From Phycisphaerae bacterium (GTDB lineage: Bacteria; Planctomycetota; Phycisphaerae; UBA1845; Fen-1342): a DNA stretch of 64,000 bases. The notes under the pieces were generated by a model that saw only the letters and a list, made by a program, of their open reading frames with translations, was not told where the DNA came from and did not search any database. The first letter of the stretch is position 1. Each line of letters begins with the position of its first letter. The stretch lies in NCBI GenBank assembly GCA_022072445.1, contig JAJVHV010000014.1, forward strand, positions 62,001 to 126,000, written 5' to 3'. The position numbers were made by a program, and so were the translations under genes. Of the stretch, positions 1 to 64,000 are shown piece after piece.

Positions 1-1
1 G

Positions 2-534
2 CATGCCGGCGTCGTCATGCCGGCCCACGGCCGCCAGGTCGCCGCCTCATCGATTCCATTCGCCGACTACAAGCGCAAGCGTGGCGACGGGTGGCGTGGG
101 CGTCCCCGCCCGCGAACGGGCTGAACTGGCGCATCCCGCTCGTCGGCAGCCGGCGGTCGGTCCGGCACGCCCGTGTTCGACACGAAACACTGAAAGAGCT
201 TCGTCCACGCCCGCCTCGCGGTCCCGATGGGCGACCCGGGCTGCCTGTGGCTCTTCGGCCGCACGGGTAGGATGGGCGTCCCGCCCGCCAATCAGCAGCA
301 TCGCCTGCTCGCTGGGCACCCGACCAGCGAGTACCGCGTGAAGACAGAAGGCCGCGGCCGGACGGTCGACGAGTGGAAGCTGCGCGTCGACGGCCTCGAT
401 AATCACTGGCTCGACTGTCTCGTCGGCTGCGCCGTCGCCGCGTCGATGCAGGGTGCGACGCTTTCGGCACCGAGTCGAAGCCCATTGCGCGACCGCGCGT
501 CCGCCTGTCGGCGCTTCAAGGGGTGCGGCGATGA
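2..534 (+). pseudogene. Phage terminase large subunit (GpA-like), C-terminal remnant
   Basis: The C-terminal part of a phage/prophage terminase large subunit (packaging ATPase-nuclease) can be read only by switching frames. Frame 2 gives VVMPAHGRQVAASSIPFADY up to a break near 115. Frame 1 gives GLNWRIPLVG. Frame 2 resumes near 178, meets a TGA at 191-193 where a Trp is expected before KSFVHARLAV, and continues through EYRVKTEGRGRTVDEWKL and DNHWLDCLVGCAVAASMQG. A last shift near 455 restores frame 1, which ends ARPRVRLSALQGVRR and stops at 532-534, overlapping the ATG of the next gene. I therefore count at least three frameshifts and one nonsense codon. The family call rests on my recollection of planctomycete GpA-type terminases, which share the EYR..GRGRTVDEWK and DNHW.DCLVG.AVAAS signatures. 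The upstream part lies outside the window. Confidence 0.7.
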
Positions 535-794
535 AGGCCCAGCCGTCGACGCCGAAGCCCACCGAGAAGCAGGAAGAGCAGCGCGGTCTGATCTGTCCGA
601 AGTGCGGTTGCGCGGAGTTCCGAGTCCGATACACTCGTGCTGCATGGGGAAACTGGATCATACGTCGCCGTCAGTGCAGGTATTGCGGTCGGAGGCTGAG
701 TACGGCGGAACGCGTAGTTGGAGGAGCGGCAGCCGCATTCGGCCCGGCAAAGGAGCACGATCGACGCAACCTCGGTACACTCGGCGGCTGCTGA
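531..794 (+). CDS. Small zinc-ribbon protein, prophage-associated
   Basis: This 87-residue protein carries a compact zinc ribbon: C22-x2-C25 (with C27) and C49-x2-C52 separated by a basic strand (RVRYTRAAWGNWIIRRR). The arrangement resembles NrdR-type or phage zinc ribbons and suggests nucleic-acid binding or a structural zinc site. The ATG at 531 overlaps the stop of the terminase remnant (ATGA) and follows an AAGGGG-type ribosome site, so the two genes were translationally coupled. In planctomycete genomes such a protein tends to follow GpA-type terminases; that is recollection and was not tested here. Unlike its neighbour, this frame is intact, so it may still be expressed. The function is unknown. 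Confidence 0.65.
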   Translation: MKAQPSTPKPTEKQEEQRGLICPKCGCAEFRVRYTRAAWGNWIIRRRQCRYCGRRLSTAERVVGGAAAAFGPAKEHDRRNLGTLGGC

Positions 795-851
795 TGATAC
801 GATCAGCGAACTTTCGCAATCTCGCGAGCGTGCCCAGGCGGAGTCGTCGTC

Positions 852-1715
852 GTGAGCCGTGTCTTCTTGAGCCACAGTCACAAAGACAAGCCGTTTGCGC
901 GACGCCTTGCTGACGACCTGAGACGACACGGTCATGTCGTTTGGATTGATGAAGGCGAGATTCAGGTCGGTGACTCGCTAACCGAGAAGATCCGCGATGG
1001 GATTGACCGGGTTGATTTTGTCATAGCGGTTATCTCTGAGCATTCTGTTTCGAGCAGTTGGGTCAGGAAAGAGCTAGACCTTGCGTCGAACCGTGAGATG
1101 GAAGCGGGACGGGTGATCGTCTTGCCGGCACTTCTCGGCGATGTGAAGCTGCCAGGCTTGCTGCTCGGCAAACGCTACGCGGATTTTCGTGATGAAACTC
1201 GCTACGACGAGGCGCTCGATGCACTCTTGAAACCTCTGGGCCCGAGCCAGCCGTTACCTTCAATGCCGATGGAAGATCTAGCGTCCCTGCGCAAGGAGGC
1301 CGACGCGCTAAGATCCTTAGTTCAGGCGCACGTCCGGGACTCCGCACGAGTGCGAGCGTTGCTCAAACAAACGCGTAGCGAGCAACTGCAACGTGATATC
1401 GACTTTGAGAACGAGCGCCGTCCCGAGTTCGCCGCGATAAACGACGCGTACGCGTTTGAGGTAATGGGAATCCCGGTGACGTTGGGCTATCTCCTGCATG
1501 CGGTTCGGAAGGCTGATATGAAGGGGATGCACTCGCTCGACGTTGCGCTACGGTTAGATGACAAATGGGATCGCGTAGATCTGATGGTTGACGCATATCG
1601 CGACTATCTCAAACTGCTGGCGCCGGACGCGCCGTCGCGTGGTGCTCGCGCGGAATCACGGCCAGCGAGGTCGCCCAGAAGTGCGCGCACTCGGGGCAAA
1701 CAGCGCGGAAAGTAA
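852..1715 (+). CDS. TIR-domain protein with unassigned C-terminal domain
   Basis: The N-terminal ~120 residues form a bacterial TIR domain: VFLSHSHKDKPFARRLADDL, then W31-IDEGEIQVGDSL, and the SSSWVRKEL helix. E74 in W-VRK-E is at the position of the catalytic glutamate of NAD-cleaving TIR domains. Residues ~130-185 are charged and probably helical. Residues ~190-265 form a second domain I cannot assign, followed by a basic tail. The start is a GTG with GGCGGAG about 10 nt upstream. Base composition is visibly lower in GC than the flanking housekeeping genes, and the gene sits directly behind prophage debris, so lateral acquisition is likely. Bacterial TIR proteins often act in anti-phage defence by depleting NAD+; that role is inferred here. 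No obvious partner (sensor, Argonaute or SMODS) is adjacent within the window. Confidence 0.8.
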   Translation: MSRVFLSHSHKDKPFARRLADDLRRHGHVVWIDEGEIQVGDSLTEKIRDGIDRVDFVIAVISEHSVSSSWVRKELDLASNREMEAGRVIVLPALLGDVKLPGLLLGKRYADFRDETRYDEALDALLKPLGPSQPLPSMPMEDLASLRKEADALRSLVQAHVRDSARVRALLKQTRSEQLQRDIDFENERRPEFAAINDAYAFEVMGIPVTLGYLLHAVRKADMKGMHSLDVALRLDDKWDRVDLMVDAYRDYLKLLAPDAPSRGARAESRPARSPRSARTRGKQRGK

Positions 1716-2110
1716 GAGCCGATGCGAACTCGAGCGCCGCTTCGCGTGCATCCAGCGATCCTTCGCCTCGCGCGGACCGGGCCGAACCACGTTGCACTCG
1801 TCCCGGCGCTGACGTATGCATCTGGTATAGAACTGAAACCGGGCCTTTCCGGAGGCGAGCGGTCGGCGGCTGATCCCCGCCGGCTCTCACGTGAGCAAAC
1901 AGGCCGTACGGGGCCGTACCCCCACGCGGCCATTTCGTTTGGCCTCGCCTCGCGGAGCGCCCGGCCGGTCGGCGGGATGGAGTAACGGCAAGATGCAGGC
2001 TGGTGTATCGGCGACATGCCGGCCTCATTCGCCGGAGCCGCGGGCTCACCGGCGCGCGTCGCGCGGGCATGCCTACGTTGACGGCGAAAGCACGGCACCC
2101 CGGCTTGGCG
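1716..2110. other. Intergenic region between convergent genes, no gene seen
   Basis: These 395 bases separate the TIR gene from the convergent secreted-protein gene. No open frame has protein-like character. The region contains a perfect 10-bp palindrome CTCACGTGAG (1886-1895) and a short direct repeat GGCCGTAC (from about 1902 and again 10 bp later). I see no tRNA-like fold and no clear terminator. Confidence 0.5.
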
Positions 2111-4267
2111 TCAGCCGCCGAGCGCGTCGACGAACGAGTCGATGTCGAAGCCGTTGACCGAGCCGTCGTCGTTCATGTCGCCGAGCGTCAGGTCGCAATC
2201 GGGGAATTCTTCGGCGTAGGTGATCGGGTCGGAGATCGCCAGCACGAACGGCTCGATGTCGAAGCCGTTGATGGAACCGTCGCAGTTGAGATCGCCGGCG
2301 CACGGACCGAAGTCGAGTGTGACGGTGGCGACGCCCGACTCGCCCGCCGGACTGACGACCTTGAACGTGAACGAATCGAGGTGGCACGCTCCGGCCAGCG
2401 GCGTCATCAGCCGGTAGGGGCCGGTCACGCCGCTCGCGACGCTGGCCTTGGCGGGGGACGAGACGAGCACATACGTCAAGGCGCTGCCGCTGTTATCGAA
2501 CGCCGCGGGCAGCTCGACGACAAACGGGCGGTTGCGCCGGACGCGCTTGGTGTAGCTGAACGCGACTGGCGGTTGTCCGGAAGGCGTGCCGTCGGCGTCG
2601 GCGACATTCAGCTCGATGAACGGGCTACACACGCGGCGGCCGTCGGCGAAGAGCGCCTCGGCCTGGACGCGGACCGGACCGGCGCCGAGCGTCAGACCGT
2701 AAACCGTCAACGTCGCCGACGAGCCGGAAGCTGCGGCGACGACGCGGCCGTTGTGCGTCAGGCGCACCTCGGCGGCGCCGCCGGTGACGTCCTGCATATC
2801 GCACACAAAGGGCGTCGAACGGTCGCCGGTGAGCGGCACTACGTCCAGCGTCGTGGCCCGGCCGAGGTTGTCGATGACCAGCGGGCCGATCCAGCGCCCG
2901 ACCGAGCGAATGAGCGTGCTGTCGTAGGCCAGGACGCGCAGCTCGTGTTCGCCGTCGGCGAAGCGCGTCGTGTCGACGTTGAACTGGAATCCCGGGAAGA
3001 CCCGCTGCTGGAAGACGCCGTCGAGAAGGAGATCGAAGTATGCGATCGTAGCGGTGGGATGAGCGGTGGTGGCGCTGGGCGTGAGCGTCAGCGGGCCGGA
3101 AACCGGACTGCTGGGAGCGTCGGCGACGTCGACTTCGGGCAGATAGGCGAACGGCCGCGTCAGCGGGTCGCCATAGAGCAGGCCCTGAAACGGCATGAAA
3201 CTGGCGCTGCGGAGCAGCGACTCGCCCAACGACAGGCCCTGAAAGTAGTACACGTGCGCGCGGGCATGCGGGAACTTGCCCGGATAGTTGCAGGGCTCCT
3301 CGACGGTGCCCCACGAGCCGCTGGCGCCGGCGCTGATCCAGGTCGAGAGCTTCTCCTGCGAGGCGGTGTCGAACGTCGCGGCGTAGCTGGTCAGGTGGTC
3401 GCAGATGGCGCCGGGCAGCACCGTCGCGTCCGCGGTCAGGATGTGCGGCTCGGTCCAGCCGGTCATGATCCCCAGACAATCGTGATGCCCGTCCGGCACG
3501 ATGCCCAGCAGGTGCGCGGCGGCGCCGCCACGTGCGACGATCGAGGCCACGGCGGCGTCGAACGCCGCGTCGCGCGGTCCGCTGCGGAGCGGATCGCTGG
3601 TTTCCATGAAATAGAACGTGCCGGCAGGCCGCGTGCCTGTGACGGCCACGCTGCGGTCGACCATGTCGAGGATTTCCTGCCGCGAGTTGCCGCGCGGGCC
3701 TGTGTAGCCCAGCATGGCGCCGATGAAATAACGCCGCGCGTTGACGCTGCTCGACGGCACGCCGTTGTCCCATGATTGCGAGCTGTCGAAAGCGCGGGCC
3801 TCGTCGGAGGCGGTTTTGCTGTAGCGATTACGCGTGTTGGACGGGAGGCCGCCCAGGATTTCGTCGCTGATCAGCGCGCCGGTGTAAGCGCCCGAGATCG
3901 AGAAGCGCGACACCGACGAGCAACTGTCGCTGATCAGCCCCGGCGCGTACACGTAGAACGACCCACCCGGCATGACCACGACGTAGTCGATATGGTCCGT
4001 AATACCGGAAGTGTCCAGAAAACCCATCAGGGCCGGGATGTTGTTGGCCGCAAACGTCGCGTAATTCGCCGCGTTCGGATTGAAATACAGGACGTTCTGC
4101 TCGGGGATGTTCCACGCGGCGCGATAGTAGTTCGCCACGTGCATCGACTCGACGTTGGTCGGATCGACCATGATCAGGGCGTTTTCCGGACCCCCGCCGG
4201 CCCGCGCCACGCTCGGTATCAGAGCGCAGACGCAGACGGCGAAGCGGCAACGGCGCAGCAGGTGCAT
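2111..4267 (-). CDS. Secreted TIGR03790-family protein with dockerin-like tail
   Basis: This 718-residue exported protein starts at 4267, where AGGAGGG lies 9 nt upstream. An N-terminal signal sequence (RRCRFAVCVCALIPSVARA) is followed by the TIGR03790 signature ENALIMVDPTNVESMHVANY and IPEQNVL. The family is conserved in Planctomycetes and Verrucomicrobia and has no known function. The middle (~400-600) looks like beta-sandwich domains. The last ~65 residues hold two dockerin-like calcium loops, GDLNCDGSINGFDI and GDMNDDGSVNGFDI, each followed by a short helix. The same module ends two other secreted proteins in this window. The gene probably works outside the cytoplasm or at the cell surface. 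It is the last gene before a convergent junction, and 173 bp separate it from the carboxypeptidase gene upstream. Confidence 0.8.
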   Translation of the reverse strand: MHLLRRCRFAVCVCALIPSVARAGGGPENALIMVDPTNVESMHVANYYRAAWNIPEQNVLYFNPNAANYATFAANNIPALMGFLDTSGITDHIDYVVVMPGGSFYVYAPGLISDSCSSVSRFSISGAYTGALISDEILGGLPSNTRNRYSKTASDEARAFDSSQSWDNGVPSSSVNARRYFIGAMLGYTGPRGNSRQEILDMVDRSVAVTGTRPAGTFYFMETSDPLRSGPRDAAFDAAVASIVARGGAAAHLLGIVPDGHHDCLGIMTGWTEPHILTADATVLPGAICDHLTSYAATFDTASQEKLSTWISAGASGSWGTVEEPCNYPGKFPHARAHVYYFQGLSLGESLLRSASFMPFQGLLYGDPLTRPFAYLPEVDVADAPSSPVSGPLTLTPSATTAHPTATIAYFDLLLDGVFQQRVFPGFQFNVDTTRFADGEHELRVLAYDSTLIRSVGRWIGPLVIDNLGRATTLDVVPLTGDRSTPFVCDMQDVTGGAAEVRLTHNGRVVAAASGSSATLTVYGLTLGAGPVRVQAEALFADGRRVCSPFIELNVADADGTPSGQPPVAFSYTKRVRRNRPFVVELPAAFDNSGSALTYVLVSSPAKASVASGVTGPYRLMTPLAGACHLDSFTFKVVSPAGESGVATVTLDFGPCAGDLNCDGSINGFDIEPFVLAISDPITYAEEFPDCDLTLGDMNDDGSVNGFDIDSFVDALGG

Positions 4268-4440
4268 CTTCCGGCCCTCCTGGGAGCGCGCGACGGCAAT
4301 GGAAACGGTGTACCTGATATTGGCAGGCGACCCGCGCGGCTTCAAGCGCCGCCGCGAGAATCTTTCACGGGCGGTTATCAGGCCGCGCGATCGGGCGCGC
4401 GCAGGCGTCGTTTTTTCGGCAGGCGTGGGCGGCGCCCCGT

Positions 4441-5943
4441 TCAGATGCCGTACAGCGGTCTGAATTTTCCGGCCAGATAGTCCATGAACGGGCGGTGCGA
4501 AAGCTCGGCGCCGGTGACGACTTTCACCAGCTCGTGGGCCCGATAGCGCTGACCATGGCGATGAATATTGGACCGCAGCCAGTCCAGAAGCGGACCGAAG
4601 TCGCCGCGACGGAACGTGCCGTCCAGATCGGGCATGGCGCGGCGGGCGGCGGCGAAGAATTGTGCCGCGTAGAGCTTGCCGAGCGCGTACGTCGGAAAAT
4701 AGCCGAACGTACCCTGACTCCAGTGAATGTCCTGGAGGCAGCCGACGGCGTCGCTGGTCGGCGTGACGCCGAGAAGGTCGCGCATGCCGGCGTTCCATGC
4801 GTCGGGAATGTCGCGCACCGCCAGCGTGCCGGCGATCATCTGCCGCTCCAGACCGAACCGCAGCACGATGTGCAGGTTGTACGTGGCCTCGTCGGCCTCG
4901 ACGCGGATGAACGAGGGCGTGACGGCGTTGACCGCGAAGTAGAAGGCGTCGAGCGGTACGTCCTTCATGGCGGGGAAGGCGGTCTGGAGGTCCGGGTAGA
5001 AGTGCTCCCAGAACGGGCGGCTGCGTCCGACCATGTTCTCCCACATGAGCGACTGCGACTCGTGAATGCCCAGCGAAACGGCCCAGCCCATGGGCGTGCC
5101 GACGTGTGCGGGGTCGAGCCCCTGCTCATACATCCCGTGGCCGGCTTCGTGCAGCGTGCCGAACAGCGCGCTGGGGAAATAATCCTCGCGGTAGCGCGTC
5201 GTCAGGCGGACGTCGTGCGGCGAGGTTCCACTGCAAAATGGATGGGCGGAGACATCGATGCGACCGGCGTCGAAGTTGAAGCCGATCGCCGCGGCGAACC
5301 GCCGGCTCAGCTCGGCCTGGGCCGCTTGCGGGCAATGCCGCGCGAGCAGCGACCGGTCGGGCTGGCGCGGCGCGCGGCCGAGCGATTGAATGAACGGGAC
5401 CAACTCGGCGCGGAGCTGGTCGAAGACGCGCTGAATCGCGGCGGAGGTGGCACCGGGCTCGTACTCGTCCATCAGCGCGTCGTAGCGCTCTTCCCCCCAG
5501 CCGACGAGATCGGCGACCTGCCGCTTCAGGTCGAGCAGGCGCTCGACGTGCGGGGCGAACTTGGCGAAGTCGGAGTCGCGCTTCGCCTCGACCCACGCGC
5601 CCTTCGCCAGCGCCACCGTGCGGGCCAACTCCTGCACAAGTTGCCGCGGGATGCGCACGGCACGCTCGTACTGGCGTTTCATCTCGCGGATGTTCGTCGC
5701 GGCGACGTGGTCCTGTCCCGCCGCGTCGCTGCCGGCGAGCCGCTGGATCATGCCGCCGAACTCGTCGCTGGTGCGGCGATCGTGGACGATGCCGGCGATG
5801 AGGGCGAGCTGCTCGGCGCGTTCGGCGGCGCCGCGGCGCGGCATGCAGGTTTCCTGGTCCCATTCGAGGACGCTTTCGATGGCTTGGGCGCGATGGATGT
5901 CGCGGACGTGATTCACGAACTGGCTGTAAGTGCTGCTCGACAC
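4441..5943 (-). CDS. Carboxypeptidase Taq family (M32) metallopeptidase
   Basis: This 500-residue protein has the full length and signature of M32 carboxypeptidases. The zinc-binding HEAGH lies at residues 265-269 in LFGTLHEAGHGMYE, and a third zinc ligand is expected at E295 in GIHESQSLMWEN. The rest is the helical M32 fold, including the conserved LHIVLRFGLER and GTFGYFPTYALG stretches. The family removes C-terminal residues from peptides and is cytoplasmic; no signal peptide is visible. Translation is called from the GTG at 5943 because AAGGAGG lies 8 nt upstream. The gene stands alone and is divergent from the hpt operon, with a 148-bp intergenic region. All key residues are present. Confidence 0.92.
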   Translation of the reverse strand: MSSSTYSQFVNHVRDIHRAQAIESVLEWDQETCMPRRGAAERAEQLALIAGIVHDRRTSDEFGGMIQRLAGSDAAGQDHVAATNIREMKRQYERAVRIPRQLVQELARTVALAKGAWVEAKRDSDFAKFAPHVERLLDLKRQVADLVGWGEERYDALMDEYEPGATSAAIQRVFDQLRAELVPFIQSLGRAPRQPDRSLLARHCPQAAQAELSRRFAAAIGFNFDAGRIDVSAHPFCSGTSPHDVRLTTRYREDYFPSALFGTLHEAGHGMYEQGLDPAHVGTPMGWAVSLGIHESQSLMWENMVGRSRPFWEHFYPDLQTAFPAMKDVPLDAFYFAVNAVTPSFIRVEADEATYNLHIVLRFGLERQMIAGTLAVRDIPDAWNAGMRDLLGVTPTSDAVGCLQDIHWSQGTFGYFPTYALGKLYAAQFFAAARRAMPDLDGTFRRGDFGPLLDWLRSNIHRHGQRYRAHELVKVVTGAELSHRPFMDYLAGKFRPLYGI

Positions 5944-6091
5944 GCGTTGGGCCTCCTTCGTTTGTCGAGCGGCATTCTAGGCGGTTGTGGAGCGGCGTGG
6001 CAGTGGGTCAGTGACAGCGGCAGGTCGCAATTGGCGCGACCCATCTACGGGTGCCTCTTGGCTTCGGGTGAACTGGGGCGATAATGGCGGA

Positions 6092-6631
6092 ATGTTGGAA
6101 GACCTCGAGCGCGTTCTGATCGACGAGACGCAGATTCGCCGGCGCGTCCGAGAACTGGCTCGGGAAATCGCAATCCACTATCAGGCGGAGCAGGGGGGGT
6201 TGACGATCGTTCCGATCATGTCGGGCTCGATCATCTTCCTGGCCGACCTGATACGCGAAATCCCGCTCAAGCTCAAGATATCATTGGCGCACCTGTCCAG
6301 CTACCGCGAAGGGACGCAGTCGGGCGCCCTCGAACCGCTGGTGACACCCGTCAAGGACATCACCGGCCGTCACGTTCTGATCGTGGACGACATCCTCGAC
6401 ACTGGCCGCACGCTGCGGTTCATTCAGGGGTTGATCCGGGGGCTGGAGCCGACCAGCCTGCGAACCGCCGTCCTGCTGCGGAAACCCGCCAAAGCGCCTC
6501 CGGAAATCCCGGTTGACTTCGTGGCATTCGACATCGATGATTTGTTTGTCGTTGGCTACGGGCTCGATTACGCCGATGTTTACAGGAACTACCCGCACAT
6601 CGGCGTCCTGAAACGGGAACTGATGCCATGA
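6092..6631 (+). CDS. hpt: Hypoxanthine phosphoribosyltransferase
   Basis: This 179-residue protein transfers the phosphoribosyl group of PRPP to hypoxanthine or guanine in purine salvage. The PRPP-binding loop VLIVDDILDTGRTL is at residues 95-108. The C-terminal DIDDLFVVGYGLDYADVYRN segment is typical of HPRT rather than of APRT or pyrimidine enzymes. The ATG at 6092 gives the usual family length; an in-frame extension upstream has no similarity and no better ribosome site. The gene begins a three-gene run with overlapping stops and starts (ATGA at 6628, GTGA at 7188), so hpt is probably co-transcribed with two envelope-type genes. That pairing is unusual but may be incidental. Confidence 0.93.
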   Translation: MLEDLERVLIDETQIRRRVRELAREIAIHYQAEQGGLTIVPIMSGSIIFLADLIREIPLKLKISLAHLSSYREGTQSGALEPLVTPVKDITGRHVLIVDDILDTGRTLRFIQGLIRGLEPTSLRTAVLLRKPAKAPPEIPVDFVAFDIDDLFVVGYGLDYADVYRNYPHIGVLKRELMP

Positions 6632-7191
6632 ACGACGTTGGGCTGCTGGAGGCGACGACGGCGCCGGCTGTGCCGGCGGTGCGACGCGCCAAGCCCGGCG
6701 CCGTGATGGAGATTCTCGACGGGGACGAGATCGTTCAGTTGTCGATCAAACCGTCGCTGTGGTTCATCCCGGCCGTGGCGCTGCCGACGATGCTTGCGAT
6801 GGCGGTGGTGGGAGCGATCGGGGTCTCGCTGAGCGTCAGCGCGGGCTGGGCACACAGCGGAATGATGGTTTTTCAGGTCGCGAGTCTGGCGTCCTGCGTG
6901 CGCGTCGCGGTGGCGTCGCTGCAATGGGCCAGCCGGCTCTATGTCCTGACAAACCGGCGCGTGATGTGCTTCCGGGGCGTGGTTTCGGTGCACACGGCGG
7001 AATGCCGGCTGGATAAGATTTCGGAGGTCCGGCTCGATTCGGCCTGGTATCTGGCGGCGCTGCGCGTGGGGTCGATCGCGATGTCGTCGCTGGTGGTGCC
7101 GCGCGGCGACGTTTCGTGGACGTATGTCGCGCGGCCGCGCGAGGTGCACGAGCTGCTGCTGCGGGCGATTCATCGGGCGCAGGGCGGGTGA
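6628..7191 (+). CDS. Membrane protein with bacterial PH-like domain
   Basis: This 187-residue protein has two hydrophobic segments around residues 45-85 (WFIPAVALPTMLAMAVVG and following). A bPH2/YdbS-like domain comes after them: LYVLTNRRVMCFRGVVS, then CRLDKISEVRLD and LRVGSIAMSS. This domain usually sits just inside the membrane; its ligands are unknown. The ATG overlaps the hpt stop by four bases, indicating translational coupling. The following gene starts inside its last codons. I see no catalytic motif. The assignment to the PH family rests on the L-T-N-R-R-V and I-x-x-V-x-x motifs. Confidence 0.75.
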   Translation: MNDVGLLEATTAPAVPAVRRAKPGAVMEILDGDEIVQLSIKPSLWFIPAVALPTMLAMAVVGAIGVSLSVSAGWAHSGMMVFQVASLASCVRVAVASLQWASRLYVLTNRRVMCFRGVVSVHTAECRLDKISEVRLDSAWYLAALRVGSIAMSSLVVPRGDVSWTYVARPREVHELLLRAIHRAQGG

Positions 7192-7850
7192 TCGCGCGTC
7201 GCAGACGCCGCCTGCGCCGCTATGCCGCGGCCGCTGCCGGTGCGCTTTTGCTGGCGGTGATCGTGGGGGGCTCGGCGGGGACGTGCCGGCCGGCGGGGTA
7301 TGAGCGCGTCGCGATCGACCACATTCGCCTGCCGCAGGACCGCAACGACTTTGTGAATCTGGTGGATCGCATCGGGGACGCGCTGCACCGCGGCGAGGCG
7401 ATCGATTTCGAGCTATCCGAAGACCAGCTCAACCGCTGGATCGCGGCGCGCGACGAGCTGTCGCCGGAGCCGGCGCCGGTCCGGATCGAGGGGTTGCGCT
7501 ATCCGCACGTGCGGATCACGCCGGAGGGCGTTGTCCTGGCCGCGACGCGCGAAACCGCGGGAATTCCGCTGGTGATCTCGGCGACGATTCAGGTGCGTGT
7601 CGAGGGCGACGCGCTGGTCTGGGGGTTGCGGCGTGTCGCGATCGGCCGGCTGCCGTTGCCGACGGCGAGCGTCGCTGAGCAACTGCTGCGGCCGCTGATG
7701 GCGCGTGGCGTCGCGACGCAGCGCACTTCCAGCGGGGAGATTCGCACGTCGAACCGCTTTGTCTGGCCCAACGGGCGGATCGACGCCTGCGTGCAGGCCT
7801 TGACGATCCGCCCGGGTGTGATCAGCGTGCGCCTGGGCGGGCGGCGCTGA
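7188..7850 (+). CDS. Exported or membrane-anchored protein of unknown function
   Basis: This 220-residue protein begins with a very basic segment (IARRRRRLRRY) and a hydrophobic stretch (AAAAAGALLLAVIVGGSAG), so it is either anchored by one N-terminal helix or secreted. The body contains FELSEDQLNRWIA, faintly like the LTxxQLN motif of YpmS-like (DUF2140) lipid-binding proteins, but I cannot assign a family firmly. The GTG at 7188 overlaps the upstream stop (GTGA), which sets the start and couples it to the PH-domain gene. Together the two may form a small envelope module attached to hpt. Confidence 0.6.
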   Translation: MIARRRRRLRRYAAAAAGALLLAVIVGGSAGTCRPAGYERVAIDHIRLPQDRNDFVNLVDRIGDALHRGEAIDFELSEDQLNRWIAARDELSPEPAPVRIEGLRYPHVRITPEGVVLAATRETAGIPLVISATIQVRVEGDALVWGLRRVAIGRLPLPTASVAEQLLRPLMARGVATQRTSSGEIRTSNRFVWPNGRIDACVQALTIRPGVISVRLGGRR

Positions 7851-7939
7851 CGCGTGCCGGGGTGGATTTGGCGAAACCCGTGTTCGGCGTCGGCATCCAA
7901 GCTGTCGGCTCGCCAAACCGGTTGGTATGCTGGCAAGCG

Positions 7940-8557
7940 ATGCAAGGCAAGCAGAACCCCGACGACTCGGTCGACGCGCCGGCCGACGACGCCGCGCTCG
8001 TGGGGTGGCTGCGCGCGTCGGAACCGGCGGCGTGCGAGGCATTCGTCCGCCGGGAGGTGGGGCGGGCGCTGGCGGTCGCGCGGCGACTGCTGGGGAGCGA
8101 AGCCGACGCGGCTGACGCGGTGCAGGATGCGTTCGCGTCGTTTTTCACCTCACTCGACCGATTTCGGCGCGACGCGAGACTCTCGACGTGGCTGCATCGC
8201 ATCGTCGTGAACGCGGCGTTGGCGAGGCGGCGCGCCGCCGCGCGGCGCCACGAGCGTACGATCGACGAACTGCTGCCGACGTATGAACCGGATGGACACC
8301 GCCAGGGCGTGCGGCCGGCTTGGGACGCATCGGGCGCGGCGTCGCTGGAGCGCGAGGAGACGCGCGCCATCGTGCGCCGGCGGATCGACGAGCTGCCGGC
8401 CGATTATCGAGACGTGATCATGCTTCGCGACGTTGAGGAGATGGGCACCGCAGAGACGGCCGCAGCGCTGGGCGTGACGCCGGGGGCGGTGAAAGTCCGT
8501 CTGCACCGGGCGCGGCAGGCGCTGCGCAGCCTGCTGGAGGAGGAGTTCGCTCCGTGA
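7940..8557 (+). CDS. ECF-type RNA polymerase sigma factor
   Basis: This 205-residue sigma-70 family protein has region 2 (ADAADAVQDAFASFFTSLDRF, DARLSTWLHRIVVNAAL) and region 4 (LPADYRDVIMLRDVEE, then the helix-turn-helix TAETAAALGVTPGAVKVRLH), and lacks regions 1 and 3. This is the layout of extracytoplasmic-function sigma factors. The internal ATG at 7940 gives a normal N-terminus; an upstream in-frame ATG at 7862 would add an unrelated leader. The next gene, a zinc-finger anti-sigma candidate, starts inside the last codon. The pair most likely controls an envelope or stress regulon that includes its own promoter. Confidence 0.9.
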   Translation: MQGKQNPDDSVDAPADDAALVGWLRASEPAACEAFVRREVGRALAVARRLLGSEADAADAVQDAFASFFTSLDRFRRDARLSTWLHRIVVNAALARRRAAARRHERTIDELLPTYEPDGHRQGVRPAWDASGAASLEREETRAIVRRRIDELPADYRDVIMLRDVEEMGTAETAAALGVTPGAVKVRLHRARQALRSLLEEEFAP

Positions 8558-8805
8558 AAGACCTGAACTGCCGGGACGTGATCGAGTTTCTCGATGACTA
8601 CGTGGGCGGTGTGCAGCCGGCCACCGTCCGCCACGAGTTTGACGCACATCTGGCGGAGTGTCCGGCGTGCGTGGACTACCTGACGACGTATCGCGAGACG
8701 ATCCGCTTGTGCCGCGCGAGCTGCCGCGAGGACCTGCCGCCGGCGTCCGCGGAAGTCGAGCGGCGGCTGATCGAAGCGATCGTGTCGGCTCGGCGGCGGG
8801 CCTGA
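8554..8805 (+). CDS. Zinc-finger anti-sigma factor (zf-HC2)
   Basis: This 83-residue protein contains the H-x3-C-x2-C anti-sigma zinc motif (FDAHLAECPACVDYL, residues ~28-42) with an upstream Cys in LNCRDVIEFLDDYV. This is the zf-HC2 domain used by ZAS anti-sigma factors. It has no transmembrane segment, so it is a soluble regulator, unlike many two-domain anti-sigma proteins. The GTG start at 8554 overlaps the sigma stop (GTGA), which fixes the start and suggests balanced synthesis with the sigma factor. It should bind and hold the adjacent ECF sigma factor. Confidence 0.85.
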   Translation: MKDLNCRDVIEFLDDYVGGVQPATVRHEFDAHLAECPACVDYLTTYRETIRLCRASCREDLPPASAEVERRLIEAIVSARRRA

Positions 8806-8830
8806 GCGGGAGCTGGCCGGCCACGTGGGG

Positions 8831-9193
8831 TCAGGCGGCGTCGTGGATCGAGGTGGCGGCCCGGCGGCGCATCCAGGTGAAGACAGCGAGGTTGCCGAAG
8901 TGCATGGCGCCGAGCACGAGCAGGACCAGGCCAATCTTGAAGCTGAGGATTTCGATCGAGGTCTGGACGTCGGCCGGGCGGGGGCCGAAGCGCAAAGCGA
9001 GCGCGACATAACCCAGGTTGATGAGGTAAAACCCGACGACGAGCAGATGATTGACCGAGTCCGCCAGTTCGGCCCGGCCGTGGAAGGCGTCGACGAGGAA
9101 GACGCGTCCGTTGCGGTGCAGCGTCCAGGCGACCCAGACGGTCAGCAGGGTGCTGAGGGCGATGTAAATCATGTGGGACCAGGTGGTGATCAT
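8831..9193 (-). CDS. Small integral membrane protein, three to four helices
   Basis: This 120-residue hydrophobic protein has an N-terminal helix (IYIALSTLLTVWVAW), a motif FLVDAFHGRAELADSVNH, and two further helices (LLVVGFYLINLGYVALAL and FKIGLVLLVLGAMHFGN). Similar short membrane proteins occur widely in Acidobacteria and Planctomycetes without known function. The ATG at 9193 is preceded by GCGGAGG. The upstream DNA is unusually AT-rich and holds a perfect inverted repeat at 9230-9245, so the gene probably has its own regulated promoter. It is convergent with the sigma/anti-sigma pair. Confidence 0.7.
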   Translation of the reverse strand: MITTWSHMIYIALSTLLTVWVAWTLHRNGRVFLVDAFHGRAELADSVNHLLVVGFYLINLGYVALALRFGPRPADVQTSIEILSFKIGLVLLVLGAMHFGNLAVFTWMRRRAATSIHDAA

Positions 9194-9498
9194 GGCGGCC
9201 TCCGCATTGTCAACCGACGTATCAGTTTATTCTGTTATTACAGAAATACCACACATTCCGGAACAAGTCAAGCCCGGAAACCAGCGGCTGCCGGATCGCC
9301 GCGATTCGCGCTCGAATGCAAAACCTGCCACAGCAAGCCCTTGCCGCGGGTGGCGGCCCGTTCGGGAAGTGCGCCACGCCCAGGAATTTCTTGACCGTTC
9401 CGGCGAAAGCCGATAACCTGAAGCGTGTGAAGTGCATGTCGTCGAGCGAAGCCGCGCCGCGTGCCGGCGGGCGCCGCGCCGTTTTGGAGCATCAGGCC
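9194..9498. other. Divergent intergenic region, AT-rich control segment
   Basis: This ~305-bp gap lies between the divergent membrane-protein and prepilin genes. Bases 9215-9260 are AT-rich and include an inverted repeat. From about 9260 to 9490 the sequence is GC-rich with no convincing coding. The ribosome site GGAG for the prepilin gene is at 9486-9489. Confidence 0.45.
9230..9245. promoter_or_regulatory. Inverted repeat, possible operator
   Basis: TTCTGTTATTACAGAA is a 16-bp inverted repeat (6-bp arms TTCTGT/ACAGAA around TATT). It lies in a local AT-rich island 37 bp upstream of the membrane-protein ATG. Its symmetry and position fit the binding site of a dimeric repressor or activator. 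The regulator is unknown. Confidence 0.4.
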
Positions 9499-10302
9499 AT
9501 GCGTCATCGAGGTTTCACGCTCATCGAGCTGCTGGTAGTGGTAGCCATCATCGCGCTGCTGATTTCGATCCTGCTGCCGGCGCTGAACGACGCGAAACGC
9601 CAGGCCCGCGACGTGATCTGCAAGAGCAACATGGGGCAAGTAGCGCGCGGCATGCTGCTGTACGCCCAGGATTGGCAGGACTGCTTGCCGGGCAGCACGG
9701 GCGACTACTACGGCAGCGGCGCCGGCCGCGTCTACCTCGACTGGCTCGGTCTGGGGCTCACTGGCGATCTCCGCCGCGCGCCTTCGCAGGGGACGATTTT
9801 CCGCTACCTCAACGACGAGCGTGTCTACACCTGCCCGTCGCACCGGCTGGTGACCGAGAGCAACGATCCGTCGACCTGGCTGTACGAGCACAACACCAGC
9901 TACACCGGGCCGGTCGTGCTGACCGGAGCGCCGATTCCGATGCTGAAGCGCATGCGCTACACGCTCACTCCGGGTGGCAAGAGCTACATCCCCACGCTCG
10001 ACCAGGCGGTCGAGAACATGATGCCCATGATCCTGGCCGAGGAAGACGCCAACTGGTACCTGACCAAATCCAAGGACAGCGCCTGGTGTAATTGGGACCA
10101 GATCACAGACCGGCACAAGAAGGCCGGCGGCGTCGCGTTCGTCGACGGCCACGCCGAGCAGCGCAAGTTCGCCAGCTTCCCGATTCCGACCAACGCGTGG
10201 CACATGCTCTACGAGATGACCGACGGCCGCTTCATCAGCCCGTGGCACTACGGCGGGTCGATCAAGTTCGGCTGGATTCGGACGGCCAAGACGGACCGAT
10301 AG
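9499..10302 (+). CDS. Type II secretion/pilin-like prepilin protein
   Basis: This 267-residue protein starts with the short leader MRHRG followed by FTLIELLVVVAIIALLISIL. This is the prepilin N-terminus, cut by prepilin peptidase after the Gly, with the conserved Glu at +5. The C-terminal part includes a VAFVDGHAEQRKF segment, the H/DG-type motif of the large planctomycete pseudopilin-like (DUF1559-type) families. The ATG at 9499 is chosen because it yields a normal leader and has GGAG 9 nt upstream; an ATG at 9436 would add an atypical 21-residue leader. No other secretion or pilus gene is adjacent, as is common for these planctomycete proteins. It is probably exposed at the membrane or periplasm. 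Confidence 0.85.
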   Translation: MRHRGFTLIELLVVVAIIALLISILLPALNDAKRQARDVICKSNMGQVARGMLLYAQDWQDCLPGSTGDYYGSGAGRVYLDWLGLGLTGDLRRAPSQGTIFRYLNDERVYTCPSHRLVTESNDPSTWLYEHNTSYTGPVVLTGAPIPMLKRMRYTLTPGGKSYIPTLDQAVENMMPMILAEEDANWYLTKSKDSAWCNWDQITDRHKKAGGVAFVDGHAEQRKFASFPIPTNAWHMLYEMTDGRFISPWHYGGSIKFGWIRTAKTDR

Positions 10303-10413
10303 CCCGGTGCTTCAACGTGCCAGGCCTGAACGGATCGCCACGAAGACGACGATCCGAGCGATAACACGCGAGGCTGTCAGTCCGGACGCTGCCGGCGAGG
10401 CTGCTTCACGCGC

Positions 10414-11388
10414 TCAGGCCACCAGCACGCTCGACTCGAGCACCATGCGCAGCTTGCTTAGCGCCTTGTTCTGAATCTGCCGCACACGCTCCTTGGTCAC
10501 GCCAATCAACGCCCCGACCTGCTCGAGCGTCTGCGGGCGGGCGTTTTCGTCGGCGGCCTGGTCGAGGGCGAAGCGCGCCCGGATGACCTGCTGCTCGACG
10601 TCGTTGAGATGGGCCGAGTTGCTGCCCAGGATCGCCTTGAGCTGATCGATGCAATCCAGCTCCAGGTCCTCCTGGCGTTTCTCCGCGTCGTGGCCGCGCT
10701 CCAGGTTCGGGTCGAACTCGGTCGGGAAGTGTCCGCGATAACGTGAGGCGCGCACCGCCGAGCGTGAGAAACTCTTCAGAATCGCGCGGCAGGCGTAGGT
10801 GCTGAACTTGTAGCCGCGCGAACAGTCGAACTTGTCGACGGCCCGCAGCAACGCCATATTGCCTTCGCTGATGAGGTCCGAAAAATCGACCGAGACGATC
10901 CGCGTCCGCTTGGCCATGGCCAGTACCAGCGGCACGTTCGCGTCGACGATCTCGCTGCGCGTCTCCAGCGCCCGGCAGTGCCACAACAGCACCTCGCGCG
11001 CCGCGCTCGGAGTGAGTGACTTGCCGCGCGAGTGCCGCAGCGTGCGCATCACGCGATAGCGGCAGTAGTTCAGCCGCAGGAACAGCCGCCGCTCAAGCGA
11101 CACCGGCAGGATCGTGGGCGAATCGAGCAGATTGACGCCGCTATCGTCATTGGCCCGCCGGTCGGTGGTCGGCAGATCGCAATAGAGCTTTTCCGCGTCC
11201 TCGCGATGGAAGCTGGGATCGAACTGGCACTCCAGGGGCGAGGCGAGAATCTGTGCGAGCAATCGGACGTGCGCCGGATCGAGGCCGCGCAGTGCGGCGG
11301 GCGCGGGCATCAGCGCTTCAGGCGTCAGTTTGCGCACCGGCGAGCGCGGATCAGCCGGGTGCTGTTCAAGTTCGTTCATCAGCTCCAT
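10414..11388 (-). CDS. Sigma-70 family RNA polymerase sigma factor
   Basis: This 324-residue sigma factor has a 1.2-like segment (ERRLFLRLNYCRYRVMRTL), region 2 (SDLISEGNMALLRAVDKFD, KFSTYACRAILKSFSR) and a C-terminal region 4 helix-turn-helix (QVGALIGVTKERVRQIQNKA). This is closer to group 2/3 sigma factors than to ECF ones. A long non-conserved N-terminus (~110 residues) precedes the core. The ATG at 11388 follows AAGGAGG by 6 nt. It stands alone and convergent with the prepilin gene. Such sigma factors have multiplied in planctomycetes; the regulon is unknown. Confidence 0.88.
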   Translation of the reverse strand: MELMNELEQHPADPRSPVRKLTPEALMPAPAALRGLDPAHVRLLAQILASPLECQFDPSFHREDAEKLYCDLPTTDRRANDDSGVNLLDSPTILPVSLERRLFLRLNYCRYRVMRTLRHSRGKSLTPSAAREVLLWHCRALETRSEIVDANVPLVLAMAKRTRIVSVDFSDLISEGNMALLRAVDKFDCSRGYKFSTYACRAILKSFSRSAVRASRYRGHFPTEFDPNLERGHDAEKRQEDLELDCIDQLKAILGSNSAHLNDVEQQVIRARFALDQAADENARPQTLEQVGALIGVTKERVRQIQNKALSKLRMVLESSVLVA

Positions 11389-11410
11389 GGCACGCCTCCT
11401 TCCGGGACGC

Positions 11411-11433
11411 GCACGTCATTCATATATACGTGC
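11411..11433 (-). promoter_or_regulatory. Possible promoter/operator of the sigma-factor gene
   Basis: GCACGT and ACGTGC arms (11411-11416 and 11428-11433) flank an AT-rich centre that reads TATATATG on the minus strand, 23-45 bp upstream of the sigma-factor ATG. The position suits a -10 element under an operator. No clear -35 box was found. Confidence 0.35.
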
Positions 11434-11924
11434 GAAGCCCGAAAACGGTGCTTACGGGACTCATGGAATCCCGTACTCGCATCAGCCGGATGTCTGCCAG
11501 TTTCAGGCAGCCTGCACGACGATCGGAAACGCCGGATCGCGCCTGCACGGTTGCCTGTTTTGTGGGGGGAGCCTTGCGAAGGAAGTATAGGCTAGAAAGT
11601 GCTGGCGGGCAAAAAAATCGCGGCTTGACTTGACGGATTTCGGTGGGGCGATGTCCGCTAACTGGACTGTAACTGTCGATGCTGCATTATGTTAGAGAAT
11701 ATCGCCCGGCGCAATTGACGCGCGTCGCAGAACGAGCGAATGAGCAGGACACTTTTGAACGTCCGAAAAACCCGGCTCGCCTACCATGCGGCATCCGCTC
11801 CCGCTCGCGGTTCCGTTGCGTGAATCGGTCGGCGCTGAAACTATTCAGGTCGCACTTCGAACCGCTATAGTGCCCATCGCCATCAGGTTGCCGGACGATC
11901 CGCCGCCGGCGGCCGAGCATCTCG

Positions 11925-12005
11925 ACGGTCACGACGAATCGGAGGCGCATCTCAGCGGCAATGACGGATCGGCTACGCACTTCACGGTAACGACGAATCG
12001 GAGGC
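11925..12005 (+). repeat. 22-bp direct repeat in the fucosidase leader
   Basis: Two copies (11925-11946 and 11984-12005) differ at one base; their shared core is ACGACGAATCGGAGGC. The second copy supplies the GGAGG ribosome site of the gene starting at 12010. A weaker third match (ATGACGGATCGG) lies between them. It looks like a local leader duplication. Confidence 0.6.
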
Positions 12006-12009
12006 TCAC

Positions 12010-15000
12010 ATGAGCTCGCAGAACGCACTTCGGACGACGATAGCGGGTGGAGCGGCGCTGGGGCTGATCGCCGCCGGTCTGGCGCTGGGACTGCTCGGCT
12101 GCGGCGAGCGGCGCGACGGCGCCGGCTGGGGCGATGTCGGTAACCGGCGGGGCGAGCCGGCGGCGCGGCGCGGAGCGGACGCGCGCATGAACTGGTGGCG
12201 CGAAGCACGCTTCGGAATGTTCATCCACTGGGGGCTCTACGCCATCCCGGCCGGCGAATGGAAGGGCCGCACGGACCACGCCGAGTGGATCCGCCACACC
12301 GCGCAGATTCCGATCGACGAGTACGACAAGCTGGTTGGGCAGTTCAACCCGGTGAAGTTCAACGCCGACGAGTGGGTCCGCATGGCGCGTGACGCCGGCA
12401 TGCGATACATCGTCATCACCAGCAAACATCACGACGGCTTCGCCCTGTTCGATTCGAAGCAGACCGACTTCGACGTCATGTCCACGCCCTTCAAGCGCGA
12501 CATCCTCAAGGAACTCGCCGACGCCTGCCGCAAGCACGGCGTGCGCCTGTGCTTCTATCACTCGATCATGGACTGGCACCACCCCGACTATCTGCCGCGC
12601 CGCCCGTGGGAAGCCGCCACGCGCTCCGCCGACGGGGCCGACCTCGATCGCTACGTCGCCTACATGAAGGGCCAGCTTCGCGAGCTGCTCACGAACTACG
12701 GCCGGATCGGGGTGCTGTGGTTTGACGGCGAATGGGAGAACACCTGGACGCACGCGCGCGGCGCGGACTTGTACAACTACGTCCGCGGGCTCCAGCCCGA
12801 CATCATCGTCAACAACCGCGTCGACGTCGGACGCAGCGGCATGGCCGGCATGACCAAGGACGGCAGCTTCGCCGGCGACTTCGGCACGCCCGAGCAGGAG
12901 ATTCCCGCGACCGGCTTCCCCGGCGTCGACTGGGAATCGTGCATGACGATGAACGCCAACTGGGGCTACAACAAGGGCGACCGCAACTGGAAGTCCACCA
13001 CCGACATCGTCCGCATGCTGGCCGACGTGACCTCGAAGGGCGGCAACCTGCTGCTGAACGTCGGCCCGCGCGCCGACGGCACTTTCCCGCCCGAAAGCGT
13101 CGAACGCCTCGCACAGGTCGGCCGCTGGATGAGCGCCAATGGCGAGTCCATTTACGGCACGCATGCCAGCCCGTTCAAATCCCTCCCGTGGGGCCGCTGC
13201 ACGCAGCGCGTGCTCCAGGATTTGCGCACCCTGCTCTACCTGCACGTCTTTGACTGGCCCGCCGATGGGCGGCTCGTCGTCACGGGGATCTACAACAAGG
13301 CCAACCGTGCCTACCTCCTGTCCGACAAGCAACGTACGCCGCTGCCCGTCTCGCACACCGACGACGCGATCGTCATCGACCTTCCGCGCCAGGCGCCCGA
13401 TGCCGCCGACAGCGTGGTCGTGCTTGACATCCAGGGCGATCCCGACGTGCCGGAGCCGCCGAGCATCTCCGCGTCGGCGTCGATCTTCGTCGAGTCGTTG
13501 GACGTGCGCGTCGCCTGCGACCGCAGCGACGTCGAGCTGCGCTACACGCTCGACGGCAGCCCCCCAACCGCAGAATCCTCGAAGGTCGAGCGCGCCATCC
13601 GCCTGACCGACAGCGCCACCGTCAGCGCCCGCGCCTTTCGAGCGGCCAGGCCGGTCAGCGCGATCGCCACGTCCGCTTTCAGAAAAGTGCCGCCCCGCGC
13701 CACCGAGAACGTCGCCGCGACCGTCTCGGGCGTCAGTTATGAATATTACGAGGGTCTGTGGCAGAAACTGCCCGATTTCAACGCGCTGCAGCCGGCGAAG
13801 ACCGGCGTGATCGCGGGGTTCGACTTTTCGCCGCGGCAGCGCGAGGAGCGCTTTGCCTTCCGCTATCGGACGTACCTGCGCGTGCCGACGACGGGCGTCT
13901 ATACATTCTATCTGACCTCTGATGATGGCAGCCGGCTGTGGATCGGCGAAGACCTCGTGGTCGATAACGACGGCTTACACGGCGCGGTCACCCGCAGTGG
14001 CGAAGCCGCGCTAGCCGCCGGCCTGCACGCCCTGACGATCGGGTTCTTCGAGCGCGACGGGGGCGACGCGCTGGCCCTTGAATTCTCCGGACCCGGCATC
14101 GACCGCCAGCGCATCCCGCCAGCATTGCTCCAGACCGTCAGCCCCAGCGCGGCGGCTGCTTCGCCAGCGCGGCGAGCGCCGTCCGATCTTCCACGCCCGA
14201 CGCCGCGGCAGCTCGCCTGGCAGCAGATGGAATATCACGCGTTCGTCCACTTCGGTATGAACACGTTCACGAACCGCGAGTGGGGCGAGGGCAAGGAGGA
14301 CCCAGCGCTCTTCAACCCGACCGAATTCGACGCCCGGCAGTGGGCGCAGGTTTTCAAGGACGCGGGCATGAAGCAGGTCGTGCTGAGCTGCAAGCATCAC
14401 GACGGATTCTGCCTCTGGCCCAGCAAGTATACGGACCACTCCGTCAGCAGCAGCCCGTGGCGCGACGGACGCGGAGACGTGGTCCGGGAACTCTCCGACG
14501 CCTGCCGCGGGGCGGGTCTGAAGTTCGGCGTATACCTCTCCCCCTGGGATCGCCACGAGCCGTGCTACGGCGACTCGCCGCGCTACAACGAGCACTTCAA
14601 GAACCAGCTCCGCGAGCTGCTGACCGACTATGGTCCGGTCCACGAAGTGTGGTTCGACGGCGCCTGCGGCGAGGGACCGAACGGCAAGAAACAGGTCTAT
14701 GACTGGCCGGGATTCGTGGAGGTGGTCCGGCAGTACGCTCCCGACGCGGTGATCTTCTCGGACGCGGGCCCGGACATCCGCTGGGTCGGCAACGAGGCCG
14801 GGTTCGCGGGCGAGACAAACTGGTCGACGCTGCGGCGCGACGAGTTCTACCCCGGCACGCCGAATCACAAGCCGCTCACCGATGGGCACGAAGACGGCGG
14901 GTACTGGGTACCGGCGGAGTGCGACGTTTCGATCCGGCCCGGCTGGTTTCATCACCCCGCTGAAGACGACAAGGTCAAATCGCTGGGCCAACTGCTGGAC

Positions 15001-15534
15001 ATCTACTATGGCTCGGTGGGGCGAAATGGCGTGCTGCTGTTGAACGTGCCGCCCGATCCGCGCGGCCGGATTCATGAGAACGATGCCGGCCGGCTGCGCG
15101 AGCTGCGTGCCGCGCTGGACGAGACCTTTCAGACGAACTTCGCCTTGGGCCACGCGCCGGCCGGCGCTGCCGATGGGGAGCACGGCCCGCGGGCCGCGAC
15201 CGACGGCGACCCGGCGACGTACTGGGACCTGAGTTCGTCGGCGGACTGGGCTATCGACGTCGATCTGGATGCCCCGCAGGAATTCGACCGAATCCTGCTT
15301 CAGGAGCACACGCCGCTGGGGCAACGTGTGAAAGCGTTTGTGGTTGAGGTTTCCGACGGCTCCGGCTGGCAGGCTGTCGCGCACGGCACGACGATTGGGT
15401 ACAAGCGGCTGCTGCGTATTCCGGCCGTGACCGCGGCGCGCGTCCGCGTGACGGTCCGCGACGCACTCGCTTCGCCGGCGATCAGCGAATTCGGACTCTA
15501 TCGGGCGTCGGCGCGCGAGCGTTCGGCGTCGTAG
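12010..15534 (+). CDS. Lipoprotein with two GH29 alpha-L-fucosidase domains
   Basis: This 1174-residue enzyme begins with a lipoprotein-type signal ending LLGC31. First GH29 catalytic domain: residues ~60-470, with IHWGLYAIP, SKHHDGFALFDS and GVLWFDGEWE, where D239 is the expected nucleophile. A beta-sandwich with a chitobiase-C-like motif (VELRYTLDGSPPTAES) follows at ~480-560, and a PA14 domain at ~575-710 (GVYTFYLTSDDGSRLWIGE). Second GH29 domain: ~730-1060 (HAFVHFGMNTF, SCKHHDGFCLWPSKY, EVWFDGACGEG with D883). The C-terminus (~1065-1165) is F5/8C/CBM32-like. GH29 enzymes release alpha-L-fucose with retention. Two catalytic domains in one chain suggest two linkage or substrate specificities on a fucosylated polysaccharide such as fucoidan or mucin. 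The ATG at 12010 follows GGAGG. An S9 peptidase gene follows. Confidence 0.88.
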   Translation: MSSQNALRTTIAGGAALGLIAAGLALGLLGCGERRDGAGWGDVGNRRGEPAARRGADARMNWWREARFGMFIHWGLYAIPAGEWKGRTDHAEWIRHTAQIPIDEYDKLVGQFNPVKFNADEWVRMARDAGMRYIVITSKHHDGFALFDSKQTDFDVMSTPFKRDILKELADACRKHGVRLCFYHSIMDWHHPDYLPRRPWEAATRSADGADLDRYVAYMKGQLRELLTNYGRIGVLWFDGEWENTWTHARGADLYNYVRGLQPDIIVNNRVDVGRSGMAGMTKDGSFAGDFGTPEQEIPATGFPGVDWESCMTMNANWGYNKGDRNWKSTTDIVRMLADVTSKGGNLLLNVGPRADGTFPPESVERLAQVGRWMSANGESIYGTHASPFKSLPWGRCTQRVLQDLRTLLYLHVFDWPADGRLVVTGIYNKANRAYLLSDKQRTPLPVSHTDDAIVIDLPRQAPDAADSVVVLDIQGDPDVPEPPSISASASIFVESLDVRVACDRSDVELRYTLDGSPPTAESSKVERAIRLTDSATVSARAFRAARPVSAIATSAFRKVPPRATENVAATVSGVSYEYYEGLWQKLPDFNALQPAKTGVIAGFDFSPRQREERFAFRYRTYLRVPTTGVYTFYLTSDDGSRLWIGEDLVVDNDGLHGAVTRSGEAALAAGLHALTIGFFERDGGDALALEFSGPGIDRQRIPPALLQTVSPSAAAASPARRAPSDLPRPTPRQLAWQQMEYHAFVHFGMNTFTNREWGEGKEDPALFNPTEFDARQWAQVFKDAGMKQVVLSCKHHDGFCLWPSKYTDHSVSSSPWRDGRGDVVRELSDACRGAGLKFGVYLSPWDRHEPCYGDSPRYNEHFKNQLRELLTDYGPVHEVWFDGACGEGPNGKKQVYDWPGFVEVVRQYAPDAVIFSDAGPDIRWVGNEAGFAGETNWSTLRRDEFYPGTPNHKPLTDGHEDGGYWVPAECDVSIRPGWFHHPAEDDKVKSLGQLLDIYYGSVGRNGVLLLNVPPDPRGRIHENDAGRLRELRAALDETFQTNFALGHAPAGAADGEHGPRAATDGDPATYWDLSSSADWAIDVDLDAPQEFDRILLQEHTPLGQRVKAFVVEVSDGSGWQAVAHGTTIGYKRLLRIPAVTAARVRVTVRDALASPAISEFGLYRASARERSAS

Positions 15535-15661
15535 CGCCGTCCGTTCCGGGGTTTGACAATTCGCGCCTGAATGGCGAAAAGTTGACCCGAGCCAAGCTCG
15601 CGTGGCGGCCGTAGGCCGAAAAAGTCGCCGGCCGCGCTGGCGAAGCAACCAGGAGACGACG

Positions 15662-17677
15662 ATGCGTCGGTGGATTCGTGGGATTCCGGTCTGTCTGTGT
15701 GCAGTGCTGCTCGTGCCGCTGGCGCTCGGTCAGGCGTCCAAGCGCCAGGTGGGTGAGATGGTCATGGAGGACGTTCCCGAGTGGCCCGAGGCGCTGCGCG
15801 AGCGCATGTTGCAGTATCTCAACGTCCGCTCCGCGGGCGTCACCGACATCGCACCCGACGGCAGCGCCCTGCTGATCAACACGCGCTTCGGGAACGTCGG
15901 GCAGGTGCACCTGGTCCGCATGCCGATGGGTGCCCGCAAGCAGATCACGTTCTTCGACGAGCCGGTCGGCGGCGGCGGCTTCCTGCCCGGAAAGTGGAAC
16001 GGCCGCAAGGTGCTGTTTTCGAAAGACCGCGGCGGGGACGAGCGCAGCCAGTATTACGTGCTCGACCTCGACAGCGGCAAACACCGCCTGTTGACCGACG
16101 GCAAATCGCGGCACTCGGGCTCGACGGTTTCGCACGACGGCCGTTGGCTGGCGTACAGCGGCACAGCGCGGAACGACAAGGACTTCGACGTCTACCTGCT
16201 CGACCTGCCGCCGGTGATCGAGGCTTCCGACTCCGCCGCCGCCGAGGCCGCGGCGAAGAGCGCGGGTAAGATGCTGTGGCAGGTAGAGGGGCAGTATTAC
16301 CCGACGGAATTCAGCCCGGACGATTCGAGGCTGCTGATTCAGCACTACGTCTCGGAGCGCGAGACGCACTGGTTCATTCACGACGTGGCGTCAGGCGAGA
16401 ACAAGCGGCTGACGCCGGAGACGCCGGCGCTGTACTACGGCGACGCGGCGTGGAGTGCTGATGGGAAGAGCGTGTATCTGACGAGCGACCGGGACGGCGA
16501 TTTTCGCAAGCTGTATCGCGTGACGAGTGCCGACGGAAAGTGGGAGTGTCTCACGACGGACGTGAACTGGGACGTCGACGCCGTCGCGGTCGAGCCGACC
16601 GGCAAGGGCATTGCATTTGTGGTGAACGAGGATGGTTTCTCCAAACTCTACTTCGCCGGCGGCGACGGCAAGAACCGCAAGCCAGTGCCGGGGCTTCCGC
16701 TGGGCGTGATCGGCGGCATGAGCTTCGCACGGAAGGGCGGCGTGATGGCCATCACGCTCAACACCTCGCAAACGCCCAGCGACGCCTTCACCGTCGGCTA
16801 TCCCGACGGCAAGCTGACGCGCTGGACCGAGAGCGAGGTCGGCGGGCTCGACACGTCGAAGTTCGTGACGCCCGAGGTGATCCGTTTCCCGACGTTCGAC
16901 CAGGTCGACGGCAAGCCGCGCATGATCCCGGCGTTCTACTACAAGGCGCCGGGCAAGGGTCCGCACGCGGTCATCATCTACAACCACGGCGGGCCGGAGA
17001 GCCAGCAGCGGCCGGGCTTCACCAGTACGTTTCAATACTGGCTGCTGGAGCTGGGCATCAGCGTCATCGCGCCGAATGTGCGCGGCTCGACCGGCTACGG
17101 GCGCACGTTTCACCAGCTCGACAACGGCGTGAAACGCGAGGATTCGATCCGCGACAACGGCGCGCTGCTCGACTGGATCGCCAGGCAGCCCGAGCTGGAC
17201 GCGAAGCGCGTCGCGGTCTTCGGCGGGTCGTACGGCGGATACATGGTACTCGGCTCGCTGGCGACCTACCCCGAACGCATCAAGGCGGGTGTGGACATCG
17301 TCGGCATCGCCAGCTTCATCAGCTTTCTGGAGAAGACGCCCGAATTCCGCCGGGATCTGCGGCGCGAGGAGTATGGCGACGAGCGCCAGCCCGAAGTGCG
17401 CGAGGTGCTGGCGCGGATTTCGCCGTTGCAGAATGCCGAGAAGATCAAGTCAGCCCTGTTCGTGCTGCACGGGAAGAACGACCCGCGCGTGCCGGTCAAC
17501 GAGGCCGAGCAGATCGTCGCGAAGCTGCGCGAGCTGAAGCGGCCCGTGTGGTACGCGTGCGCCCTGAACGAGGGGCACGGTTTCCGGAAACGCGAAAACA
17601 GCGACCTGGCCGCGATCATGTATACGCTCTTTTTCGAGCGACACCTGCTCGGCAGTGCTCCCGGCGAGCAGCAGTAA
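15662..17677 (+). CDS. Secreted S9 (prolyl oligopeptidase) family serine peptidase
   Basis: This 671-residue protein has a Sec signal (RRWIRGIPVCLCAVLLVPLA) and an N-terminal beta-propeller (~60-400). The C-terminal alpha/beta-hydrolase domain carries the nucleophile S523 in GGSYGGYM, the acid D607 in HGKNDPRVP and H639 in NEGHGFRK. The triad is complete. The layout fits S9C/acylaminoacyl-peptidase-like enzymes that cut short peptides in the periplasm or outside the cell. The ATG at 15662 follows AGGAG by 6 nt and gives a normal signal peptide. It lies 127 bp behind the fucosidase gene on the same strand, so the two may share a transcript; no terminator was seen between them. Confidence 0.9.
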   Translation: MRRWIRGIPVCLCAVLLVPLALGQASKRQVGEMVMEDVPEWPEALRERMLQYLNVRSAGVTDIAPDGSALLINTRFGNVGQVHLVRMPMGARKQITFFDEPVGGGGFLPGKWNGRKVLFSKDRGGDERSQYYVLDLDSGKHRLLTDGKSRHSGSTVSHDGRWLAYSGTARNDKDFDVYLLDLPPVIEASDSAAAEAAAKSAGKMLWQVEGQYYPTEFSPDDSRLLIQHYVSERETHWFIHDVASGENKRLTPETPALYYGDAAWSADGKSVYLTSDRDGDFRKLYRVTSADGKWECLTTDVNWDVDAVAVEPTGKGIAFVVNEDGFSKLYFAGGDGKNRKPVPGLPLGVIGGMSFARKGGVMAITLNTSQTPSDAFTVGYPDGKLTRWTESEVGGLDTSKFVTPEVIRFPTFDQVDGKPRMIPAFYYKAPGKGPHAVIIYNHGGPESQQRPGFTSTFQYWLLELGISVIAPNVRGSTGYGRTFHQLDNGVKREDSIRDNGALLDWIARQPELDAKRVAVFGGSYGGYMVLGSLATYPERIKAGVDIVGIASFISFLEKTPEFRRDLRREEYGDERQPEVREVLARISPLQNAEKIKSALFVLHGKNDPRVPVNEAEQIVAKLRELKRPVWYACALNEGHGFRKRENSDLAAIMYTLFFERHLLGSAPGEQQ

Positions 17678-18149
17678 CGCAAGCCCGGCACTCGGAACTG
17701 GGGCGCTGCGACCTGTCCGATTCGCACGAGGGAATGCGACTCAACCGAGCCCCGACCATGAAGGCGACCGAGGAGGGAGCCTGAATGGAGGGGTTTCGTA
17801 GCCTCCCAGCCGAGCCCCGACTGTCAGGGAGGGGTTTCGTAGCCCAGCAGGTGTGTCAACGGAATTTGACGATCGTTCGCGCTGTGCCAGGAAACCGCTT
17901 GCTGACGCGCGCGGCTCGGTTGGCGTCCGCGCCGCTGGCTACGGCGCTTGAGTTGCGTAAGGTGCCTCCCTGATGCACCGCACCGCCTACGGACGCGGGT
18001 CGTGTGGTGCGTCGAGGGACGCACCCTACTGAGCTTCATGATCGTAGGACTCGGCGCCGTGAAGCATTGCCCGCAGGGCGTTCGGGGCGCTTGTGCGTGC
18101 GACGAGATCCACCGTGGTCGAACCCCTCCCTTACGGTCGGGGCTCGGCT
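17678..18149. other. Non-coding decayed segment with dispersed repeats
   Basis: This stretch follows the S9 peptidase gene. No frame looks like protein. It contains two copies of the GAGCCCCGAC-type dispersed repeat in opposite orientations, and a directly repeated 17-bp word, which suggests repeated small insertions and duplications in a degrading region. Confidence 0.5.
17787..17846. repeat. Dispersed repeat copy flanked by a direct duplication
   Basis: Bases 17805-17839 match the repeat family seen at 18118, 44970 and 45092 (core CCCAGCCGAGCCCCGAC). A 17-bp word GGAGGGGTTTCGTAGCC occurs at 17787-17803 and again at 17829-17845, so the repeat overlaps its own flanking duplication. A diverged copy may start near 17741. 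Confidence 0.65.
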
Positions 18150-18152
18150 GGG
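18118..18152. repeat. Dispersed repeat copy, inverted orientation
   Basis: These 35 bases carry the family core GGTCGGGGCTCGGCTGGG with one difference (TTACGG for TGACGG) from the copies at 44970 and 45092. It directly abuts the start of recognisable galactose-oxidase-like coding at 18153, so it may mark the point where that gene was cut. Confidence 0.65.
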
Positions 18153-18504
18153 CACGCCGTCGTCGATCACGCGCGTCACGCTGGTGCGGCTCGGATGGTC
18201 CACGCACAGCTTCGACATGAACACGCGCTTCCTGGAGTTGCGCATGAACACGCGCTTCCTGGAGTTGCGCATGAACACGCGCTTCCTGGAGTTGCGCATG
18301 AACACGCGCTTCCTGGAGCTGGGCTTCACGTACCAGACCGCCCAGGACCGGCTCAAGGTCACCGCGCCCGCCCACGGCTTCATGGCCCCGCCGGGATACT
18401 ATATGCTCTTCATCCTGAAACCTACGCCCGCACAGGACAGTCGCCCGAACGTCTGGTACCCCTCGCGCGGGCACATCGTCAGGGTCGAGATGCAGCTTTC
18501 TTAG
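18150..18504 (+). pseudogene. Galactose-oxidase-like C-terminal domain remnant
   Basis: The frame reads TPSSITRVTLVRLGWSTHSF, then MNTRFLEL four times, then GFTYQTAQDRLKVTAPAH and APPGYYMLFILKP, and ends at 18504. This matches the C-terminal immunoglobulin-like domain of galactose/glyoxal oxidases (DUF1929 type), which carries a THSF histidine and an APPGYYMLF motif. The kelch-propeller catalytic part is missing. The frame opens at 18004 only through unrelated DNA and a dispersed repeat. It is therefore a truncated gene end. The fourfold 27-bp repeat would place 27 extra residues in a core strand and probably disrupts the fold. Confidence 0.7.
18217..18324 (+). repeat. Four tandem 27-bp units
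   Basis: Units start at 18217, 18244, 18271 and 18298. The first three are identical (ATGAACACGCGCTTCCTG plus GAGTTGCGC). The last ends GAGCTGGGC, which is the original continuation of the domain. Each unit encodes MNTRFLELR in frame. This looks like very recent replication slippage in a gene remnant. No spacer sequences are present, so this is not a CRISPR array. Confidence 0.95.
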
Positions 18505-18892
18505 CGGCGACGGCACCGGCATCCGCGTTTCCTCGCGGGCCAAAATCGTCCAGCTCAGGCAGCCCCGGCACCCGGCGGCTGGGGGCGTTGCCGTGCGCGA
18601 CCTGCCGGTCACGTGCGGGTCCTTGACTTCGTGCGCCGGCCGAGGCATTATCTCCGATAGTGAAGGTTTGCGTCGCAATCGCGCCCGACGAGCAGACGAT
18701 TCGCCGTCAGGGCGAAGGCCGTGCCTGTGAGCGTAGTGCGCCATCCGAAATGAACTGGTCGAAAGCCCTCGAAAACTCGTTCGCAGCCGCCCTCGGCACA
18801 GATCGCCGCGCGCGGCGGTGCGTCACGCCCGAGATTCCTCCACGATGAGCTGCCCGTTTTTCTCCCAATCGACCGACACACGATGAGGGCGG
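18505..18892. other. Leader region upstream of thrS, no gene seen
   Basis: This ~390-bp stretch has no convincing coding frame. It should contain the thrS promoter; an AT-richer patch lies around 18850-18880. I found no clear T-box or threonine-rich leader peptide. Confidence 0.45.
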
Positions 18893-18909
18893 CCTTCACA
18901 TGGTGAAGG
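18885..18909 (+). promoter_or_regulatory. thrS ribosome site with start codon in a hairpin loop
   Basis: GAGGGCGG (18885-18892) is the likely ribosome site. CCTTCAC (18893-18899) pairs perfectly with GTGAAGG (18903-18909), leaving the ATG start codon of thrS as the 3-nt loop. A 7-bp stem around the start could tune initiation. In E. coli, ThrRS represses its own translation through hairpins in its leader; whether this hairpin does the same is conjecture. Confidence 0.4.
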
Positions 18910-21029
18910 TGCGTCTGCCCGACGGCAAGGTGCGCGAGCACCCCGACGGCGTGACGGCGGCCGAGGCTGTCCGCGCCATCGGTCCCGGTCTGGCGCGCGA
19001 CGCGCTCGCCGCCCAGGTCGACGGCCGCACGGTCGACCTGGCCGCGCGGCTGCCGTCCGGCGAGGTCGAGTTTCGCGTCCTGACGCCCAAGGCCGACGAC
19101 CCCGCCGCCCTCGAGGTGATGCGGCACAGCGCCGCGCACGTCATGGCCGAGGCGATCTGCTCGCTCTGGCCGGAAACCAAGCTGGTCTACGGGCCACCGG
19201 TCGAGAACGGCTTCTACTACGACATCGATCTCAAACACGCGATCTCGCCGGAGGAATTCGAGCGGATCGAGTCGCGCATGGCCGAGATCGTGAAAGAGGA
19301 TCGGCCGTTCACGCGCTACGAGCTGCCGCGCGGCGAGGCGATGACGAAGTTGGAGCGCGAGGGAAACCCATACAAGCTCGACAACGCCGAGCGGGCCGAA
19401 GGCGACGCGCTGAGCTTTTACGTGACCGGCACGCGCGACAGCGGCTGCTGGGAAGACCTCTGCCGCGGCCCGCACGTGCCGAGCAGCGGCCGCATCGGCG
19501 CTTACAAGATCATGCAGGTGGCTGGCGCGTATCACCACGGCGACGCCTCCAAAGCGATGTTGCAGCGCGTCTATGGCACGGCGTGGCCGTCGAAAAAGGA
19601 GCTGGACGCCTATCTGAACCAGCTCGAAGAAGCCCGCAAGCGCGATCATCGTCGGCTCGGGCCTGAGCTGGGGCTGTTCGCGCTCGATCCGCTGGTGGGC
19701 TCGGGGCTGGCGCTGTGGAAGCCGAAGGGCGCGATCCTGCGGCACACGCTCGAAGTGTTCATTCGCGAAGAGCTGCTGCGCCGCGGCTACCAGCCGGTCT
19801 ACACGCCGCACATCGGCAAGCTCGATCTCTACCGGACGAGCGGGCATTTTCCGTATTACAAGGACAGCCAGTTTCCGCCGCTGTACGAGTCGGAGCGGGC
19901 GCGGCTGCTGAACGCGCTGTGGGAGATCGCGCGGGCCTCGAACAGCGACCGGGCTGGTGCCGAGGAGCTGGCGTTGTTCAGCCGCATCGCCGCCGACCAC
20001 GCCGACCTGCGGCAGGTCGGCTACCCGGCCGATCTGCCGATGGAGGACCGTCTGCGGCGGATTCGTGGTTGGTTGCAGCAGGAGGACGGCTATCTGCTGC
20101 GGCCGATGAACTGCCCTCACCACATCCGGATTTATCAGTCCGACGTGCGGAGCTATCGCGACCTGCCGGTGCGCCTGGCCGAGTTCGGCACGGTCTACCG
20201 CTATGAGCAGTCGGGCGAGATCGGCGGGCTGACGCGCGTCCGCGGCATGACGCAGGACGACGCGCACATTTTCTGCACGCCGGAGCAGTTGCACGACGAG
20301 CTGGCGGGCTGCGTTGACATGGCGCGGCACGCGCTGAACGTGGTGGGTCTGACGGATTACCGGGTGCGGGCCAGCCTGCGCGACGGGGGCGATAAGTACG
20401 TCGGCTCGAAGGAGAACTGGGACCTGGCCGAGGCGGCAATCCTGGACGTCGTGCAGCACTCGGGCATGAACTGGTTCGTCGGGCGCGGCGAGGCGGCGTT
20501 TTACGGGCCGAAGATCGACTTTCTGGTGAAGGACTGCATCGGCCGCGAGTGGCAGCTCGGCACGGTTCAGTGCGACTACAACCTGCCGGAGCGCTTCGAG
20601 CTGAAGTACATCGGGGCTGATAATCACGAGCATCGCCCGGTGATGGTGCATCGCGCCCCGCTCGGTAGCCTGGAGCGCTTCGTCGGGATTCTGATCGAGC
20701 ACTTCGCCGGGGCGTTTCCGCTCTGGCTGGCGCCGGTGCAGGTGCGGGTGATTACGGTCAGCGAGAAATCGCGCGACTACGCCCGCGAAGTGTTGCGGAC
20801 CGTGCAGAAGGGCCTGCGGGCCGAATTCGACGACGGCGACGAGCGGATCGGCAACAAGATCCGCATGGCCGCCCACATGAAGATCCCGTATCTGCTGATC
20901 ATCGGCGAACAGGAAGTCGCCAACCGCACGGTCAGCATCCGCACACGCGACGGCCGGCAGCTCGGAAGCTGCACGGTGGCCGAATTCATGGCGGCCTGCG
21001 CGGACGAAATCGTCAAACGCGGCGTCTAG
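18900..21029 (+). CDS. thrS: Threonyl-tRNA synthetase
   Basis: This 709-residue class II synthetase charges tRNA-Thr. It contains the TGS domain (1-62), the editing domain with H-x3-H in MRHSAAHVMAEA and CRGPHVPSSG, and a catalytic core with zinc ligands in LRPMNCPHH, MTQDDAHIF and MVHRAPLGS. The anticodon-binding domain closes the protein (VRVITVSEKSRDYAREVL, to the end). It is ~65 residues longer than the E. coli enzyme. The extra length is an insertion at about 337-395 (from LLNALWEIARAS to RIRGWLQQ) between the DLYRTSGHFPYYKD and DGYLLRPMNC elements, a feature I associate with planctomycete ThrRS. infC follows 46 bp downstream, the classic thrS-infC order. Confidence 0.95.
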   Translation: MVKVRLPDGKVREHPDGVTAAEAVRAIGPGLARDALAAQVDGRTVDLAARLPSGEVEFRVLTPKADDPAALEVMRHSAAHVMAEAICSLWPETKLVYGPPVENGFYYDIDLKHAISPEEFERIESRMAEIVKEDRPFTRYELPRGEAMTKLEREGNPYKLDNAERAEGDALSFYVTGTRDSGCWEDLCRGPHVPSSGRIGAYKIMQVAGAYHHGDASKAMLQRVYGTAWPSKKELDAYLNQLEEARKRDHRRLGPELGLFALDPLVGSGLALWKPKGAILRHTLEVFIREELLRRGYQPVYTPHIGKLDLYRTSGHFPYYKDSQFPPLYESERARLLNALWEIARASNSDRAGAEELALFSRIAADHADLRQVGYPADLPMEDRLRRIRGWLQQEDGYLLRPMNCPHHIRIYQSDVRSYRDLPVRLAEFGTVYRYEQSGEIGGLTRVRGMTQDDAHIFCTPEQLHDELAGCVDMARHALNVVGLTDYRVRASLRDGGDKYVGSKENWDLAEAAILDVVQHSGMNWFVGRGEAAFYGPKIDFLVKDCIGREWQLGTVQCDYNLPERFELKYIGADNHEHRPVMVHRAPLGSLERFVGILIEHFAGAFPLWLAPVQVRVITVSEKSRDYAREVLRTVQKGLRAEFDDGDERIGNKIRMAAHMKIPYLLIIGEQEVANRTVSIRTRDGRQLGSCTVAEFMAACADEIVKRGV

Positions 21030-21060
21030 CCGCCGGCGCCCGCGGGCGCCGCAACAGTGA

Positions 21061-21078
21061 AAGGTAGGTCGACGCATC
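21061..21078 (+). promoter_or_regulatory. infC ribosome site and AUC start codon
   Basis: AAGGTAGG (21061-21068) lies 7 nt before ATC (21076-21078). No ATG, GTG or TTG exists in frame between the upstream stop (21058-21060) and residue 18 of the conserved IF3 sequence. The ATC reads into SQNLRCNEQIRISPIR, the usual IF3 N-terminus, so ATC is the only sensible start. IF3 rejects non-AUG starts, which is the known basis of autoregulation where infC begins with AUU. Confidence 0.7.
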
Positions 21079-21816
21079 TCACAGAATCTCCGCTGCAACG
21101 AGCAGATTCGCATCTCGCCCATTCGCGTGATCGACGCGCTGAACAACCAGCTCGGAATCATGGCGACCGGCGAGGCCCTGCGCCGGGCGCGCGAAGCGGG
21201 CCTTGACCTGGTGGAAGTAGCGCCGATGGACCGCCCGCCGGTCTGCCGCATCATGGACTACGGCAAGTGGAAGTACCAACTCAAGAAAAAGCAGAAGAAG
21301 CACCACGAGCAGCAACTGAAGGAGATCCGCCTGCGGCCGCGGACCGACGATCACGATCGTGAGATCAAGGTCAAACACGCGCTGGACTTTCTCCGTAAGG
21401 GGGACAAAGTCCAGTTCACGATGGTGTTCCGCGGGCGCGAGCGGTCGCACCGCGAGATCGGGCAGGAGTTCTTCAACGACATCCTGACCGACATCGGTGC
21501 CTACGTGAAAGTCGAGCGCCCGCCGCTGATGGAGGGCCGCAACCTGATCATGATCGTCGCGCCGAACAAGGCCGCGCTCGACAAACTGCCTGCCAGCGCC
21601 GCCGCCGCGCCGCCGGCCACAGGCGCAACGGCTGCGGCGGGAGGCGCGCCGGCCGTGAGGACTGCGGCAGTGTCTGATCCGGCGCCGGGTGCGGCGACGG
21701 CCGCCCCGTCGGCCGGCTCCGCGGCGGTGGCCGCTTCATCCAGTGTTTCGGCGGCGGTGGCCGCCAATCCGAGTACCGGCGGCGCAGCGCCTGGGCCGAC
21801 GGCTCCACAGGCGTAA
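21076..21816 (+). CDS. infC: Translation initiation factor IF-3, AUC start
   Basis: This protein (246 residues counted from the AUC) binds the 30S subunit and proofreads initiation. The N-terminal domain (NLRCNEQIRISPIRVIDALN, then AREAGLDLVEVAP), the lysine-rich linker (KYQLKKKQKKHHEQQ) and the C-terminal domain (IRLRPRTDDHDREIKVKHAL to MEGRNLIMIVAP) are complete by residue ~172. A ~73-residue Ala/Pro/Gly/Ser tail follows that ordinary IF3 lacks. Conservation starts upstream of the first GTG (21127), so translation must begin earlier, at ATC 21076. The usual rpmI-rplT genes do not follow; a dehydrogenase gene starts 12 bp on. Autoregulation through the rare start is likely by analogy with E. 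coli. Confidence 0.9.
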   Translation: MSQNLRCNEQIRISPIRVIDALNNQLGIMATGEALRRAREAGLDLVEVAPMDRPPVCRIMDYGKWKYQLKKKQKKHHEQQLKEIRLRPRTDDHDREIKVKHALDFLRKGDKVQFTMVFRGRERSHREIGQEFFNDILTDIGAYVKVERPPLMEGRNLIMIVAPNKAALDKLPASAAAAPPATGATAAAGGAPAVRTAAVSDPAPGAATAAPSAGSAAVAASSSVSAAVAANPSTGGAAPGPTAPQA

Positions 21817-21827
21817 CGCCGCGGGGG

Positions 21828-22736
21828 ATGGGGATGGTCGACCTGCCCGCGATTGCATTCGTCGGCCTGGGGATCATGGGCCGTCCGATGGCCGGCCACC
21901 TGCTGCACGCGGGCTATCCGCTCCATGTGTTTTCACGGACGCGTTCCAAGGCCGAGACGCTGCTCGCGGCGGGGGCGACGTGGTTTGATTCGCCCGCGGC
22001 CTGCGCCGCGGGTGCCGACGTGCTGATCACCTGCGTCACCGACACCCCGGACGTGCTCGACGTGCTGTTCGGCGTGAACGGCGCCGCCGGTTCGCTGTCG
22101 CGCGGAAGCTGTGTTGTGGACACTTCGACGATCGCTCCGTCCGGGGCGCGGCAATGCACCGAGCGGCTTTCCGCTGCGGGTGTCGATTTTCTGGACGCGC
22201 CGGTCACCGGCGGCGAGATCGGCGCGCAGAACGCGACGTTGACGATCATGGTGGGCGGTCCGGGGGCGGCGTTTGAGCGCGTGCGCCCGATTCTGGCGAC
22301 GCTCGGGAAGACGGTGGTTCACGTCGGTCCGTCGGGCGCCGGGCAGGCGCTGAAAGCCTGCAATCAGATTCTCTGTGCGCTCAACATGATCGGCGTCTGC
22401 GAAGCGCTCATGCTGGCGCGCGAGGCGGGGCTCGACGCGCGGCAGGCGATCGAGACGCTTGCGGGCGGCGCCGGCGGCTCGTGGGCCTGGACGAATCTCG
22501 CAGCGCGCCTCGCCGGCGGCGACCTGAATCCGGCATTCATGATTCGGCTGATGCAAAAGGACCTGCGGATTGTTCAGGAACTGGCGCAGCAGGAGGGAAT
22601 CCCGCTGCCGGGCACGGCGCTGGCGCAGCAGCTTTTCCGCGCGGTCGAGGCGGTTGCGGGCGGCGGCGCGCTGGGCACGCAGGCAATGATTTTGGCGTAT
22701 GAGCGAATGCGGGGCCTGTCGCTCGCCGGGCACTGA
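21828..22736 (+). CDS. NAD(P)-dependent beta-hydroxyacid dehydrogenase
   Basis: This 302-residue protein has the Rossmann motif FVGLGIMGRPMAGHL, the substrate-binding DAPVTGGEIGA and the catalytic lysine in GAGQALKACNQ, and ends with the helical domain typical of 6-phosphogluconate-dehydrogenase-like enzymes. Tartronate semialdehyde reductase and 3-hydroxyisobutyrate dehydrogenase are the closest types by motif; the substrate cannot be chosen from sequence. A start at 21828 or at the ATG at 21834 is possible. It lies 12 bp behind infC and is probably co-transcribed with it, although the two have no obvious functional link. Confidence 0.85.
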   Translation: MGMVDLPAIAFVGLGIMGRPMAGHLLHAGYPLHVFSRTRSKAETLLAAGATWFDSPAACAAGADVLITCVTDTPDVLDVLFGVNGAAGSLSRGSCVVDTSTIAPSGARQCTERLSAAGVDFLDAPVTGGEIGAQNATLTIMVGGPGAAFERVRPILATLGKTVVHVGPSGAGQALKACNQILCALNMIGVCEALMLAREAGLDARQAIETLAGGAGGSWAWTNLAARLAGGDLNPAFMIRLMQKDLRIVQELAQQEGIPLPGTALAQQLFRAVEAVAGGGALGTQAMILAYERMRGLSLAGH

Positions 22737-22756
22737 CGCGCACTTCGGTTCGTGGT

Positions 22757-22770
22757 GGGGGGGGGGGGGG
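22757..22770 (+). repeat. Homopolymer of 14 G
   Basis: A run of 14 guanines lies between the dehydrogenase stop and the next gene, 28 bp upstream of a likely -35 box. Such tracts slip in replication and can switch promoters; they are also places of sequencing error. Confidence 0.9.
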
Positions 22771-22797
22771 CGTTATCGGACGCGGCCCCCGCCGGCA

Positions 22798-22826
22798 TTG
22801 GGTCAGTTTTCTGTTCTCAGTACAAT
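22798..22826 (+). promoter_or_regulatory. Possible sigma-70-like promoter
   Basis: TTGGGT (22798-22803) and TACAAT (22821-22826) are separated by 17 bp, and the downstream ATG is at 22850. The -10 box matches consensus at five of six bases; the -35 is weak. It would drive the two secreted-protein genes that follow. Confidence 0.45.
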
Positions 22827-22849
22827 CTTGAACGGCGAGTGTCGATAAC

Positions 22850-23638
22850 ATGATCAGGATGATTGCGCGCGCCATTGCCCTCGGCGTCTCGCTGCTGGTT
22901 GTGCTGCCTGCCGGTGCACAAACCGGCCGCGTGCTGCGCGCCGATCGCTACACGCTCGAGCCCGTGAGCTTCGTCCGCCTGTCTTTGGGGGAGTCCGCGG
23001 CACCGGGGACGCCGGCGCTGGGCTGGCCCGCAGACGACGTGGAATTGGTGTTTGTGCGTTCCGCCGGCCGCCAGGAGAACATTCACTCTGTGCGGACAGA
23101 CCGCCGCGACCCGCAGGCGGCCAATATTCGGCTGGAACAGCCGGGCGCGTACGTGCTCGGCTTCGAGTCGCTGCCGCGCGAGGTGCTGGCTTCAGACGGT
23201 TCGGGCGGTGAGGCTGCGGGGGCGCCGGCGACCCCGCCGCGGAAGCTGCGACACGTTGACGCCTCGAAAGTGATCGTACGGGCCGGGGCTCTGCGGGATC
23301 ACTCCCCGGTGGTGATGTCGCGCGCCGGGCAGTTCGCCGAGATTCGCCTGATGGCGGACCCGACCGCGGCTGGGCCGGGCAGCGACGTTCCCGTTCGGCT
23401 CTACTTCGCCGACGGAAAGGCCACAGGAACCGAACTGCGCGCGGTGTGCTGGCGCAGCGGGCGTGAGATGAAGCTGACGAGCGACGCTGAGGGCGTCGCG
23501 ACTGTAGCGTTGGATGAAGCGGGGATTTGGACGATCGAATTCCGCCATGCGGCTCCCGACCGCGAGAATCCGGGTGGTCCGTGGCTGTCGGCGCGGGCCT
23601 CAGTCACGTTCGAGGTTCCGGCCGGGGGTGGCCGATGA
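22850..23638 (+). CDS. Secreted protein, possibly DUF4198-like
   Basis: This 262-residue protein has a clear Sec signal (ARAIALGVSLLVVLPAGAQ). The mature part reads TGRVLRADRYTLEPVSFVRL and later VALDEAGIWTIEFRH, a pattern like the DUF4198 family of periplasmic beta-sandwich proteins. That link is tentative. There are no cysteines for lipidation, no membrane anchor and no catalytic motif. The stop overlaps the ATG of the Asp-box propeller gene (ATGA at 23635), so both are probably made together and exported together. Confidence 0.6.
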   Translation: MIRMIARAIALGVSLLVVLPAGAQTGRVLRADRYTLEPVSFVRLSLGESAAPGTPALGWPADDVELVFVRSAGRQENIHSVRTDRRDPQAANIRLEQPGAYVLGFESLPREVLASDGSGGEAAGAPATPPRKLRHVDASKVIVRAGALRDHSPVVMSRAGQFAEIRLMADPTAAGPGSDVPVRLYFADGKATGTELRAVCWRSGREMKLTSDAEGVATVALDEAGIWTIEFRHAAPDRENPGGPWLSARASVTFEVPAGGGR

Positions 23639-25950
23639 CGCCGCGGCGCCACTGGCGGCACGCCATCGCCGCCGCGGCGGCAGTGTTGTGCCCAAGTGTG
23701 GCGGCGCCCGCCGGACCGGATTGGCAGGAGCTGGGGCCGGCGCCAGTGTTGAACGGTCAGTTCACCGGCCGCGTCGCGGCGATCGCGTGCAGCCTGATCG
23801 ACCCTGACCTGATATTCGTCGGCGGCGCCGACGGCGGCGTGTGGCGCTCGACTGACGGCGGCGCGACGTGGCAGGCACTCACCGACCAGATGCCCAGCAG
23901 CGCGATCGGCGCGCTGGCCATCGACCCGAGCGATGACCGCGTCATCTACGCCGGCACTGGCGAGGCCAACTTCGCCAACCACAGCCGCTACGGCCTGGGC
24001 GTGATGAAATCCACCGACCGGGGCGACTCGTGGACGCTGTTGGCGCGCGAGACGTTCGCCGGCCGTTGCATCTCGCGGATCGCGATCAGCCCTGCTCATC
24101 CGAACACGCTCTACGCGGGCGTGACGCGGGCCGGCGGATTCCCGGCGATGGCCGCCGCCAAGGGCCACCCGCAGGCCGAAGGGCCGCTCGGCGTGTTCCG
24201 CTCGGACGATGGCGGCGTGACGTGGACGCGGCTGCCCGGCCTGCCGGACCTGTGCGCCACCGACGTCGCGATCGACCCGCAGAATCCAGGTGTGATCTAC
24301 GCCGCCGTCGGGCACATATTCGGTTCTCCGGACAACGGCATCTACAGGTCGGGCGATGGCGGCTGGACCTGGACGAAGCTGTCGGGCGGGCTTCCCGCCG
24401 GTACGTACGGCCGCATCAGCGTCTGCGTCGCACCCAGCAACCCGGACCGTCTCTACGCCCTCATCACCGAACCGGCCGACGCCGCGGGCGGTGATGCCCA
24501 GCGGCTGGCCGCGGTCCGCAGCGACGACGCGGGCGCCACCTGGTCGCTGATCGTCACGCCCGCCGGTTTGCAGGCGAGCTATGGCTGGTATCTTTCGGTC
24601 GTCTCGGTCCACCCTCAGAACGCCGACACCGTCTTCATCGGCGGGTTGAATCTCCTCCGGTCGGTGGATGGCGGCACGACGCTGCGCAAGGTCACGCCGC
24701 CGCACGTCGATCTCCACGTTGTAACCTGGGACGCGGCGGGGCGCGTGCTGGCGGGCGACGACGGTGGTGTACACCGCTCGGCCGATCTGGGGCTGAGCTG
24801 GGAGGCGTTGAACGACGGACTGGGGCTGACGCAGATGTACGCCGGGCTGTCGATTCATCCCGCCGATCCGCACGTCGTTTTCGCCGGCCTGCAGGACAAC
24901 GGCACCGTGCGGCGCAGCGATCCCACGCGGCAGTGGGAGCAGGTCTATGGCGGGGACGGCGGATGGACACAGGTGAATCCGGCGGCGCCGCAGACGGTGT
25001 ACGTCGAGTTTCAGGGCACGCGCAACGTCTTCCGTTCGCTCGACGGCGGCGAGACGTTCAAGGCCGCTTCGAGCGGCATCGACGGAACGGACCGAAACTG
25101 CTTTCTGCCGCCCTATCTGATCGATCCGGCCGATCCCAACCGCATGTACTTCGCGACGCACCGGGTCTACCGTAGCGGCAACGGCGGGCAGAGCTGGACG
25201 GCCGCGAGCGGCGACCTGACGAACGGCGCGGGCGCGATCCGGGCACTGGCCATTGCGCCGTCCAACCCGCAAACGCTGTACGCCGCCACCAATGACGGAA
25301 ACGTGCTCGTCTCGTTCGACGAGGGCTCGACGTTTACGCGCGTTTCGAGCGCCAACCCCGGCTGGCCGAGGGTGACGCGTGAGCTGTGCGCTGACCCGCT
25401 CGAGGAATTTACAATCTACGTGGCCGGCGCGGTATTCGGACAACCGCACGTGCGCCGCTCGCGCGACGCCGGACAGACGTGGGAGACGCTCGACGGCGAC
25501 CTGCCCGACGTGCCCGTGAATGTGATCGCGGTGGATCGGCGCGGGGCGGTGCCGACGATCTACGCCGGCTCCGACGCCGGCGTGTACCGCTCGGTCGACG
25601 ATGGCGACTCCTGGCACCTCTATGGACCGGGTCCGGGCGCGGGCGGTTCGGGCCGTCTGCCCAACGCGCCGGTCGTGGACATTCGGCTCGATCTCCGGCT
25701 GGAGCGCATGGTGGTCGCGACGCAGGGCCGCGGTGCGTGGAGCGCGCGGATCGCCATTCCCGGCGACATGAACGGCGACGGCGCGGTCAACGGGTTTGAC
25801 ATCGATCCGCTCGTGCTTGCCATGACCGACCCCGAAGCTTTCGCGGCGAACTACCCGGACGTCGACCCCAGCCTGGCGGGCGATCTCAACGGCGACGGCA
25901 AGCTCGAGTTCTTTGACGTGGATCGATTCGTCGCGCTGCTGGGCGGCTGA
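23635..25950 (+). CDS. Secreted Asp-box beta-propeller protein with dockerin-like tail
   Basis: This 771-residue protein has a signal sequence (HAIAAAAAVLCPSVAAPAG) and about eleven Asp-box/BNR-like repeats such as RSTDGGATWQAL, KSTDRGDSWTLL, RSDDGGVTWTRL and RSRDAGQTWETL, each near the edge of a propeller blade. This is the VPS10/sortilin- and glycoside-hydrolase-like propeller layout; the catalytic residues of sialidases are not evident. The last 65 residues hold two dockerin-like loops, GDMNGDGAVNGFDID and GDLNGDGKLEFFDVD. The ATG at 23635 overlaps the upstream stop. It probably binds carbohydrate or protein at the cell surface; no enzyme activity is assigned. Confidence 0.8.
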   Translation: MTPRRHWRHAIAAAAAVLCPSVAAPAGPDWQELGPAPVLNGQFTGRVAAIACSLIDPDLIFVGGADGGVWRSTDGGATWQALTDQMPSSAIGALAIDPSDDRVIYAGTGEANFANHSRYGLGVMKSTDRGDSWTLLARETFAGRCISRIAISPAHPNTLYAGVTRAGGFPAMAAAKGHPQAEGPLGVFRSDDGGVTWTRLPGLPDLCATDVAIDPQNPGVIYAAVGHIFGSPDNGIYRSGDGGWTWTKLSGGLPAGTYGRISVCVAPSNPDRLYALITEPADAAGGDAQRLAAVRSDDAGATWSLIVTPAGLQASYGWYLSVVSVHPQNADTVFIGGLNLLRSVDGGTTLRKVTPPHVDLHVVTWDAAGRVLAGDDGGVHRSADLGLSWEALNDGLGLTQMYAGLSIHPADPHVVFAGLQDNGTVRRSDPTRQWEQVYGGDGGWTQVNPAAPQTVYVEFQGTRNVFRSLDGGETFKAASSGIDGTDRNCFLPPYLIDPADPNRMYFATHRVYRSGNGGQSWTAASGDLTNGAGAIRALAIAPSNPQTLYAATNDGNVLVSFDEGSTFTRVSSANPGWPRVTRELCADPLEEFTIYVAGAVFGQPHVRRSRDAGQTWETLDGDLPDVPVNVIAVDRRGAVPTIYAGSDAGVYRSVDDGDSWHLYGPGPGAGGSGRLPNAPVVDIRLDLRLERMVVATQGRGAWSARIAIPGDMNGDGAVNGFDIDPLVLAMTDPEAFAANYPDVDPSLAGDLNGDGKLEFFDVDRFVALLGG

Positions 25951-25952
25951 GC

Positions 25953-26888
25953 GTGCCACGGCGACAGGCCAAGGTCCCGACCGCGGCTTCGCCGGGAGAC
26001 TCGTCGCCGGCGAAGGCTCCGCTCTCGCGCGGCCGCAAGTGGTATCGACGGATCAAGTGGAGCGTTCGAATCGTCGGCGTCGGGGTGCTGATCGCGGTGT
26101 ACTTCGTGGGCTGCGACGATCGCTTCTACCTCCCCAGCCGCACGCTGGAGCTGACGCCGGCCGATCTGAACCTGCGCTACGAAGACGCGTATTTCTCGAC
26201 CACCGACGGCGTCCGGCTGCACGGCTGGTTTCTACCGGCCCGCGACACGCCGCGTGGCACCGTGCTGCACTTTCATGGCAACGCCGCGAACATCAGCAAT
26301 CACGTCCTGCAGGTCGAGTGGCTGCCCGATCGCGCCTACAACCTGCTGGTCTTTGACTACCGCGGCTACGGCATCTCGGAGGGCAAGCCGACGCGCGCCG
26401 GCACCGTCCGCGACGGTCACGCCGCCCTGGACTATCTACTGACTCGTCCCGACGTGGATCGGCGGCGGATTTTCGCCTTCGGGCAGTCGCTGGGCGGAGC
26501 CGTGGCGATTGCGGTGGCCGCCGAGCGCCAGGAGATCGCCGCGGTGGCCGTCGAGTCGCCGTTCTGCACGTATCGCGGCATCGCGGCGCGGCATCTGGCC
26601 CGCGCGATGCTGCCGAACGTCGTGGCGCGCTCACTGGCGGCGGCGCTGATCTCGCACGGACACGAGCCGATCGAGCTGATCGGACGCATTGCGCCGCGCC
26701 CGCTCCTGATCGTCGGCGCGGGCGATGACGCCATCTGCTTCGTCGATTTCAGCCGCGAACTGTTCGAGGCCGCCGGAGAGCCGCGCGAACTGTGGATCGC
26801 CGACGGCGTGGGGCACTTCGGCGTGCTGGAAGGCTATCCCCGGCAGATGATGGATCGCCTCGTTGCCTGTTTTGAGCGCACCCGCTGA
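25953..26888 (+). CDS. Membrane-anchored alpha/beta hydrolase
   Basis: This 311-residue protein has a basic N-terminus, one membrane segment (VGVGVLIAVYFVGC) and an alpha/beta-hydrolase domain. It shows the oxyanion motif LHFHGNAANISNH, the nucleophile elbow FGQSLGGAVA, an acid in GAGDDAICF and a His in GVGHFGVLE. It belongs to the Bem46/YfhR-like group of uncharacterised serine hydrolases. The call starts at the GTG 25953, two bases after the previous stop. A strong inverted repeat right after the stop probably ends the transcript that began near 22.8 kb. Confidence 0.8.
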   Translation: MPRRQAKVPTAASPGDSSPAKAPLSRGRKWYRRIKWSVRIVGVGVLIAVYFVGCDDRFYLPSRTLELTPADLNLRYEDAYFSTTDGVRLHGWFLPARDTPRGTVLHFHGNAANISNHVLQVEWLPDRAYNLLVFDYRGYGISEGKPTRAGTVRDGHAALDYLLTRPDVDRRRIFAFGQSLGGAVAIAVAAERQEIAAVAVESPFCTYRGIAARHLARAMLPNVVARSLAAALISHGHEPIELIGRIAPRPLLIVGAGDDAICFVDFSRELFEAAGEPRELWIADGVGHFGVLEGYPRQMMDRLVACFERTR

Positions 26889-26895
26889 CCGTGAG

Positions 26896-26936
26896 AACAC
26901 AGCGGCATGCCACGAAACCTGGCATGCCGCTGTGTT
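26896..26936. terminator. Bidirectional terminator-like hairpin
   Basis: Perfect 17-bp arms (AACACAGCGGCATGCCA at 26896 and its complement ending at 26936) enclose a 7-nt loop. It lies 8 bp after the hydrolase stop and 54 bp before the end of the convergent gene. The flanking T-tract is weak, but the position between convergent genes supports termination in both directions. Confidence 0.7.
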
Positions 26937-26990
26937 CGATCGGCCGAGCCCATCCGGCCTGATTTCCATGCCCCGATCCGGCCGCGGATG

Positions 26991-27707
26991 CTACTTTACA
27001 AGAGCGCGGCGGACGAAATGATACGGACTGGTGGCGGTGCCGGGCGTATACTTGAGCGCCTCGGCATTCGGCAGACTGCCCTCGCGCAGCTTCTGCCGCG
27101 GCGTGGTCTCCACAGCGTCGAGCACGCCGCCCGACTGCTCGCCGGCGAGCGTGCCATACACGCGGACGGCGAAGTTCGGATTGATGAAGATGTCTTCGCG
27201 CGTGACGCGCTGCCAGCCGGATTCGCCATTCAGCCTAATCCAGGAATACCCGTCGCCATTGGGGGCATTGGCGGCCCAGTACGTCTCGAATTCCATGTTG
27301 CCGCGATAGGAAATGCCATAGCGGCCGGCAGCGAGGGTGATGGGCTGCTCGAGAACGAGCAGCGTCCAGCCTTCGCGTGTGCCGGTGTGGCGCTCGAAAC
27401 GCAGCGAGTGCGCCAATACGCCGGGCGAATCCTGACTGGTGCCGACATAGATGTCGACGATCCGGTCGGTCTGCGAATTGGGCGAGAGGGCGTAGACGGA
27501 GATAGCGGTGACGGTCGTGTCGCTCCTGATTTCGATGGGACGGATGTTGCTGACAGCCAGATTGTCGAGCGGATCGAGCACCTGCCAGACGCTCATCAGC
27601 ACGACGCTCCCGTCGGAGGTGGTGAGCGGCTCGCCGGAATCGTAGACAATTCCGGGCTTGCCTGCTGAGGTCAGCGCGCATACCAATGCCGCAACCAGCG
27701 TGGTCAT
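26991..27707 (-). CDS. Secreted protein of unknown function
   Basis: This 238-residue protein begins with a short signal sequence (TTLVAALVCALTSAG) and starts at the ATG 27707, preceded by AAGGAGAG. The mature part looks beta-rich: TVTAISVYALSPNSQTD, VDIYVGTSQDSPGVLAH and ITLAAGRYGISYRG. This suggests a jelly-roll or 'choice-of-anchor'-like sandwich, but I do not recognise the family. There is no dockerin-like tail, sorting signal or membrane anchor. It is divergent from the BACON-domain protein gene. Confidence 0.6.
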   Translation of the reverse strand: MTTLVAALVCALTSAGKPGIVYDSGEPLTTSDGSVVLMSVWQVLDPLDNLAVSNIRPIEIRSDTTVTAISVYALSPNSQTDRIVDIYVGTSQDSPGVLAHSLRFERHTGTREGWTLLVLEQPITLAAGRYGISYRGNMEFETYWAANAPNGDGYSWIRLNGESGWQRVTREDIFINPNFAVRVYGTLAGEQSGGVLDAVETTPRQKLREGSLPNAEALKYTPGTATSPYHFVRRALVK

Positions 27708-27875
27708 GAATCTCTCCTTTTGTCTTTTTTCAACTGCGAAAGAACGCCCCAACTTCGGCATACCCCGGGGCGACCGGACGACGTGCTCTCTTCGGCCGAC
27801 AATTCCGCTGAGCACCTTATAACCGGGTTGGGCCGAGATTAACAAGCGGCTCAGCATCAGAATCGCGAAAAATAT

Positions 27876-27904
27876 TTGACTTTGGACCGAATGTGGTGGA
27901 TACT
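27876..27904 (+). promoter_or_regulatory. Sigma-70-type promoter
   Basis: TTGACT (27876-27881) and GATACT (27899-27904) are spaced by exactly 17 bp in an AT-rich patch, giving a leader of about 85 nt before the GTG at 27995. This is one of the best housekeeping-type promoters in the window. Confidence 0.65.
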
Positions 27905-27994
27905 TCAGTTGCTCTCTTCCGCGATTCCAGTTCTCGCCTTGGCCGACATTACTCGGGTCCGCGCCCTGTATTCTCACGTTTCGGAGGAGACATC

Positions 27995-30460
27995 GTGCAT
28001 TTCAGACGCATCTCAGTCTTTACGTGCGCCCTTACGGTTCTCACATGCGCAACCGCGATCGCGGGTGAGCAGGTCGGCCCGGTAGCCGTTCCGCCCAGGT
28101 TTGACGACCCGCCGCTCGAGCTGATCCCCGGCTTGCCGGCCGGCGCGCACTGCGAGTGGGCCGAGCCGATCGACATTCCGCCGATGGGACTCGGTTTGCC
28201 CGACGGCGCCGAGAATCCCGAAGGCCGCCACATTCCGCGCTTCGTCGAACCGCCGCGCGAGATCGAAGTGCTCGGCGCGCCGGCACCCGTCGAGCAGGAT
28301 TCATCGGCGTTCGGCGAGCCGCTGACGCCGGCGACCATTCACAGCTTCATCGGGCTGAACAAGTCCGACACGTCGGAGTACGACCCGCCGGACTGCGACG
28401 TGGCGGTGGGTCATCATCACGTGGTTGAGGTTGTGAACGATGATTTCCGCGTGTACGACAAGTGCGGGACGCAAGTCCTGACTTTCGACATCAACACATA
28501 CCTCGGCGACAGCCGCTTCATTTTCGATCCGAAGGTGATTTACGACCCGTGGCACAATCGCTTCGTCATGCTGTGGATCGAGCAGGACAGCTCGCCGCAG
28601 GAATCCGAGACGATCTTTATCATCAGCAAAGACAGCACTGGCTTTCAGAACGGCGCCTGGGTCTACAAAGTGGGCGCGATCAAGGATGCCGGAACCGGCA
28701 ACGCGAGCTGGGCGGATTACTGCGACCTCGGCTACAGCCCCAACGGCGTGCATTGCTCGGGCAACTGGTTCCGCTTTGCCGGCGGGTACCGCTACGGCGT
28801 GACGCGCAGCTTCCGCAAGGCGGAAATGTACAGCGGCATGGCCACACCGTTTGTGGACTTCGTCAATCTGACGAACGCCGATGGCACGGTCATTACGCCG
28901 CGCTCGGCCCGCATGCAGTCAACGTCGGGCACGAGCGTGGAGATGTACTTCGTCGGCGATCGCGGCGCCGGCGGGACGGAAGTCTCGTTGTTCAAGCTGA
29001 CCGACCCGTGGGGCGCGCCCTCCATGTCGCGCACGAACCTGACGGTCGGCGCGTACGCATCGCCGCCGGCGGTGGCGCAGCCGAGCGGATCGACGATCTC
29101 GGTGCTCGACACGCGCCTGCTGTTCTGCACGTTGGGACTCAACCAGGTGCTGGGTGGGAACCCGACGCTGTACACGGGCTTGTCGGTGGCGGCCGGCCCA
29201 TCGAACGGCATCCGGCGGATCATCCTCGATCCGGCCACGAACACGATTGAATTCGACGTTTCGCTGGTCGGCACGGGCACGCAGGATTACTTCATGCCGG
29301 CGCCGGCCGTTGATTACTCCGGCCGCTCGCAGTGGGTCTTTGGCCGCGTGAGCGATACCGAGTTCATGTCGGTTCGCTATAACGACGTCACCGAAGGACC
29401 GGCGGGCACGCACACCACCGAAGGCTCCCTCCAGTTGAAGGGCGGCGACGCCAATTACACCGGCTTTGCCCGCTGGGGCGATTACTTCGGCGCGGTGATG
29501 GACTGGGGCGACTACTGGTTCGGCACGCCGGGCGCTTTGGCCGCACGCCTGTGGATGGTCGGCGAATATGCCCGCACCGGCGGCACGTGGGGTACCTGGA
29601 TCGGCTTTGCGACCGACTCGGCCCGCGGCGTGCTGAACGTCAGCCCGGCCGGGGCGCAGGCGATCGTCGGTCCGCAGGGCGGCCCGTTTGTGCCGGCCAG
29701 CGTCGTCTATTCCCTGACCAATTCCGGAAGCGTCGGCCTGACCTGGCGCCTGACCGGTGTGCCAAGCTGGCTGACGGCAAGTGCCACGACGGGCGATCTG
29801 TACACCAATGATTCGGTCACGGTCTCCACGAACGCCACGACGAACGGTCTGGCGCCTGGAGCCTACGCGGCGAACCTGGTCTTCACCGATTGCTACACGG
29901 GCGGAGCGGTGCTGACGCGCGTCATCAACCTGACGGTGCAGACCAAGGCGAATCTGAGCGTCAGCCCGGCGACCAGTTTCACCAGCAGCGGACCGCAGGG
30001 TGGTCCGTTCGTGCCGGCCAGCAAGGTCTACACGCTGACCAACACCGGCCAGCAGGCGATGAACTGGACCGCCAGCGACAACGTCGCCTGGGCCACGACG
30101 TCGCCCGCGAACGGCGCGCTGGGCGGCGGCGCGAGCACCAACGTCACCGTCTCGCTGAATGCGGCGGCGAACGCGCTGGTGCCCGGTGTCTACAACGGCA
30201 CCGCCTCGTTCACCAACGCCACCAACGGCCTGGGTAACACCAGCCGCGCGCTGCAATTGACCGTCACCTCGGCGTGTGTGCCCTGCGACACCAATTGCGA
30301 CGGCAGCGTGAACGGCTTCGACGTCGACTCCTTCACCGGATTGCTCACCGGGTCGGGAACGCCCTGCTCGTCGTGTGCCGGCGATGTGAACGGCGACGGC
30401 AGCGTCAACGGCTTCGACGTTGACGGGTTCGTCGCGGCCCTGACCGGAGGCTCGTGCTGA
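27995..30460 (+). CDS. Secreted BACON-domain protein with dockerin-like tail
   Basis: This 821-residue protein starts at a GTG (27995) with GGAGGAG 5 nt upstream and has a signal sequence (VFTCALTVLTCATAIAG). Residues ~130-540 form a large beta-rich domain that I do not recognise (TIHSFIGLNKSDTSEYDPPD is near its start). Two BACON-like Ig domains follow, each opening with PQGGPFVPAS and containing SLTNSG or TLTNTG; such domains often bind carbohydrate or act as spacers. The C-terminus carries two dockerin-like loops (DTNCDGSVNGFDVD and GDVNGDGSVNGFDVD). It is probably a surface or matrix protein. A strong terminator lies 57 bp after the stop. Confidence 0.8.
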   Translation: MHFRRISVFTCALTVLTCATAIAGEQVGPVAVPPRFDDPPLELIPGLPAGAHCEWAEPIDIPPMGLGLPDGAENPEGRHIPRFVEPPREIEVLGAPAPVEQDSSAFGEPLTPATIHSFIGLNKSDTSEYDPPDCDVAVGHHHVVEVVNDDFRVYDKCGTQVLTFDINTYLGDSRFIFDPKVIYDPWHNRFVMLWIEQDSSPQESETIFIISKDSTGFQNGAWVYKVGAIKDAGTGNASWADYCDLGYSPNGVHCSGNWFRFAGGYRYGVTRSFRKAEMYSGMATPFVDFVNLTNADGTVITPRSARMQSTSGTSVEMYFVGDRGAGGTEVSLFKLTDPWGAPSMSRTNLTVGAYASPPAVAQPSGSTISVLDTRLLFCTLGLNQVLGGNPTLYTGLSVAAGPSNGIRRIILDPATNTIEFDVSLVGTGTQDYFMPAPAVDYSGRSQWVFGRVSDTEFMSVRYNDVTEGPAGTHTTEGSLQLKGGDANYTGFARWGDYFGAVMDWGDYWFGTPGALAARLWMVGEYARTGGTWGTWIGFATDSARGVLNVSPAGAQAIVGPQGGPFVPASVVYSLTNSGSVGLTWRLTGVPSWLTASATTGDLYTNDSVTVSTNATTNGLAPGAYAANLVFTDCYTGGAVLTRVINLTVQTKANLSVSPATSFTSSGPQGGPFVPASKVYTLTNTGQQAMNWTASDNVAWATTSPANGALGGGASTNVTVSLNAAANALVPGVYNGTASFTNATNGLGNTSRALQLTVTSACVPCDTNCDGSVNGFDVDSFTGLLTGSGTPCSSCAGDVNGDGSVNGFDVDGFVAALTGGSC

Positions 30461-30516
30461 TGCCTGAGTCGCGCGGCTGACGGATTTCCGCGCGAATTGC
30501 AGTAGACGTTCATAAG

Positions 30517-30553
30517 GCACGAGCCCGCATCACGCGGGCTCGTGCTCTTTCTC
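30517..30553 (+). terminator. Rho-independent terminator
   Basis: Perfect 12-bp arms, GCACGAGCCCGC (30517-30528) and GCGGGCTCGTGC (30534-30545), enclose a 5-nt loop and are followed by TCTTTCTC. It ends the BACON-domain gene transcript. Confidence 0.85.
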
Positions 30554-30661
30554 AACCCGCCTGCAACGCGCGGCGCGCGTGCGACACACCCCCTGCGCTG
30601 TGCGCTCGCGACGGTACAATCCACGTCGGCGTGCAGGAGATGTCGGCCGGAGGGCTCGTAC

Positions 30662-31993
30662 GTGGAATCGCCAAGTGGGTCGTTGTCGTTGCACGCCGCT
30701 GCGGAGCGGCCGGAACCGCCGAGGCGGGGCGGATTGCGCCAGGCGGCCTTCCGCTTCGCCTGCGTCTACCTCGTCGTCTACAGCCTTCCATTCCCGCTGA
30801 CCGAGATTCCCTACGCCCAGCCCATTCTCACGGCCTATCAGGAGTGGTGGCAGCAGCTCGTGCCATGGGTCGGTAAGCACATCCTGCAGCTTCCGACCGA
30901 CATCACGATTTTCACGAACGGCAGCGGCGACACGACGTTCGACTACGTGAAGGTGCTCTGCTTCGCCGTGCTGGCACTTGTCGTCGCGGCGCTCTGGTCG
31001 TTGATCGATCGCCGCCGGCGCGAGCATCGCGTCCTGCACGAGTGCGTCCGGATTTACGTCCGCTTCGTGCTGGCGTTCACCATGTTCGGCTACGGGCTGG
31101 TGAAGGTCATCAAGCTCCAGTTTCCGTCGCCGGGGCTCGACCGGCTCACGCAGCCCTACGGCGACTCCTCGCCGATGGGTTTGCTGTGGACGTTCATGGG
31201 CTACTCGACGGCGTACTGCTTCTTCGCCGGCGCGATGGAGCTGCTGGGTGGGCTGCTGCTGATTCCACGCAAGACCGTCACGCTGGGCGCACTGGTCGTC
31301 TCGGCCGTGATGTCAAACATCGTGATGATGAACTTCTGCTTCGACGTGCCGGTGAAGCTCTACTCGCTGCATCTGCTGGCGATGGCCGTTTTCCTGACAC
31401 TGCCCGACGCCGGCCGGCTCTGGAGCTTCTTCGTGCTCGACCGGCCCGTGCCCGCTGCGCAGCGGCGGCTGTTTCAGCGCCGCTGGCTGAATGTCAGCAC
31501 AGGCGTGCTCAAGACACTCATCATCGGCTTGGCACTCTGGCAGCTCGTGAGCGGCCTGCTCGGCGGCGGACCGATGGGCATGGGGGCCGAATCGCCGCTC
31601 TACGGCCTCTACCAGGTGGATGGTTTCTCACACGAGACGCCGGCCAGCCAGCCGGCCAGCGGACCGACAACCGCCCGCGAACCCGCCCGCTGGCGTCGCG
31701 TGGCGTTCGAGCGCTATCCGGTCATGATCATCCGCCTCTCCGACGATTCACGGATGCGCTACATGGTCGCCGTCGACGAGGCCGCCGCCACGGTTACGCT
31801 GACCGACATGACCAACCGCGACACGCCGGCCGGCGTCCTGAACTACCAGCGCGACGGCGACGGCAAGCTGCTGCTGGAAGGCACGCTCCGCGGCCGGGCG
31901 CTGCGCGCCGTGCTGTCGCGGCAGGACCCGTCGACATTCCTGCTCATGAACCGCGGGTTTCACTGGATCAATGAGTATCCGTTCAACCGCTGA
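30662..31993 (+). CDS. DoxX-like multi-spanning membrane protein
   Basis: This 443-residue protein has six or more membrane helices: FRFACVYLVVYSLPFPL, VKVLCFAVLALVVAALW, FVLAFTMFGYGLVKVI, AYCFFAGAMELLGGLLLI, TLGALVVSAVMSNIVMM and LLAMAVFLTLPDAG. The motif FxYGxxKxxxxQFPxP..RL..PYGDSSPMGLLW is that of planctomycete and bacteroidete DoxX-like proteins. A soluble ~110-residue C-terminal domain (YPVMIIRLSDDSRMRYM to the end) faces one side. The GTG at 30662 has GGAGGG 7 nt upstream. The function is unknown; DoxX relatives are linked to redox processes. A DCC-type thiol protein gene follows 34 bp later, a partnership that recurs in other genomes. Confidence 0.7.
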   Translation: MESPSGSLSLHAAAERPEPPRRGGLRQAAFRFACVYLVVYSLPFPLTEIPYAQPILTAYQEWWQQLVPWVGKHILQLPTDITIFTNGSGDTTFDYVKVLCFAVLALVVAALWSLIDRRRREHRVLHECVRIYVRFVLAFTMFGYGLVKVIKLQFPSPGLDRLTQPYGDSSPMGLLWTFMGYSTAYCFFAGAMELLGGLLLIPRKTVTLGALVVSAVMSNIVMMNFCFDVPVKLYSLHLLAMAVFLTLPDAGRLWSFFVLDRPVPAAQRRLFQRRWLNVSTGVLKTLIIGLALWQLVSGLLGGGPMGMGAESPLYGLYQVDGFSHETPASQPASGPTTAREPARWRRVAFERYPVMIIRLSDDSRMRYMVAVDEAAATVTLTDMTNRDTPAGVLNYQRDGDGKLLLEGTLRGRALRAVLSRQDPSTFLLMNRGFHWINEYPFNR

Positions 31994-32027
31994 AAACCGG
32001 TCGCGGTCCGGAGCTAACATCCATGAT

Positions 32028-32429
32028 ATGAGCGACCGCGGACCGATCCTGTTCTACGACGGCGATTGCGGGCTCTGTGCCCGTTCCGTCCGCTGGTGCC
32101 TGCGGCACGACCGCGCCGGGCGGCTGCGCTATGCTCCGCTCCAGGGCGCCACCTACGCTCAGTTGGCGACCGCGGACAAACCCGCCCAGCTCGAGTCGAT
32201 GGTCGTCGTCGACGCCGCCGGCATGCACCTGCGCGGCGACGCCGTCCTCGCGCTGCTGGCGCACGTCGGCGGCGTGTGGGGCGTTCTCGCGGCGGTCGGG
32301 CGCGTCATTCCCAGATTCGTTCGCGACGCTGCCTATCGTTTCATCGCCGCGCGCCGCCTGCGCTGGTTCGGCCACGCCAGAGACTGCCCGCTGCCGCGCG
32401 CCGAATGGCGGGCGCGCTTCATGCCCTGA
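32028..32429 (+). CDS. DCC-family (DUF393) thiol-disulfide oxidoreductase-like protein
   Basis: This 133-residue protein has the family-defining Asp-Cys-x2-Cys motif (FYDGDCGLCARSV, C14 and C17) and a helical C-terminus with RFIAARRLRWFG. DCC proteins are thioredoxin-like and probably handle dithiols, but no substrate is established. The ATG at 32028 gives the usual start MSDRGPILFYDG. It lies just behind the DoxX-like membrane protein on the same strand, and the two probably work together in a membrane redox reaction (inference). Confidence 0.8.
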   Translation: MSDRGPILFYDGDCGLCARSVRWCLRHDRAGRLRYAPLQGATYAQLATADKPAQLESMVVVDAAGMHLRGDAVLALLAHVGGVWGVLAAVGRVIPRFVRDAAYRFIAARRLRWFGHARDCPLPRAEWRARFMP

Positions 32430-32602
32430 CGGGAGTCGGACGGTCGAAGCCACGCGTGTGGTGAGAGCACCTGCCCCGGCCGCACTCCCGCCACCCCGAA
32501 CTGCACTCTGCTTGCGCAGCGGCGCTCAGGCCCGGAGCGTCGTCCATCCAGTGCAAGTTGTTCGGAGCGCTGCCGCTGCTCGTCGAAGTCGGTTAGCGAC
32601 GT

Positions 32603-33469
32603 TCAGCGGCGGGAAAGGGGCAGTTGCCCCCAACGGAGCTTGTTACGCAGCGCGTGCCACTCGGAGTGCCGCGGGTTGTGAACCAGCAGGAAGTCCGCCG
32701 CGAAGCGCGTCAGGATGATCGTGTCGCCGGCGGCGAACGGTCGCGAGATGCGCCCGTCGATGACGGCCGTCGTGCCCTCGTTGGCACGCGGGACGGTGAC
32801 GACCAGTCGGCGATCCACGGACATCGTCAGCGGGCGAAAGGTCAGCGCGTGCGGGCAGATCGGCGTCAGGATGACTGAGCGGGCGGTCGGCTCGAGGATC
32901 GGGCCGCCGGCCGAGAGATTGTGGGCCGTCGAGCCGGAGGGCGTCGCGATGATCAGACCGTCGGCCATCATTCGCGAGACTTCGTGATCGTCGGCGTGCA
33001 CCGCGATCTCGATCATGCGGAACGGCGCGCCGGCATGGATCACGCAGTCGTTCACCGCCGGGGCGCGGAAATTCTCGCCGTCGGTCCGGCGGACCTGCAC
33101 GTCGAGCATGATGCGCCGGGTGAGCGGGAGGCGCTCGCCGAAGAGGAAGGCGCCGTTTGTTTCGAGTTGCTCGACGGTGAAATCGGCGAGGAAACCGAGT
33201 TTGCCCAGGTTGACACCGACGATCGGTGCCTGCCGCAGGCCGAGGCCGTGAACGACGGAGATGAGCGTACCGTCGCCGCCCAGGACGAAGACGAGATCGG
33301 GGTGCTGCTCGATGATGGGGTTAGCATCGGTTCCGAGGCCGGCGTAGACGACGTCGGCCTGTTTGCGGAGCCAGGAGTCGAGACGAGGAAGGACCTCGTG
33401 AGCACCGACGCGCGGATCGGGTGAACCCAGGATGGCGGCGCGTCGCCTCGACATGCCTTGATCGGCCAT
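32603..33469 (-). CDS. nadK: NAD kinase
   Basis: This 288-residue enzyme phosphorylates NAD+ to NADP+. It has the nucleotide-binding GGDGT motif (residues 64-68 in VFVLGGDGTLI), the NxG-x-LGFL element (GVNLGKLGFLADF), the conserved NDCVIHAG and the substrate loop DGLIIATPSGSTAHNLSAGG. It is full length and intact. It is divergent from the acyl-CoA dehydrogenase gene, with a shared 107-bp region holding TATACT at 33517-33522, a possible -10 box. Confidence 0.95.
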   Translation of the reverse strand: MADQGMSRRRAAILGSPDPRVGAHEVLPRLDSWLRKQADVVYAGLGTDANPIIEQHPDLVFVLGGDGTLISVVHGLGLRQAPIVGVNLGKLGFLADFTVEQLETNGAFLFGERLPLTRRIMLDVQVRRTDGENFRAPAVNDCVIHAGAPFRMIEIAVHADDHEVSRMMADGLIIATPSGSTAHNLSAGGPILEPTARSVILTPICPHALTFRPLTMSVDRRLVVTVPRANEGTTAVIDGRISRPFAAGDTIILTRFAADFLLVHNPRHSEWHALRNKLRWGQLPLSRR

Positions 33470-33576
33470 GAAACGTCTATCCCGCGGGTGAAGATGCCGT
33501 CTTCGGCTGCGGCGACTATACTCCGCGAAAGCGGATTTGCGAAGTGCGACCGCGGAGCGACAGGAGCGGCGGAACC

Positions 33577-34743
33577 ATGCCCGAACTGGACGTATGCGAC
33601 TTTTTCAACGTCCGTGAGCTGCTGAGCGACGACGAGCGGCAGATTCAGGACACCATCGCGCGCTTTGTGGACGAGCGCGTGCTGCCGATCATCGGCGAGT
33701 GCTTCGAGCACGAGCGCTTTCCGAGCGAGCTGATTCCCGAGCTGGCCGAGCTGGGCGTGTTGGGCTGCACGCTGGAGGGCTACGGCTGCGCGGGGCTGAA
33801 CAACGTCTGCTATGGGCTGATCATGCAGGAGCTGGAGCGCGGCGACAGCGGCATCCGCAGCTTCTGCTCGGTGCAGAGCAGCCTATGCATGTGGCCCATC
33901 TACACGTATGGCAGCGAAGAGCAGAAGAAGCGCTGGCTGCCGGAAATGGCGGCGGGGCGCAAAATCGGCTGCTTCGGGCTGACCGAGCCCGACGGCGGCA
34001 GCGACGCCGGCGCGATGAAGACGCACGCCGTGCGGAAGGGCGGCGACTGGGTGATCAACGGGGCCAAGATGTGGATCACCAGCGGGACGGTCGGGGACAT
34101 CGCGGTGGTTTGGGCCAAGACGGACGACGGCGTCCGCGGGTTTCTGGTCGAGAAGGGCACGCCGGGATACACGGCGCGCGACATTCCGCACAAGATGTCG
34201 CTGCGGGCGTCGGTGACGTCGGAGCTGTTTTTCGACAACGTGCGCGTGCCGGAGAGCGCCCGGCTGCCGAAGGCTGAGGGTCTGGTGGCGCCGCTGAGCT
34301 GTCTGACGCAGGCGCGGTATGGCATCGCGTGGGGTGCGATCGGGGCGGCGCAGGCCTGTTTTGACGAAGCCCGCAAGTTCGCGCAGGAGCGGATTCTGTT
34401 CGGAAGGCCGCTGATTCACACGCAGACAATGCAAATACGACTGGCCGACATGCAGCGCCGGATCACGCTGGGGCGCTTGCTGGCGTACCGGCTGGCGCGG
34501 CTGAAGGACCAGGGCAAGCTGCATCATGCACAGGTCTCGATGGCCAAGTGGAACAACGTGCGGATGGGGCTCGACGTGGCCCGTGAGGCCCGCGACATCC
34601 TGGGTGCCGGCGGCATCTCGACCGAGTGCGCGCCGATCCGGCACATGCTGAATCTCGAAAGTGTGATCACCTACGAGGGCACCGAGACGATTCACCAGTT
34701 GATCGTGGGGCGCGAGATTGCCGGGGGTGTCGCGGCGTTTTGA
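33577..34743 (+). CDS. Acyl-CoA dehydrogenase, glutaryl-CoA dehydrogenase-like
   Basis: This 388-residue flavoprotein oxidises an acyl-CoA at the alpha-beta bond. The FAD/substrate motifs CFGLTEPDGGSDAGAMKT and KMWITSGTVGDIAVVWAK are present. The catalytic base is probably E367 in ITYEGTETIHQLIVGREI, the position used by glutaryl-CoA dehydrogenases. GCDH proper also decarboxylates; whether this enzyme does so cannot be judged from motifs alone. The ATG at 33577 follows AGGAG by 10 nt. No acyl-CoA ligase, thiolase or ETF gene is adjacent. Confidence 0.88.
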   Translation: MPELDVCDFFNVRELLSDDERQIQDTIARFVDERVLPIIGECFEHERFPSELIPELAELGVLGCTLEGYGCAGLNNVCYGLIMQELERGDSGIRSFCSVQSSLCMWPIYTYGSEEQKKRWLPEMAAGRKIGCFGLTEPDGGSDAGAMKTHAVRKGGDWVINGAKMWITSGTVGDIAVVWAKTDDGVRGFLVEKGTPGYTARDIPHKMSLRASVTSELFFDNVRVPESARLPKAEGLVAPLSCLTQARYGIAWGAIGAAQACFDEARKFAQERILFGRPLIHTQTMQIRLADMQRRITLGRLLAYRLARLKDQGKLHHAQVSMAKWNNVRMGLDVAREARDILGAGGISTECAPIRHMLNLESVITYEGTETIHQLIVGREIAGGVAAF

Positions 34744-34989
34744 GGGGTGGGGGGCTGAGGAGCGATGGGATGCGTTTCCGCGTCAACACAGCCGGGGGCG
34801 GCAGTGCTACATCAGCGGGGCACATTGCGCGATCTTTGCGCGCCGCATACGATCGCGCGGCGTGGGCACCATAGGATGTCAGCCGTGGCGTGGCATTCTC
34901 GGCATTCTCGGCCGATTGCATGAGCGGGCGGCATGGAGTACGTATATGCGACGGCTGCGCGAGCGCCCTGAAACCATGGAGGGGCTGTG

Positions 34990-36087
34990 ATGCGGATCGC
35001 GTATGGCGTGATGGGCTACGGGCGTGGACACGCGACGCGCGCGCTGTCCGTGCTCTCCGACCTGGCGAAAAACCACGAGATCAAGATTTTCGCCGGGGGC
35101 GACGCGTTCGCCTCGCTGTGGCCCGATTGGCCGGCGGTCCGGATTCCGACGCTGGGCTATATCTACGGCCGGCGGTCCAAGACGCGCTCGACGTGGCAGA
35201 CGCTGAAGCGCAATCTTCCGGCCGTCCTGGACGTGATGCTGCACGGGCCGGCGTTCGAGATGATCTGCAACGAGATTCGCGACTTCCGGCCCGACGTGAT
35301 CATTTCCGACGCGGAAGCCTGGACCAGCCGCGCAGCTCGCGCGCTCAATATTCCGCTGATCAGCTTCGATCACTTCGGGATCATGGTGCACTGCCGGGCG
35401 CGGCCGCCGTGGCATCAGTGGCTCGGGCATCGCATCGATTCAGCGGTGTACCGGGCGCTGCTGGGGCGTCCGGACCGCGTGGTGGTCTCAAGCTTTTACC
35501 ATCTGCCGCCGCGGCGAGCCGGCGTGGTGATGGTGGGGCCGCTGCTGCGCGACGAGGTCTGCCGGACCGCGGCCCGCGAGGGCGATCACCTGCTCGTCTA
35601 TCTGAACAAGGGGATGCACCAGTTTACGCCGCGGATCGAGGGTGTGCTGCGCGGCGCGCCGCATCCGGTTGTGCTGTACGGCACGGAGCGGCGGGATGTG
35701 AGCGGGAACATCTCGTTCCGACCGGCGAGCAACCTGCCGTTCGTCGAGGACCTGGCAAGCTGCCGGGCGGTGATCAGCACGGCGGGCAATCAACTGGTCG
35801 GTGAGGCGATTCACTTCGGAAAACCGTTGCTGGTGATGCCCGAGGCGTGCGTCGAGCAGCGGCTGAACGCGGCCGCGGTCGCGCGGATGGGGATCGGCGT
35901 GTCCTGCTCGCTGCGCGGGCTGACGCCGGCGCGACTGGTGGACTTTCTGTCGCGGCGCGACGAGTTCGTCCGCTGCATGCAGCGCTTCCGACGCGACGGG
36001 CGGCGTGAAGCGGTCGAGGCGCTGCAGACGGCGATTCAGGCGCTGGGTGCGGGGCGGTGCGCAGCGCCGGCGGAAGTCCCGGTCTGA
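34990..36087 (+). CDS. Glycosyltransferase, MJ1255/MurG-like
   Basis: This 365-residue protein starts MRIAYGVMGYGRGHATRAL, the glycine-rich N-terminal loop of GT-B enzymes of the MJ1255/VC2487 group (distant relatives of MurG). The C-terminal half has the nucleotide-sugar site pattern NLPFVEDLASCRAVISTAGN and GKPLLVMPEACVEQRLNA. The acceptor and sugar are unknown. The ATG at 34990 is preferred over a GTG three bases earlier because of GGAGGGG just upstream. It overlaps the radical-SAM gene by one base (TGATG), so the two are almost certainly one operon. Confidence 0.82.
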   Translation: MRIAYGVMGYGRGHATRALSVLSDLAKNHEIKIFAGGDAFASLWPDWPAVRIPTLGYIYGRRSKTRSTWQTLKRNLPAVLDVMLHGPAFEMICNEIRDFRPDVIISDAEAWTSRAARALNIPLISFDHFGIMVHCRARPPWHQWLGHRIDSAVYRALLGRPDRVVVSSFYHLPPRRAGVVMVGPLLRDEVCRTAAREGDHLLVYLNKGMHQFTPRIEGVLRGAPHPVVLYGTERRDVSGNISFRPASNLPFVEDLASCRAVISTAGNQLVGEAIHFGKPLLVMPEACVEQRLNAAAVARMGIGVSCSLRGLTPARLVDFLSRRDEFVRCMQRFRRDGRREAVEALQTAIQALGAGRCAAPAEVPV

Positions 36088-37172
36088 TGCGGGCGGTGCG
36101 GCTGGCGCTGGCGGTGCTCTCGAATCGGCTCGGGGCCGTGCCGCGGCCATCCTGGTGTACGTTCCTGGTGACGTATCGGTGCAACGCGCGCTGCCAGATG
36201 TGCGACTCGTGGCGCATCCGGCCGGGGGACGAGCTGACCGTCGCCGACGTCGCGGCGGTGTTCGCGAAAATCGGCCGGCTGGACGTCGTGCGGTTGACCG
36301 GCGGCGAACCGTTCCTGCGCGATGACCTGCTTGAGATTGCCGAGACCGTGCGGCGCGTCTCCGCGCCCTTGGTGATCCACATCACCACCAATGGTTCCTT
36401 CCCGCAGCGCGTCGTCGATCTGGCGCGGCAGTTCTCGAAGCCGTCGCTGCTGCGCTTCATGGTGTCTTTCGACGGCCTGGCCGACGAGCATGACCGCAAC
36501 CGCGGCAAGGACGTGACGTTCGAACTGGCGATGGCGACCGTGCGGTATCTGGCCGAGCTGCGCTCGACGCTCGGGCTGGAGGTCAGCGCGAATCACACCG
36601 TCATCTCGCCGCGCTCGCTTGAGGATCACGCCGGGCTGCGGCGGATGCTGGGGGAACTGGATGTCGACGTCCACTCGGTGCTGGCGTACGAAGACTCGGC
36701 CATGTATGGGGCGAAGCGGCGCGGGACGCGGGCCGAAGACCTGATCTCGACGCGCTATCCGCTACACCCGCTCCTCAACGGAGCGGACGTATTGGGTTTT
36801 ATCGACCGGGAGCTGACAGCGAGCGAAGGTCTGCGGAATCGGACCTTGCGGCTGGGCAAGCGCTACTACCTCCATGGTCTTCACGATCGACTGAACGGGG
36901 CGGCGCGGCCGCGGTTCAAGCCGCCGTGCGTCGCATTACGGAGCCATGTGCGGCTGCTGCCGGACGGGCGGGTCCCAGTATGTCAGTTCAATACGCAGAC
37001 GGTCGGAAACCTGCTGACCGAGACGTGGGAGCAGGTTTGGCACGGGTCGGCGGCGCGGGCGTCGCGTGCGTGGGTGGACGCGTGCGTGGGGTGCTGGGCG
37101 GAGTGCGAGGTGATGCCGAGCGCGATCTACACGGCCGATATCGTGCGGTCGGCACTTCTGCGTGGCACTTAG
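36087..37172 (+). CDS. Radical SAM protein with SPASM-like C-terminus
   Basis: This 361-residue protein has the 4Fe-4S cluster motif C32-x3-C36-x2-C39 (YRCNARCQMCDSWRI), the SAM-binding RLTGGEPFLRDDL and a later cysteine cluster (PPCVALRSHVRL, VPVCQFNTQ, ACVGCWAECE) like the SPASM/Twitch domains that hold extra clusters. Such enzymes often modify peptides, lipids or sugars. There is no small peptide gene beside it. The tight coupling to a glycosyltransferase gene points to a glycoconjugate or lipid substrate (inference). The start overlaps the upstream stop by one base. Confidence 0.85.
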   Translation: MRAVRLALAVLSNRLGAVPRPSWCTFLVTYRCNARCQMCDSWRIRPGDELTVADVAAVFAKIGRLDVVRLTGGEPFLRDDLLEIAETVRRVSAPLVIHITTNGSFPQRVVDLARQFSKPSLLRFMVSFDGLADEHDRNRGKDVTFELAMATVRYLAELRSTLGLEVSANHTVISPRSLEDHAGLRRMLGELDVDVHSVLAYEDSAMYGAKRRGTRAEDLISTRYPLHPLLNGADVLGFIDRELTASEGLRNRTLRLGKRYYLHGLHDRLNGAARPRFKPPCVALRSHVRLLPDGRVPVCQFNTQTVGNLLTETWEQVWHGSAARASRAWVDACVGCWAECEVMPSAIYTADIVRSALLRGT

Positions 37173-37270
37173 CGCTTGCTTAAAGTGGCTTGCGCCGTTC
37201 GTTAACATCGGTCTTGTAAAGAGACTGCCAACGCGAATGGGCGGTGTTCGGCGGCACGCGAGACCCGGGT

Positions 37271-37984
37271 ATGGCAGCCAGCAAGAGCATTCTGATCGTT
37301 GAAGACGAAACGGACCTGGCCGACGTGCTCCGGTATCACATGGAGCGCGAGGGGTATCTGTGCCGACGGGCCGCGGACGGGGCCACGGCGATCGCCGAGG
37401 TGCAGCGCACGCCGCCCGACCTGGTTGTGCTGGACCGGATGCTGCCGAAGACGACCGGGGATGAGGTGGCCCTGCGGCTGAAGCGTGATCCGCGGACAGC
37501 GGCGATTCCGATCATCATGCTGACGGCGAAGGCCGAGGAGACGGACGAGCTGGTCGGGTTCGCGCTGGGAGTCGACGACTACATCCGCAAGCCATTCTCG
37601 ATAAAATTGCTGCTGGCCCGGATTGCGGCGGTCTTGCGGCGTGAGGAGGCGGGCGGCGCGGAAAAGGACGTTTTGTCGGGCGGTCCGATCATGCTGGATC
37701 GGGCGCGGCACGAGGTTGAAGTCCAGGGCCGGCCGATTGTTCTGACGGCGACGGAGTTCCGCGTGCTGGCGGCGCTGATGAACGCGCGCGGCCGGGTGCT
37801 GGACCGCGAGCGACTGATCGACGCCGTCCTGGGCACCGACGTGGCCGTGACCAACCGGACGATCGACGTGCACATTGCGGCGCTGCGGAAGAAGCTGGGT
37901 GGGGCGGCGTCGTGGTTGCGAACGGTGCGCGGGATCGGGTACGCGTTTCGAGCGCCGCCGTCAGTGGAGGGCGGCGATGAATAG
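37271..37984 (+). CDS. OmpR/PhoB-family response regulator
   Basis: This 237-residue protein has a receiver domain (LIVEDETDLADVLRYHM, phosphoacceptor D55 in VVLDRMLPKTTG, Thr in IIMLTAKAEE, Lys in YIRKPFS) and a winged-helix output domain (VLTATEFRVLAALM to WLRTVRGIGYAF). It is closest in pattern to PhoB. The ATG at 37271 is chosen; a GTG at 37244 would add nine unconserved residues. The histidine-kinase gene follows 8 bp later. Phosphate control is likely by family resemblance but not proven; no pst genes are in the window. Confidence 0.9.
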   Translation: MAASKSILIVEDETDLADVLRYHMEREGYLCRRAADGATAIAEVQRTPPDLVVLDRMLPKTTGDEVALRLKRDPRTAAIPIIMLTAKAEETDELVGFALGVDDYIRKPFSIKLLLARIAAVLRREEAGGAEKDVLSGGPIMLDRARHEVEVQGRPIVLTATEFRVLAALMNARGRVLDRERLIDAVLGTDVAVTNRTIDVHIAALRKKLGGAASWLRTVRGIGYAFRAPPSVEGGDE

Positions 37985-37992
37985 GATCGGGC

Positions 37993-39834
37993 ATGGCGCT
38001 GCGTGGGAGCTCCTGGCGGCTGTACGTGGGAACCGCGGCGTGCATCCTGGCGGCGCAGGCAGCGGTGTTGTGGCTGGTGGGGATCGAGGTTCAGCGCGTT
38101 CGTAGCCAGGATCAGCGCGATTTCCTGAAGAGTCAGTCCGTCGCCGTCGCCGAGCTGCTGGGTGCCGCCCCGGAGTGGCACGGGGCCGCGGTTGAGAGCG
38201 CGCTCGCTCGGGCGCGGCAGGGGGGTATCGACGCCTCGCTCTGGTCGATCGACGGCCGCGAGCCACTGCTGCCGGCGACGGTGGCGCTGGCGATCGACGC
38301 GGAAGCGATGCAGGCGACGCGCCGCGGTGAGTCGCCGGTGTTGACAGCGGCGAAAGACGGTCACGGCGTGACGTACGCCGTGGCGCTGGCGCCGATCGGG
38401 AAGGGAGAGCCGCGCGGGCTCCTGCGGCTCGCGCAGCCGGCGCGCAGATTGGCCATCGGCGGGGCGACGATCGGGGCGGTGACGACCATGGCCGTCGCGA
38501 CGTCGCTGGCGGCGGCGGGGCTGATCACGACGTCGCTGGCGCGGCGCTGGAAGCGGCCGTTGCGGCGGATCATCGCGGCGGCGCGGCGCGTCGCCGACGG
38601 AAACGTGCGCGCGCGCGTTGAGGTGCGCGGTGACGACGAGTTCGCGACGGCCGCGTACGCCCTCAACGAGATGCGCGACCGGCTGATCGAGCGGGCCGAT
38701 GCGAGCGAGGCGCAGCGGCGGATGCTGGCGTCGCTGCTGAGCCAGGTGCACGAAGGCGTGATCGTCGTACGGCCGGACGGGCGCGTGGCGCTGATGAACC
38801 GCGCGGCGGTGCGGCTGTTGAATCTGCCGATGGGAATCACGGGGGACGACATTCCGTGCGTGGGGATGGCCGTCGAACGCTGTATTCCGCAGCACGATTT
38901 GCAGAAGATGCTGCTGCGGGGGGCGTGGGCGCGTCTCGAGCCGGGCGATGACGGCGAACGCGTTGACGAGCAGCGCTTGCAGATCGAGACGGCCGGCGGC
39001 GTGCGGCACGTCCTGGCGCGGGCCTCAGACTTCGTGCTGCCCGACCGCGAGGGCTCTACGCGGCAGCCGGGGCGCCTGCTGGTGCTGACCGACATCACCG
39101 AGCTGGTGCGCAGCATTCAGATCAAGACCGAGTTCGTGACCAACGCGTCGCACGAACTGCGCACGCCGCTGGCGTCGATCCGCATCGCCGTCGAGACGCT
39201 GATGGCGATGCGCCTGGAGAGCGAGGCGGCGGAGGCGGCGGCGTTTCTGTCGATGATCGACCGCAACAGCAGCCGGCTTCAAGCGCTGGTGAGCGATCTG
39301 CTGGCGCTCTCGCGCATTGAGTCGCAGGCTGTGCGCTTCCGGCCGGAATCCGTCGAGCCGCGCCGCGAGCTGGACGAGCTCTGCGGTCAGTTCCGGCCGA
39401 GCGCGGCGGCGCGCGGCATCGAACTGCTGTTGGACGTGGACGCCGGCCCGCGCAGCGAGTTTCTGCTCAGTCCGCATCTGCTGCGCCTGGCGCTCGACAA
39501 CTTGGTGGACAACGCGCTGAAATTCACCGAGCGCGGCGGGCACGTCCGGGTGGAGTGTCGGGGCGGCGAGCGCGAGGTGGTATTTCGTGTCAGCGACGAC
39601 GGCTGCGGAATCGCGGAAGCCGAGCAGGAGCGCGTCTTTGAGCGCTTCTACCAGGTGGAGCGGGCGCGGAGCGGCGGGGAGGAGCGCGGGACGGGGCTGG
39701 GGCTGTCGATCGTGCGGCACGCAGTCTCGGCGATGCGCGGCAGTGTGCGGTTGGAGAGTGGCCTGGGACGGGGGACGACGGTGACCATCACGATTCCGCA
39801 GGACCCGGTGGTGGTGGCGGCGGCGGAAGCGTAG
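37993..39834 (+). CDS. Membrane histidine kinase, PhoR-like
   Basis: This 613-residue sensor has an N-terminal membrane helix (VGTAACILAAQAAVLWLVG), a periplasmic part (~35-150), a second helix (IGAVTTMAVATSLAAAGLI) and a HAMP domain. A PAS-like domain (~245-370) precedes the HisKA domain with H387 in NASHELRTPLASIRI, and the ATPase domain has DNLVDNALKFTERGG, DDGCGIAEAEQERVF and GTGLGLSIVRHAV. All catalytic boxes are intact. It should phosphorylate the adjacent response regulator. The PAS domain suggests an extra cytoplasmic input. Confidence 0.92.
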   Translation: MALRGSSWRLYVGTAACILAAQAAVLWLVGIEVQRVRSQDQRDFLKSQSVAVAELLGAAPEWHGAAVESALARARQGGIDASLWSIDGREPLLPATVALAIDAEAMQATRRGESPVLTAAKDGHGVTYAVALAPIGKGEPRGLLRLAQPARRLAIGGATIGAVTTMAVATSLAAAGLITTSLARRWKRPLRRIIAAARRVADGNVRARVEVRGDDEFATAAYALNEMRDRLIERADASEAQRRMLASLLSQVHEGVIVVRPDGRVALMNRAAVRLLNLPMGITGDDIPCVGMAVERCIPQHDLQKMLLRGAWARLEPGDDGERVDEQRLQIETAGGVRHVLARASDFVLPDREGSTRQPGRLLVLTDITELVRSIQIKTEFVTNASHELRTPLASIRIAVETLMAMRLESEAAEAAAFLSMIDRNSSRLQALVSDLLALSRIESQAVRFRPESVEPRRELDELCGQFRPSAAARGIELLLDVDAGPRSEFLLSPHLLRLALDNLVDNALKFTERGGHVRVECRGGEREVVFRVSDDGCGIAEAEQERVFERFYQVERARSGGEERGTGLGLSIVRHAVSAMRGSVRLESGLGRGTTVTITIPQDPVVVAAAEA

Positions 39835-39947
39835 AAGGGCTCGGGGGCGGAACTCAATCCGCAAAGTGGACGTCGCCCGCCGCGGGTCGCGGCCGCTCGT
39901 GCAAATGCCATGTGCTGGTGACGTCCTGGCGGAGTCCGGTCCGTGCG

Positions 39948-41306
39948 CTATGGGCGACGAACGGTCTGTGGTGTCAGCGGCGTCGCGGGCGGCGGCGTAC
40001 TTTCAGGGCTGACCGTGCCCGTGCAGCCCGGGCTCGGCGACGTTGTGCCGAAGATGATCCCGCCCTGCGTCACCGTGTACGCCGGATCGAAATAGACCTC
40101 CAGGCGGTCGCCGGCATAGTTGATCTGCGCGCCGTACTGCGGGGCACGCGGCGCCAGCCGCTGAAAGAGCGCCTGGCAGATGATCGGACCGTCGGTCTGA
40201 AAATTCAGCTCCTGCGCGGAAATTCGCTCGGTCAGCTCGCCGACGTCGGTCACGATTCCCGCCGTAAAGACCGCCGGCAGGCCGACGCGATCGAACGGGT
40301 CGAAGAAGCCGGTAAAGCCGGTCGAGCCCGAATTCACCCAGATGCCGCGCAGGCTGTCAGCGGCTTCGCCCGTGCCGCCGGTCGAGACCGTCACGCTCTG
40401 TTTGGGCTGAAGGCCCGCGATCAGCACACTCTCCGGCGTGGCGCCGTTGGCCGCGCCCAGCCCATGAGACTGGACCGAGGCGCGGATGGTGTCGCGCTTC
40501 TGCTCAGCGCTGGAGCCCGGCGCGATGATGGACGAAATGGTCAACGGGAAGATTTCAATCGTCACCGGCTCGGGCGCCGGGTTGCTCGGCACGTCGACGC
40601 GCAGCTCGACGCGGCGGCGCTCCGGCCCGCCCTGCAATTCTCCCGCGCAGCCCGGTGTCGGCGACGTGGTGCCGAAGATGACCCCGCCCGGCGCCACGGT
40701 ATACGCCGGATCGAAGTAGACCTCCAGTCGGTCGCCGGCGTAGTTGATCTGCGCGCCGTACTGAGGAGCGCGCGGCGCCAGCCGCTGAAAGAGGGCTTGA
40801 CAGATGATTGGCCCGTCGGTCTGGAAATTCAGCTCCTGGGCCGAGACTTGCGCGCTCAGCTCGCCGACGTCGGTGACGATTCCCGCCGTAAAGATGGCCG
40901 GCTGTCCCGCCATCTGAAACGGGTCAAAGGTGCCGGTGAAGACCACCGAGCTGACCGTAACATCCGGCACGACAATGCTGTCGGCGGCCTCCATGGTGTT
41001 GATGGTCTCGACCTTCACCTTTGTACCGGGCTTCACCTTGTATACGGTGCATGACGCGGCGCCGGGCCCGTCGGCCACGGTGTGGCCGTTGGCCCGCAGC
41101 ACATCCCGCACCATGTCGCGTTTCAGCACCGCCGGCGCCATCGCCGGAACCGGTACCGGATACACCGACGCACCCACGTGCACCATCAGCGACCCCGGCG
41201 TATGGCTGTTCGACGGCGTGAACGTGAGCGTCACTTCCTTGGCAAACGTCAAAGCCGCGACGTTAAAAGCGACCGCAACGACCAGACTTCGACGTGCGAA
41301 CGACAT
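39948..41306 (-). CDS. Secreted protein built from two near-identical halves
   Basis: This 452-residue protein has a signal sequence (RRSLVVAVAFNVAALTFA) and two copies of a ~170-residue unit. Each copy holds IFTAGIVTDVGEL or VFTAGIVTDVGEL, AQELNFQTDGPIICQALFQR, LAPRAPQYGAQINYAGDRLE and a VIFGTTSP/IIFGTTSP motif ending with PGC. Within copies the DNA is also nearly identical (about 40021-40313 and 40647-40935), so the duplication is recent or kept alike by gene conversion. The start at 41306 follows GAGGAG. I recognise no family; each half has one Cys near its end, which could pair. No dockerin-like tail or anchor is present. Confidence 0.7.
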   Translation of the reverse strand: MSFARRSLVVAVAFNVAALTFAKEVTLTFTPSNSHTPGSLMVHVGASVYPVPVPAMAPAVLKRDMVRDVLRANGHTVADGPGAASCTVYKVKPGTKVKVETINTMEAADSIVVPDVTVSSVVFTGTFDPFQMAGQPAIFTAGIVTDVGELSAQVSAQELNFQTDGPIICQALFQRLAPRAPQYGAQINYAGDRLEVYFDPAYTVAPGGVIFGTTSPTPGCAGELQGGPERRRVELRVDVPSNPAPEPVTIEIFPLTISSIIAPGSSAEQKRDTIRASVQSHGLGAANGATPESVLIAGLQPKQSVTVSTGGTGEAADSLRGIWVNSGSTGFTGFFDPFDRVGLPAVFTAGIVTDVGELTERISAQELNFQTDGPIICQALFQRLAPRAPQYGAQINYAGDRLEVYFDPAYTVTQGGIIFGTTSPSPGCTGTVSPESTPPPATPLTPQTVRRP

Positions 41307-41489
41307 GGCGCGCTCCTCATGTGGTGAGCCAGTGAGGCTTTTTTATCCGACCCGGACGTGAATATTTGGAAAAGATGAGCCGAGTATGAAGGAAGTATAC
41401 ACCGGATTCGCGCCCCAGGCCGGAAAAGTCGCAATCGCACCGCAGCCCCGCACCCGCGCCCGCCAGCGCCGCCGTGCCCGCCAGAGCCG

Positions 41490-41610
41490 CGCCCGCCAGA
41501 GCCGCGCTCGCCAGGAAGCGGCGAACGGAGAACGGAGAACGCCCCTGATAGTGCGCCTCGCGCCGCGCCCGCCAGAGCCGCGCTCGTCAGGAAGCGGCGA
41601 ACGGAGAACG
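41490..41610 (+). repeat. 45-bp direct repeat, two copies
   Basis: Copies at 41490-41534 and 41566-41610 differ by one base (GCTCGC versus GCTCGT). Each ends with AAGCGGCGAACGGAGAACG. The words CGCCCGCCAGAGCCG and GGAGAACG also recur nearby, so this is a small array of slipped or duplicated units. Confidence 0.8.
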
Positions 41611-41633
41611 CCCCCGCCGGCGAAGTACGGCCC

Positions 41634-41666
41634 ATCCGAACCCCTCACGCCAGTGAGGGGCCGGCC
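41634..41666. repeat. Hairpin repeat, copy A
   Basis: These 33 bases are identical to 42676-42708. The core is a perfect 8-bp stem with a 4-nt loop (CCCCTCAC, GCCA, GTGAGGGG) followed by CCGGCC. Confidence 0.85.
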
Positions 41667-41735
41667 CCCGACCGAGAGGGCACCGACCTACGCCAACAAA
41701 TCCCCGGCCTGAACCTCGCGCGCTGTCCGCGCACC
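41634..41735 (+). pseudogene. Decayed second copy of an MmeI-like gene tail
   Basis: After the hairpin repeat (41634-41666) the frame reads ASEGPAPDREGTDLRQQIPG then LNLAR. This parallels ASEGPATGLQGGDLLQQILD then LNLAV in the MmeI-like pseudogene 1 kb downstream. Only this short piece remains. It implies that the gene end, already carrying the repeat, was duplicated and then eroded. Confidence 0.5.
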
Positions 41736-41838
41736 CCCTCCTTCTCAAGCAGGCGCCGGGCGGGCGAAACCTGCCGCCGCCCGACCCGCATCGCTCGACC
41801 CTCTCGCCGCCAACCCGATCCTCGCATAATCTCGCCGC

Positions 41839-42876
41839 ATGGCCCACAACCCATCCGAACGCCTCGCCGAATTCGTCACCTGGGCCGCAGCCCGGCGACG
41901 AAAAGGGCGAAGCCCACATTTTCCTCGACCGCCTCTTCCAGGCTCTCGGCCACAAAGGCGCCGTCGACGTCGGCGGCACGCCCGAGTTCCGCGTGCGCAA
42001 GTCGAAGGAGGACGGCGGTGGCACGGCCTTCGCCGACTACGTCTGGAAGCCCTACGTTCTGATCGAAATGAAAAAACGCGGCGTAGACCTCAGCCGCCAT
42101 TACCGCCAGGCGTTCGACTACTGGACGCGCCTCGTACCCGGCCGGCCGCGGTACGCCGTCCTGTGTAATTTCGACGAATTCTGGGTCTACGACTTCGAGA
42201 CCCAGATGGATACGCCGGTCGATCAGCTCCCGCTGGCCGAGTTGCCGCAGCGCTGGGGGCCGTTGGCGTTTCTGCTTCCGTCGCACGACCGCCCGGTCTT
42301 CGGAAACGACCAGGAGCAGGTGACGCGCGACGCCGCCGACAAGCTGGAGCGTGGCGCGGACTACGTGAACGCTGTCCGCAAGACTTTCCCAGACGTTCCC
42401 GGCATGGCGGACTATTGCGTCTACTGGTTCCGCCTCGCGCACGAGCACCTGCCGGCGTGCACGGTGAATGATCCCGTTGCCGGTCGCGCGGGACTCGTCG
42501 GCACGCAAAACGTCCGCAACAACAACTCCCGCGAAGGTGGTTTGGCGGCCTCCGCGCCGTCTACCGCACGCTCGAACTCCCCGGCCAGAACCCGCTCAAA
42601 GACGCCCACGCCGCCCTCGACGCGGCCGTCCTCGACGCCTACGGCTTCTCAAATCCTCGCGCCAGCGAGGCGTCTATCCGAACCCCTCACGCCAGTGAGG
42701 GGCCGGCCACCGGCCTACAAGGCGGCGACCTCTTGCAGCAAATCCTCGACCTGAATCTCGCCGTCGCCACCCGCATCGACAACGGCGAACCCGTGTCCGC
42801 CCCGGGCATTCCGCCAACCTACTCCACGCCCAGCGACTTGATCACCGACGACTGCATCCGGCCGCTGGCGGAGTGA
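41839..42876 (+). pseudogene. MmeI-like (type IIL) restriction-modification gene, gutted
   Basis: The N-terminus (MAHNPSERLAEFVTWAA) is followed by a frameshift near 41890. The frame then continues GDEKGEAHIFLDRLFQALG, GGTAFADYVWKPYVLIEM and LCNFDEFWVYDFETQMDTP, as in MmeI-type fused methyltransferase-endonucleases. Near 42345 it jumps from AADKL straight to GADYVNAVRKTFPDVPGMAD, a late segment, so the helical spacer and methyltransferase core, with its NPPY motif, are gone. A second junction and frameshift near 42540 lead to LRAVYRTLELPGQNPLKD and, at the end, PSDLITDDCIRPLAE. The intact family is about 900-1000 residues; only ~330 remain. A 33-bp hairpin repeat sits in frame in the C-terminal part. 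The gene is dead by two large deletions and at least two frameshifts. Family identity rests on recalled motifs. Confidence 0.75.
42676..42708. repeat. Hairpin repeat, copy B, inside the MmeI-like pseudogene
   Basis: This 33-bp copy is identical to copy A and adds residues reading IRTPHASEGPA between GFSNPRA and the conserved DLLQQILDLNLAV. It therefore looks like an in-frame insertion into the coding sequence before the gene died. Confidence 0.85.
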
Positions 42877-42879
42877 GCG

Positions 42880-43299
42880 ATGATCGACATCACGACCCTC
42901 GATTTCTGGACCGGCCTTGCGGCCGGCGTCATCATCGGAGCAGTGGGTCAGTATCTTGGCGACCGCGCGACGGATTCGCGCCGCCGGCGTGAGCAGCGAC
43001 GCGAAGTCCGGTCGCGGTTTGACACGGCTGCCGGGCGGATGCCCGAGCTGATCGAGGTGATGCGGAAGGACCTGCGCGAGATGCCGCTTGTGCGCGAGTT
43101 CATTCTGATTGAGCGGCGTGCCATCTACGGCGGCGCTCCCAACCATCCCCTGTTCCGATACGACTTCGAGGACTACGACCACCTTGAGCCGGTGGTTCGC
43201 AATCTTGTAAGCCTCGGATTCGTTCAAGAGATTACCTTCAACAACACTCTGCGCTTTCGGATGAGCGAGGAGTTCGCCGACTCGCTGGCCGGATCGTAA
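42880..43299 (+). CDS. Membrane-anchored small protein of unknown function
   Basis: This 139-residue protein has one N-terminal membrane segment rich in Gly (WTGLAAGVIIGAVGQYLG), then a basic stretch (RRRREQRREVRSRF) and a C-terminal ~80-residue soluble domain with LVREFILIERRAIYGG and VRNLVSLGFVQEITF that may be a winged helix. It starts 3 bp after the dead MmeI-like gene, with GGAG in the overlap region, so it was once part of that operon. I recognise no family. It may be a passenger of the restriction locus. Confidence 0.6.
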   Translation: MIDITTLDFWTGLAAGVIIGAVGQYLGDRATDSRRRREQRREVRSRFDTAAGRMPELIEVMRKDLREMPLVREFILIERRAIYGGAPNHPLFRYDFEDYDHLEPVVRNLVSLGFVQEITFNNTLRFRMSEEFADSLAGS

Positions 43300-43484
43300 G
43301 CCTGCATTCCGCCTGACCGAGCGCCGTTCGCAAGGCGCCAGGTCCGGCGATCGATCGTCGCCAGCGTGGGCGTCACCCCACCGTGCCGACCGCCCTGCGC
43401 ATCGCCCGCCGCCGCCCGCGCGCCCCATAAAAACTACCCCGCCGGCCCGCCCCGCCCCGCTCCCCCGCTTTTTTATCCCTCGAC

Positions 43485-43512
43485 TTGCATTTCTAGAAAT
43501 CGGTGTTACACT
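43485..43512 (+). promoter_or_regulatory. Promoter with palindromic operator, gene missing
   Basis: TTGCAT (43485-43490) and TACACT (43507-43512) are spaced by 16 bp. A perfect 12-bp palindrome ATTTCTAGAAAT (43489-43500) overlaps the -35 box and spacer. An ATG follows at 43520 (MRNLHTIAARYRRARGL), but after ~48 bp the frame runs into the antisense 3' end of hslU. The AT-rich control region thus looks like the front end of a self-regulated gene whose body has been lost. Confidence 0.5.
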
Positions 43513-43567
43513 ATCATTCATGAGAAACTTACACACCATCGCCGCCCGCTACCGCCGAGCCCGCGGA

Positions 43568-44908
43568 CTACAGCTCAAACTGCGACCGCTCGTCGTCGTC
43601 CAGCACCCCCGCCAGGTGCATGCGCACAAAGTCGGCGTCGATCATCACGTCCTTGTTGCCCGCGTCCGACGCCCAGAAAGCGATGTCCTCGGTCACTTTC
43701 TCGACGATCGTGTACAGCCGCCGGGCGCCGATGTTCTCGAGCCGCTCGTTGGCCTGATAAGCCATCCCCGCCATCTCGCGGATGGCGTCGTCCGTAAACG
43801 TCAGATTCACGCCTTCGGTCCGCATCAGCGCCACCTGCTGCTTGAGAAACGCGTTTTGCGGCTCGGTCAGGATGCGCACGAAATCGTCGGCGCTCAGGTC
43901 CGAAAGCTCGACGCGGATCGGAAAACGGCCCTGCAACTCGGGCATCAGGTCGCTCGGGCGGCAATGCGTAAAGGCCCCGGCGGCGATGAACAGAATGTGA
44001 TCGGTCGAGACCAGGCCGTAACGCGTGCTGACGGTGCTGCCCTCGACGATCGGCAGCAGATCGCGCTGCACGCCGCCGCGCGACACGTCCGGTCCGCCGG
44101 GTTCGCCGATCTGCGAGCCGCAGACCTTGTCGAGCTCGTCGATGAAGACGATGCCCGACTGCTGGCAGCGCTCGATCGCGAGCTGGTGCAGGCGGTCCTG
44201 GTCGATGCGCCGGTCGATCTCCTGCTGCGTGAGCGCGTCGAGCGCCTGCGGGATCGAAATCCGCCGCCGGCGGGTGCGCGCCGGCATGATGCGCTCCATG
44301 AACTGCTCGAACTCGGGCCCCATCTGGTCCAGGCCCATGGTCGCCATCACGTGCACCGGCACGCTGCGCTCGTCAAACGATATCTCGACCTGCCGCTCGC
44401 CCATTCCGCCCGACTGAAGCTGGCTGCGCAGCTTCTCGCGCGTGCGGCGGCGGCGATCGGCCAGGTCGGCGTCGGTTCCGTCGCCATCGTCGCTGCCGGG
44501 CAGAAGCTGGTCGAGCACACGATCCTCGGCGGCGCGGCGGGCCTGTTCGCGGATTCCCTCGGCCAGCTCTTCGCGGACCATGACGACGGCGCGCTCCATC
44601 AGGTCGCGGATCATGCCGTCGACGTCGCGGCCGTGATAACCGACTTCGGTGAACTTCGTGGCTTCGACCTTGATAAACGGCGCCTTGACGAGCTGCGCGA
44701 GACGCCGGGCGATCTCGGTTTTGCCGACGCCGGTCGGTCCGACCATGAGGATGTTCTTGGGCGGGACGTCGTTGCGAATGGTCTCGGGAAGCTGGAGGCG
44801 GCGCCAGCGGTTGCGGATGGCGACGGCGACGGCGCGTTTGGCGGCGTCCTGGCCGACGATATAGCGGTCGAGGGCTTCGACAATCTGCCGTGGTGTCAGG
44901 TCGTCCAT
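43568..44908 (-). CDS. hslU: HslU, ATPase subunit of the HslUV protease
   Basis: This 446-residue AAA+ unfoldase carries TPRQIVEALDRYIVGQDAAK, Walker A GPTGVGKTE (57-65), Walker B IVFIDELDK and the family-specific I-domain (about 110-240). HslU unfolds proteins and feeds them to the HslV peptidase. The ATG at 44908 gives the usual N-terminus; the upstream ribosome site is weak. Two oddities stand out. No hslV lies beside it, although hslVU is normally an operon, and the C-terminal tail ends ERSQFEL where HslV-docking tails usually end in a hydrophobic R-F/Y-I-L. It may work with a distant HslV or alone. Confidence 0.92.
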   Translation of the reverse strand: MDDLTPRQIVEALDRYIVGQDAAKRAVAVAIRNRWRRLQLPETIRNDVPPKNILMVGPTGVGKTEIARRLAQLVKAPFIKVEATKFTEVGYHGRDVDGMIRDLMERAVVMVREELAEGIREQARRAAEDRVLDQLLPGSDDGDGTDADLADRRRRTREKLRSQLQSGGMGERQVEISFDERSVPVHVMATMGLDQMGPEFEQFMERIMPARTRRRRISIPQALDALTQQEIDRRIDQDRLHQLAIERCQQSGIVFIDELDKVCGSQIGEPGGPDVSRGGVQRDLLPIVEGSTVSTRYGLVSTDHILFIAAGAFTHCRPSDLMPELQGRFPIRVELSDLSADDFVRILTEPQNAFLKQQVALMRTEGVNLTFTDDAIREMAGMAYQANERLENIGARRLYTIVEKVTEDIAFWASDAGNKDVMIDADFVRMHLAGVLDDDERSQFEL

Positions 44909-44969
44909 AGTTGCCGGATTGTAGAGCACGTCCCGCGAGCGTGCAGCGAAAGACTTGCGCGAGGGCGCG

Positions 44970-45129
44970 CCCAGCCGAGCCCCGACCGTCAGGGAGGGGT
45001 TCGAACGGCGATCGCCGACGGACTGGGTGAAGCCGGGCCGATGGCGAACGACTCGCACCCATGTGATTCTGCGCTCGATGATCGCAACCTCCGTTCGAAC
45101 CCCTCCCTGACGGTCGGGGCTCGGCTGGG
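44970..45129. repeat. Perfect 38-bp inverted repeat of the dispersed family
   Basis: Arm 1 (44970-45007) and arm 2 (45092-45129) are exact reverse complements; arm 1 begins CCCAGCCGAGCCCCGACCG and ends GGGTTCGAACG. They enclose 84 bp that encode nothing obvious. Related copies are at 17805 and 18118. The structure resembles a MITE-like element and sits in the 285-bp gap between hslU and the exported-protein gene. Confidence 0.9.
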
Positions 45130-45193
45130 TGGCTCGTTCGGCGCTCGACGTTCGGCGTTCGAGGCCGTCCCTCACCAGCTTCGGGCGGCGCGA

Positions 45194-47380
45194 TCAGGGG
45201 CGCAGGTCGGGCGGAATCTCTCCTTCGCGGCCGAGGGCGACGTAGGTCTGATGCAGGCGTTGCTTGAAATCGTCGAGCTTGACCCACTCGACGTGAGCGT
45301 CGAGCCACAGCACGTTGGTGCCTTCATTGTCGACGACCTGCTCGTATGCCAGCAGGATCTCCGAGGGGTGCAATTCTCTGTCGCCGACCTTGAGCTTGGG
45401 TTGCGATTGCAGGCCGGTGACGTAGATGTACGGTTGCAGCCCATCGCCGCGGGGCGAGATGGTCATTTTCTCGGTGATCGTTCCAGCTTCGATCAGGTGA
45501 TTGAGCGACGGCGGGAACTTGCCGTCGTTTTCGGAAGCGTAGATGTGGCAGCCTTGGCCGATGCCGCGCAGATTGGCGCTGCTGACGGCGCGCTTGGCCA
45601 GCTCGCGCGCCCTTGAAAGCGAGGGGAGCAGGATGCTCACCGACAGCGCGGCGGTCGCGACGCCGCTGGCGTCGCCGCCGATGAGCAGCATGCCGGGCGT
45701 GCCGCCGAGGGCGACGTAGCGCACGCCTTCGTCGTCGACGCTGTACGCCCAGACGAGGTTGCGCACGTCCTGCAGGTCGGCGGCGAAGGTCGGAAACGTG
45801 GCCAGATCGTGCGGCGCGGGCGCGTCAACGCTCAGGGCCGCGGCGGCGGTGTGAGCCAGTTGCTTGATCGTGTACCAGACGCGGTACGAATAGCGGCAGT
45901 CGAGATAACCGATGGAGGTGGGATTCTTGCCGAGCTGCGGGCGGGCGGCGCGGAAATCGGGATGATCCAGCAGGCTCTCGCCGCGCGTCGCCGGATCGAT
46001 CTGCCGCGCTGCGGCGGCGACGGTCTGCGGGAAGACGCCGACGACGCAGCGCTGCCCGACGAAGCTCCAGGCGAAGGCGACCGGGATGGGCAATCCACGA
46101 ACGAGCAGATATTCGACGGTCCGGCCGTCGATGGTGGCCTGCTTCTGCACGATGCCGACCTTGGCGCCGCGCGCCAGGTTGACGCCGGTCTTCACCAGCC
46201 GCGCGATCACGTCGCGCAATCGCGCTTCGTCGCGCACCTCGGCGACGAGCACGACGCCGGTGAAGAACACGCCGCCGTGAGACGGCGCATCCAGAACGGA
46301 CCAGGTGTCTCCCAGGGCGGGGATGAGCTCGTCGGCGAGCGAGAAGCCGACGAAACCGGAGGCGAACGTGAGGAAACCGTCGAACATGCCGGCGGCGGCG
46401 GGGTCGTTTTTCTTGAGCTGCTCGCGGAGCGACTTATGCAGGGCTTCGAGATCGAGATTCCAGACCGTGGCCATGTAGGCGTCGCGCGGGACGATCTTGA
46501 GATCGTCGTCGGTGACCGGCTTCTGGTCGTAGAGCTGCCGGCCGATGCCGCCTTGCTGGTAGTGCGCGAACGAGGAAACACGCGCTCCGGCCGGACCATG
46601 GTCGGCGCCGACCACGAGCGACTGCACGGCTGTGATGCCAAGCGCGTCGGCGATCTTGCGTATGACCTCGCCGGCGCCCTGATCATCCGAACGGATGGCT
46701 TCGATCAATTGATCGATGGCACCCTTGGTGGCGTAGAACACGCAACCCGTGCGCGCCGGCACCAGATCCGCCTTTCGACGGGCAAAGGCGTATTCCTCGG
46801 TCTGAGCAAGCGATCGGCCGCCGCTGCTGCCGGCGAATGCCAGGAGCTTTTCGATCGACGGGCGGCTGGACGACATCAGCAGCGTGTTGCCGGATAGCGT
46901 CCAGCAGGCGCGCGGCTCGTCAGCGCTTCCGCCGCATTCGACTTTGACGCCACCCACGGTGAAGCTGGCGCGGTTGTCGCCGAACATCCCACTGAGCAGC
47001 GTGTCGAGTCGCTTGGCGAAGTCGCTGGCGGCGCTGCCCATGTCGAGAACGAGGGCGACGTCGAAGCCGCCCTCGCGTGACAGGACGGCCAGCGCCCCGG
47101 TCTGGCGGCCGGCCAGCTCGATAAGGTGCAGGATCTCGGCGGCGGCTTCGGCGTCGCGCGACATTTCGTTGGTGAAAAAGGGAGAGGAGACCACGGCCTG
47201 GGCCAGTTGAAGGAGCTCACTGTTTTCGTCGATGACGCCGCTCCAGCCGGCGAAAGCCAGGGCGTCGACGGGGACGAGCTCGGCGGGGTCGCGCGGGGCG
47301 GGCGGGGTCTGGGCGCGGGCGATGGCGGCGGCGAGGAGGATGGAGACGACGCAAAGCCACGATGAGGCGGGCCTACGCAT
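45194..47380 (-). CDS. Exported protein with internal pseudopilin-like segment
   Basis: This 728-residue protein starts at 47380 with a Sec signal (SSWLCVVSILLAAAIARAQ). Residues ~25-560 resemble planctomycete DUF3352-like proteins, with repeated beta-alpha units (VDALAFAGWSGVIDENSE, VALVLDMGSAASDFAKRLD). At ~575 a hydrophobic helix reads ATAALSVSILLPSLSRAREL and continues AVSSANLRGIGQGCHIYA, which is the post-cleavage part of a pseudopilin (I-x-LLP-x-L-x-x-A-R) plus its soluble domain and a GTNVLWLDAHVEW motif of the DGH type. The GFTLIE prepilin cleavage site is absent. This looks like a domain fusion in which a pilin segment was built into a larger envelope protein. The function is unknown. 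Confidence 0.75.
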   Translation of the reverse strand: MRRPASSWLCVVSILLAAAIARAQTPPAPRDPAELVPVDALAFAGWSGVIDENSELLQLAQAVVSSPFFTNEMSRDAEAAAEILHLIELAGRQTGALAVLSREGGFDVALVLDMGSAASDFAKRLDTLLSGMFGDNRASFTVGGVKVECGGSADEPRACWTLSGNTLLMSSSRPSIEKLLAFAGSSGGRSLAQTEEYAFARRKADLVPARTGCVFYATKGAIDQLIEAIRSDDQGAGEVIRKIADALGITAVQSLVVGADHGPAGARVSSFAHYQQGGIGRQLYDQKPVTDDDLKIVPRDAYMATVWNLDLEALHKSLREQLKKNDPAAAGMFDGFLTFASGFVGFSLADELIPALGDTWSVLDAPSHGGVFFTGVVLVAEVRDEARLRDVIARLVKTGVNLARGAKVGIVQKQATIDGRTVEYLLVRGLPIPVAFAWSFVGQRCVVGVFPQTVAAAARQIDPATRGESLLDHPDFRAARPQLGKNPTSIGYLDCRYSYRVWYTIKQLAHTAAAALSVDAPAPHDLATFPTFAADLQDVRNLVWAYSVDDEGVRYVALGGTPGMLLIGGDASGVATAALSVSILLPSLSRARELAKRAVSSANLRGIGQGCHIYASENDGKFPPSLNHLIEAGTITEKMTISPRGDGLQPYIYVTGLQSQPKLKVGDRELHPSEILLAYEQVVDNEGTNVLWLDAHVEWVKLDDFKQRLHQTYVALGREGEIPPDLRP

Positions 47381-47429
47381 GGGTCTTCTCCCAAGTCGAC
47401 GGCGTGGTCGGGCCGCCGAACACAAGTTA

Positions 47430-47449
47430 TGAAACTTTTTGAAGTTTCA
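47430..47449. promoter_or_regulatory. Inverted repeat in divergent control region
   Basis: TGAAACT and AGTTTCA (7-bp arms, 47430-47436 and 47443-47449) flank TTTTGA in an AT-rich patch, 50 bp upstream of the exported-protein ATG and 100 bp upstream of mqnA. It is a plausible operator shared by both genes, or a weak hairpin. Confidence 0.4.
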
Positions 47450-47548
47450 GTCGCAAGCCGCGCGGCGACGCCCGTCGCGCGGGCACGTGGATTATACTTC
47501 GTGCGCCGGGGCACGTGTGAAAGCGCCGCGCGGTGCAGGAGAAGGGAT

Positions 47549-48388
47549 GTGCTGAGGCTGGGCGTCGTCTCGTTTCTGAATTCCAAGCCGTTAATCGAGG
47601 GGCTGGAGCGTCGCGCGGATCTCGCGCTGCGTTTTGACGTGCCGGCGCGGCTGGCGGCGCTGCTTGAGGCCGGCGAGGTGGACGTCGCGCTGCTGCCGGT
47701 CATCGACGTGCTGCGCGCCCGGACGCCGCTCTGCGTGGTTTCCGACGCGTGCATCGCTTCGGACGGCGAAACGATGACCGTCCGCGTCTTTTCGCAGCTC
47801 CCGCCGCACCGCGTTCGCCGGCTGTGCGTCGACGGCGATTCGCACACGTCGGTCGCGCTGGCGAGCATCGTGTGGCGCGAGCAGTTTGGCCAGGAGCTCG
47901 AGCTCAACACGATCGACGCGCGCAGCGTGCCGCTGGAGACGCTGGAGGCGGTGCTGCTGATCGGCGACAAGGTGGTCGATCCGCGCCGCGCCGGTTTCGC
48001 GTACGAGACCGATCTGGGTGCGGCGTGGCGGCAGCACACCGGGTTGCCGTTTGTCTTTGCGGTCTGGGCCGTACACGCGCGCCGCAGGTACGACATCGAC
48101 GTTCAGTCGGCGGCGGAAGCGCTGGCCGGCGCTCGCGACCGCGGCGTCGCGCGGGCGGCGGAGATTGCCCATGAGGTGGGTCCGGAGCTGGGTTGGACGC
48201 CGGAGCTGGCGGAGCGATATCTGTGCCGGTGCCTGCGCTTCAGGCTGGAGTCGCGCTATGTGGCCGGCGCCGAGCGGTTTGCGAGATGCTGCGCGGAGGC
48301 CGGGTTGACGCCGGCCGATGCGCGCGTCGATTGGCCGGGCGGGCTGGTGGCGGTTGTGCCCGGCGATGGTGTGGAAGTCGTGGGGTAG
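47549..48388 (+). CDS. mqnA: Chorismate dehydratase MqnA (menaquinone, futalosine route)
   Basis: This 279-residue periplasmic-binding-like-fold enzyme performs the first step of the futalosine pathway, removing water from chorismate. Signatures are LRLGVVSFLNSKPLIEGL, VDVALLPVIDVLR, LCVDGDSHTSVALASI and VLLIGDKVVDPRRAG. It is full length. The start is the GTG at 47549 with AGGAG about 8 nt upstream; the longer in-frame version has no similarity to the family. No other mqn genes are adjacent. It ties the organism to menaquinone, matching the nuo genes at the right edge. Confidence 0.9.
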   Translation: MLRLGVVSFLNSKPLIEGLERRADLALRFDVPARLAALLEAGEVDVALLPVIDVLRARTPLCVVSDACIASDGETMTVRVFSQLPPHRVRRLCVDGDSHTSVALASIVWREQFGQELELNTIDARSVPLETLEAVLLIGDKVVDPRRAGFAYETDLGAAWRQHTGLPFVFAVWAVHARRRYDIDVQSAAEALAGARDRGVARAAEIAHEVGPELGWTPELAERYLCRCLRFRLESRYVAGAERFARCCAEAGLTPADARVDWPGGLVAVVPGDGVEVVG

Positions 48389-48440
48389 CGGCGCGCGCGT
48401 TGTTGAGTGCGGTGGGTCGGTGCGCTGGGCGAGGAGACCG

Positions 48441-48462
48441 CTCCCTTGCGGTCGCGGCTCTG
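48441..48462. repeat. Short dispersed repeat, CTCCCTTGCGGTCGCGGCTC type
   Basis: This intergenic word is a variant of the same family as the copies at 17805, 18118, 44970 and 45092 (shared CTCCCTT-CGGTCG-GGCTC frame). I recall similar words being frequent in planctomycete intergenic DNA. Confidence 0.45.
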
Positions 48463-48480
48463 AACGCGGTCTGTCAGCGG

Positions 48481-48900
48481 CTACTCGTCGGGCCAGGCGC
48501 CGCCGCGCTGACGCTTGGTCTCCGATCGGGCGCGTTTCTCTCCGAGCCGGCGGCGGCGCGAGGCGGCGGTGGGGCGCGTTGCGGTCCGTGGGCGCTGGAC
48601 GTAGAGGGCCGCATGGATGAGCCGAAGCATCCGCTCGGCGGCGTCCTGGCGGTTGGCGAGCTGGCTGCGCTCGCTCTGCGAGACGACGCGCAGGCGTCCA
48701 TCGGCCGAAAGGCGCGTCTTCAGGCGGCTTCGGATGCGCTGCTTCTGCCACGCAGAGAGCGGGTCGCAGTTCTCAAAGTCCAGCAGCAAAGTAACGCGCG
48801 TGCTGACCTTGTTGACGTGCTGGCCGCCCGGCCCGCCGCCGCGATCGAAAACCGCGTCGATCCAGGGTGCGAGGCATTCAAGCGTGGGGAGCGGTTTCAC
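48481..48900 (-). CDS. arfB: Peptidyl-tRNA hydrolase ArfB (ribosome rescue)
   Basis: This 139-residue protein carries the class-I release-factor GGQ motif (FDRGGGPGGQHVNKVSTRV, residues ~19-37) and a basic C-terminal tail (RRRRLGEKRARSETKRQRG) that in ArfB/YaeJ enters the empty mRNA channel. It frees stalled ribosomes by hydrolysing peptidyl-tRNA without a stop codon. The GTG start (48900) overlaps the polA stop (GTGA), so it is translated after polA. The length and lack of a codon-recognition domain separate it from true release factors. Confidence 0.85.
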   Translation of the reverse strand: MKPLPTLECLAPWIDAVFDRGGGPGGQHVNKVSTRVTLLLDFENCDPLSAWQKQRIRSRLKTRLSADGRLRVVSQSERSQLANRQDAAERMLRLIHAALYVQRPRTATRPTAASRRRRLGEKRARSETKRQRGGAWPDE

Positions 48901-51734
48901 TTGGCTTCCAGCCAGTTGTCAGCGCAGTGTACGTCCACCTTGACGGGCACACGGAGCGGAATCGCCTGCGACATGTCTTCGGCGACGACGGCCGCCATCG
49001 CCGCGGCGCGCCCGCGCGGCGCTTCGAGCACCAGCTCGTCGTGAACCTGAAGGAGCAGGCGCAAGGGCAGCGACTCAGCCCGGATGCGGGTGTGCAGCCG
49101 GTTCATCGCGGTCTTGATCAGGTCGGCGGCCGAGCCCTGCATGACGGTGTTCACGGCGAAGCGCTCGGCCTGAGCACGCTGCATCCGATTGCGCGAGTCG
49201 ATGCCGGCGATGGTGCGGCGGCGGCCGAGCAGCGTCGTGACGTACCCGCGCTGCCGGGCGTCGGCGACGCACGTGTCGATGAACTCGCGGATGCGCGGAT
49301 AGCGCCGGAAGTAGCGGTCGATGAACGCTTGCGCCTCGGTCTGGCTCATGCCGGTGCCGCGCGCCAGACCGAACGCGGTCTGTCCGTAGATGATGCCGAA
49401 GTTCACCGCCTTGGCGCGCGAGCGCATCTCGCGCGTCACCTCGGCCAGCGGCACGCCGTTCACCTCGGCGGCGACGAAGGCATGCACGTCGAGGTCCTCC
49501 TGAAAGGCGCGGATCAGCGCCGCGTCCTGGCAATAGTGCGCCAGGATACGCAGCTCGATCTGCGAATAGTCGGCCACGATGAGGAGTTCATCGGCGGAGC
49601 GCGGCACGAATGCCCGGCGGATTTCGCGGCCCAGGTCGGTGCGGATGGGGATGTTCTGCAGATTGGGCTCGCTGCTGGAGAGGCGCCCGGTGACGGCACC
49701 GGTCTGGTGGAAGCTGGTGTGGATGCGGCCCGTCCGGCGGCTGACGCTGCGCGGCAGGGCGTCGAGATAGGTGCTGCGGAGCTTCTGCAGCTCGCGATAC
49801 TCGATCAGGCGCCGCGGCAGCTCGTGGCCGGTTTCCTCGGCGAGCGTCTCGAGCGCCTCGGCGTCGGTGGAGCGGGCGGTGGCGGTCTTGCGGACGACGC
49901 GGAACTGCATGCGGTCGAAGAGGATTTCGGCGAGCTGCTTGGGAGAGTCGATGTTGAAAGGGCCGCCGGCCAGCGTGTGGATTTCGCCGGCGATCCGCTC
50001 GCAGCGCTGTGCGTGCTGCCGGCTCATGACCTTCAGCAGCTCGGCGTCGATCGCCACGCCGTTGTACTCCATCTCGGCGAGCACGCTGACGAGCGGCATT
50101 TCGGTGTCACGGAAGAGCGGCAGAAGGTCCAACGCGGCAAGCTGCGGCTCGAACAGCTCCTTGAGCCGCCAGGTGTAGTCGGCGTCTTCGCAGGCGTATT
50201 CGCAGATGTGCGCCAGCGGGACCTGGTCCATGCGAAGCTGGTCGCGGCCTTTGCCGATCAGGTCGCTGATCGGGATCATCTGATGCCCGAGCAGGCCCGC
50301 GACCAACGCGTCGAGGCCGTGCGAGCTGCGCGTCGAGTCCAGCAGAAAGCTGGCGACCATGGTGTCGAAGAGCGGTCCCTCGACGGCGATTCCCGCGCCA
50401 CGCAGCGCCACGACGTCGTACTTGCAGTTCTGCCCGACTTTCAGCCGCTGCCGATCGGCGAAAAGCGGCGTCAGCCGCTCGCGGACGTAGTCCGGCTCGA
50501 CCGCATCGCCCAGCGCGGAGCGAACGGCAATGTAAACCGCGCGGCCGACCTCCCAGCAGAACGACAGCCCGACGATGTCGGCGTCGATCGCGTTGACGTT
50601 GGTGGTCTCGGTGTCAAACGCGAAGCAGCTTTGGCGGCTCACTTCCTCGACGAAGATATCGAAATCGGCGCGCGTGTTGATCAAGCGATAGTCGCCACGC
50701 ACCGGCGTCCGCAGGGCGGCGAGGCGCGAGGGTTCGACGGTGGCGATGACCGGGTGTGGCGTTGCGGCGGGTGCTGGACCTGCCGACCGACTCGCCGCCA
50801 CGCCGGCCTCCGTGGCGTGGCCGGGACCCGTGCCGGGCGGTAATTCGCTGGCCGCGCGCGTTTCGCCCGGGCTGCCCGCAGGCACCTGTTCGGTCAGCCG
50901 CCGGAAACCGAGTTCGCGGAACGCGGTTCGCATCGCGACCCAATCGAAGTCCTCGGTGCGGGCGCGGTCGAGATCGAAGTCGAGCGGGACGTCGTCGCGC
51001 AATCGCAGCAGATCGCGCGTCAGATCGAGATTCGGGGCGAACGCCAGCACGTTCTCGCGCTGCTTGGGCGTCAGCTCGTCGGCATGCGCGATCACGGCGG
51101 CGGCGGTGCCGTATTTCTGGATCAGCTTGGCCGCGGTCTTGGGGCCGATGCCCGTCACGCCCGGCACGTTGTCGACGCTGTCGCCGACCAACGTCTGTAC
51201 GTCGAGCGCCTGCTGCGGGTGCCAGCCTTTGATGTCGAAAAGCTGCTCGGCGGCGATGGTCTCGTTGCGGGCCGGGTCAAAAAGGCTCACCCGCGGGGTG
51301 AGAACCTGGTCAAGGTCCTTATCTTTGCTCACGAGATAGACGTGCAGGTCGGGATACGCGCGCGTCAGCCGCGCTGCGAGCGTCGCCATGATGTCGTCGG
51401 CTTCAAAGCCCGGCACCTTGAGAATCGGAACGCCCGTCGCGGCGAGCGTCTGCTCGATGCGTCGGGCCTGCGGCTCGAAATCTTCGGGCGGGGGCTCGCG
51501 GTGCGACTTGTATTGCGGGTAGAGCTGACAGCGAAAGACGGTCTCGTCGGAGGTGTCCATCGCCATGACGAGAAACTCGGGCCGGCAGTCGCGCACCAGA
51601 TTCAGAAGCATCTGGAAAAAAACGTGCGTGGCGCGGGTGGGTTCGCCGGTCGGCGAGGTGAGGTTGGGAAACGGTGCGTAATAGCTGCGGAAAATCTGCG
51701 CGTGGCCGTCGATGATGTAGACCGATCGCGTCAT
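48897..51734 (-). CDS. polA: DNA polymerase I
   Basis: This 945-residue enzyme has a 5'-3' exonuclease domain (1-~300; YIIDGHAQIFRSYYA, VPGFEADDIMATLA, LVGDSVDNVPGVTGIGPKTA), a 3'-5' proofreading domain and a polymerase domain. Proofreading appears intact: the DTET motif (near residue 374), VGQNCKYDV and CEDADYTW are present. Polymerase motifs include SSEPNLQNIPIRTDLGREIR, ADYSQIELRILAHY, AKAVNFGIIYGQTAFGLAR and LLLQVHDELVLE. It fills gaps and removes primers in repair and replication. A linker of ~50 residues rich in Ala/Pro (~290-340) is of variable type. arfB overlaps its end. Confidence 0.96.
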   Translation of the reverse strand: MTRSVYIIDGHAQIFRSYYAPFPNLTSPTGEPTRATHVFFQMLLNLVRDCRPEFLVMAMDTSDETVFRCQLYPQYKSHREPPPEDFEPQARRIEQTLAATGVPILKVPGFEADDIMATLAARLTRAYPDLHVYLVSKDKDLDQVLTPRVSLFDPARNETIAAEQLFDIKGWHPQQALDVQTLVGDSVDNVPGVTGIGPKTAAKLIQKYGTAAAVIAHADELTPKQRENVLAFAPNLDLTRDLLRLRDDVPLDFDLDRARTEDFDWVAMRTAFRELGFRRLTEQVPAGSPGETRAASELPPGTGPGHATEAGVAASRSAGPAPAATPHPVIATVEPSRLAALRTPVRGDYRLINTRADFDIFVEEVSRQSCFAFDTETTNVNAIDADIVGLSFCWEVGRAVYIAVRSALGDAVEPDYVRERLTPLFADRQRLKVGQNCKYDVVALRGAGIAVEGPLFDTMVASFLLDSTRSSHGLDALVAGLLGHQMIPISDLIGKGRDQLRMDQVPLAHICEYACEDADYTWRLKELFEPQLAALDLLPLFRDTEMPLVSVLAEMEYNGVAIDAELLKVMSRQHAQRCERIAGEIHTLAGGPFNIDSPKQLAEILFDRMQFRVVRKTATARSTDAEALETLAEETGHELPRRLIEYRELQKLRSTYLDALPRSVSRRTGRIHTSFHQTGAVTGRLSSSEPNLQNIPIRTDLGREIRRAFVPRSADELLIVADYSQIELRILAHYCQDAALIRAFQEDLDVHAFVAAEVNGVPLAEVTREMRSRAKAVNFGIIYGQTAFGLARGTGMSQTEAQAFIDRYFRRYPRIREFIDTCVADARQRGYVTTLLGRRRTIAGIDSRNRMQRAQAERFAVNTVMQGSAADLIKTAMNRLHTRIRAESLPLRLLLQVHDELVLEAPRGRAAAMAAVVAEDMSQAIPLRVPVKVDVHCADNWLEAK

Positions 51735-51765
51735 GTCGTCATCCGCCGGCGTCTCCCGCCGCGCG

Positions 51766-52806
51766 CTACTCCAGCAGCCACGAGCGTATCTGCGGCGTGG
51801 CGCCGAGCAGCCACTGCACCTTGCGCTTGACCATCTGGAGGACGGTGAAGCCCGGCAGCGGCCCGAGCGAGCCGGTGGCGGCGATCGGCACGACCGATTC
51901 CGCGATGAGCGATTCGATCATCAGGTGCGGAATGGGCGCCAGCTCGTTGGCCGCCAGCTTGATCTTGGAAGCATACCCGATGAAGAAGCGCCGCATGCGG
52001 GCCTCGTCGAAGAACGCCGGCCACTGGGCCGGATCGCCCGAGCCGCGGATGATCGAGAACTGCAGCAGGCCGTTGGCGACGTCGATGGCCCGTTCGGCGG
52101 TGCGGGCGGAATCGAAATCGAGCACGACAGCGACCCGCGCCCCGCGAAAGAGCATGTTGCCCGGATGCCAGTCGCAGTGGATGACGCTGCGCGGCGCCTC
52201 GTCGATTCCGTCGCGTCGCGCCGCCGCCGCCGACTCGTCGTACTGCTCGTGCAACTGCTGCACCATCGTCAGCATCTCGGCCTCGCGACCCAGGACCGAG
52301 TCGTGCCCGGCCGTGGTAGTGGGGATGGAGTTCAGGCCGTTTCGCACGCCCTGCGAATCGTGAAACGTGCCCAGGCCGATCCACTCTTCCGAAAAGTCGC
52401 GCACGGCGGCGTGATAGCGGCCCAGCGTGCGGCCGGCGTGCGTGGCGGCTTCGAGCGAGCCGTCGAAAGCGTCGCCGCGGACGAATTCGAACATCTCGTA
52501 GGTGCGGTCGTTGTGAACGACCATCGTGTCGCCGCCGTCGCGCGTCGGCATGACGGCCGGCACGCTGAAGCGCTTGGCCCGCAGGTGATTGAGCAGGGCG
52601 TGGGCGAAGGCGACGCGGGCCGGGTCGTCGCGGCCGCTGGCGCGGCGTTTAAGCAGGTAGCCGCCTTGAGCGGTCTTGAGGATCAGCTTGGGCGAGCGCC
52701 GCGAGCCGCGCGGGAACTCATACGCCGCCAGGATCGGTCCCAGGTCGAAATGACTCAGCACGACCGCGACTTCGGTCGCCGTGAACCGTTCGCGCTCGTG
52801 ATTCAT
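51766..52806 (-). CDS. Aminoglycoside-phosphotransferase/homoserine-kinase-II-like protein
   Basis: This 346-residue kinase-fold protein has the catalytic loop VIHCDWHPGNMLFRG and the metal-binding AVVLDFDSARTAER, the APH-family equivalents of HxDxxxxN and DFD/G. The ATP lobe includes GGYLLKRRA. The substrate is unknown; relatives phosphorylate choline, homoserine, fructosamine or antibiotics. Start ATG at 52806. It lies 31 bp upstream of polA on the same strand and may share its transcript. Confidence 0.78.
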   Translation of the reverse strand: MNHERERFTATEVAVVLSHFDLGPILAAYEFPRGSRRSPKLILKTAQGGYLLKRRASGRDDPARVAFAHALLNHLRAKRFSVPAVMPTRDGGDTMVVHNDRTYEMFEFVRGDAFDGSLEAATHAGRTLGRYHAAVRDFSEEWIGLGTFHDSQGVRNGLNSIPTTTAGHDSVLGREAEMLTMVQQLHEQYDESAAAARRDGIDEAPRSVIHCDWHPGNMLFRGARVAVVLDFDSARTAERAIDVANGLLQFSIIRGSGDPAQWPAFFDEARMRRFFIGYASKIKLAANELAPIPHLMIESLIAESVVPIAATGSLGPLPGFTVLQMVKRKVQWLLGATPQIRSWLLE

Positions 52807-52819
52807 CTGCCGCGGCGCG

Positions 52820-52984
52820 TCAGTCGCGCAGGATGCGATTCAGCAGGAAGATCATCCCGCCCGCGGTGATGCCCGTAAAGACGGTCGTGGCGCCGATCGC
52901 CGCCTCGGTGCAGCCCGCGATCTGAAAGAGAAACGAGCCGCTTCCCAGCGACAGCAACAGTTTTTTCCAGCGCTGCGTCCGCAT
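52820..52984 (-). CDS. 54-residue hydrophobic microprotein
   Basis: The small frame starts at the ATG 52984 (GAGGAT just upstream) and reads MRTQRWKKLLLSLGSGSFL, FQIAGCTEAAIGATTVFTG, then ITAGGMIFLLNRILRD. A basic N-terminus, a hydrophobic stretch ending GC (lipobox-like FQIAGC) and a second hydrophobic helix are visible. Similar short proteins are frequent in planctomycetes, usually unannotated. It is on the same strand as the phosphotransferase and the next two small membrane proteins, and its stop lies 13 bp before the phosphotransferase start. It is probably an exported lipoprotein-like or membrane peptide of unknown role. Confidence 0.65.
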   Translation of the reverse strand: MRTQRWKKLLLSLGSGSFLFQIAGCTEAAIGATTVFTGITAGGMIFLLNRILRD

Positions 52985-53062
52985 CGTCCGAATCCTCGCT
53001 GCCAGTGTCGTGCTGAATACCCAAAACCGGTGCCGTCAATATCGCGGCCATGGCGCGGAACG

Positions 53063-53638
53063 TCAACCGTGGCGGCGGCGCGACCGCGACTCGAGCGCCG
53101 CCAGCTCGTCGGCGGTCAGCACGTGCTGGCTGGCCGGCGGAGGAGCGGCACGATGCTCCGCCCAGCTCAGCAGCGCCAACAGTGCCAATCCGCTCCAGAC
53201 CAACGTCATCAGCAGCGGCGCCGCCAGCCAGACGCGCAGCGGACCCTGCACCAGCAACACGCACACGTACGCCACGTGAAACACGGCGAGCGGAAGCGAG
53301 ATGATGCACGCCAGCCGCGCCGAGCCGCGGCGGTCCGACTGCAATCCAATCCCGGCCGCCAGCAGGCCCAGGCCGCCGACGCATGATCCGAGCATGCTGA
53401 CCGCGGCGAATTTCTGGTGGAGCGGAAACTGCGACCACGCGGCCACGACCGTCTGCGCGGGCGGACCGTCGGCGGCTCGCGGGTTCGGGGACTGGAGCAG
53501 GCTGAAGAACGAGCCGATGCAGCAGCTTCCCAGGCACAGGGCCAGTCCGGCGGTTTGGAAGATCACGCCGGCGCCGTGTGCGACACGGCGTGTCGGCGGC
53601 GGGCGGGCGCCCGCGGCATCGGTCGGTCGGTCAGACAA
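53063..53638 (-). CDS. Four-helix membrane protein of unknown function
   Basis: This 191-residue protein has four hydrophobic helices (VIFQTAGLALCLGSCCIGS, VSMLGSCVGGLGLLAAGIG, LACIISLPLAVFHVAYV and WLAAPLLMTLVWSGLALL) and a soluble basic tail with VLTADELAALESRSRRR. It starts with a TTG at 53638 that overlaps the stop of the upstream small gene by 8 bases, which suggests coupling. No family was recognised. Confidence 0.62.
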   Translation of the reverse strand: MSDRPTDAAGARPPPTRRVAHGAGVIFQTAGLALCLGSCCIGSFFSLLQSPNPRAADGPPAQTVVAAWSQFPLHQKFAAVSMLGSCVGGLGLLAAGIGLQSDRRGSARLACIISLPLAVFHVAYVCVLLVQGPLRVWLAAPLLMTLVWSGLALLALLSWAEHRAAPPPASQHVLTADELAALESRSRRRHG

Positions 53639-53816
53639 GCGTCGTGTCGACCGTGCCGCCGAACAGCAGCGTGATCAGCGCACTGAAGAGCTGGGCCAGG
53701 AAGCTGGCAAAGATGTCGCTGAAAGGAATGCGATCGATCGAGTAGGCCAGTCCCAGGACGATCGCGCCGCGCGACAGGGCGACGTTGATGCGCTGAAGAG
53801 TCCGAATGCGGCTCAT
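53631..53816 (-). CDS. 61-residue membrane microprotein
   Basis: This short protein starts MSRIRTLQRINVALSRGA (ATG 53816, AGGAG 10 nt upstream) and has a hydrophobic body (IVLGLAYSIDRIPFSDIF, then LAQLFSALITLLFGG). It overlaps the TTG start of the following membrane-protein gene by 8 bases. Its style (basic start, one or two helices, ~55-60 residues) resembles the 54-residue protein at 52820-52984. The function is unknown. Confidence 0.65.
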   Translation of the reverse strand: MSRIRTLQRINVALSRGAIVLGLAYSIDRIPFSDIFASFLAQLFSALITLLFGGTVDTTLV

Positions 53817-53854
53817 GCTGCCACTCCTGCAAGACCGGCCGCGGGCGGCGGCGG

Positions 53855-54979
53855 TCACTGGTTGATCAGCTCGACGTTGGCGCGCGGCAACGTGGCCCGC
53901 TGCCCGTCCTCGAATTCGACCTCGAGCACACGGACTTTGGCCTCGCTGCTCAGCCGCGTCAGCTCGACCGGCAGCGCCACGCACTTTCCGATGCGGCCGA
54001 AATAGGGATCGCGAATGGCCCGGATCGACGTACCGATCTGGAGCACGCCGGCCAGTTCGCCGTCGCCGCCCGTGCGGGCCGGGGGCTGCGGGAGCGGGAC
54101 GATCACTTCCGGCCGCGTGACGCCGGCACGGATCTGCGTGGCGCCGTTGATGCTGGCCAGCAGGCCGACGCGTTTCTTCAGCAGCTCAAACGTGGCCCGC
54201 GCCATGCGGATGCGGCCGAATCCTTCGGTCACGACGATCGTCACGCCGATCGTCTCCTCACCCGTGATCGCAACGCCCAGCTCGTAGCCCAGCAGGTCGC
54301 GCAGGTCGGCGTCGTTCAGACCGCCCACGATGATGCCTTTCACGCCGTGCTTGATCGCGGCCTGAACGGCGGCGGCGGTGACGAGGCTTCCGCCGACGAT
54401 GATCTTGTCACGGTGCTGGGGCGTGATGACCTTTTCGTCGAGCAACTCGTCGCCGCTGCCGACCACCACTTCGAGCGGGCCCCAGGTCTCGCCGCCCACG
54501 CCGAAAATGCCCTGAATGAACGTTCCGGTAACCTCGACGGTGGCGGCCTCGCCCGGAAGCGTATCGGTTACGACGCCCTCGGCGTAGGCGAATTTCTGCA
54601 CGGGCGTGGGGGCGCCGCGGATGATGACCTGGCCGGTGACCGACGAGACCGACTCGATCGTTCCGTCGATCGGCGACGTGCACGTGTTCTTGAAGAGGCC
54701 CAGAAAGCCGTGCGTCTGGGCGAAGGGCTCATTCAGTCGCACGGGGTCGCCCTCGCGCTTCAGCATGACTTCGCCGACTTCGTTCGGGGCCACGCCCAGC
54801 TTTCCGCTCACGTTGACCGGCTTCACGTCGCCGGGCAGGTTGGTCAGTGCGACGACGTCGTCAGCCTTGACGCGCTGGCCGACCTTGACGAGCACGTCGC
54901 CCTTGAGCGGCAGCCGCCGGACCTTGCGGATGACGGTGTGGTCGGCGACGGTCAGTCCCGGCGTGTACGCATAGCCCAT
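53855..54979 (-). CDS. Conserved protein with lipoyl-like barrels and KOW-like C-terminus
   Basis: This 374-residue cytoplasmic protein begins MGYAYTPGLTVADHTVIRKV with a barrel-sandwich pattern (LKGDVLVKVGQRVKADDVVA and CTSPIDGTIESVSSVTGQVI) like lipoyl/biotinyl and RnfC-type hybrid domains, but has no biotinylated-Lys motif. The middle part (DKIIVGGSLVTAAAVQAAIK, then GVKGIIVGGLNDADLR) is Rossmann-like. The C-terminal ~70 residues (VLQIGTSIRAIRDPYFGRIG, then VLEVEFEDGQRATLPRANVE) look like a KOW/SH3 barrel. The family is conserved in planctomycetes and acidobacteria as far as I recall, without function. A good promoter lies upstream (55042-55070). It heads the run of small membrane proteins toward polA. 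Confidence 0.65.
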   Translation of the reverse strand: MGYAYTPGLTVADHTVIRKVRRLPLKGDVLVKVGQRVKADDVVALTNLPGDVKPVNVSGKLGVAPNEVGEVMLKREGDPVRLNEPFAQTHGFLGLFKNTCTSPIDGTIESVSSVTGQVIIRGAPTPVQKFAYAEGVVTDTLPGEAATVEVTGTFIQGIFGVGGETWGPLEVVVGSGDELLDEKVITPQHRDKIIVGGSLVTAAAVQAAIKHGVKGIIVGGLNDADLRDLLGYELGVAITGEETIGVTIVVTEGFGRIRMARATFELLKKRVGLLASINGATQIRAGVTRPEVIVPLPQPPARTGGDGELAGVLQIGTSIRAIRDPYFGRIGKCVALPVELTRLSSEAKVRVLEVEFEDGQRATLPRANVELINQ

Positions 54980-55041
54980 GTGCTGGCAGCCTCGTGTGTG
55001 TTCGGGGGCCGAATCGCCATTCGCGAAGCGGCGCAAACCGG

Positions 55042-55070
55042 ATGTTTAGTGCATTGGACGTGCCTGTCAA
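55042..55070 (-). promoter_or_regulatory. Sigma-70-type promoter
   Basis: On the minus strand TTGACA (55070-55065) is followed after 17 bp by AAACAT (55047-55042), or after 16 bp by TAAACA. The leader would be about 55-60 nt to the ATG at 54979. The consensus -35 makes this a strong candidate. Confidence 0.6.
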
Positions 55071-55097
55071 GGCCGGCGGTTGAGGCGCGGGGATGGG

Positions 55098-55226
55098 CAC
55101 AGGCTCCTGTCCTGTGTGGCACAGGCTCTTAGCCTGTGTGTGGGCGGGTTGAAAATCCGCCCCACCCTGCGAGAGGCTATCCCGAATCCCGCGCTGATCC
55201 TCCGTCATTCCCGCGCAAGCGGGAAT
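55098..55226. repeat. Cluster of hairpin-forming intergenic repeats
   Basis: Three perfect hairpins sit in 130 bp: CACAGG/CCTGTG (55098-55116), CACAGGCT-CTT-AGCCTGTG (55120-55138) and ATTCCCGC-GCAA-GCGGGAAT (55207-55226). A bulged GTGGGCGG/CCGCCCCAC pair lies around 55140-55165. They look like REP-type elements from different families stacked in one spot between the KOW-like gene and tatC. Confidence 0.75.
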
Positions 55227-55257
55227 CCAGGGCCTTGGAAGCAGATTGGACCCCGCT

Positions 55258-56271
55258 TCAGCTCGCCGGCGCCGCCGGGCGGCTCGGCGGCGGCCGGCGG
55301 GCGGCGATCAGCAGGCCGACCTCGAACAGCAGCACCATGGGGACTGACAGCATCATGTGGCTGAGCAGGTCGGGCGGAGCCAGCATGCCGGCGACAAACA
55401 CGATCACGAGAATGACGACCTTGCGATAGGAGCGCATGGTCTGCACGGGGACGATTCCGGAGCGCACCAGAAAGATCACCACCAGCGGCATCTGAAACGC
55501 AAAGCCGAAGGCGATCATCATCACCAGCACGAAGTTGAGATACTCGGCCACGCGGAAGTGCGTCGTCACCAGCGCCCGGTCCGCCTCGCGCTGCAGATCG
55601 GAAGCGAAGGTCCCGTTGGGCGTCGAGAGCTTGAGCCGCCGTTCGGTCAGATTGAACCACAGCGCACCGACTGGCGCCGGGGACGGATCGTCAAGCAGCA
55701 GCGGAATGGCCGGCGCGCTGCCGATCGCGGGCTGCGACGTGGGTTGCCGCGGGGCGGACGCGCCGAGGAAAACCCGCTCGAGCGCGTTCGGCCGCAGATC
55801 GGGCACCGGGACGATGCGCGCGAAGCCGATGAGAAAATTCAGGCTCAACACCAGCACGAAAACGTACATGAACACCACACCCGCCAGGAACAGCAGCACG
55901 CTCGGCCACACGAGCTTGCGGACCGCCTCGCGCTCGGCGCGGTAGAGCCCCGCGCCGACGAACGACCAGAGCTGTGTGAAGATGTACGGCGACGCGGTGA
56001 TCAGGCCGATCACCAGCACGAACTTGACGTACACGACGAAGAATTCCGTCGGGCTGGTTGCCAGCAGGCTGACCGGTTGCCCGAGCTGGCCCGCGACCAC
56101 CACGAACGGGCGCATCACCCATTCGATCATCCAGCGCGCCGGGTAGGCCCACAGCAGGCACGCCGCCACCAGCGCTACCAGGCTGTGGATGAGGCAAGTG
56201 CGCAGCTCGTCGAGGTGCTCGCCGATCGTCATGCGGACCTGATCCGGGTGGTCCGGAAGCTTGCGTGTCAT
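55258..56271 (-). CDS. tatC: Twin-arginine translocase subunit TatC
   Basis: This 337-residue protein has six hydrophobic helices and the TatC signatures MTIGEHLDELRTCLIHSLVA, the FxFxxP-like SPTEFFVVYVKFVLVIGLI and PYIFTQLWSFVGAGLYRAER. TatC recognises twin-arginine signals and forms the Tat receptor. It is ~80 residues longer than E. coli TatC. The extra length is an insert rich in Pro/Ala/Ser at about 160-235 (from VPDLRPNALERVFLG to ADRALVTTHFRVAEY) in a periplasmic loop between the fourth and fifth helices. No tatA is adjacent. Confidence 0.92.
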   Translation of the reverse strand: MTRKLPDHPDQVRMTIGEHLDELRTCLIHSLVALVAACLLWAYPARWMIEWVMRPFVVVAGQLGQPVSLLATSPTEFFVVYVKFVLVIGLITASPYIFTQLWSFVGAGLYRAEREAVRKLVWPSVLLFLAGVVFMYVFVLVLSLNFLIGFARIVPVPDLRPNALERVFLGASAPRQPTSQPAIGSAPAIPLLLDDPSPAPVGALWFNLTERRLKLSTPNGTFASDLQREADRALVTTHFRVAEYLNFVLVMMIAFGFAFQMPLVVIFLVRSGIVPVQTMRSYRKVVILVIVFVAGMLAPPDLLSHMMLSVPMVLLFEVGLLIAARRPPPSRPAAPAS

Positions 56272-56454
56272 CAGGACTCCGAAGGCGCCGCCGCCACGGC
56301 GCCGGCGAATGGCGTGAGCATAGAGCCGCCCGGCGGCACGTCAACGTGCGCGGCCGCGCGTCGCCCGGCGGCGGTGACCGCGGCGCGGTATGCTGCCCCT
56401 GCGGGCCGCGGCAGTGCGGACTCGAGCCACCCCGTGATGTGTCGCAGGACCGAA

Positions 56455-57870
56455 ATGACGCTTCTCATCCATGATACGACTGTGATCACGCTGCGTGGCG
56501 GTGGCGTGCTGACGCTCCGGCGGCACAGCCTGGAGATCGACGGCACGCGGGTCGCGTCCTTGGCGCCGGCCGGCGCGTTTGAGCCGCGTGTGCGGGCGGG
56601 CGAATTCAGCCGCATCATCGACGGCCGCCGCCGCGTCGTCATTCCCGGGCTGGTCAACACGCATCATCACCTCTACCAGTCGATCACGCGCTGCCTGCCC
56701 GAAGTGCAGAACCGCACGCTCTTCGGCTGGTTGAGCGGGCTCTACCCGCGCTGGCGACGGCTGGACCATCGAGCAGTGCGGGCGGCAGCGGCCGTGAGCC
56801 TGGCGGAATTGGCGCTGAACGGCTGCACGACCACGAGCGACCACTTCTACATGTTCCCCGCCGGTTCCGACGTGCGGATGGAGGCCGTGCTTGAGGCCGC
56901 CGAGCTGATCGGGATGCGCGTTCACCTGTGCCGCGGGAGTATGACGCTGGGGACCAGCGCCGGCGGCCTGCCGCCCGACGACTGCGTCGAGCGCGACGCC
57001 GACGTGATTTCGGACTGCCAGCGCTGTCTCGACCGCTTTCACGACCCGCGCCCGCACGCCCGCGTACGGATCGATCTGGCGCCCTGCTCGCCGTTCAACG
57101 TCTCGGCCGGCCTGTTCGCCGAGATGCTTCAACTGGCGCGGACGCACGGCGCGCTGCTGCACACGCACCTGGCGGAAACGGTCGACGAGGACGCGTTCTG
57201 CGCGCAGCGCTACGGCTGCCGGCCGCTCGAAGTCCTCGCCGAGCGCGGCTGGCTCGGGCCGAACGTCTACCTGGCGCATTGCGTCCGGCTGCGCGGCGAC
57301 GAAATCGCGACGCTCGCCGCGAGCGGCACGGCCGTGGCACACTGTCCGACGTCGAACATGCGGCTGGCAAGCGGTGCGGCGCCGCTGCGGGACATGCTGC
57401 GGGCGGGGGTGCGCGTCGGCCTGGCCGTAGACGGCAGCAGCAGCAACGATTGCGGAAATCTGCTCGCCGAGGCCCGCCAGGCACTGCTCGTGGCGCGGCT
57501 CGGCCAGTCGCCAGGCAACGCCGCTACCCGGGAGAACGCGCGAGACGACGCGTCTCGCGGCGTGCTTTTTCCGGTCGAGCGGGCGATGTTCCTGGCGACC
57601 GCCGGCGGTGGCGCGGTCCTCAACCGGCCCGAGCTTGGCCGTCTCGACGCCGGCGCCGCGGCGGATTTCGCGGTTTATCGTACCGATGACGTGGCGCTGG
57701 CCGGGGGCGTGGTTCACGATCCGCTCGCCGCCTTGGTGCTCGGCGCCCCGCCGCGCGCCGACCAGGTCTTCGTCGCCGGCCGCGAAATCGTGCGTAACGG
57801 CCGGCTGACGTCCGTCGAGGAGGAATCGCTGGCCGAGCAGCTCAACGCAGCGGCCGCGGCGCTGACGTAG
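56455..57870 (+). CDS. Metal-dependent amidohydrolase, 8-oxoguanine deaminase-like
   Basis: This 471-residue enzyme of the COG0402 amidohydrolase family has the first metal site in NTHHHLYQSITR, a later His in LLHTHLAETVDED, another in YLAHCVRLRG and the catalytic Asp in LAVDGSSSNDCGN. The early LFGWLSGLYPRWRRLDH and the N-terminal/C-terminal urease-like barrel fit 8-oxoguanine deaminases, which turn 8-oxoguanine into urate. Other family members act on S-adenosylhomocysteine, guanine or triazines, so the substrate is only probable. The ATG at 56455 follows GCAGGA by 5 nt. It is divergent from tatC. Confidence 0.82.
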   Translation: MTLLIHDTTVITLRGGGVLTLRRHSLEIDGTRVASLAPAGAFEPRVRAGEFSRIIDGRRRVVIPGLVNTHHHLYQSITRCLPEVQNRTLFGWLSGLYPRWRRLDHRAVRAAAAVSLAELALNGCTTTSDHFYMFPAGSDVRMEAVLEAAELIGMRVHLCRGSMTLGTSAGGLPPDDCVERDADVISDCQRCLDRFHDPRPHARVRIDLAPCSPFNVSAGLFAEMLQLARTHGALLHTHLAETVDEDAFCAQRYGCRPLEVLAERGWLGPNVYLAHCVRLRGDEIATLAASGTAVAHCPTSNMRLASGAAPLRDMLRAGVRVGLAVDGSSSNDCGNLLAEARQALLVARLGQSPGNAATRENARDDASRGVLFPVERAMFLATAGGGAVLNRPELGRLDAGAAADFAVYRTDDVALAGGVVHDPLAALVLGAPPRADQVFVAGREIVRNGRLTSVEEESLAEQLNAAAAALT

Positions 57871-57907
57871 ATTGCGCGGTTGAAGCGCCGCGACGTCGCC
57901 CGCGGCG

Positions 57908-58336
57908 TTATGGCGCTGCGGTCGCCGACGCCAGCCGAATATCCGCGACGTGCTGTTCGTGTCGCGCCCGGATGCGCGCCAGCAATTGCCCCGTACGCGA
58001 ATTGGCCGGGATCGCCTCGATCGCCCGGCGGTAGAGATCGATGAGCGCGTCCTTCTCGCGAAGAATCCGCGGCAGGATGTTCTGCACGTCGAGATAGTGC
58101 GTGCCGGCCGTCGACAGGCTCAGCGTCCGCGGCCGCGGCGCGCCATCCAGCCGGAGAATCTCATCCGTCAGCCAGCGCTCGTGCTCCTTCTGCTCGCCGA
58201 GCATGCGGCGGAGATTGAGCATGTGCCGCGCCGAGACCCACGACAGAAAGTGCTCCGACTCGACGAATCGCTCAAGATGCGTCGCGGTCTCGTGCCCGAG
58301 CAGCTCGTTCAGAATCTCGATGCTCTGTGAATTCAT
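57908..58336 (-). CDS. Ferritin-like four-helix protein
   Basis: This 142-residue helical protein (NSQSIEILNELLGHETATHL, then SARHMLNLRRMLGEQKEHER, then DALIDLYRRAIEAIP) follows the ferritin/Dps-like bundle pattern with Glu and His in the helices (E16-x2-T, E49-x2-EHER), but the classic E-x2-H pairs are not fully evident. It may be a diiron or a metal-free relative. Start ATG at 58336, 30 bp behind the end of nuoN on the same strand. The role is unknown; a link to respiration is only positional. Confidence 0.6.
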   Translation of the reverse strand: MNSQSIEILNELLGHETATHLERFVESEHFLSWVSARHMLNLRRMLGEQKEHERWLTDEILRLDGAPRPRTLSLSTAGTHYLDVQNILPRILREKDALIDLYRRAIEAIPANSRTGQLLARIRARHEQHVADIRLASATAAP

Positions 58337-58366
58337 CCGAATCTCTGTGTTCGGCCGGTGCCGACC

Positions 58367-60010
58367 TCAGGGTCGCACTGCCGCCGCCAGCCCGTCGCCG
58401 GCGTCCGTCCGCGCCGCGCTGACCGTATACATGTTGCTCGTGTAGCGATCGGCCATGCTCTTCAGCGGCCGGACCCAGATCGTGCCCGTCAGAATCAGCA
58501 GCAGCGCGCACGCCACCACCAGCGCCTTGCCCGCACCCGGCGCCCGCAGCGGCTTCTCGTGCTCCGGCGGCACAAAGTACATCTGCCACACAACCCGCGC
58601 GTAGTAATACAGGCTCACCGCCGTGTTCAGCGCCAGCACCAGCGCCAGCACCCACAGAAACGGCATGTTCGCCTCGCGGGCCGCCCCGCCCAGCGCCGCC
58701 AGAATCCACCACTTGACGTAGAAACCGCCCAGCGGCGGAAGCCCGACCAGCGAGATCAGGCAGACGGTCATGGCGGCGGCGGTCAGCGCGTCGCGCCACC
58801 CCAAGCCGGCAAACGACTTCATGCTCTCCTCGCCGGTGTCCGCCGCCACCAGTCCGAGCGTCATGAACGCGCCCAGATTCATGAACATGTAGATCAGCAG
58901 ATACGCGACGACCGCGCTCATGGCGTTTTCGTAGCCACTGCTGCGCACCACGATCGCGCCGGCCATCAGCATATACCCCGCGTGCGCAATCGAGCTGTAG
59001 GCCAGCATGCGGCGGATGTTCGTTTGCCGATAGGCGGCGAAGTTGGCGAACGTGCACGTCAGGATCGCGAAGACGCCCACGCCGTAGCTGATCGTCGGCA
59101 GCACGTACTGTGAATACTCGCCGCCCGCGTGGCCGGCGAAGGCGAAGACCATCCGCAGCAACAGCAGCAAACCCGCCGCCTTGCTGGCCACGCTCAGCCA
59201 GGTCGCGACCGGCAGCGACGCGCCTTCGAACACGTCGGGACACCAGAAATGAAACGGGACGGCGGAGATCTTAAAGCCCACGCCGGCGAAAAACGCCAGC
59301 AGCCCGACCGCCAGCAGCGGGCCGCCCGGTCCGCCCGTCGCCAGCCGCGCCGCCAGCGTCGGCACGTGCAGCGTGCCGAACATGCCGAACAGCAGGCTCG
59401 CCCCATAGATCATCAGGCCGCTGGTCGCGGCGCCGAATACGACGTACTTGACCGACGCCTCGGCGGCGGTGCGGCGGAACTTGTCGAAGCCGGCCAGCCC
59501 GTAAGAGGGCAGCGACGCCAGCTCGATCGCGACGATGACCATCAGCAGGTGATTCGCCGACGTCATCAGCGACATGCCGAGCGCGCTGGCCAGCAGCAGC
59601 GTCAGAAACTCGTGCGGATTCTGCTCGCGCTCGCCGTCGGTCATCATCCACATCGCGACGATCACGATCAGAAAGACCATCAGAAACATGCGGAAAAACA
59701 GACTGACCCGGTCCGCCACCAGCATTGCCGGCCCGCTCGACCCGTCGCGGGCGGCCACACCGAAAAGGTCGCTCCCCGACGCCGCCACGTCACCGATCAC
59801 AAACCAGCAGGCCAGCGCGCCGACCACCGCCCCCAGCAGCGCCAGCAAGCCTGGGACGCGCAGGCTGCGCCGCGAAAGCAGCGGCGCCAGCAGGATGGCT
59901 ACGATCGTCGCGATCAGCAGCAGGTCGGGCAGCACCAGCCGCAGATCGCCCGCCGCGGGCAGCCAAATCTTCGCCAGCAGGGGCATTGTCAGGCCGAGGG
60001 TCTCGTGCAT
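58367..60010 (-). CDS. nuoN: NADH-quinone oxidoreductase subunit N
   Basis: This 547-residue membrane protein of complex I has about 14 hydrophobic helices. It shows the antiporter-like core (LVIVAIELASLPSYGLAG, AAEASVKYVVFGAATSGLMI, RMLAYSSIAHAGYMLMAG) with the expected Glu and Lys residues. It forms part of the proton-pumping arm that reduces quinone. It starts at 60010, four bases after the nuoM stop, so nuoL, nuoM and nuoN form one operon reading right to left. Confidence 0.93.
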   Translation of the reverse strand: MHETLGLTMPLLAKIWLPAAGDLRLVLPDLLLIATIVAILLAPLLSRRSLRVPGLLALLGAVVGALACWFVIGDVAASGSDLFGVAARDGSSGPAMLVADRVSLFFRMFLMVFLIVIVAMWMMTDGEREQNPHEFLTLLLASALGMSLMTSANHLLMVIVAIELASLPSYGLAGFDKFRRTAAEASVKYVVFGAATSGLMIYGASLLFGMFGTLHVPTLAARLATGGPGGPLLAVGLLAFFAGVGFKISAVPFHFWCPDVFEGASLPVATWLSVASKAAGLLLLLRMVFAFAGHAGGEYSQYVLPTISYGVGVFAILTCTFANFAAYRQTNIRRMLAYSSIAHAGYMLMAGAIVVRSSGYENAMSAVVAYLLIYMFMNLGAFMTLGLVAADTGEESMKSFAGLGWRDALTAAAMTVCLISLVGLPPLGGFYVKWWILAALGGAAREANMPFLWVLALVLALNTAVSLYYYARVVWQMYFVPPEHEKPLRAPGAGKALVVACALLLILTGTIWVRPLKSMADRYTSNMYTVSAARTDAGDGLAAAVRP

Positions 60011-60014
60011 GGTC

Positions 60015-61586
<1,572 letters not shown>

Positions 61587-61625
61587 GTCTCAACTCGTCC
61601 GAAACCACGCCTCGCGCCCCAACGC

Positions 61626-64000
61626 CTAGGGCGCAGCGGCCAGCTCAGGTTCACGCACCTGCGCTGCCAGTTGCCGGAAAACAAGTACCGCGAAGCCGAT
61701 CAGCACGACGACCAGCTCCACCACACCGGCCCGGTCAACAAAGTAACCCCGCAGAAACTCAACGATCGCCGGCCACTGGCCCGCGGCCGGCGGCTGGCCG
61801 AACACCACGCCCCGTATCAACCGCAGGACGGCGGCCGCCGCCACCAGCGGCAACACGACGCCGACGCAGTGGCCCGGCGCCGCCACCAGCGCCGCGCCCA
61901 GCACAATGAACAGCACGCCCGCCGTGGCGCTCCAGATACACAGAATCAGGCCGGCGACCACGGTCGCCGCCGTCAGCACGTAATTGCGGATGATGCCCGT
62001 GTGCGTCGAGCGCAGCGCGCCGGCGATGTTCCACGCCAGCCATCCCGTCCCGTTCACCGCGCCGTCCACGCCGCGATTGTCGAGCACTACGCCGGTGAAT
62101 GAGCCCAGCCACTTGGTGAAGTGGCCGGCGAGATTCACCAGCCCGTCGATGATCCAGTTGTCGAACAGGCCGGCGATCACCGCCACGACGCGCGCCCCGC
62201 CCACCAGCACCGTGTTGTAAACCTCGTCGAAATAGAACTTGTGCTCCAGGACGTTGTGCAGCGCGCCCATCAGCGGCAGCCGCTTCAGCGCCGTCGCCAG
62301 CTCCAGCCCGTTGCGATAGATCATCCACGCCGCGAGCAACCCCGCCACGAACGAAAAACCGACCAGCAGCGGCAGCGCCTGGTGCGCCGCGTGCACCATC
62401 GGAGCGTGGTTGTCCGTGCCGCCGTCGATCATCGGCACGACCGGCGGCGACTGCGGCGCCGACTCGAGCACCATGCCGCGGAACAGCAGGGGGCCGCTGA
62501 CCAGCGTCATGACCGCCAGCACGACCAGCGGCATGAACATCACGGGCTTCTCGCTGGCGTGCTCGTGGATGTGCGCGTCGCGCGGCTTGCCCAGAAACGT
62601 CAGGATGAAGCAGCGGCCCATGTAGAAGGGCGTGATGTAGGCAATGAGAATCGGGAGGAACCAGAGAATCCACGGCAGCTTCTTTACGCCGCGATATTGC
62701 GCCACGTAGTCCGGACCGTGCGACTCGCCGCCCGCGTGCCCGCCGGGCCGCTGCTCCGCGTGCCCGCCACCCGCCGCCGGCTCAGGCTGTGTGCCGTGTT
62801 CCTGATCGTCCGTTGTGCCCGCCGTGACGTAGGCCGGCCCATCGGCCGCCGCATGCGCCGGAGCGGCGTGCGGATCGGCGGGCGAAGCCTCGCCCCAGCC
62901 GAAGTGCCGCGCGTGCGCCACCGCGAGAATCTCGTCCTTGCTGTAGAACCCGCCGATGCCGACCTGCGTCCAGGGAATGCCCGCGCCGGAGATGGCCAGC
63001 ACGGCCACCAGGAATGTGAAAGCCGTCACCGGCAGCTTGCTGCGCAGGCCGCCCATGCGGCGCATGTCCTGCTCGTGATGGCAGGCCTCGATCACCTGCC
63101 CGGAGCCGAGGAACATCATTGCTTTGAAGAACGCGTGCGTCAGCAGGTGGAACAGGGCCGCGATCCACGCCCCCACGCCCATGCCGTAGATCATGTAGCC
63201 GAGCTGCGAGAGCGTCGAATACGCCAGCACGCGCTTGATGTCCGTCTGCACGATCGCGATCAGCGCCGCCATCGTCAGCGTGATGCACCCGATGCTCGCG
63301 ATGACCAGTTGCGCGTCCGGCGTCAGCAGCGTAAAGATGCGCCCCACCAGATACACGCCCGCCGCCACCATCGTCGCCGCGTGAATCAGGGCCGACACCG
63401 GCGTGGGGCCTTCCATCGCGTCGGGCAGCCAGACTTGCAGCGGGAACTGCGCGCTCTTGCCGATCGCCCCGCAGAACAGTCCGATGCCCATCCAGGTTGC
63501 CAGCGAGACGCCCCAGAACGTTGTCGAGAAGAGGCCCGCCGCGTGGGCCGCCTGCGCCGGCGCGACCGCCGCCGCCGCCGGCGTTAGGGCGCCGTGCGCT
63601 TCGCCGGCGTGATGCGCCGCCGCCTCGAAGACCGCCGCCGACCCGGTCAGCGACAGATCGCCCAGGTAGACGTAGACCAACATCATGCCGATCAGAAAGC
63701 CGAAGTCGCCGACGCGGTTGGTGATGAACGCCTTCATGGCTGCGTTGCTGGCCGACTTCTTCTCGAACCAGAAGCCGATCAGCAGGTAGCTGCACAGGCC
63801 GACCAGCTCCCAGAAGATGAACAGAAACAGCACGTTGACGCTGATCACCAGGCCCAGCATCGAAAAGCAGAACAGCGACAGGTAGGTGAAAAAACGCGGA
63901 AAGCGTGCGTCATGCGCCATGTACCCCACGCTGAAGACGTGGATGCACGTCGCACACAGCGCCACCATGAAGAACATGATGATCGTCAGCGAGTCGAGCC
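61626..64000 (-). CDS. nuoL: NADH-quinone oxidoreductase subunit L (5' part outside window)
   Basis: The frame is open to the right edge (LDSLTIIM precedes the ATG at 63977), so the N-terminus is missing. Signatures include LFIFWELVGLCSYLLIGFWF, SAQFPLQVWLPDAMEGPTPV and VLAYSTLSQLGYMIYGM, and the long lateral helix and C-terminal antenna are present. About 60-70 residues rich in His, Ala, Gly and Pro (62700-62905; ADPHAAPAHAAAD, GGGHAEQRPGGHAGGESHG) are inserted after the GFYSKDEIL motif. The insert is not needed for pumping in other NuoL proteins. The gene starts the nuoLMN segment. Confidence 0.93.
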   Translation of the reverse strand, partial: LDSLTIIMFFMVALCATCIHVFSVGYMAHDARFPRFFTYLSLFCFSMLGLVISVNVLFLFIFWELVGLCSYLLIGFWFEKKSASNAAMKAFITNRVGDFGFLIGMMLVYVYLGDLSLTGSAAVFEAAAHHAGEAHGALTPAAAAVAPAQAAHAAGLFSTTFWGVSLATWMGIGLFCGAIGKSAQFPLQVWLPDAMEGPTPVSALIHAATMVAAGVYLVGRIFTLLTPDAQLVIASIGCITLTMAALIAIVQTDIKRVLAYSTLSQLGYMIYGMGVGAWIAALFHLLTHAFFKAMMFLGSGQVIEACHHEQDMRRMGGLRSKLPVTAFTFLVAVLAISGAGIPWTQVGIGGFYSKDEILAVAHARHFGWGEASPADPHAAPAHAAADGPAYVTAGTTDDQEHGTQPEPAAGGGHAEQRPGGHAGGESHGPDYVAQYRGVKKLPWILWFLPILIAYITPFYMGRCFILTFLGKPRDAHIHEHASEKPVMFMPLVVLAVMTLVSGPLLFRGMVLESAPQSPPVVPMIDGGTDNHAPMVHAAHQALPLLVGFSFVAGLLAAWMIYRNGLELATALKRLPLMGALHNVLEHKFYFDEVYNTVLVGGARVVAVIAGLFDNWIIDGLVNLAGHFTKWLGSFTGVVLDNRGVDGAVNGTGWLAWNIAGALRSTHTGIIRNYVLTAATVVAGLILCIWSATAGVLFIVLGAALVAAPGHCVGVVLPLVAAAAVLRLIRGVVFGQPPAAGQWPAIVEFLRGYFVDRAGVVELVVVLIGFAVLVFRQLAAQVREPELAAAP

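Follow-up and report, generated by a model that had tools for sequence, protein, structure and literature searches.

The infC gene, which encodes IF3, has a rare start codon in several described bacteria. In E. coli and B. subtilis this codon is AUU (PMC1805508), and autocontrol by IF3 at the E. coli AUU was demonstrated by Butler 1986/1987 and Sacerdot 1996, according to the citations given in PMC5472188. Initiation complexes formed on any codon but AUG, GUG, and UUG are selected against by IF3 (PMC4611024); therefore, a poor infC codon would make IF3 limit its own synthesis. The infC start of Streptomyces is stated as AUC (PMC5472188), and that of S. aureus is AUA, as mapped by retapamulin ribosome profiling and read as probable autoregulation (PMC13009471).

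The rare start is already known to cross phyla with different codons, and the window studied here, a stretch of 64,000 nucleotides from a Phycisphaerae bacterium, adds the Planctomycetota. A first-pass annotation of this DNA had rightly named the E. coli AUU, and its suggestion of novelty for a different codon in a further phylum is not supported, since AUC, AUA, and AUU are all on record for the bacteria listed above. AUC starts have reportedly also been described for infC in Deinococcus and for the dsg gene in Myxococcus.

The infC gene of the window resembles that of E. coli in lying behind thrS, in having a start from the codon class disfavoured by IF3, and in having a good Shine-Dalgarno sequence, whereas it differs in using AUC instead of AUU, in having rplT on a separate contig, and in that feedback in its genome is argued by analogy. 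With Streptomyces it shares the gene and the ATC start in another phylum, and the two differ in flanking sequence and organism, in nothing else of substance. Like infC of S. aureus, it combines a non-canonical AUH start with a strong Shine-Dalgarno sequence; unlike there, the codon is AUC rather than AUA, and the start is predicted from the sequence rather than mapped by experiment.

The infC gene and its start site

The features of the locus are as follows.

18900–21029, plus strand: thrS, the upstream neighbour (Pfam tRNA-synt_2b, HGTP_anticodon, tRNA_SAD, and TGS)
21058–21060, plus strand: in-frame TGA that closes the infC frame upstream (sequence)
21061–21068, plus strand: Shine-Dalgarno sequence AAGGTAGG (sequence, duplex energy against the 16S tail, family relatives)
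21076–21078, plus strand: very probable AUC start codon of infC (sole in-frame codon with a ribosome site; ATC in 19/26 family genomes)
21076–21816, plus strand: infC coding sequence, IF3 of 246 codons, C-terminally extended by an Ala/Pro-rich stretch (TIGR00168, Pfam IF3_N and IF3_C, alignment with E. coli IF3 8jsg)
21127–21129, plus strand: GTG, first canonical in-frame start, rejected (inside IF3_N, without a Shine-Dalgarno sequence)

The infC product was identified as IF3 by TIGR00168 (E 3e-55), whose match begins at residue 8 of the translation, and the alignment with E. coli IF3 (8jsg) likewise runs from residue 8. The Pfam IF3_N match starts at protein residue 13, and IF3_C is also present. 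Beyond the Pfam domains, about 80 C-terminal residues (window 21570–21816) form an extension in which Ala, Pro, and Gly are abundant.

The ATC at 21076 is in frame with IF3, and the frame reads ATC TCA CAG AAT CTC CGC TGC AAC GAG CAG ATT CGC and onward to GTG 21127. Between the TGA and the ATC lie the codons AAG GTA GGT CGA CGC, and the frame holds no ATG, GTG, or TTG from that TGA to GTG 21127. Window positions 21061–21078 read AAGGTAGGTCGACGCATC, in which AAGGTAGG is separated from the ATC by a spacer of 7 nt. Its pairing with the 16S 3' tail GATCACCTCCTTT, which was taken from the genome's own 16S gene and is canonical, amounts to about -9.3 to -9.7 kcal/mol. The pattern AAAGGNAGGT-N4-8-ATC, itself derived from the infC site, has a single match in the 5.25-Mb genome, at infC. 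We place the infC start very probably at AUC 21076. Two statements of the first-pass annotation were borne out here, namely that this ATC is the only start with a good ribosome site and that conserved IF3 sequence runs upstream of the first GTG.

The thrS gene ends 46 nt before the infC start, in the classic thrS-infC order, and the gene 3' of infC (window 21817–22736) is 3-hydroxyisobutyrate-dehydrogenase-like. The infC-rpmI-rplT linkage is absent: rpmI and rplT do not directly follow infC as in the operon with L20 control, and the sole rplT of the genome is on another contig (G000 C6:83695–84015). That operon is not needed for start-codon autocontrol. A search of Rfam returned no known RNA leader at infC; a P5 match (E 0.67, far under the gathering score) was set aside as chance. 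Upstream of thrS, positions 18216–18318 hold a perfect 27-nt tandem repeat in 3.8 copies (CATGAACACGCGCTTCCTGGAGTTGCG).

The sequence requirements for IF3 autocontrol are all present. The gene encodes IF3, its AUH start has no alternative and follows a good ribosome site, and the genome carries an initiator-type tRNA (tRNA-Met with anticodon CAU and a GGG/CCC anticodon stem, on G000 C1). We are quite confident that infC is translated from AUC 21076 by the ordinary initiator tRNA, with IF3 feedback as at the E. coli AUU. The good Shine-Dalgarno sequence would position the ribosome at AUC 21076, which the ordinary initiator tRNA would decode as formyl-methionine, and IF3 would destabilise the complexes formed on this codon, as on any other than AUG, GUG, and UUG. 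High IF3 would then lower IF3 synthesis and low IF3 would raise it, which would be the E. coli AUU scheme with AUC as the codon. Judged from other bacteria, the repression at AUC 21076 and the resulting feedback in this organism are probable. The rare start had earlier been presented as a device of IF3 self-repression; the AUC start in that proposal is well supported, and repression, by analogy, appears to be its best explanation.

Conservation of the start column

We compared infC genes from the 30 nearest loci, 80 named genomes, 60 more from the order and class, and 60 across the phylum. The main column counts refer to 91 genomes, which are the genome of the window together with its order and class; start calls for 161 genomes were automated, and a handful of them are wrong or unclear. 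This alignment of infC starts, which the first-pass annotation had proposed as a check, agrees with a start at the ATC. The window's ATC column holds an ATH codon in 59/91 genomes (51 ATC, 6 ATT, and 2 ATA), and 13/91 have it one codon later (11 ATT, nearly all from one sister family). Each of the seven preceding columns has ATH in only 1–4 of the 91 genomes, a contrast that argues against chance.

In-frame stops in the same 91 genomes number 6, 9, 11, 1, 14, 10, and 1 in columns -14 to -8, and zero from column -7, the window's ATC column, onward. Such a step is the pattern that a translation start would be expected to make, and it is free of ribosome-site scoring. Within the window's family, ATC is the start codon in 19/26 genomes, the window and 18 others. 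The typical leader there is GAAAGGNAGGTGANNCCC-ATC-AAY-CAG-AAC, and the relatives carry GAAAGGNAGGTGA or near variants at the Shine-Dalgarno site.

Among 161 infC genes of Planctomycetota, 68 lack any in-frame ATG, GTG, or TTG ahead of the conserved core, counting back to the preceding in-frame stop or over 30 codons; therefore, a canonical start in these genes is impossible or would need to be far upstream. Other lineages have, by their sequences, reverted to AUG, GUG, or UUG. For example, a canonical ATG start is found in five genomes of the window's family (G019, G007, G011, G024, and G017), and a TTG start in three genomes of a sister family (G070, G072, and G040). CTG is the best-placed start in L003 (G008, window's family) and in L122 and L125 (G048 and G063, sister family), and in family f8 the true starts behind two automated CTG calls are probably ATT and ATC. 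In another family the start column holds ATT in one locus and GTT in the other (L233 in G174 versus L228 in G159); a possible GTT start there can be likened to the GTC of Streptomyces sigR, and an upstream ATG makes the case ambiguous. Taken together, the predicted starts suggest that the infC codon of Planctomycetota drifts among AUC, AUU, AUA, and possibly CUG and ACG. What is conserved in these predictions is the codon class that IF3 discriminates against, not one codon.

These patterns also bear on readings other than autocontrol. AUC could be the true start and serve just to keep IF3 low, or be a neutral relic, with no self-regulation by IF3 in this organism; the literature searched holds no test of infC autoregulation in Planctomycetota, and several relatives have gone back to AUG or UUG, therefore the feedback would be dispensable in some lineages. 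However, across most of the sampled phylum the codon changes and its non-canonical class persists, which fits selection for poor initiation, and IF3 itself is well conserved. We regard this reading as unlikely.

A start at GTG 21127, with the upstream similarity as an untranslated relic, has in its favour that this is the first canonical codon in the infC frame. Nevertheless, GTG 21127 encodes V23, ten codons after the conserved IF3 sequence begins, and starting there would delete residues 13–22, the first 10 of the IF3_N match. The residues I-x-Q-N-L-R-C-N-E-Q-I-R, upstream of this GTG, are conserved throughout the window's family, and the absence of in-frame stops from the ATC column onward speaks against it as well. 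The GTG start, very improbable on this evidence, was rejected for its position within the IF3_N domain and its lack of a ribosome site. Even for a draft assembly of 50 contigs, it is hardly credible that an error of assembly or sequencing conceals an ATG or a frameshifted start such as GTG 21057, because this ATC and its ribosome site recur in 18 other family genomes, and GTG 21057 belongs to another frame and lacks conservation. Both the GTG 21127 start and a hidden ATG had been named beforehand as observations that could overturn the AUC start, which we retain.

Candidate ACG starts in two other lineages

In several infC genes of the phylum sample, no ribosome site precedes any NTG, CTG, or ATH codon, and following these up led to two lineages with a candidate ACG start. 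One is a class-level lineage, in which ACG occupies the homologous start position in 12/13 infC genes (genomes G133, G152, G168, G181, G194, G205, G206, G208, G209, G211, G212, and G213; loci L235 and L237–L247, with the infC start at about 1494). The other is a separate order, with ACG in 3/3 (G148, G214, and G215; L248–L250). We consider it likely, from the aligned genes, that infC is translated from ACG in both lineages.

A GGAG or GGAGG lies 6–8 nt upstream of the ACG in 15/15 genes, none of which has a usable NTG or ATH start. In L249, a TGA closes the frame two codons before the ACG, and in L237 and L239 the interval from the stop to the ACG is without NTG, CTG, or ATH codons. The preceding codon varies (GCA, GCC, GTC, ACC, GTT, CGT, CCC, and AAA) and the ACG itself is invariant. 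The residue that follows is small (Ala, Ser, or Thr), a trait shared with many ATC starts; compare ACG GCA CAG with ATC GCA CAG. Automated ACG calls in two further loci were discarded, L182 for an ATT directly before the ACG and L233 as ambiguous.

An ordinary conserved threonine at this column was considered and rejected, as threonine is not conserved there in other IF3s and the internal threonine codons of infC in these lineages are ACG in only 30/83 cases, versus 15/15 genomes (11 genera) at the start column. At that internal frequency, ACG in all 11 genera is unlikely for a mere threonine, the chance being ~0.36 to the 11th power, or 1e-5, if relatedness is ignored. General use of ACG starts was also rejected, since the rplT genes of these operons have an ATG start preceded by a ribosome site. 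The ACG lineages retain the L35/L20 genes after infC, unlike the genome of the window.

Initiation at the ACG would likely proceed by the normal initiator tRNA with a middle-base mismatch, carried by the strong ribosome site. A CAU initiator tRNA was found in 14/15 of the ACG genomes, G148 being without an exact pattern match, and a search of the ACG lineages for an altered initiator tRNA with anticodon CGU found none. ARAGORN does not recognise the lone CTCGTAA match (G194) as a tRNA, and this match, which lies within unremarkable sequence, was discarded. The sensitivity of an ACG start to IF3 would likely equal or exceed that of AUC. The central U of start codons is universal according to one review, and the literature searched, in which coverage is incomplete and an earlier report may exist, gave no example of a natural bacterial ACG start.

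Implications of the codon series

For the organism of the window, these results extend a known device, the rare infC start, to the Planctomycetota and correct an infC start that standard gene finders would set 17 codons too late. The codon drift among AUC, AUU, AUA, and apparently CUG and ACG, mostly inside the set that IF3 discriminates against, offers a natural series that makes the feedback model testable. The AUC case itself is ordinary, and the ACG lineages are the most important part. If true, initiation at ACG would violate the "central U" rule. An essential chromosomal gene would then have a conserved start codon mismatched at its middle base, and ACG would mark the far end of the codon class through which IF3 restrains itself.
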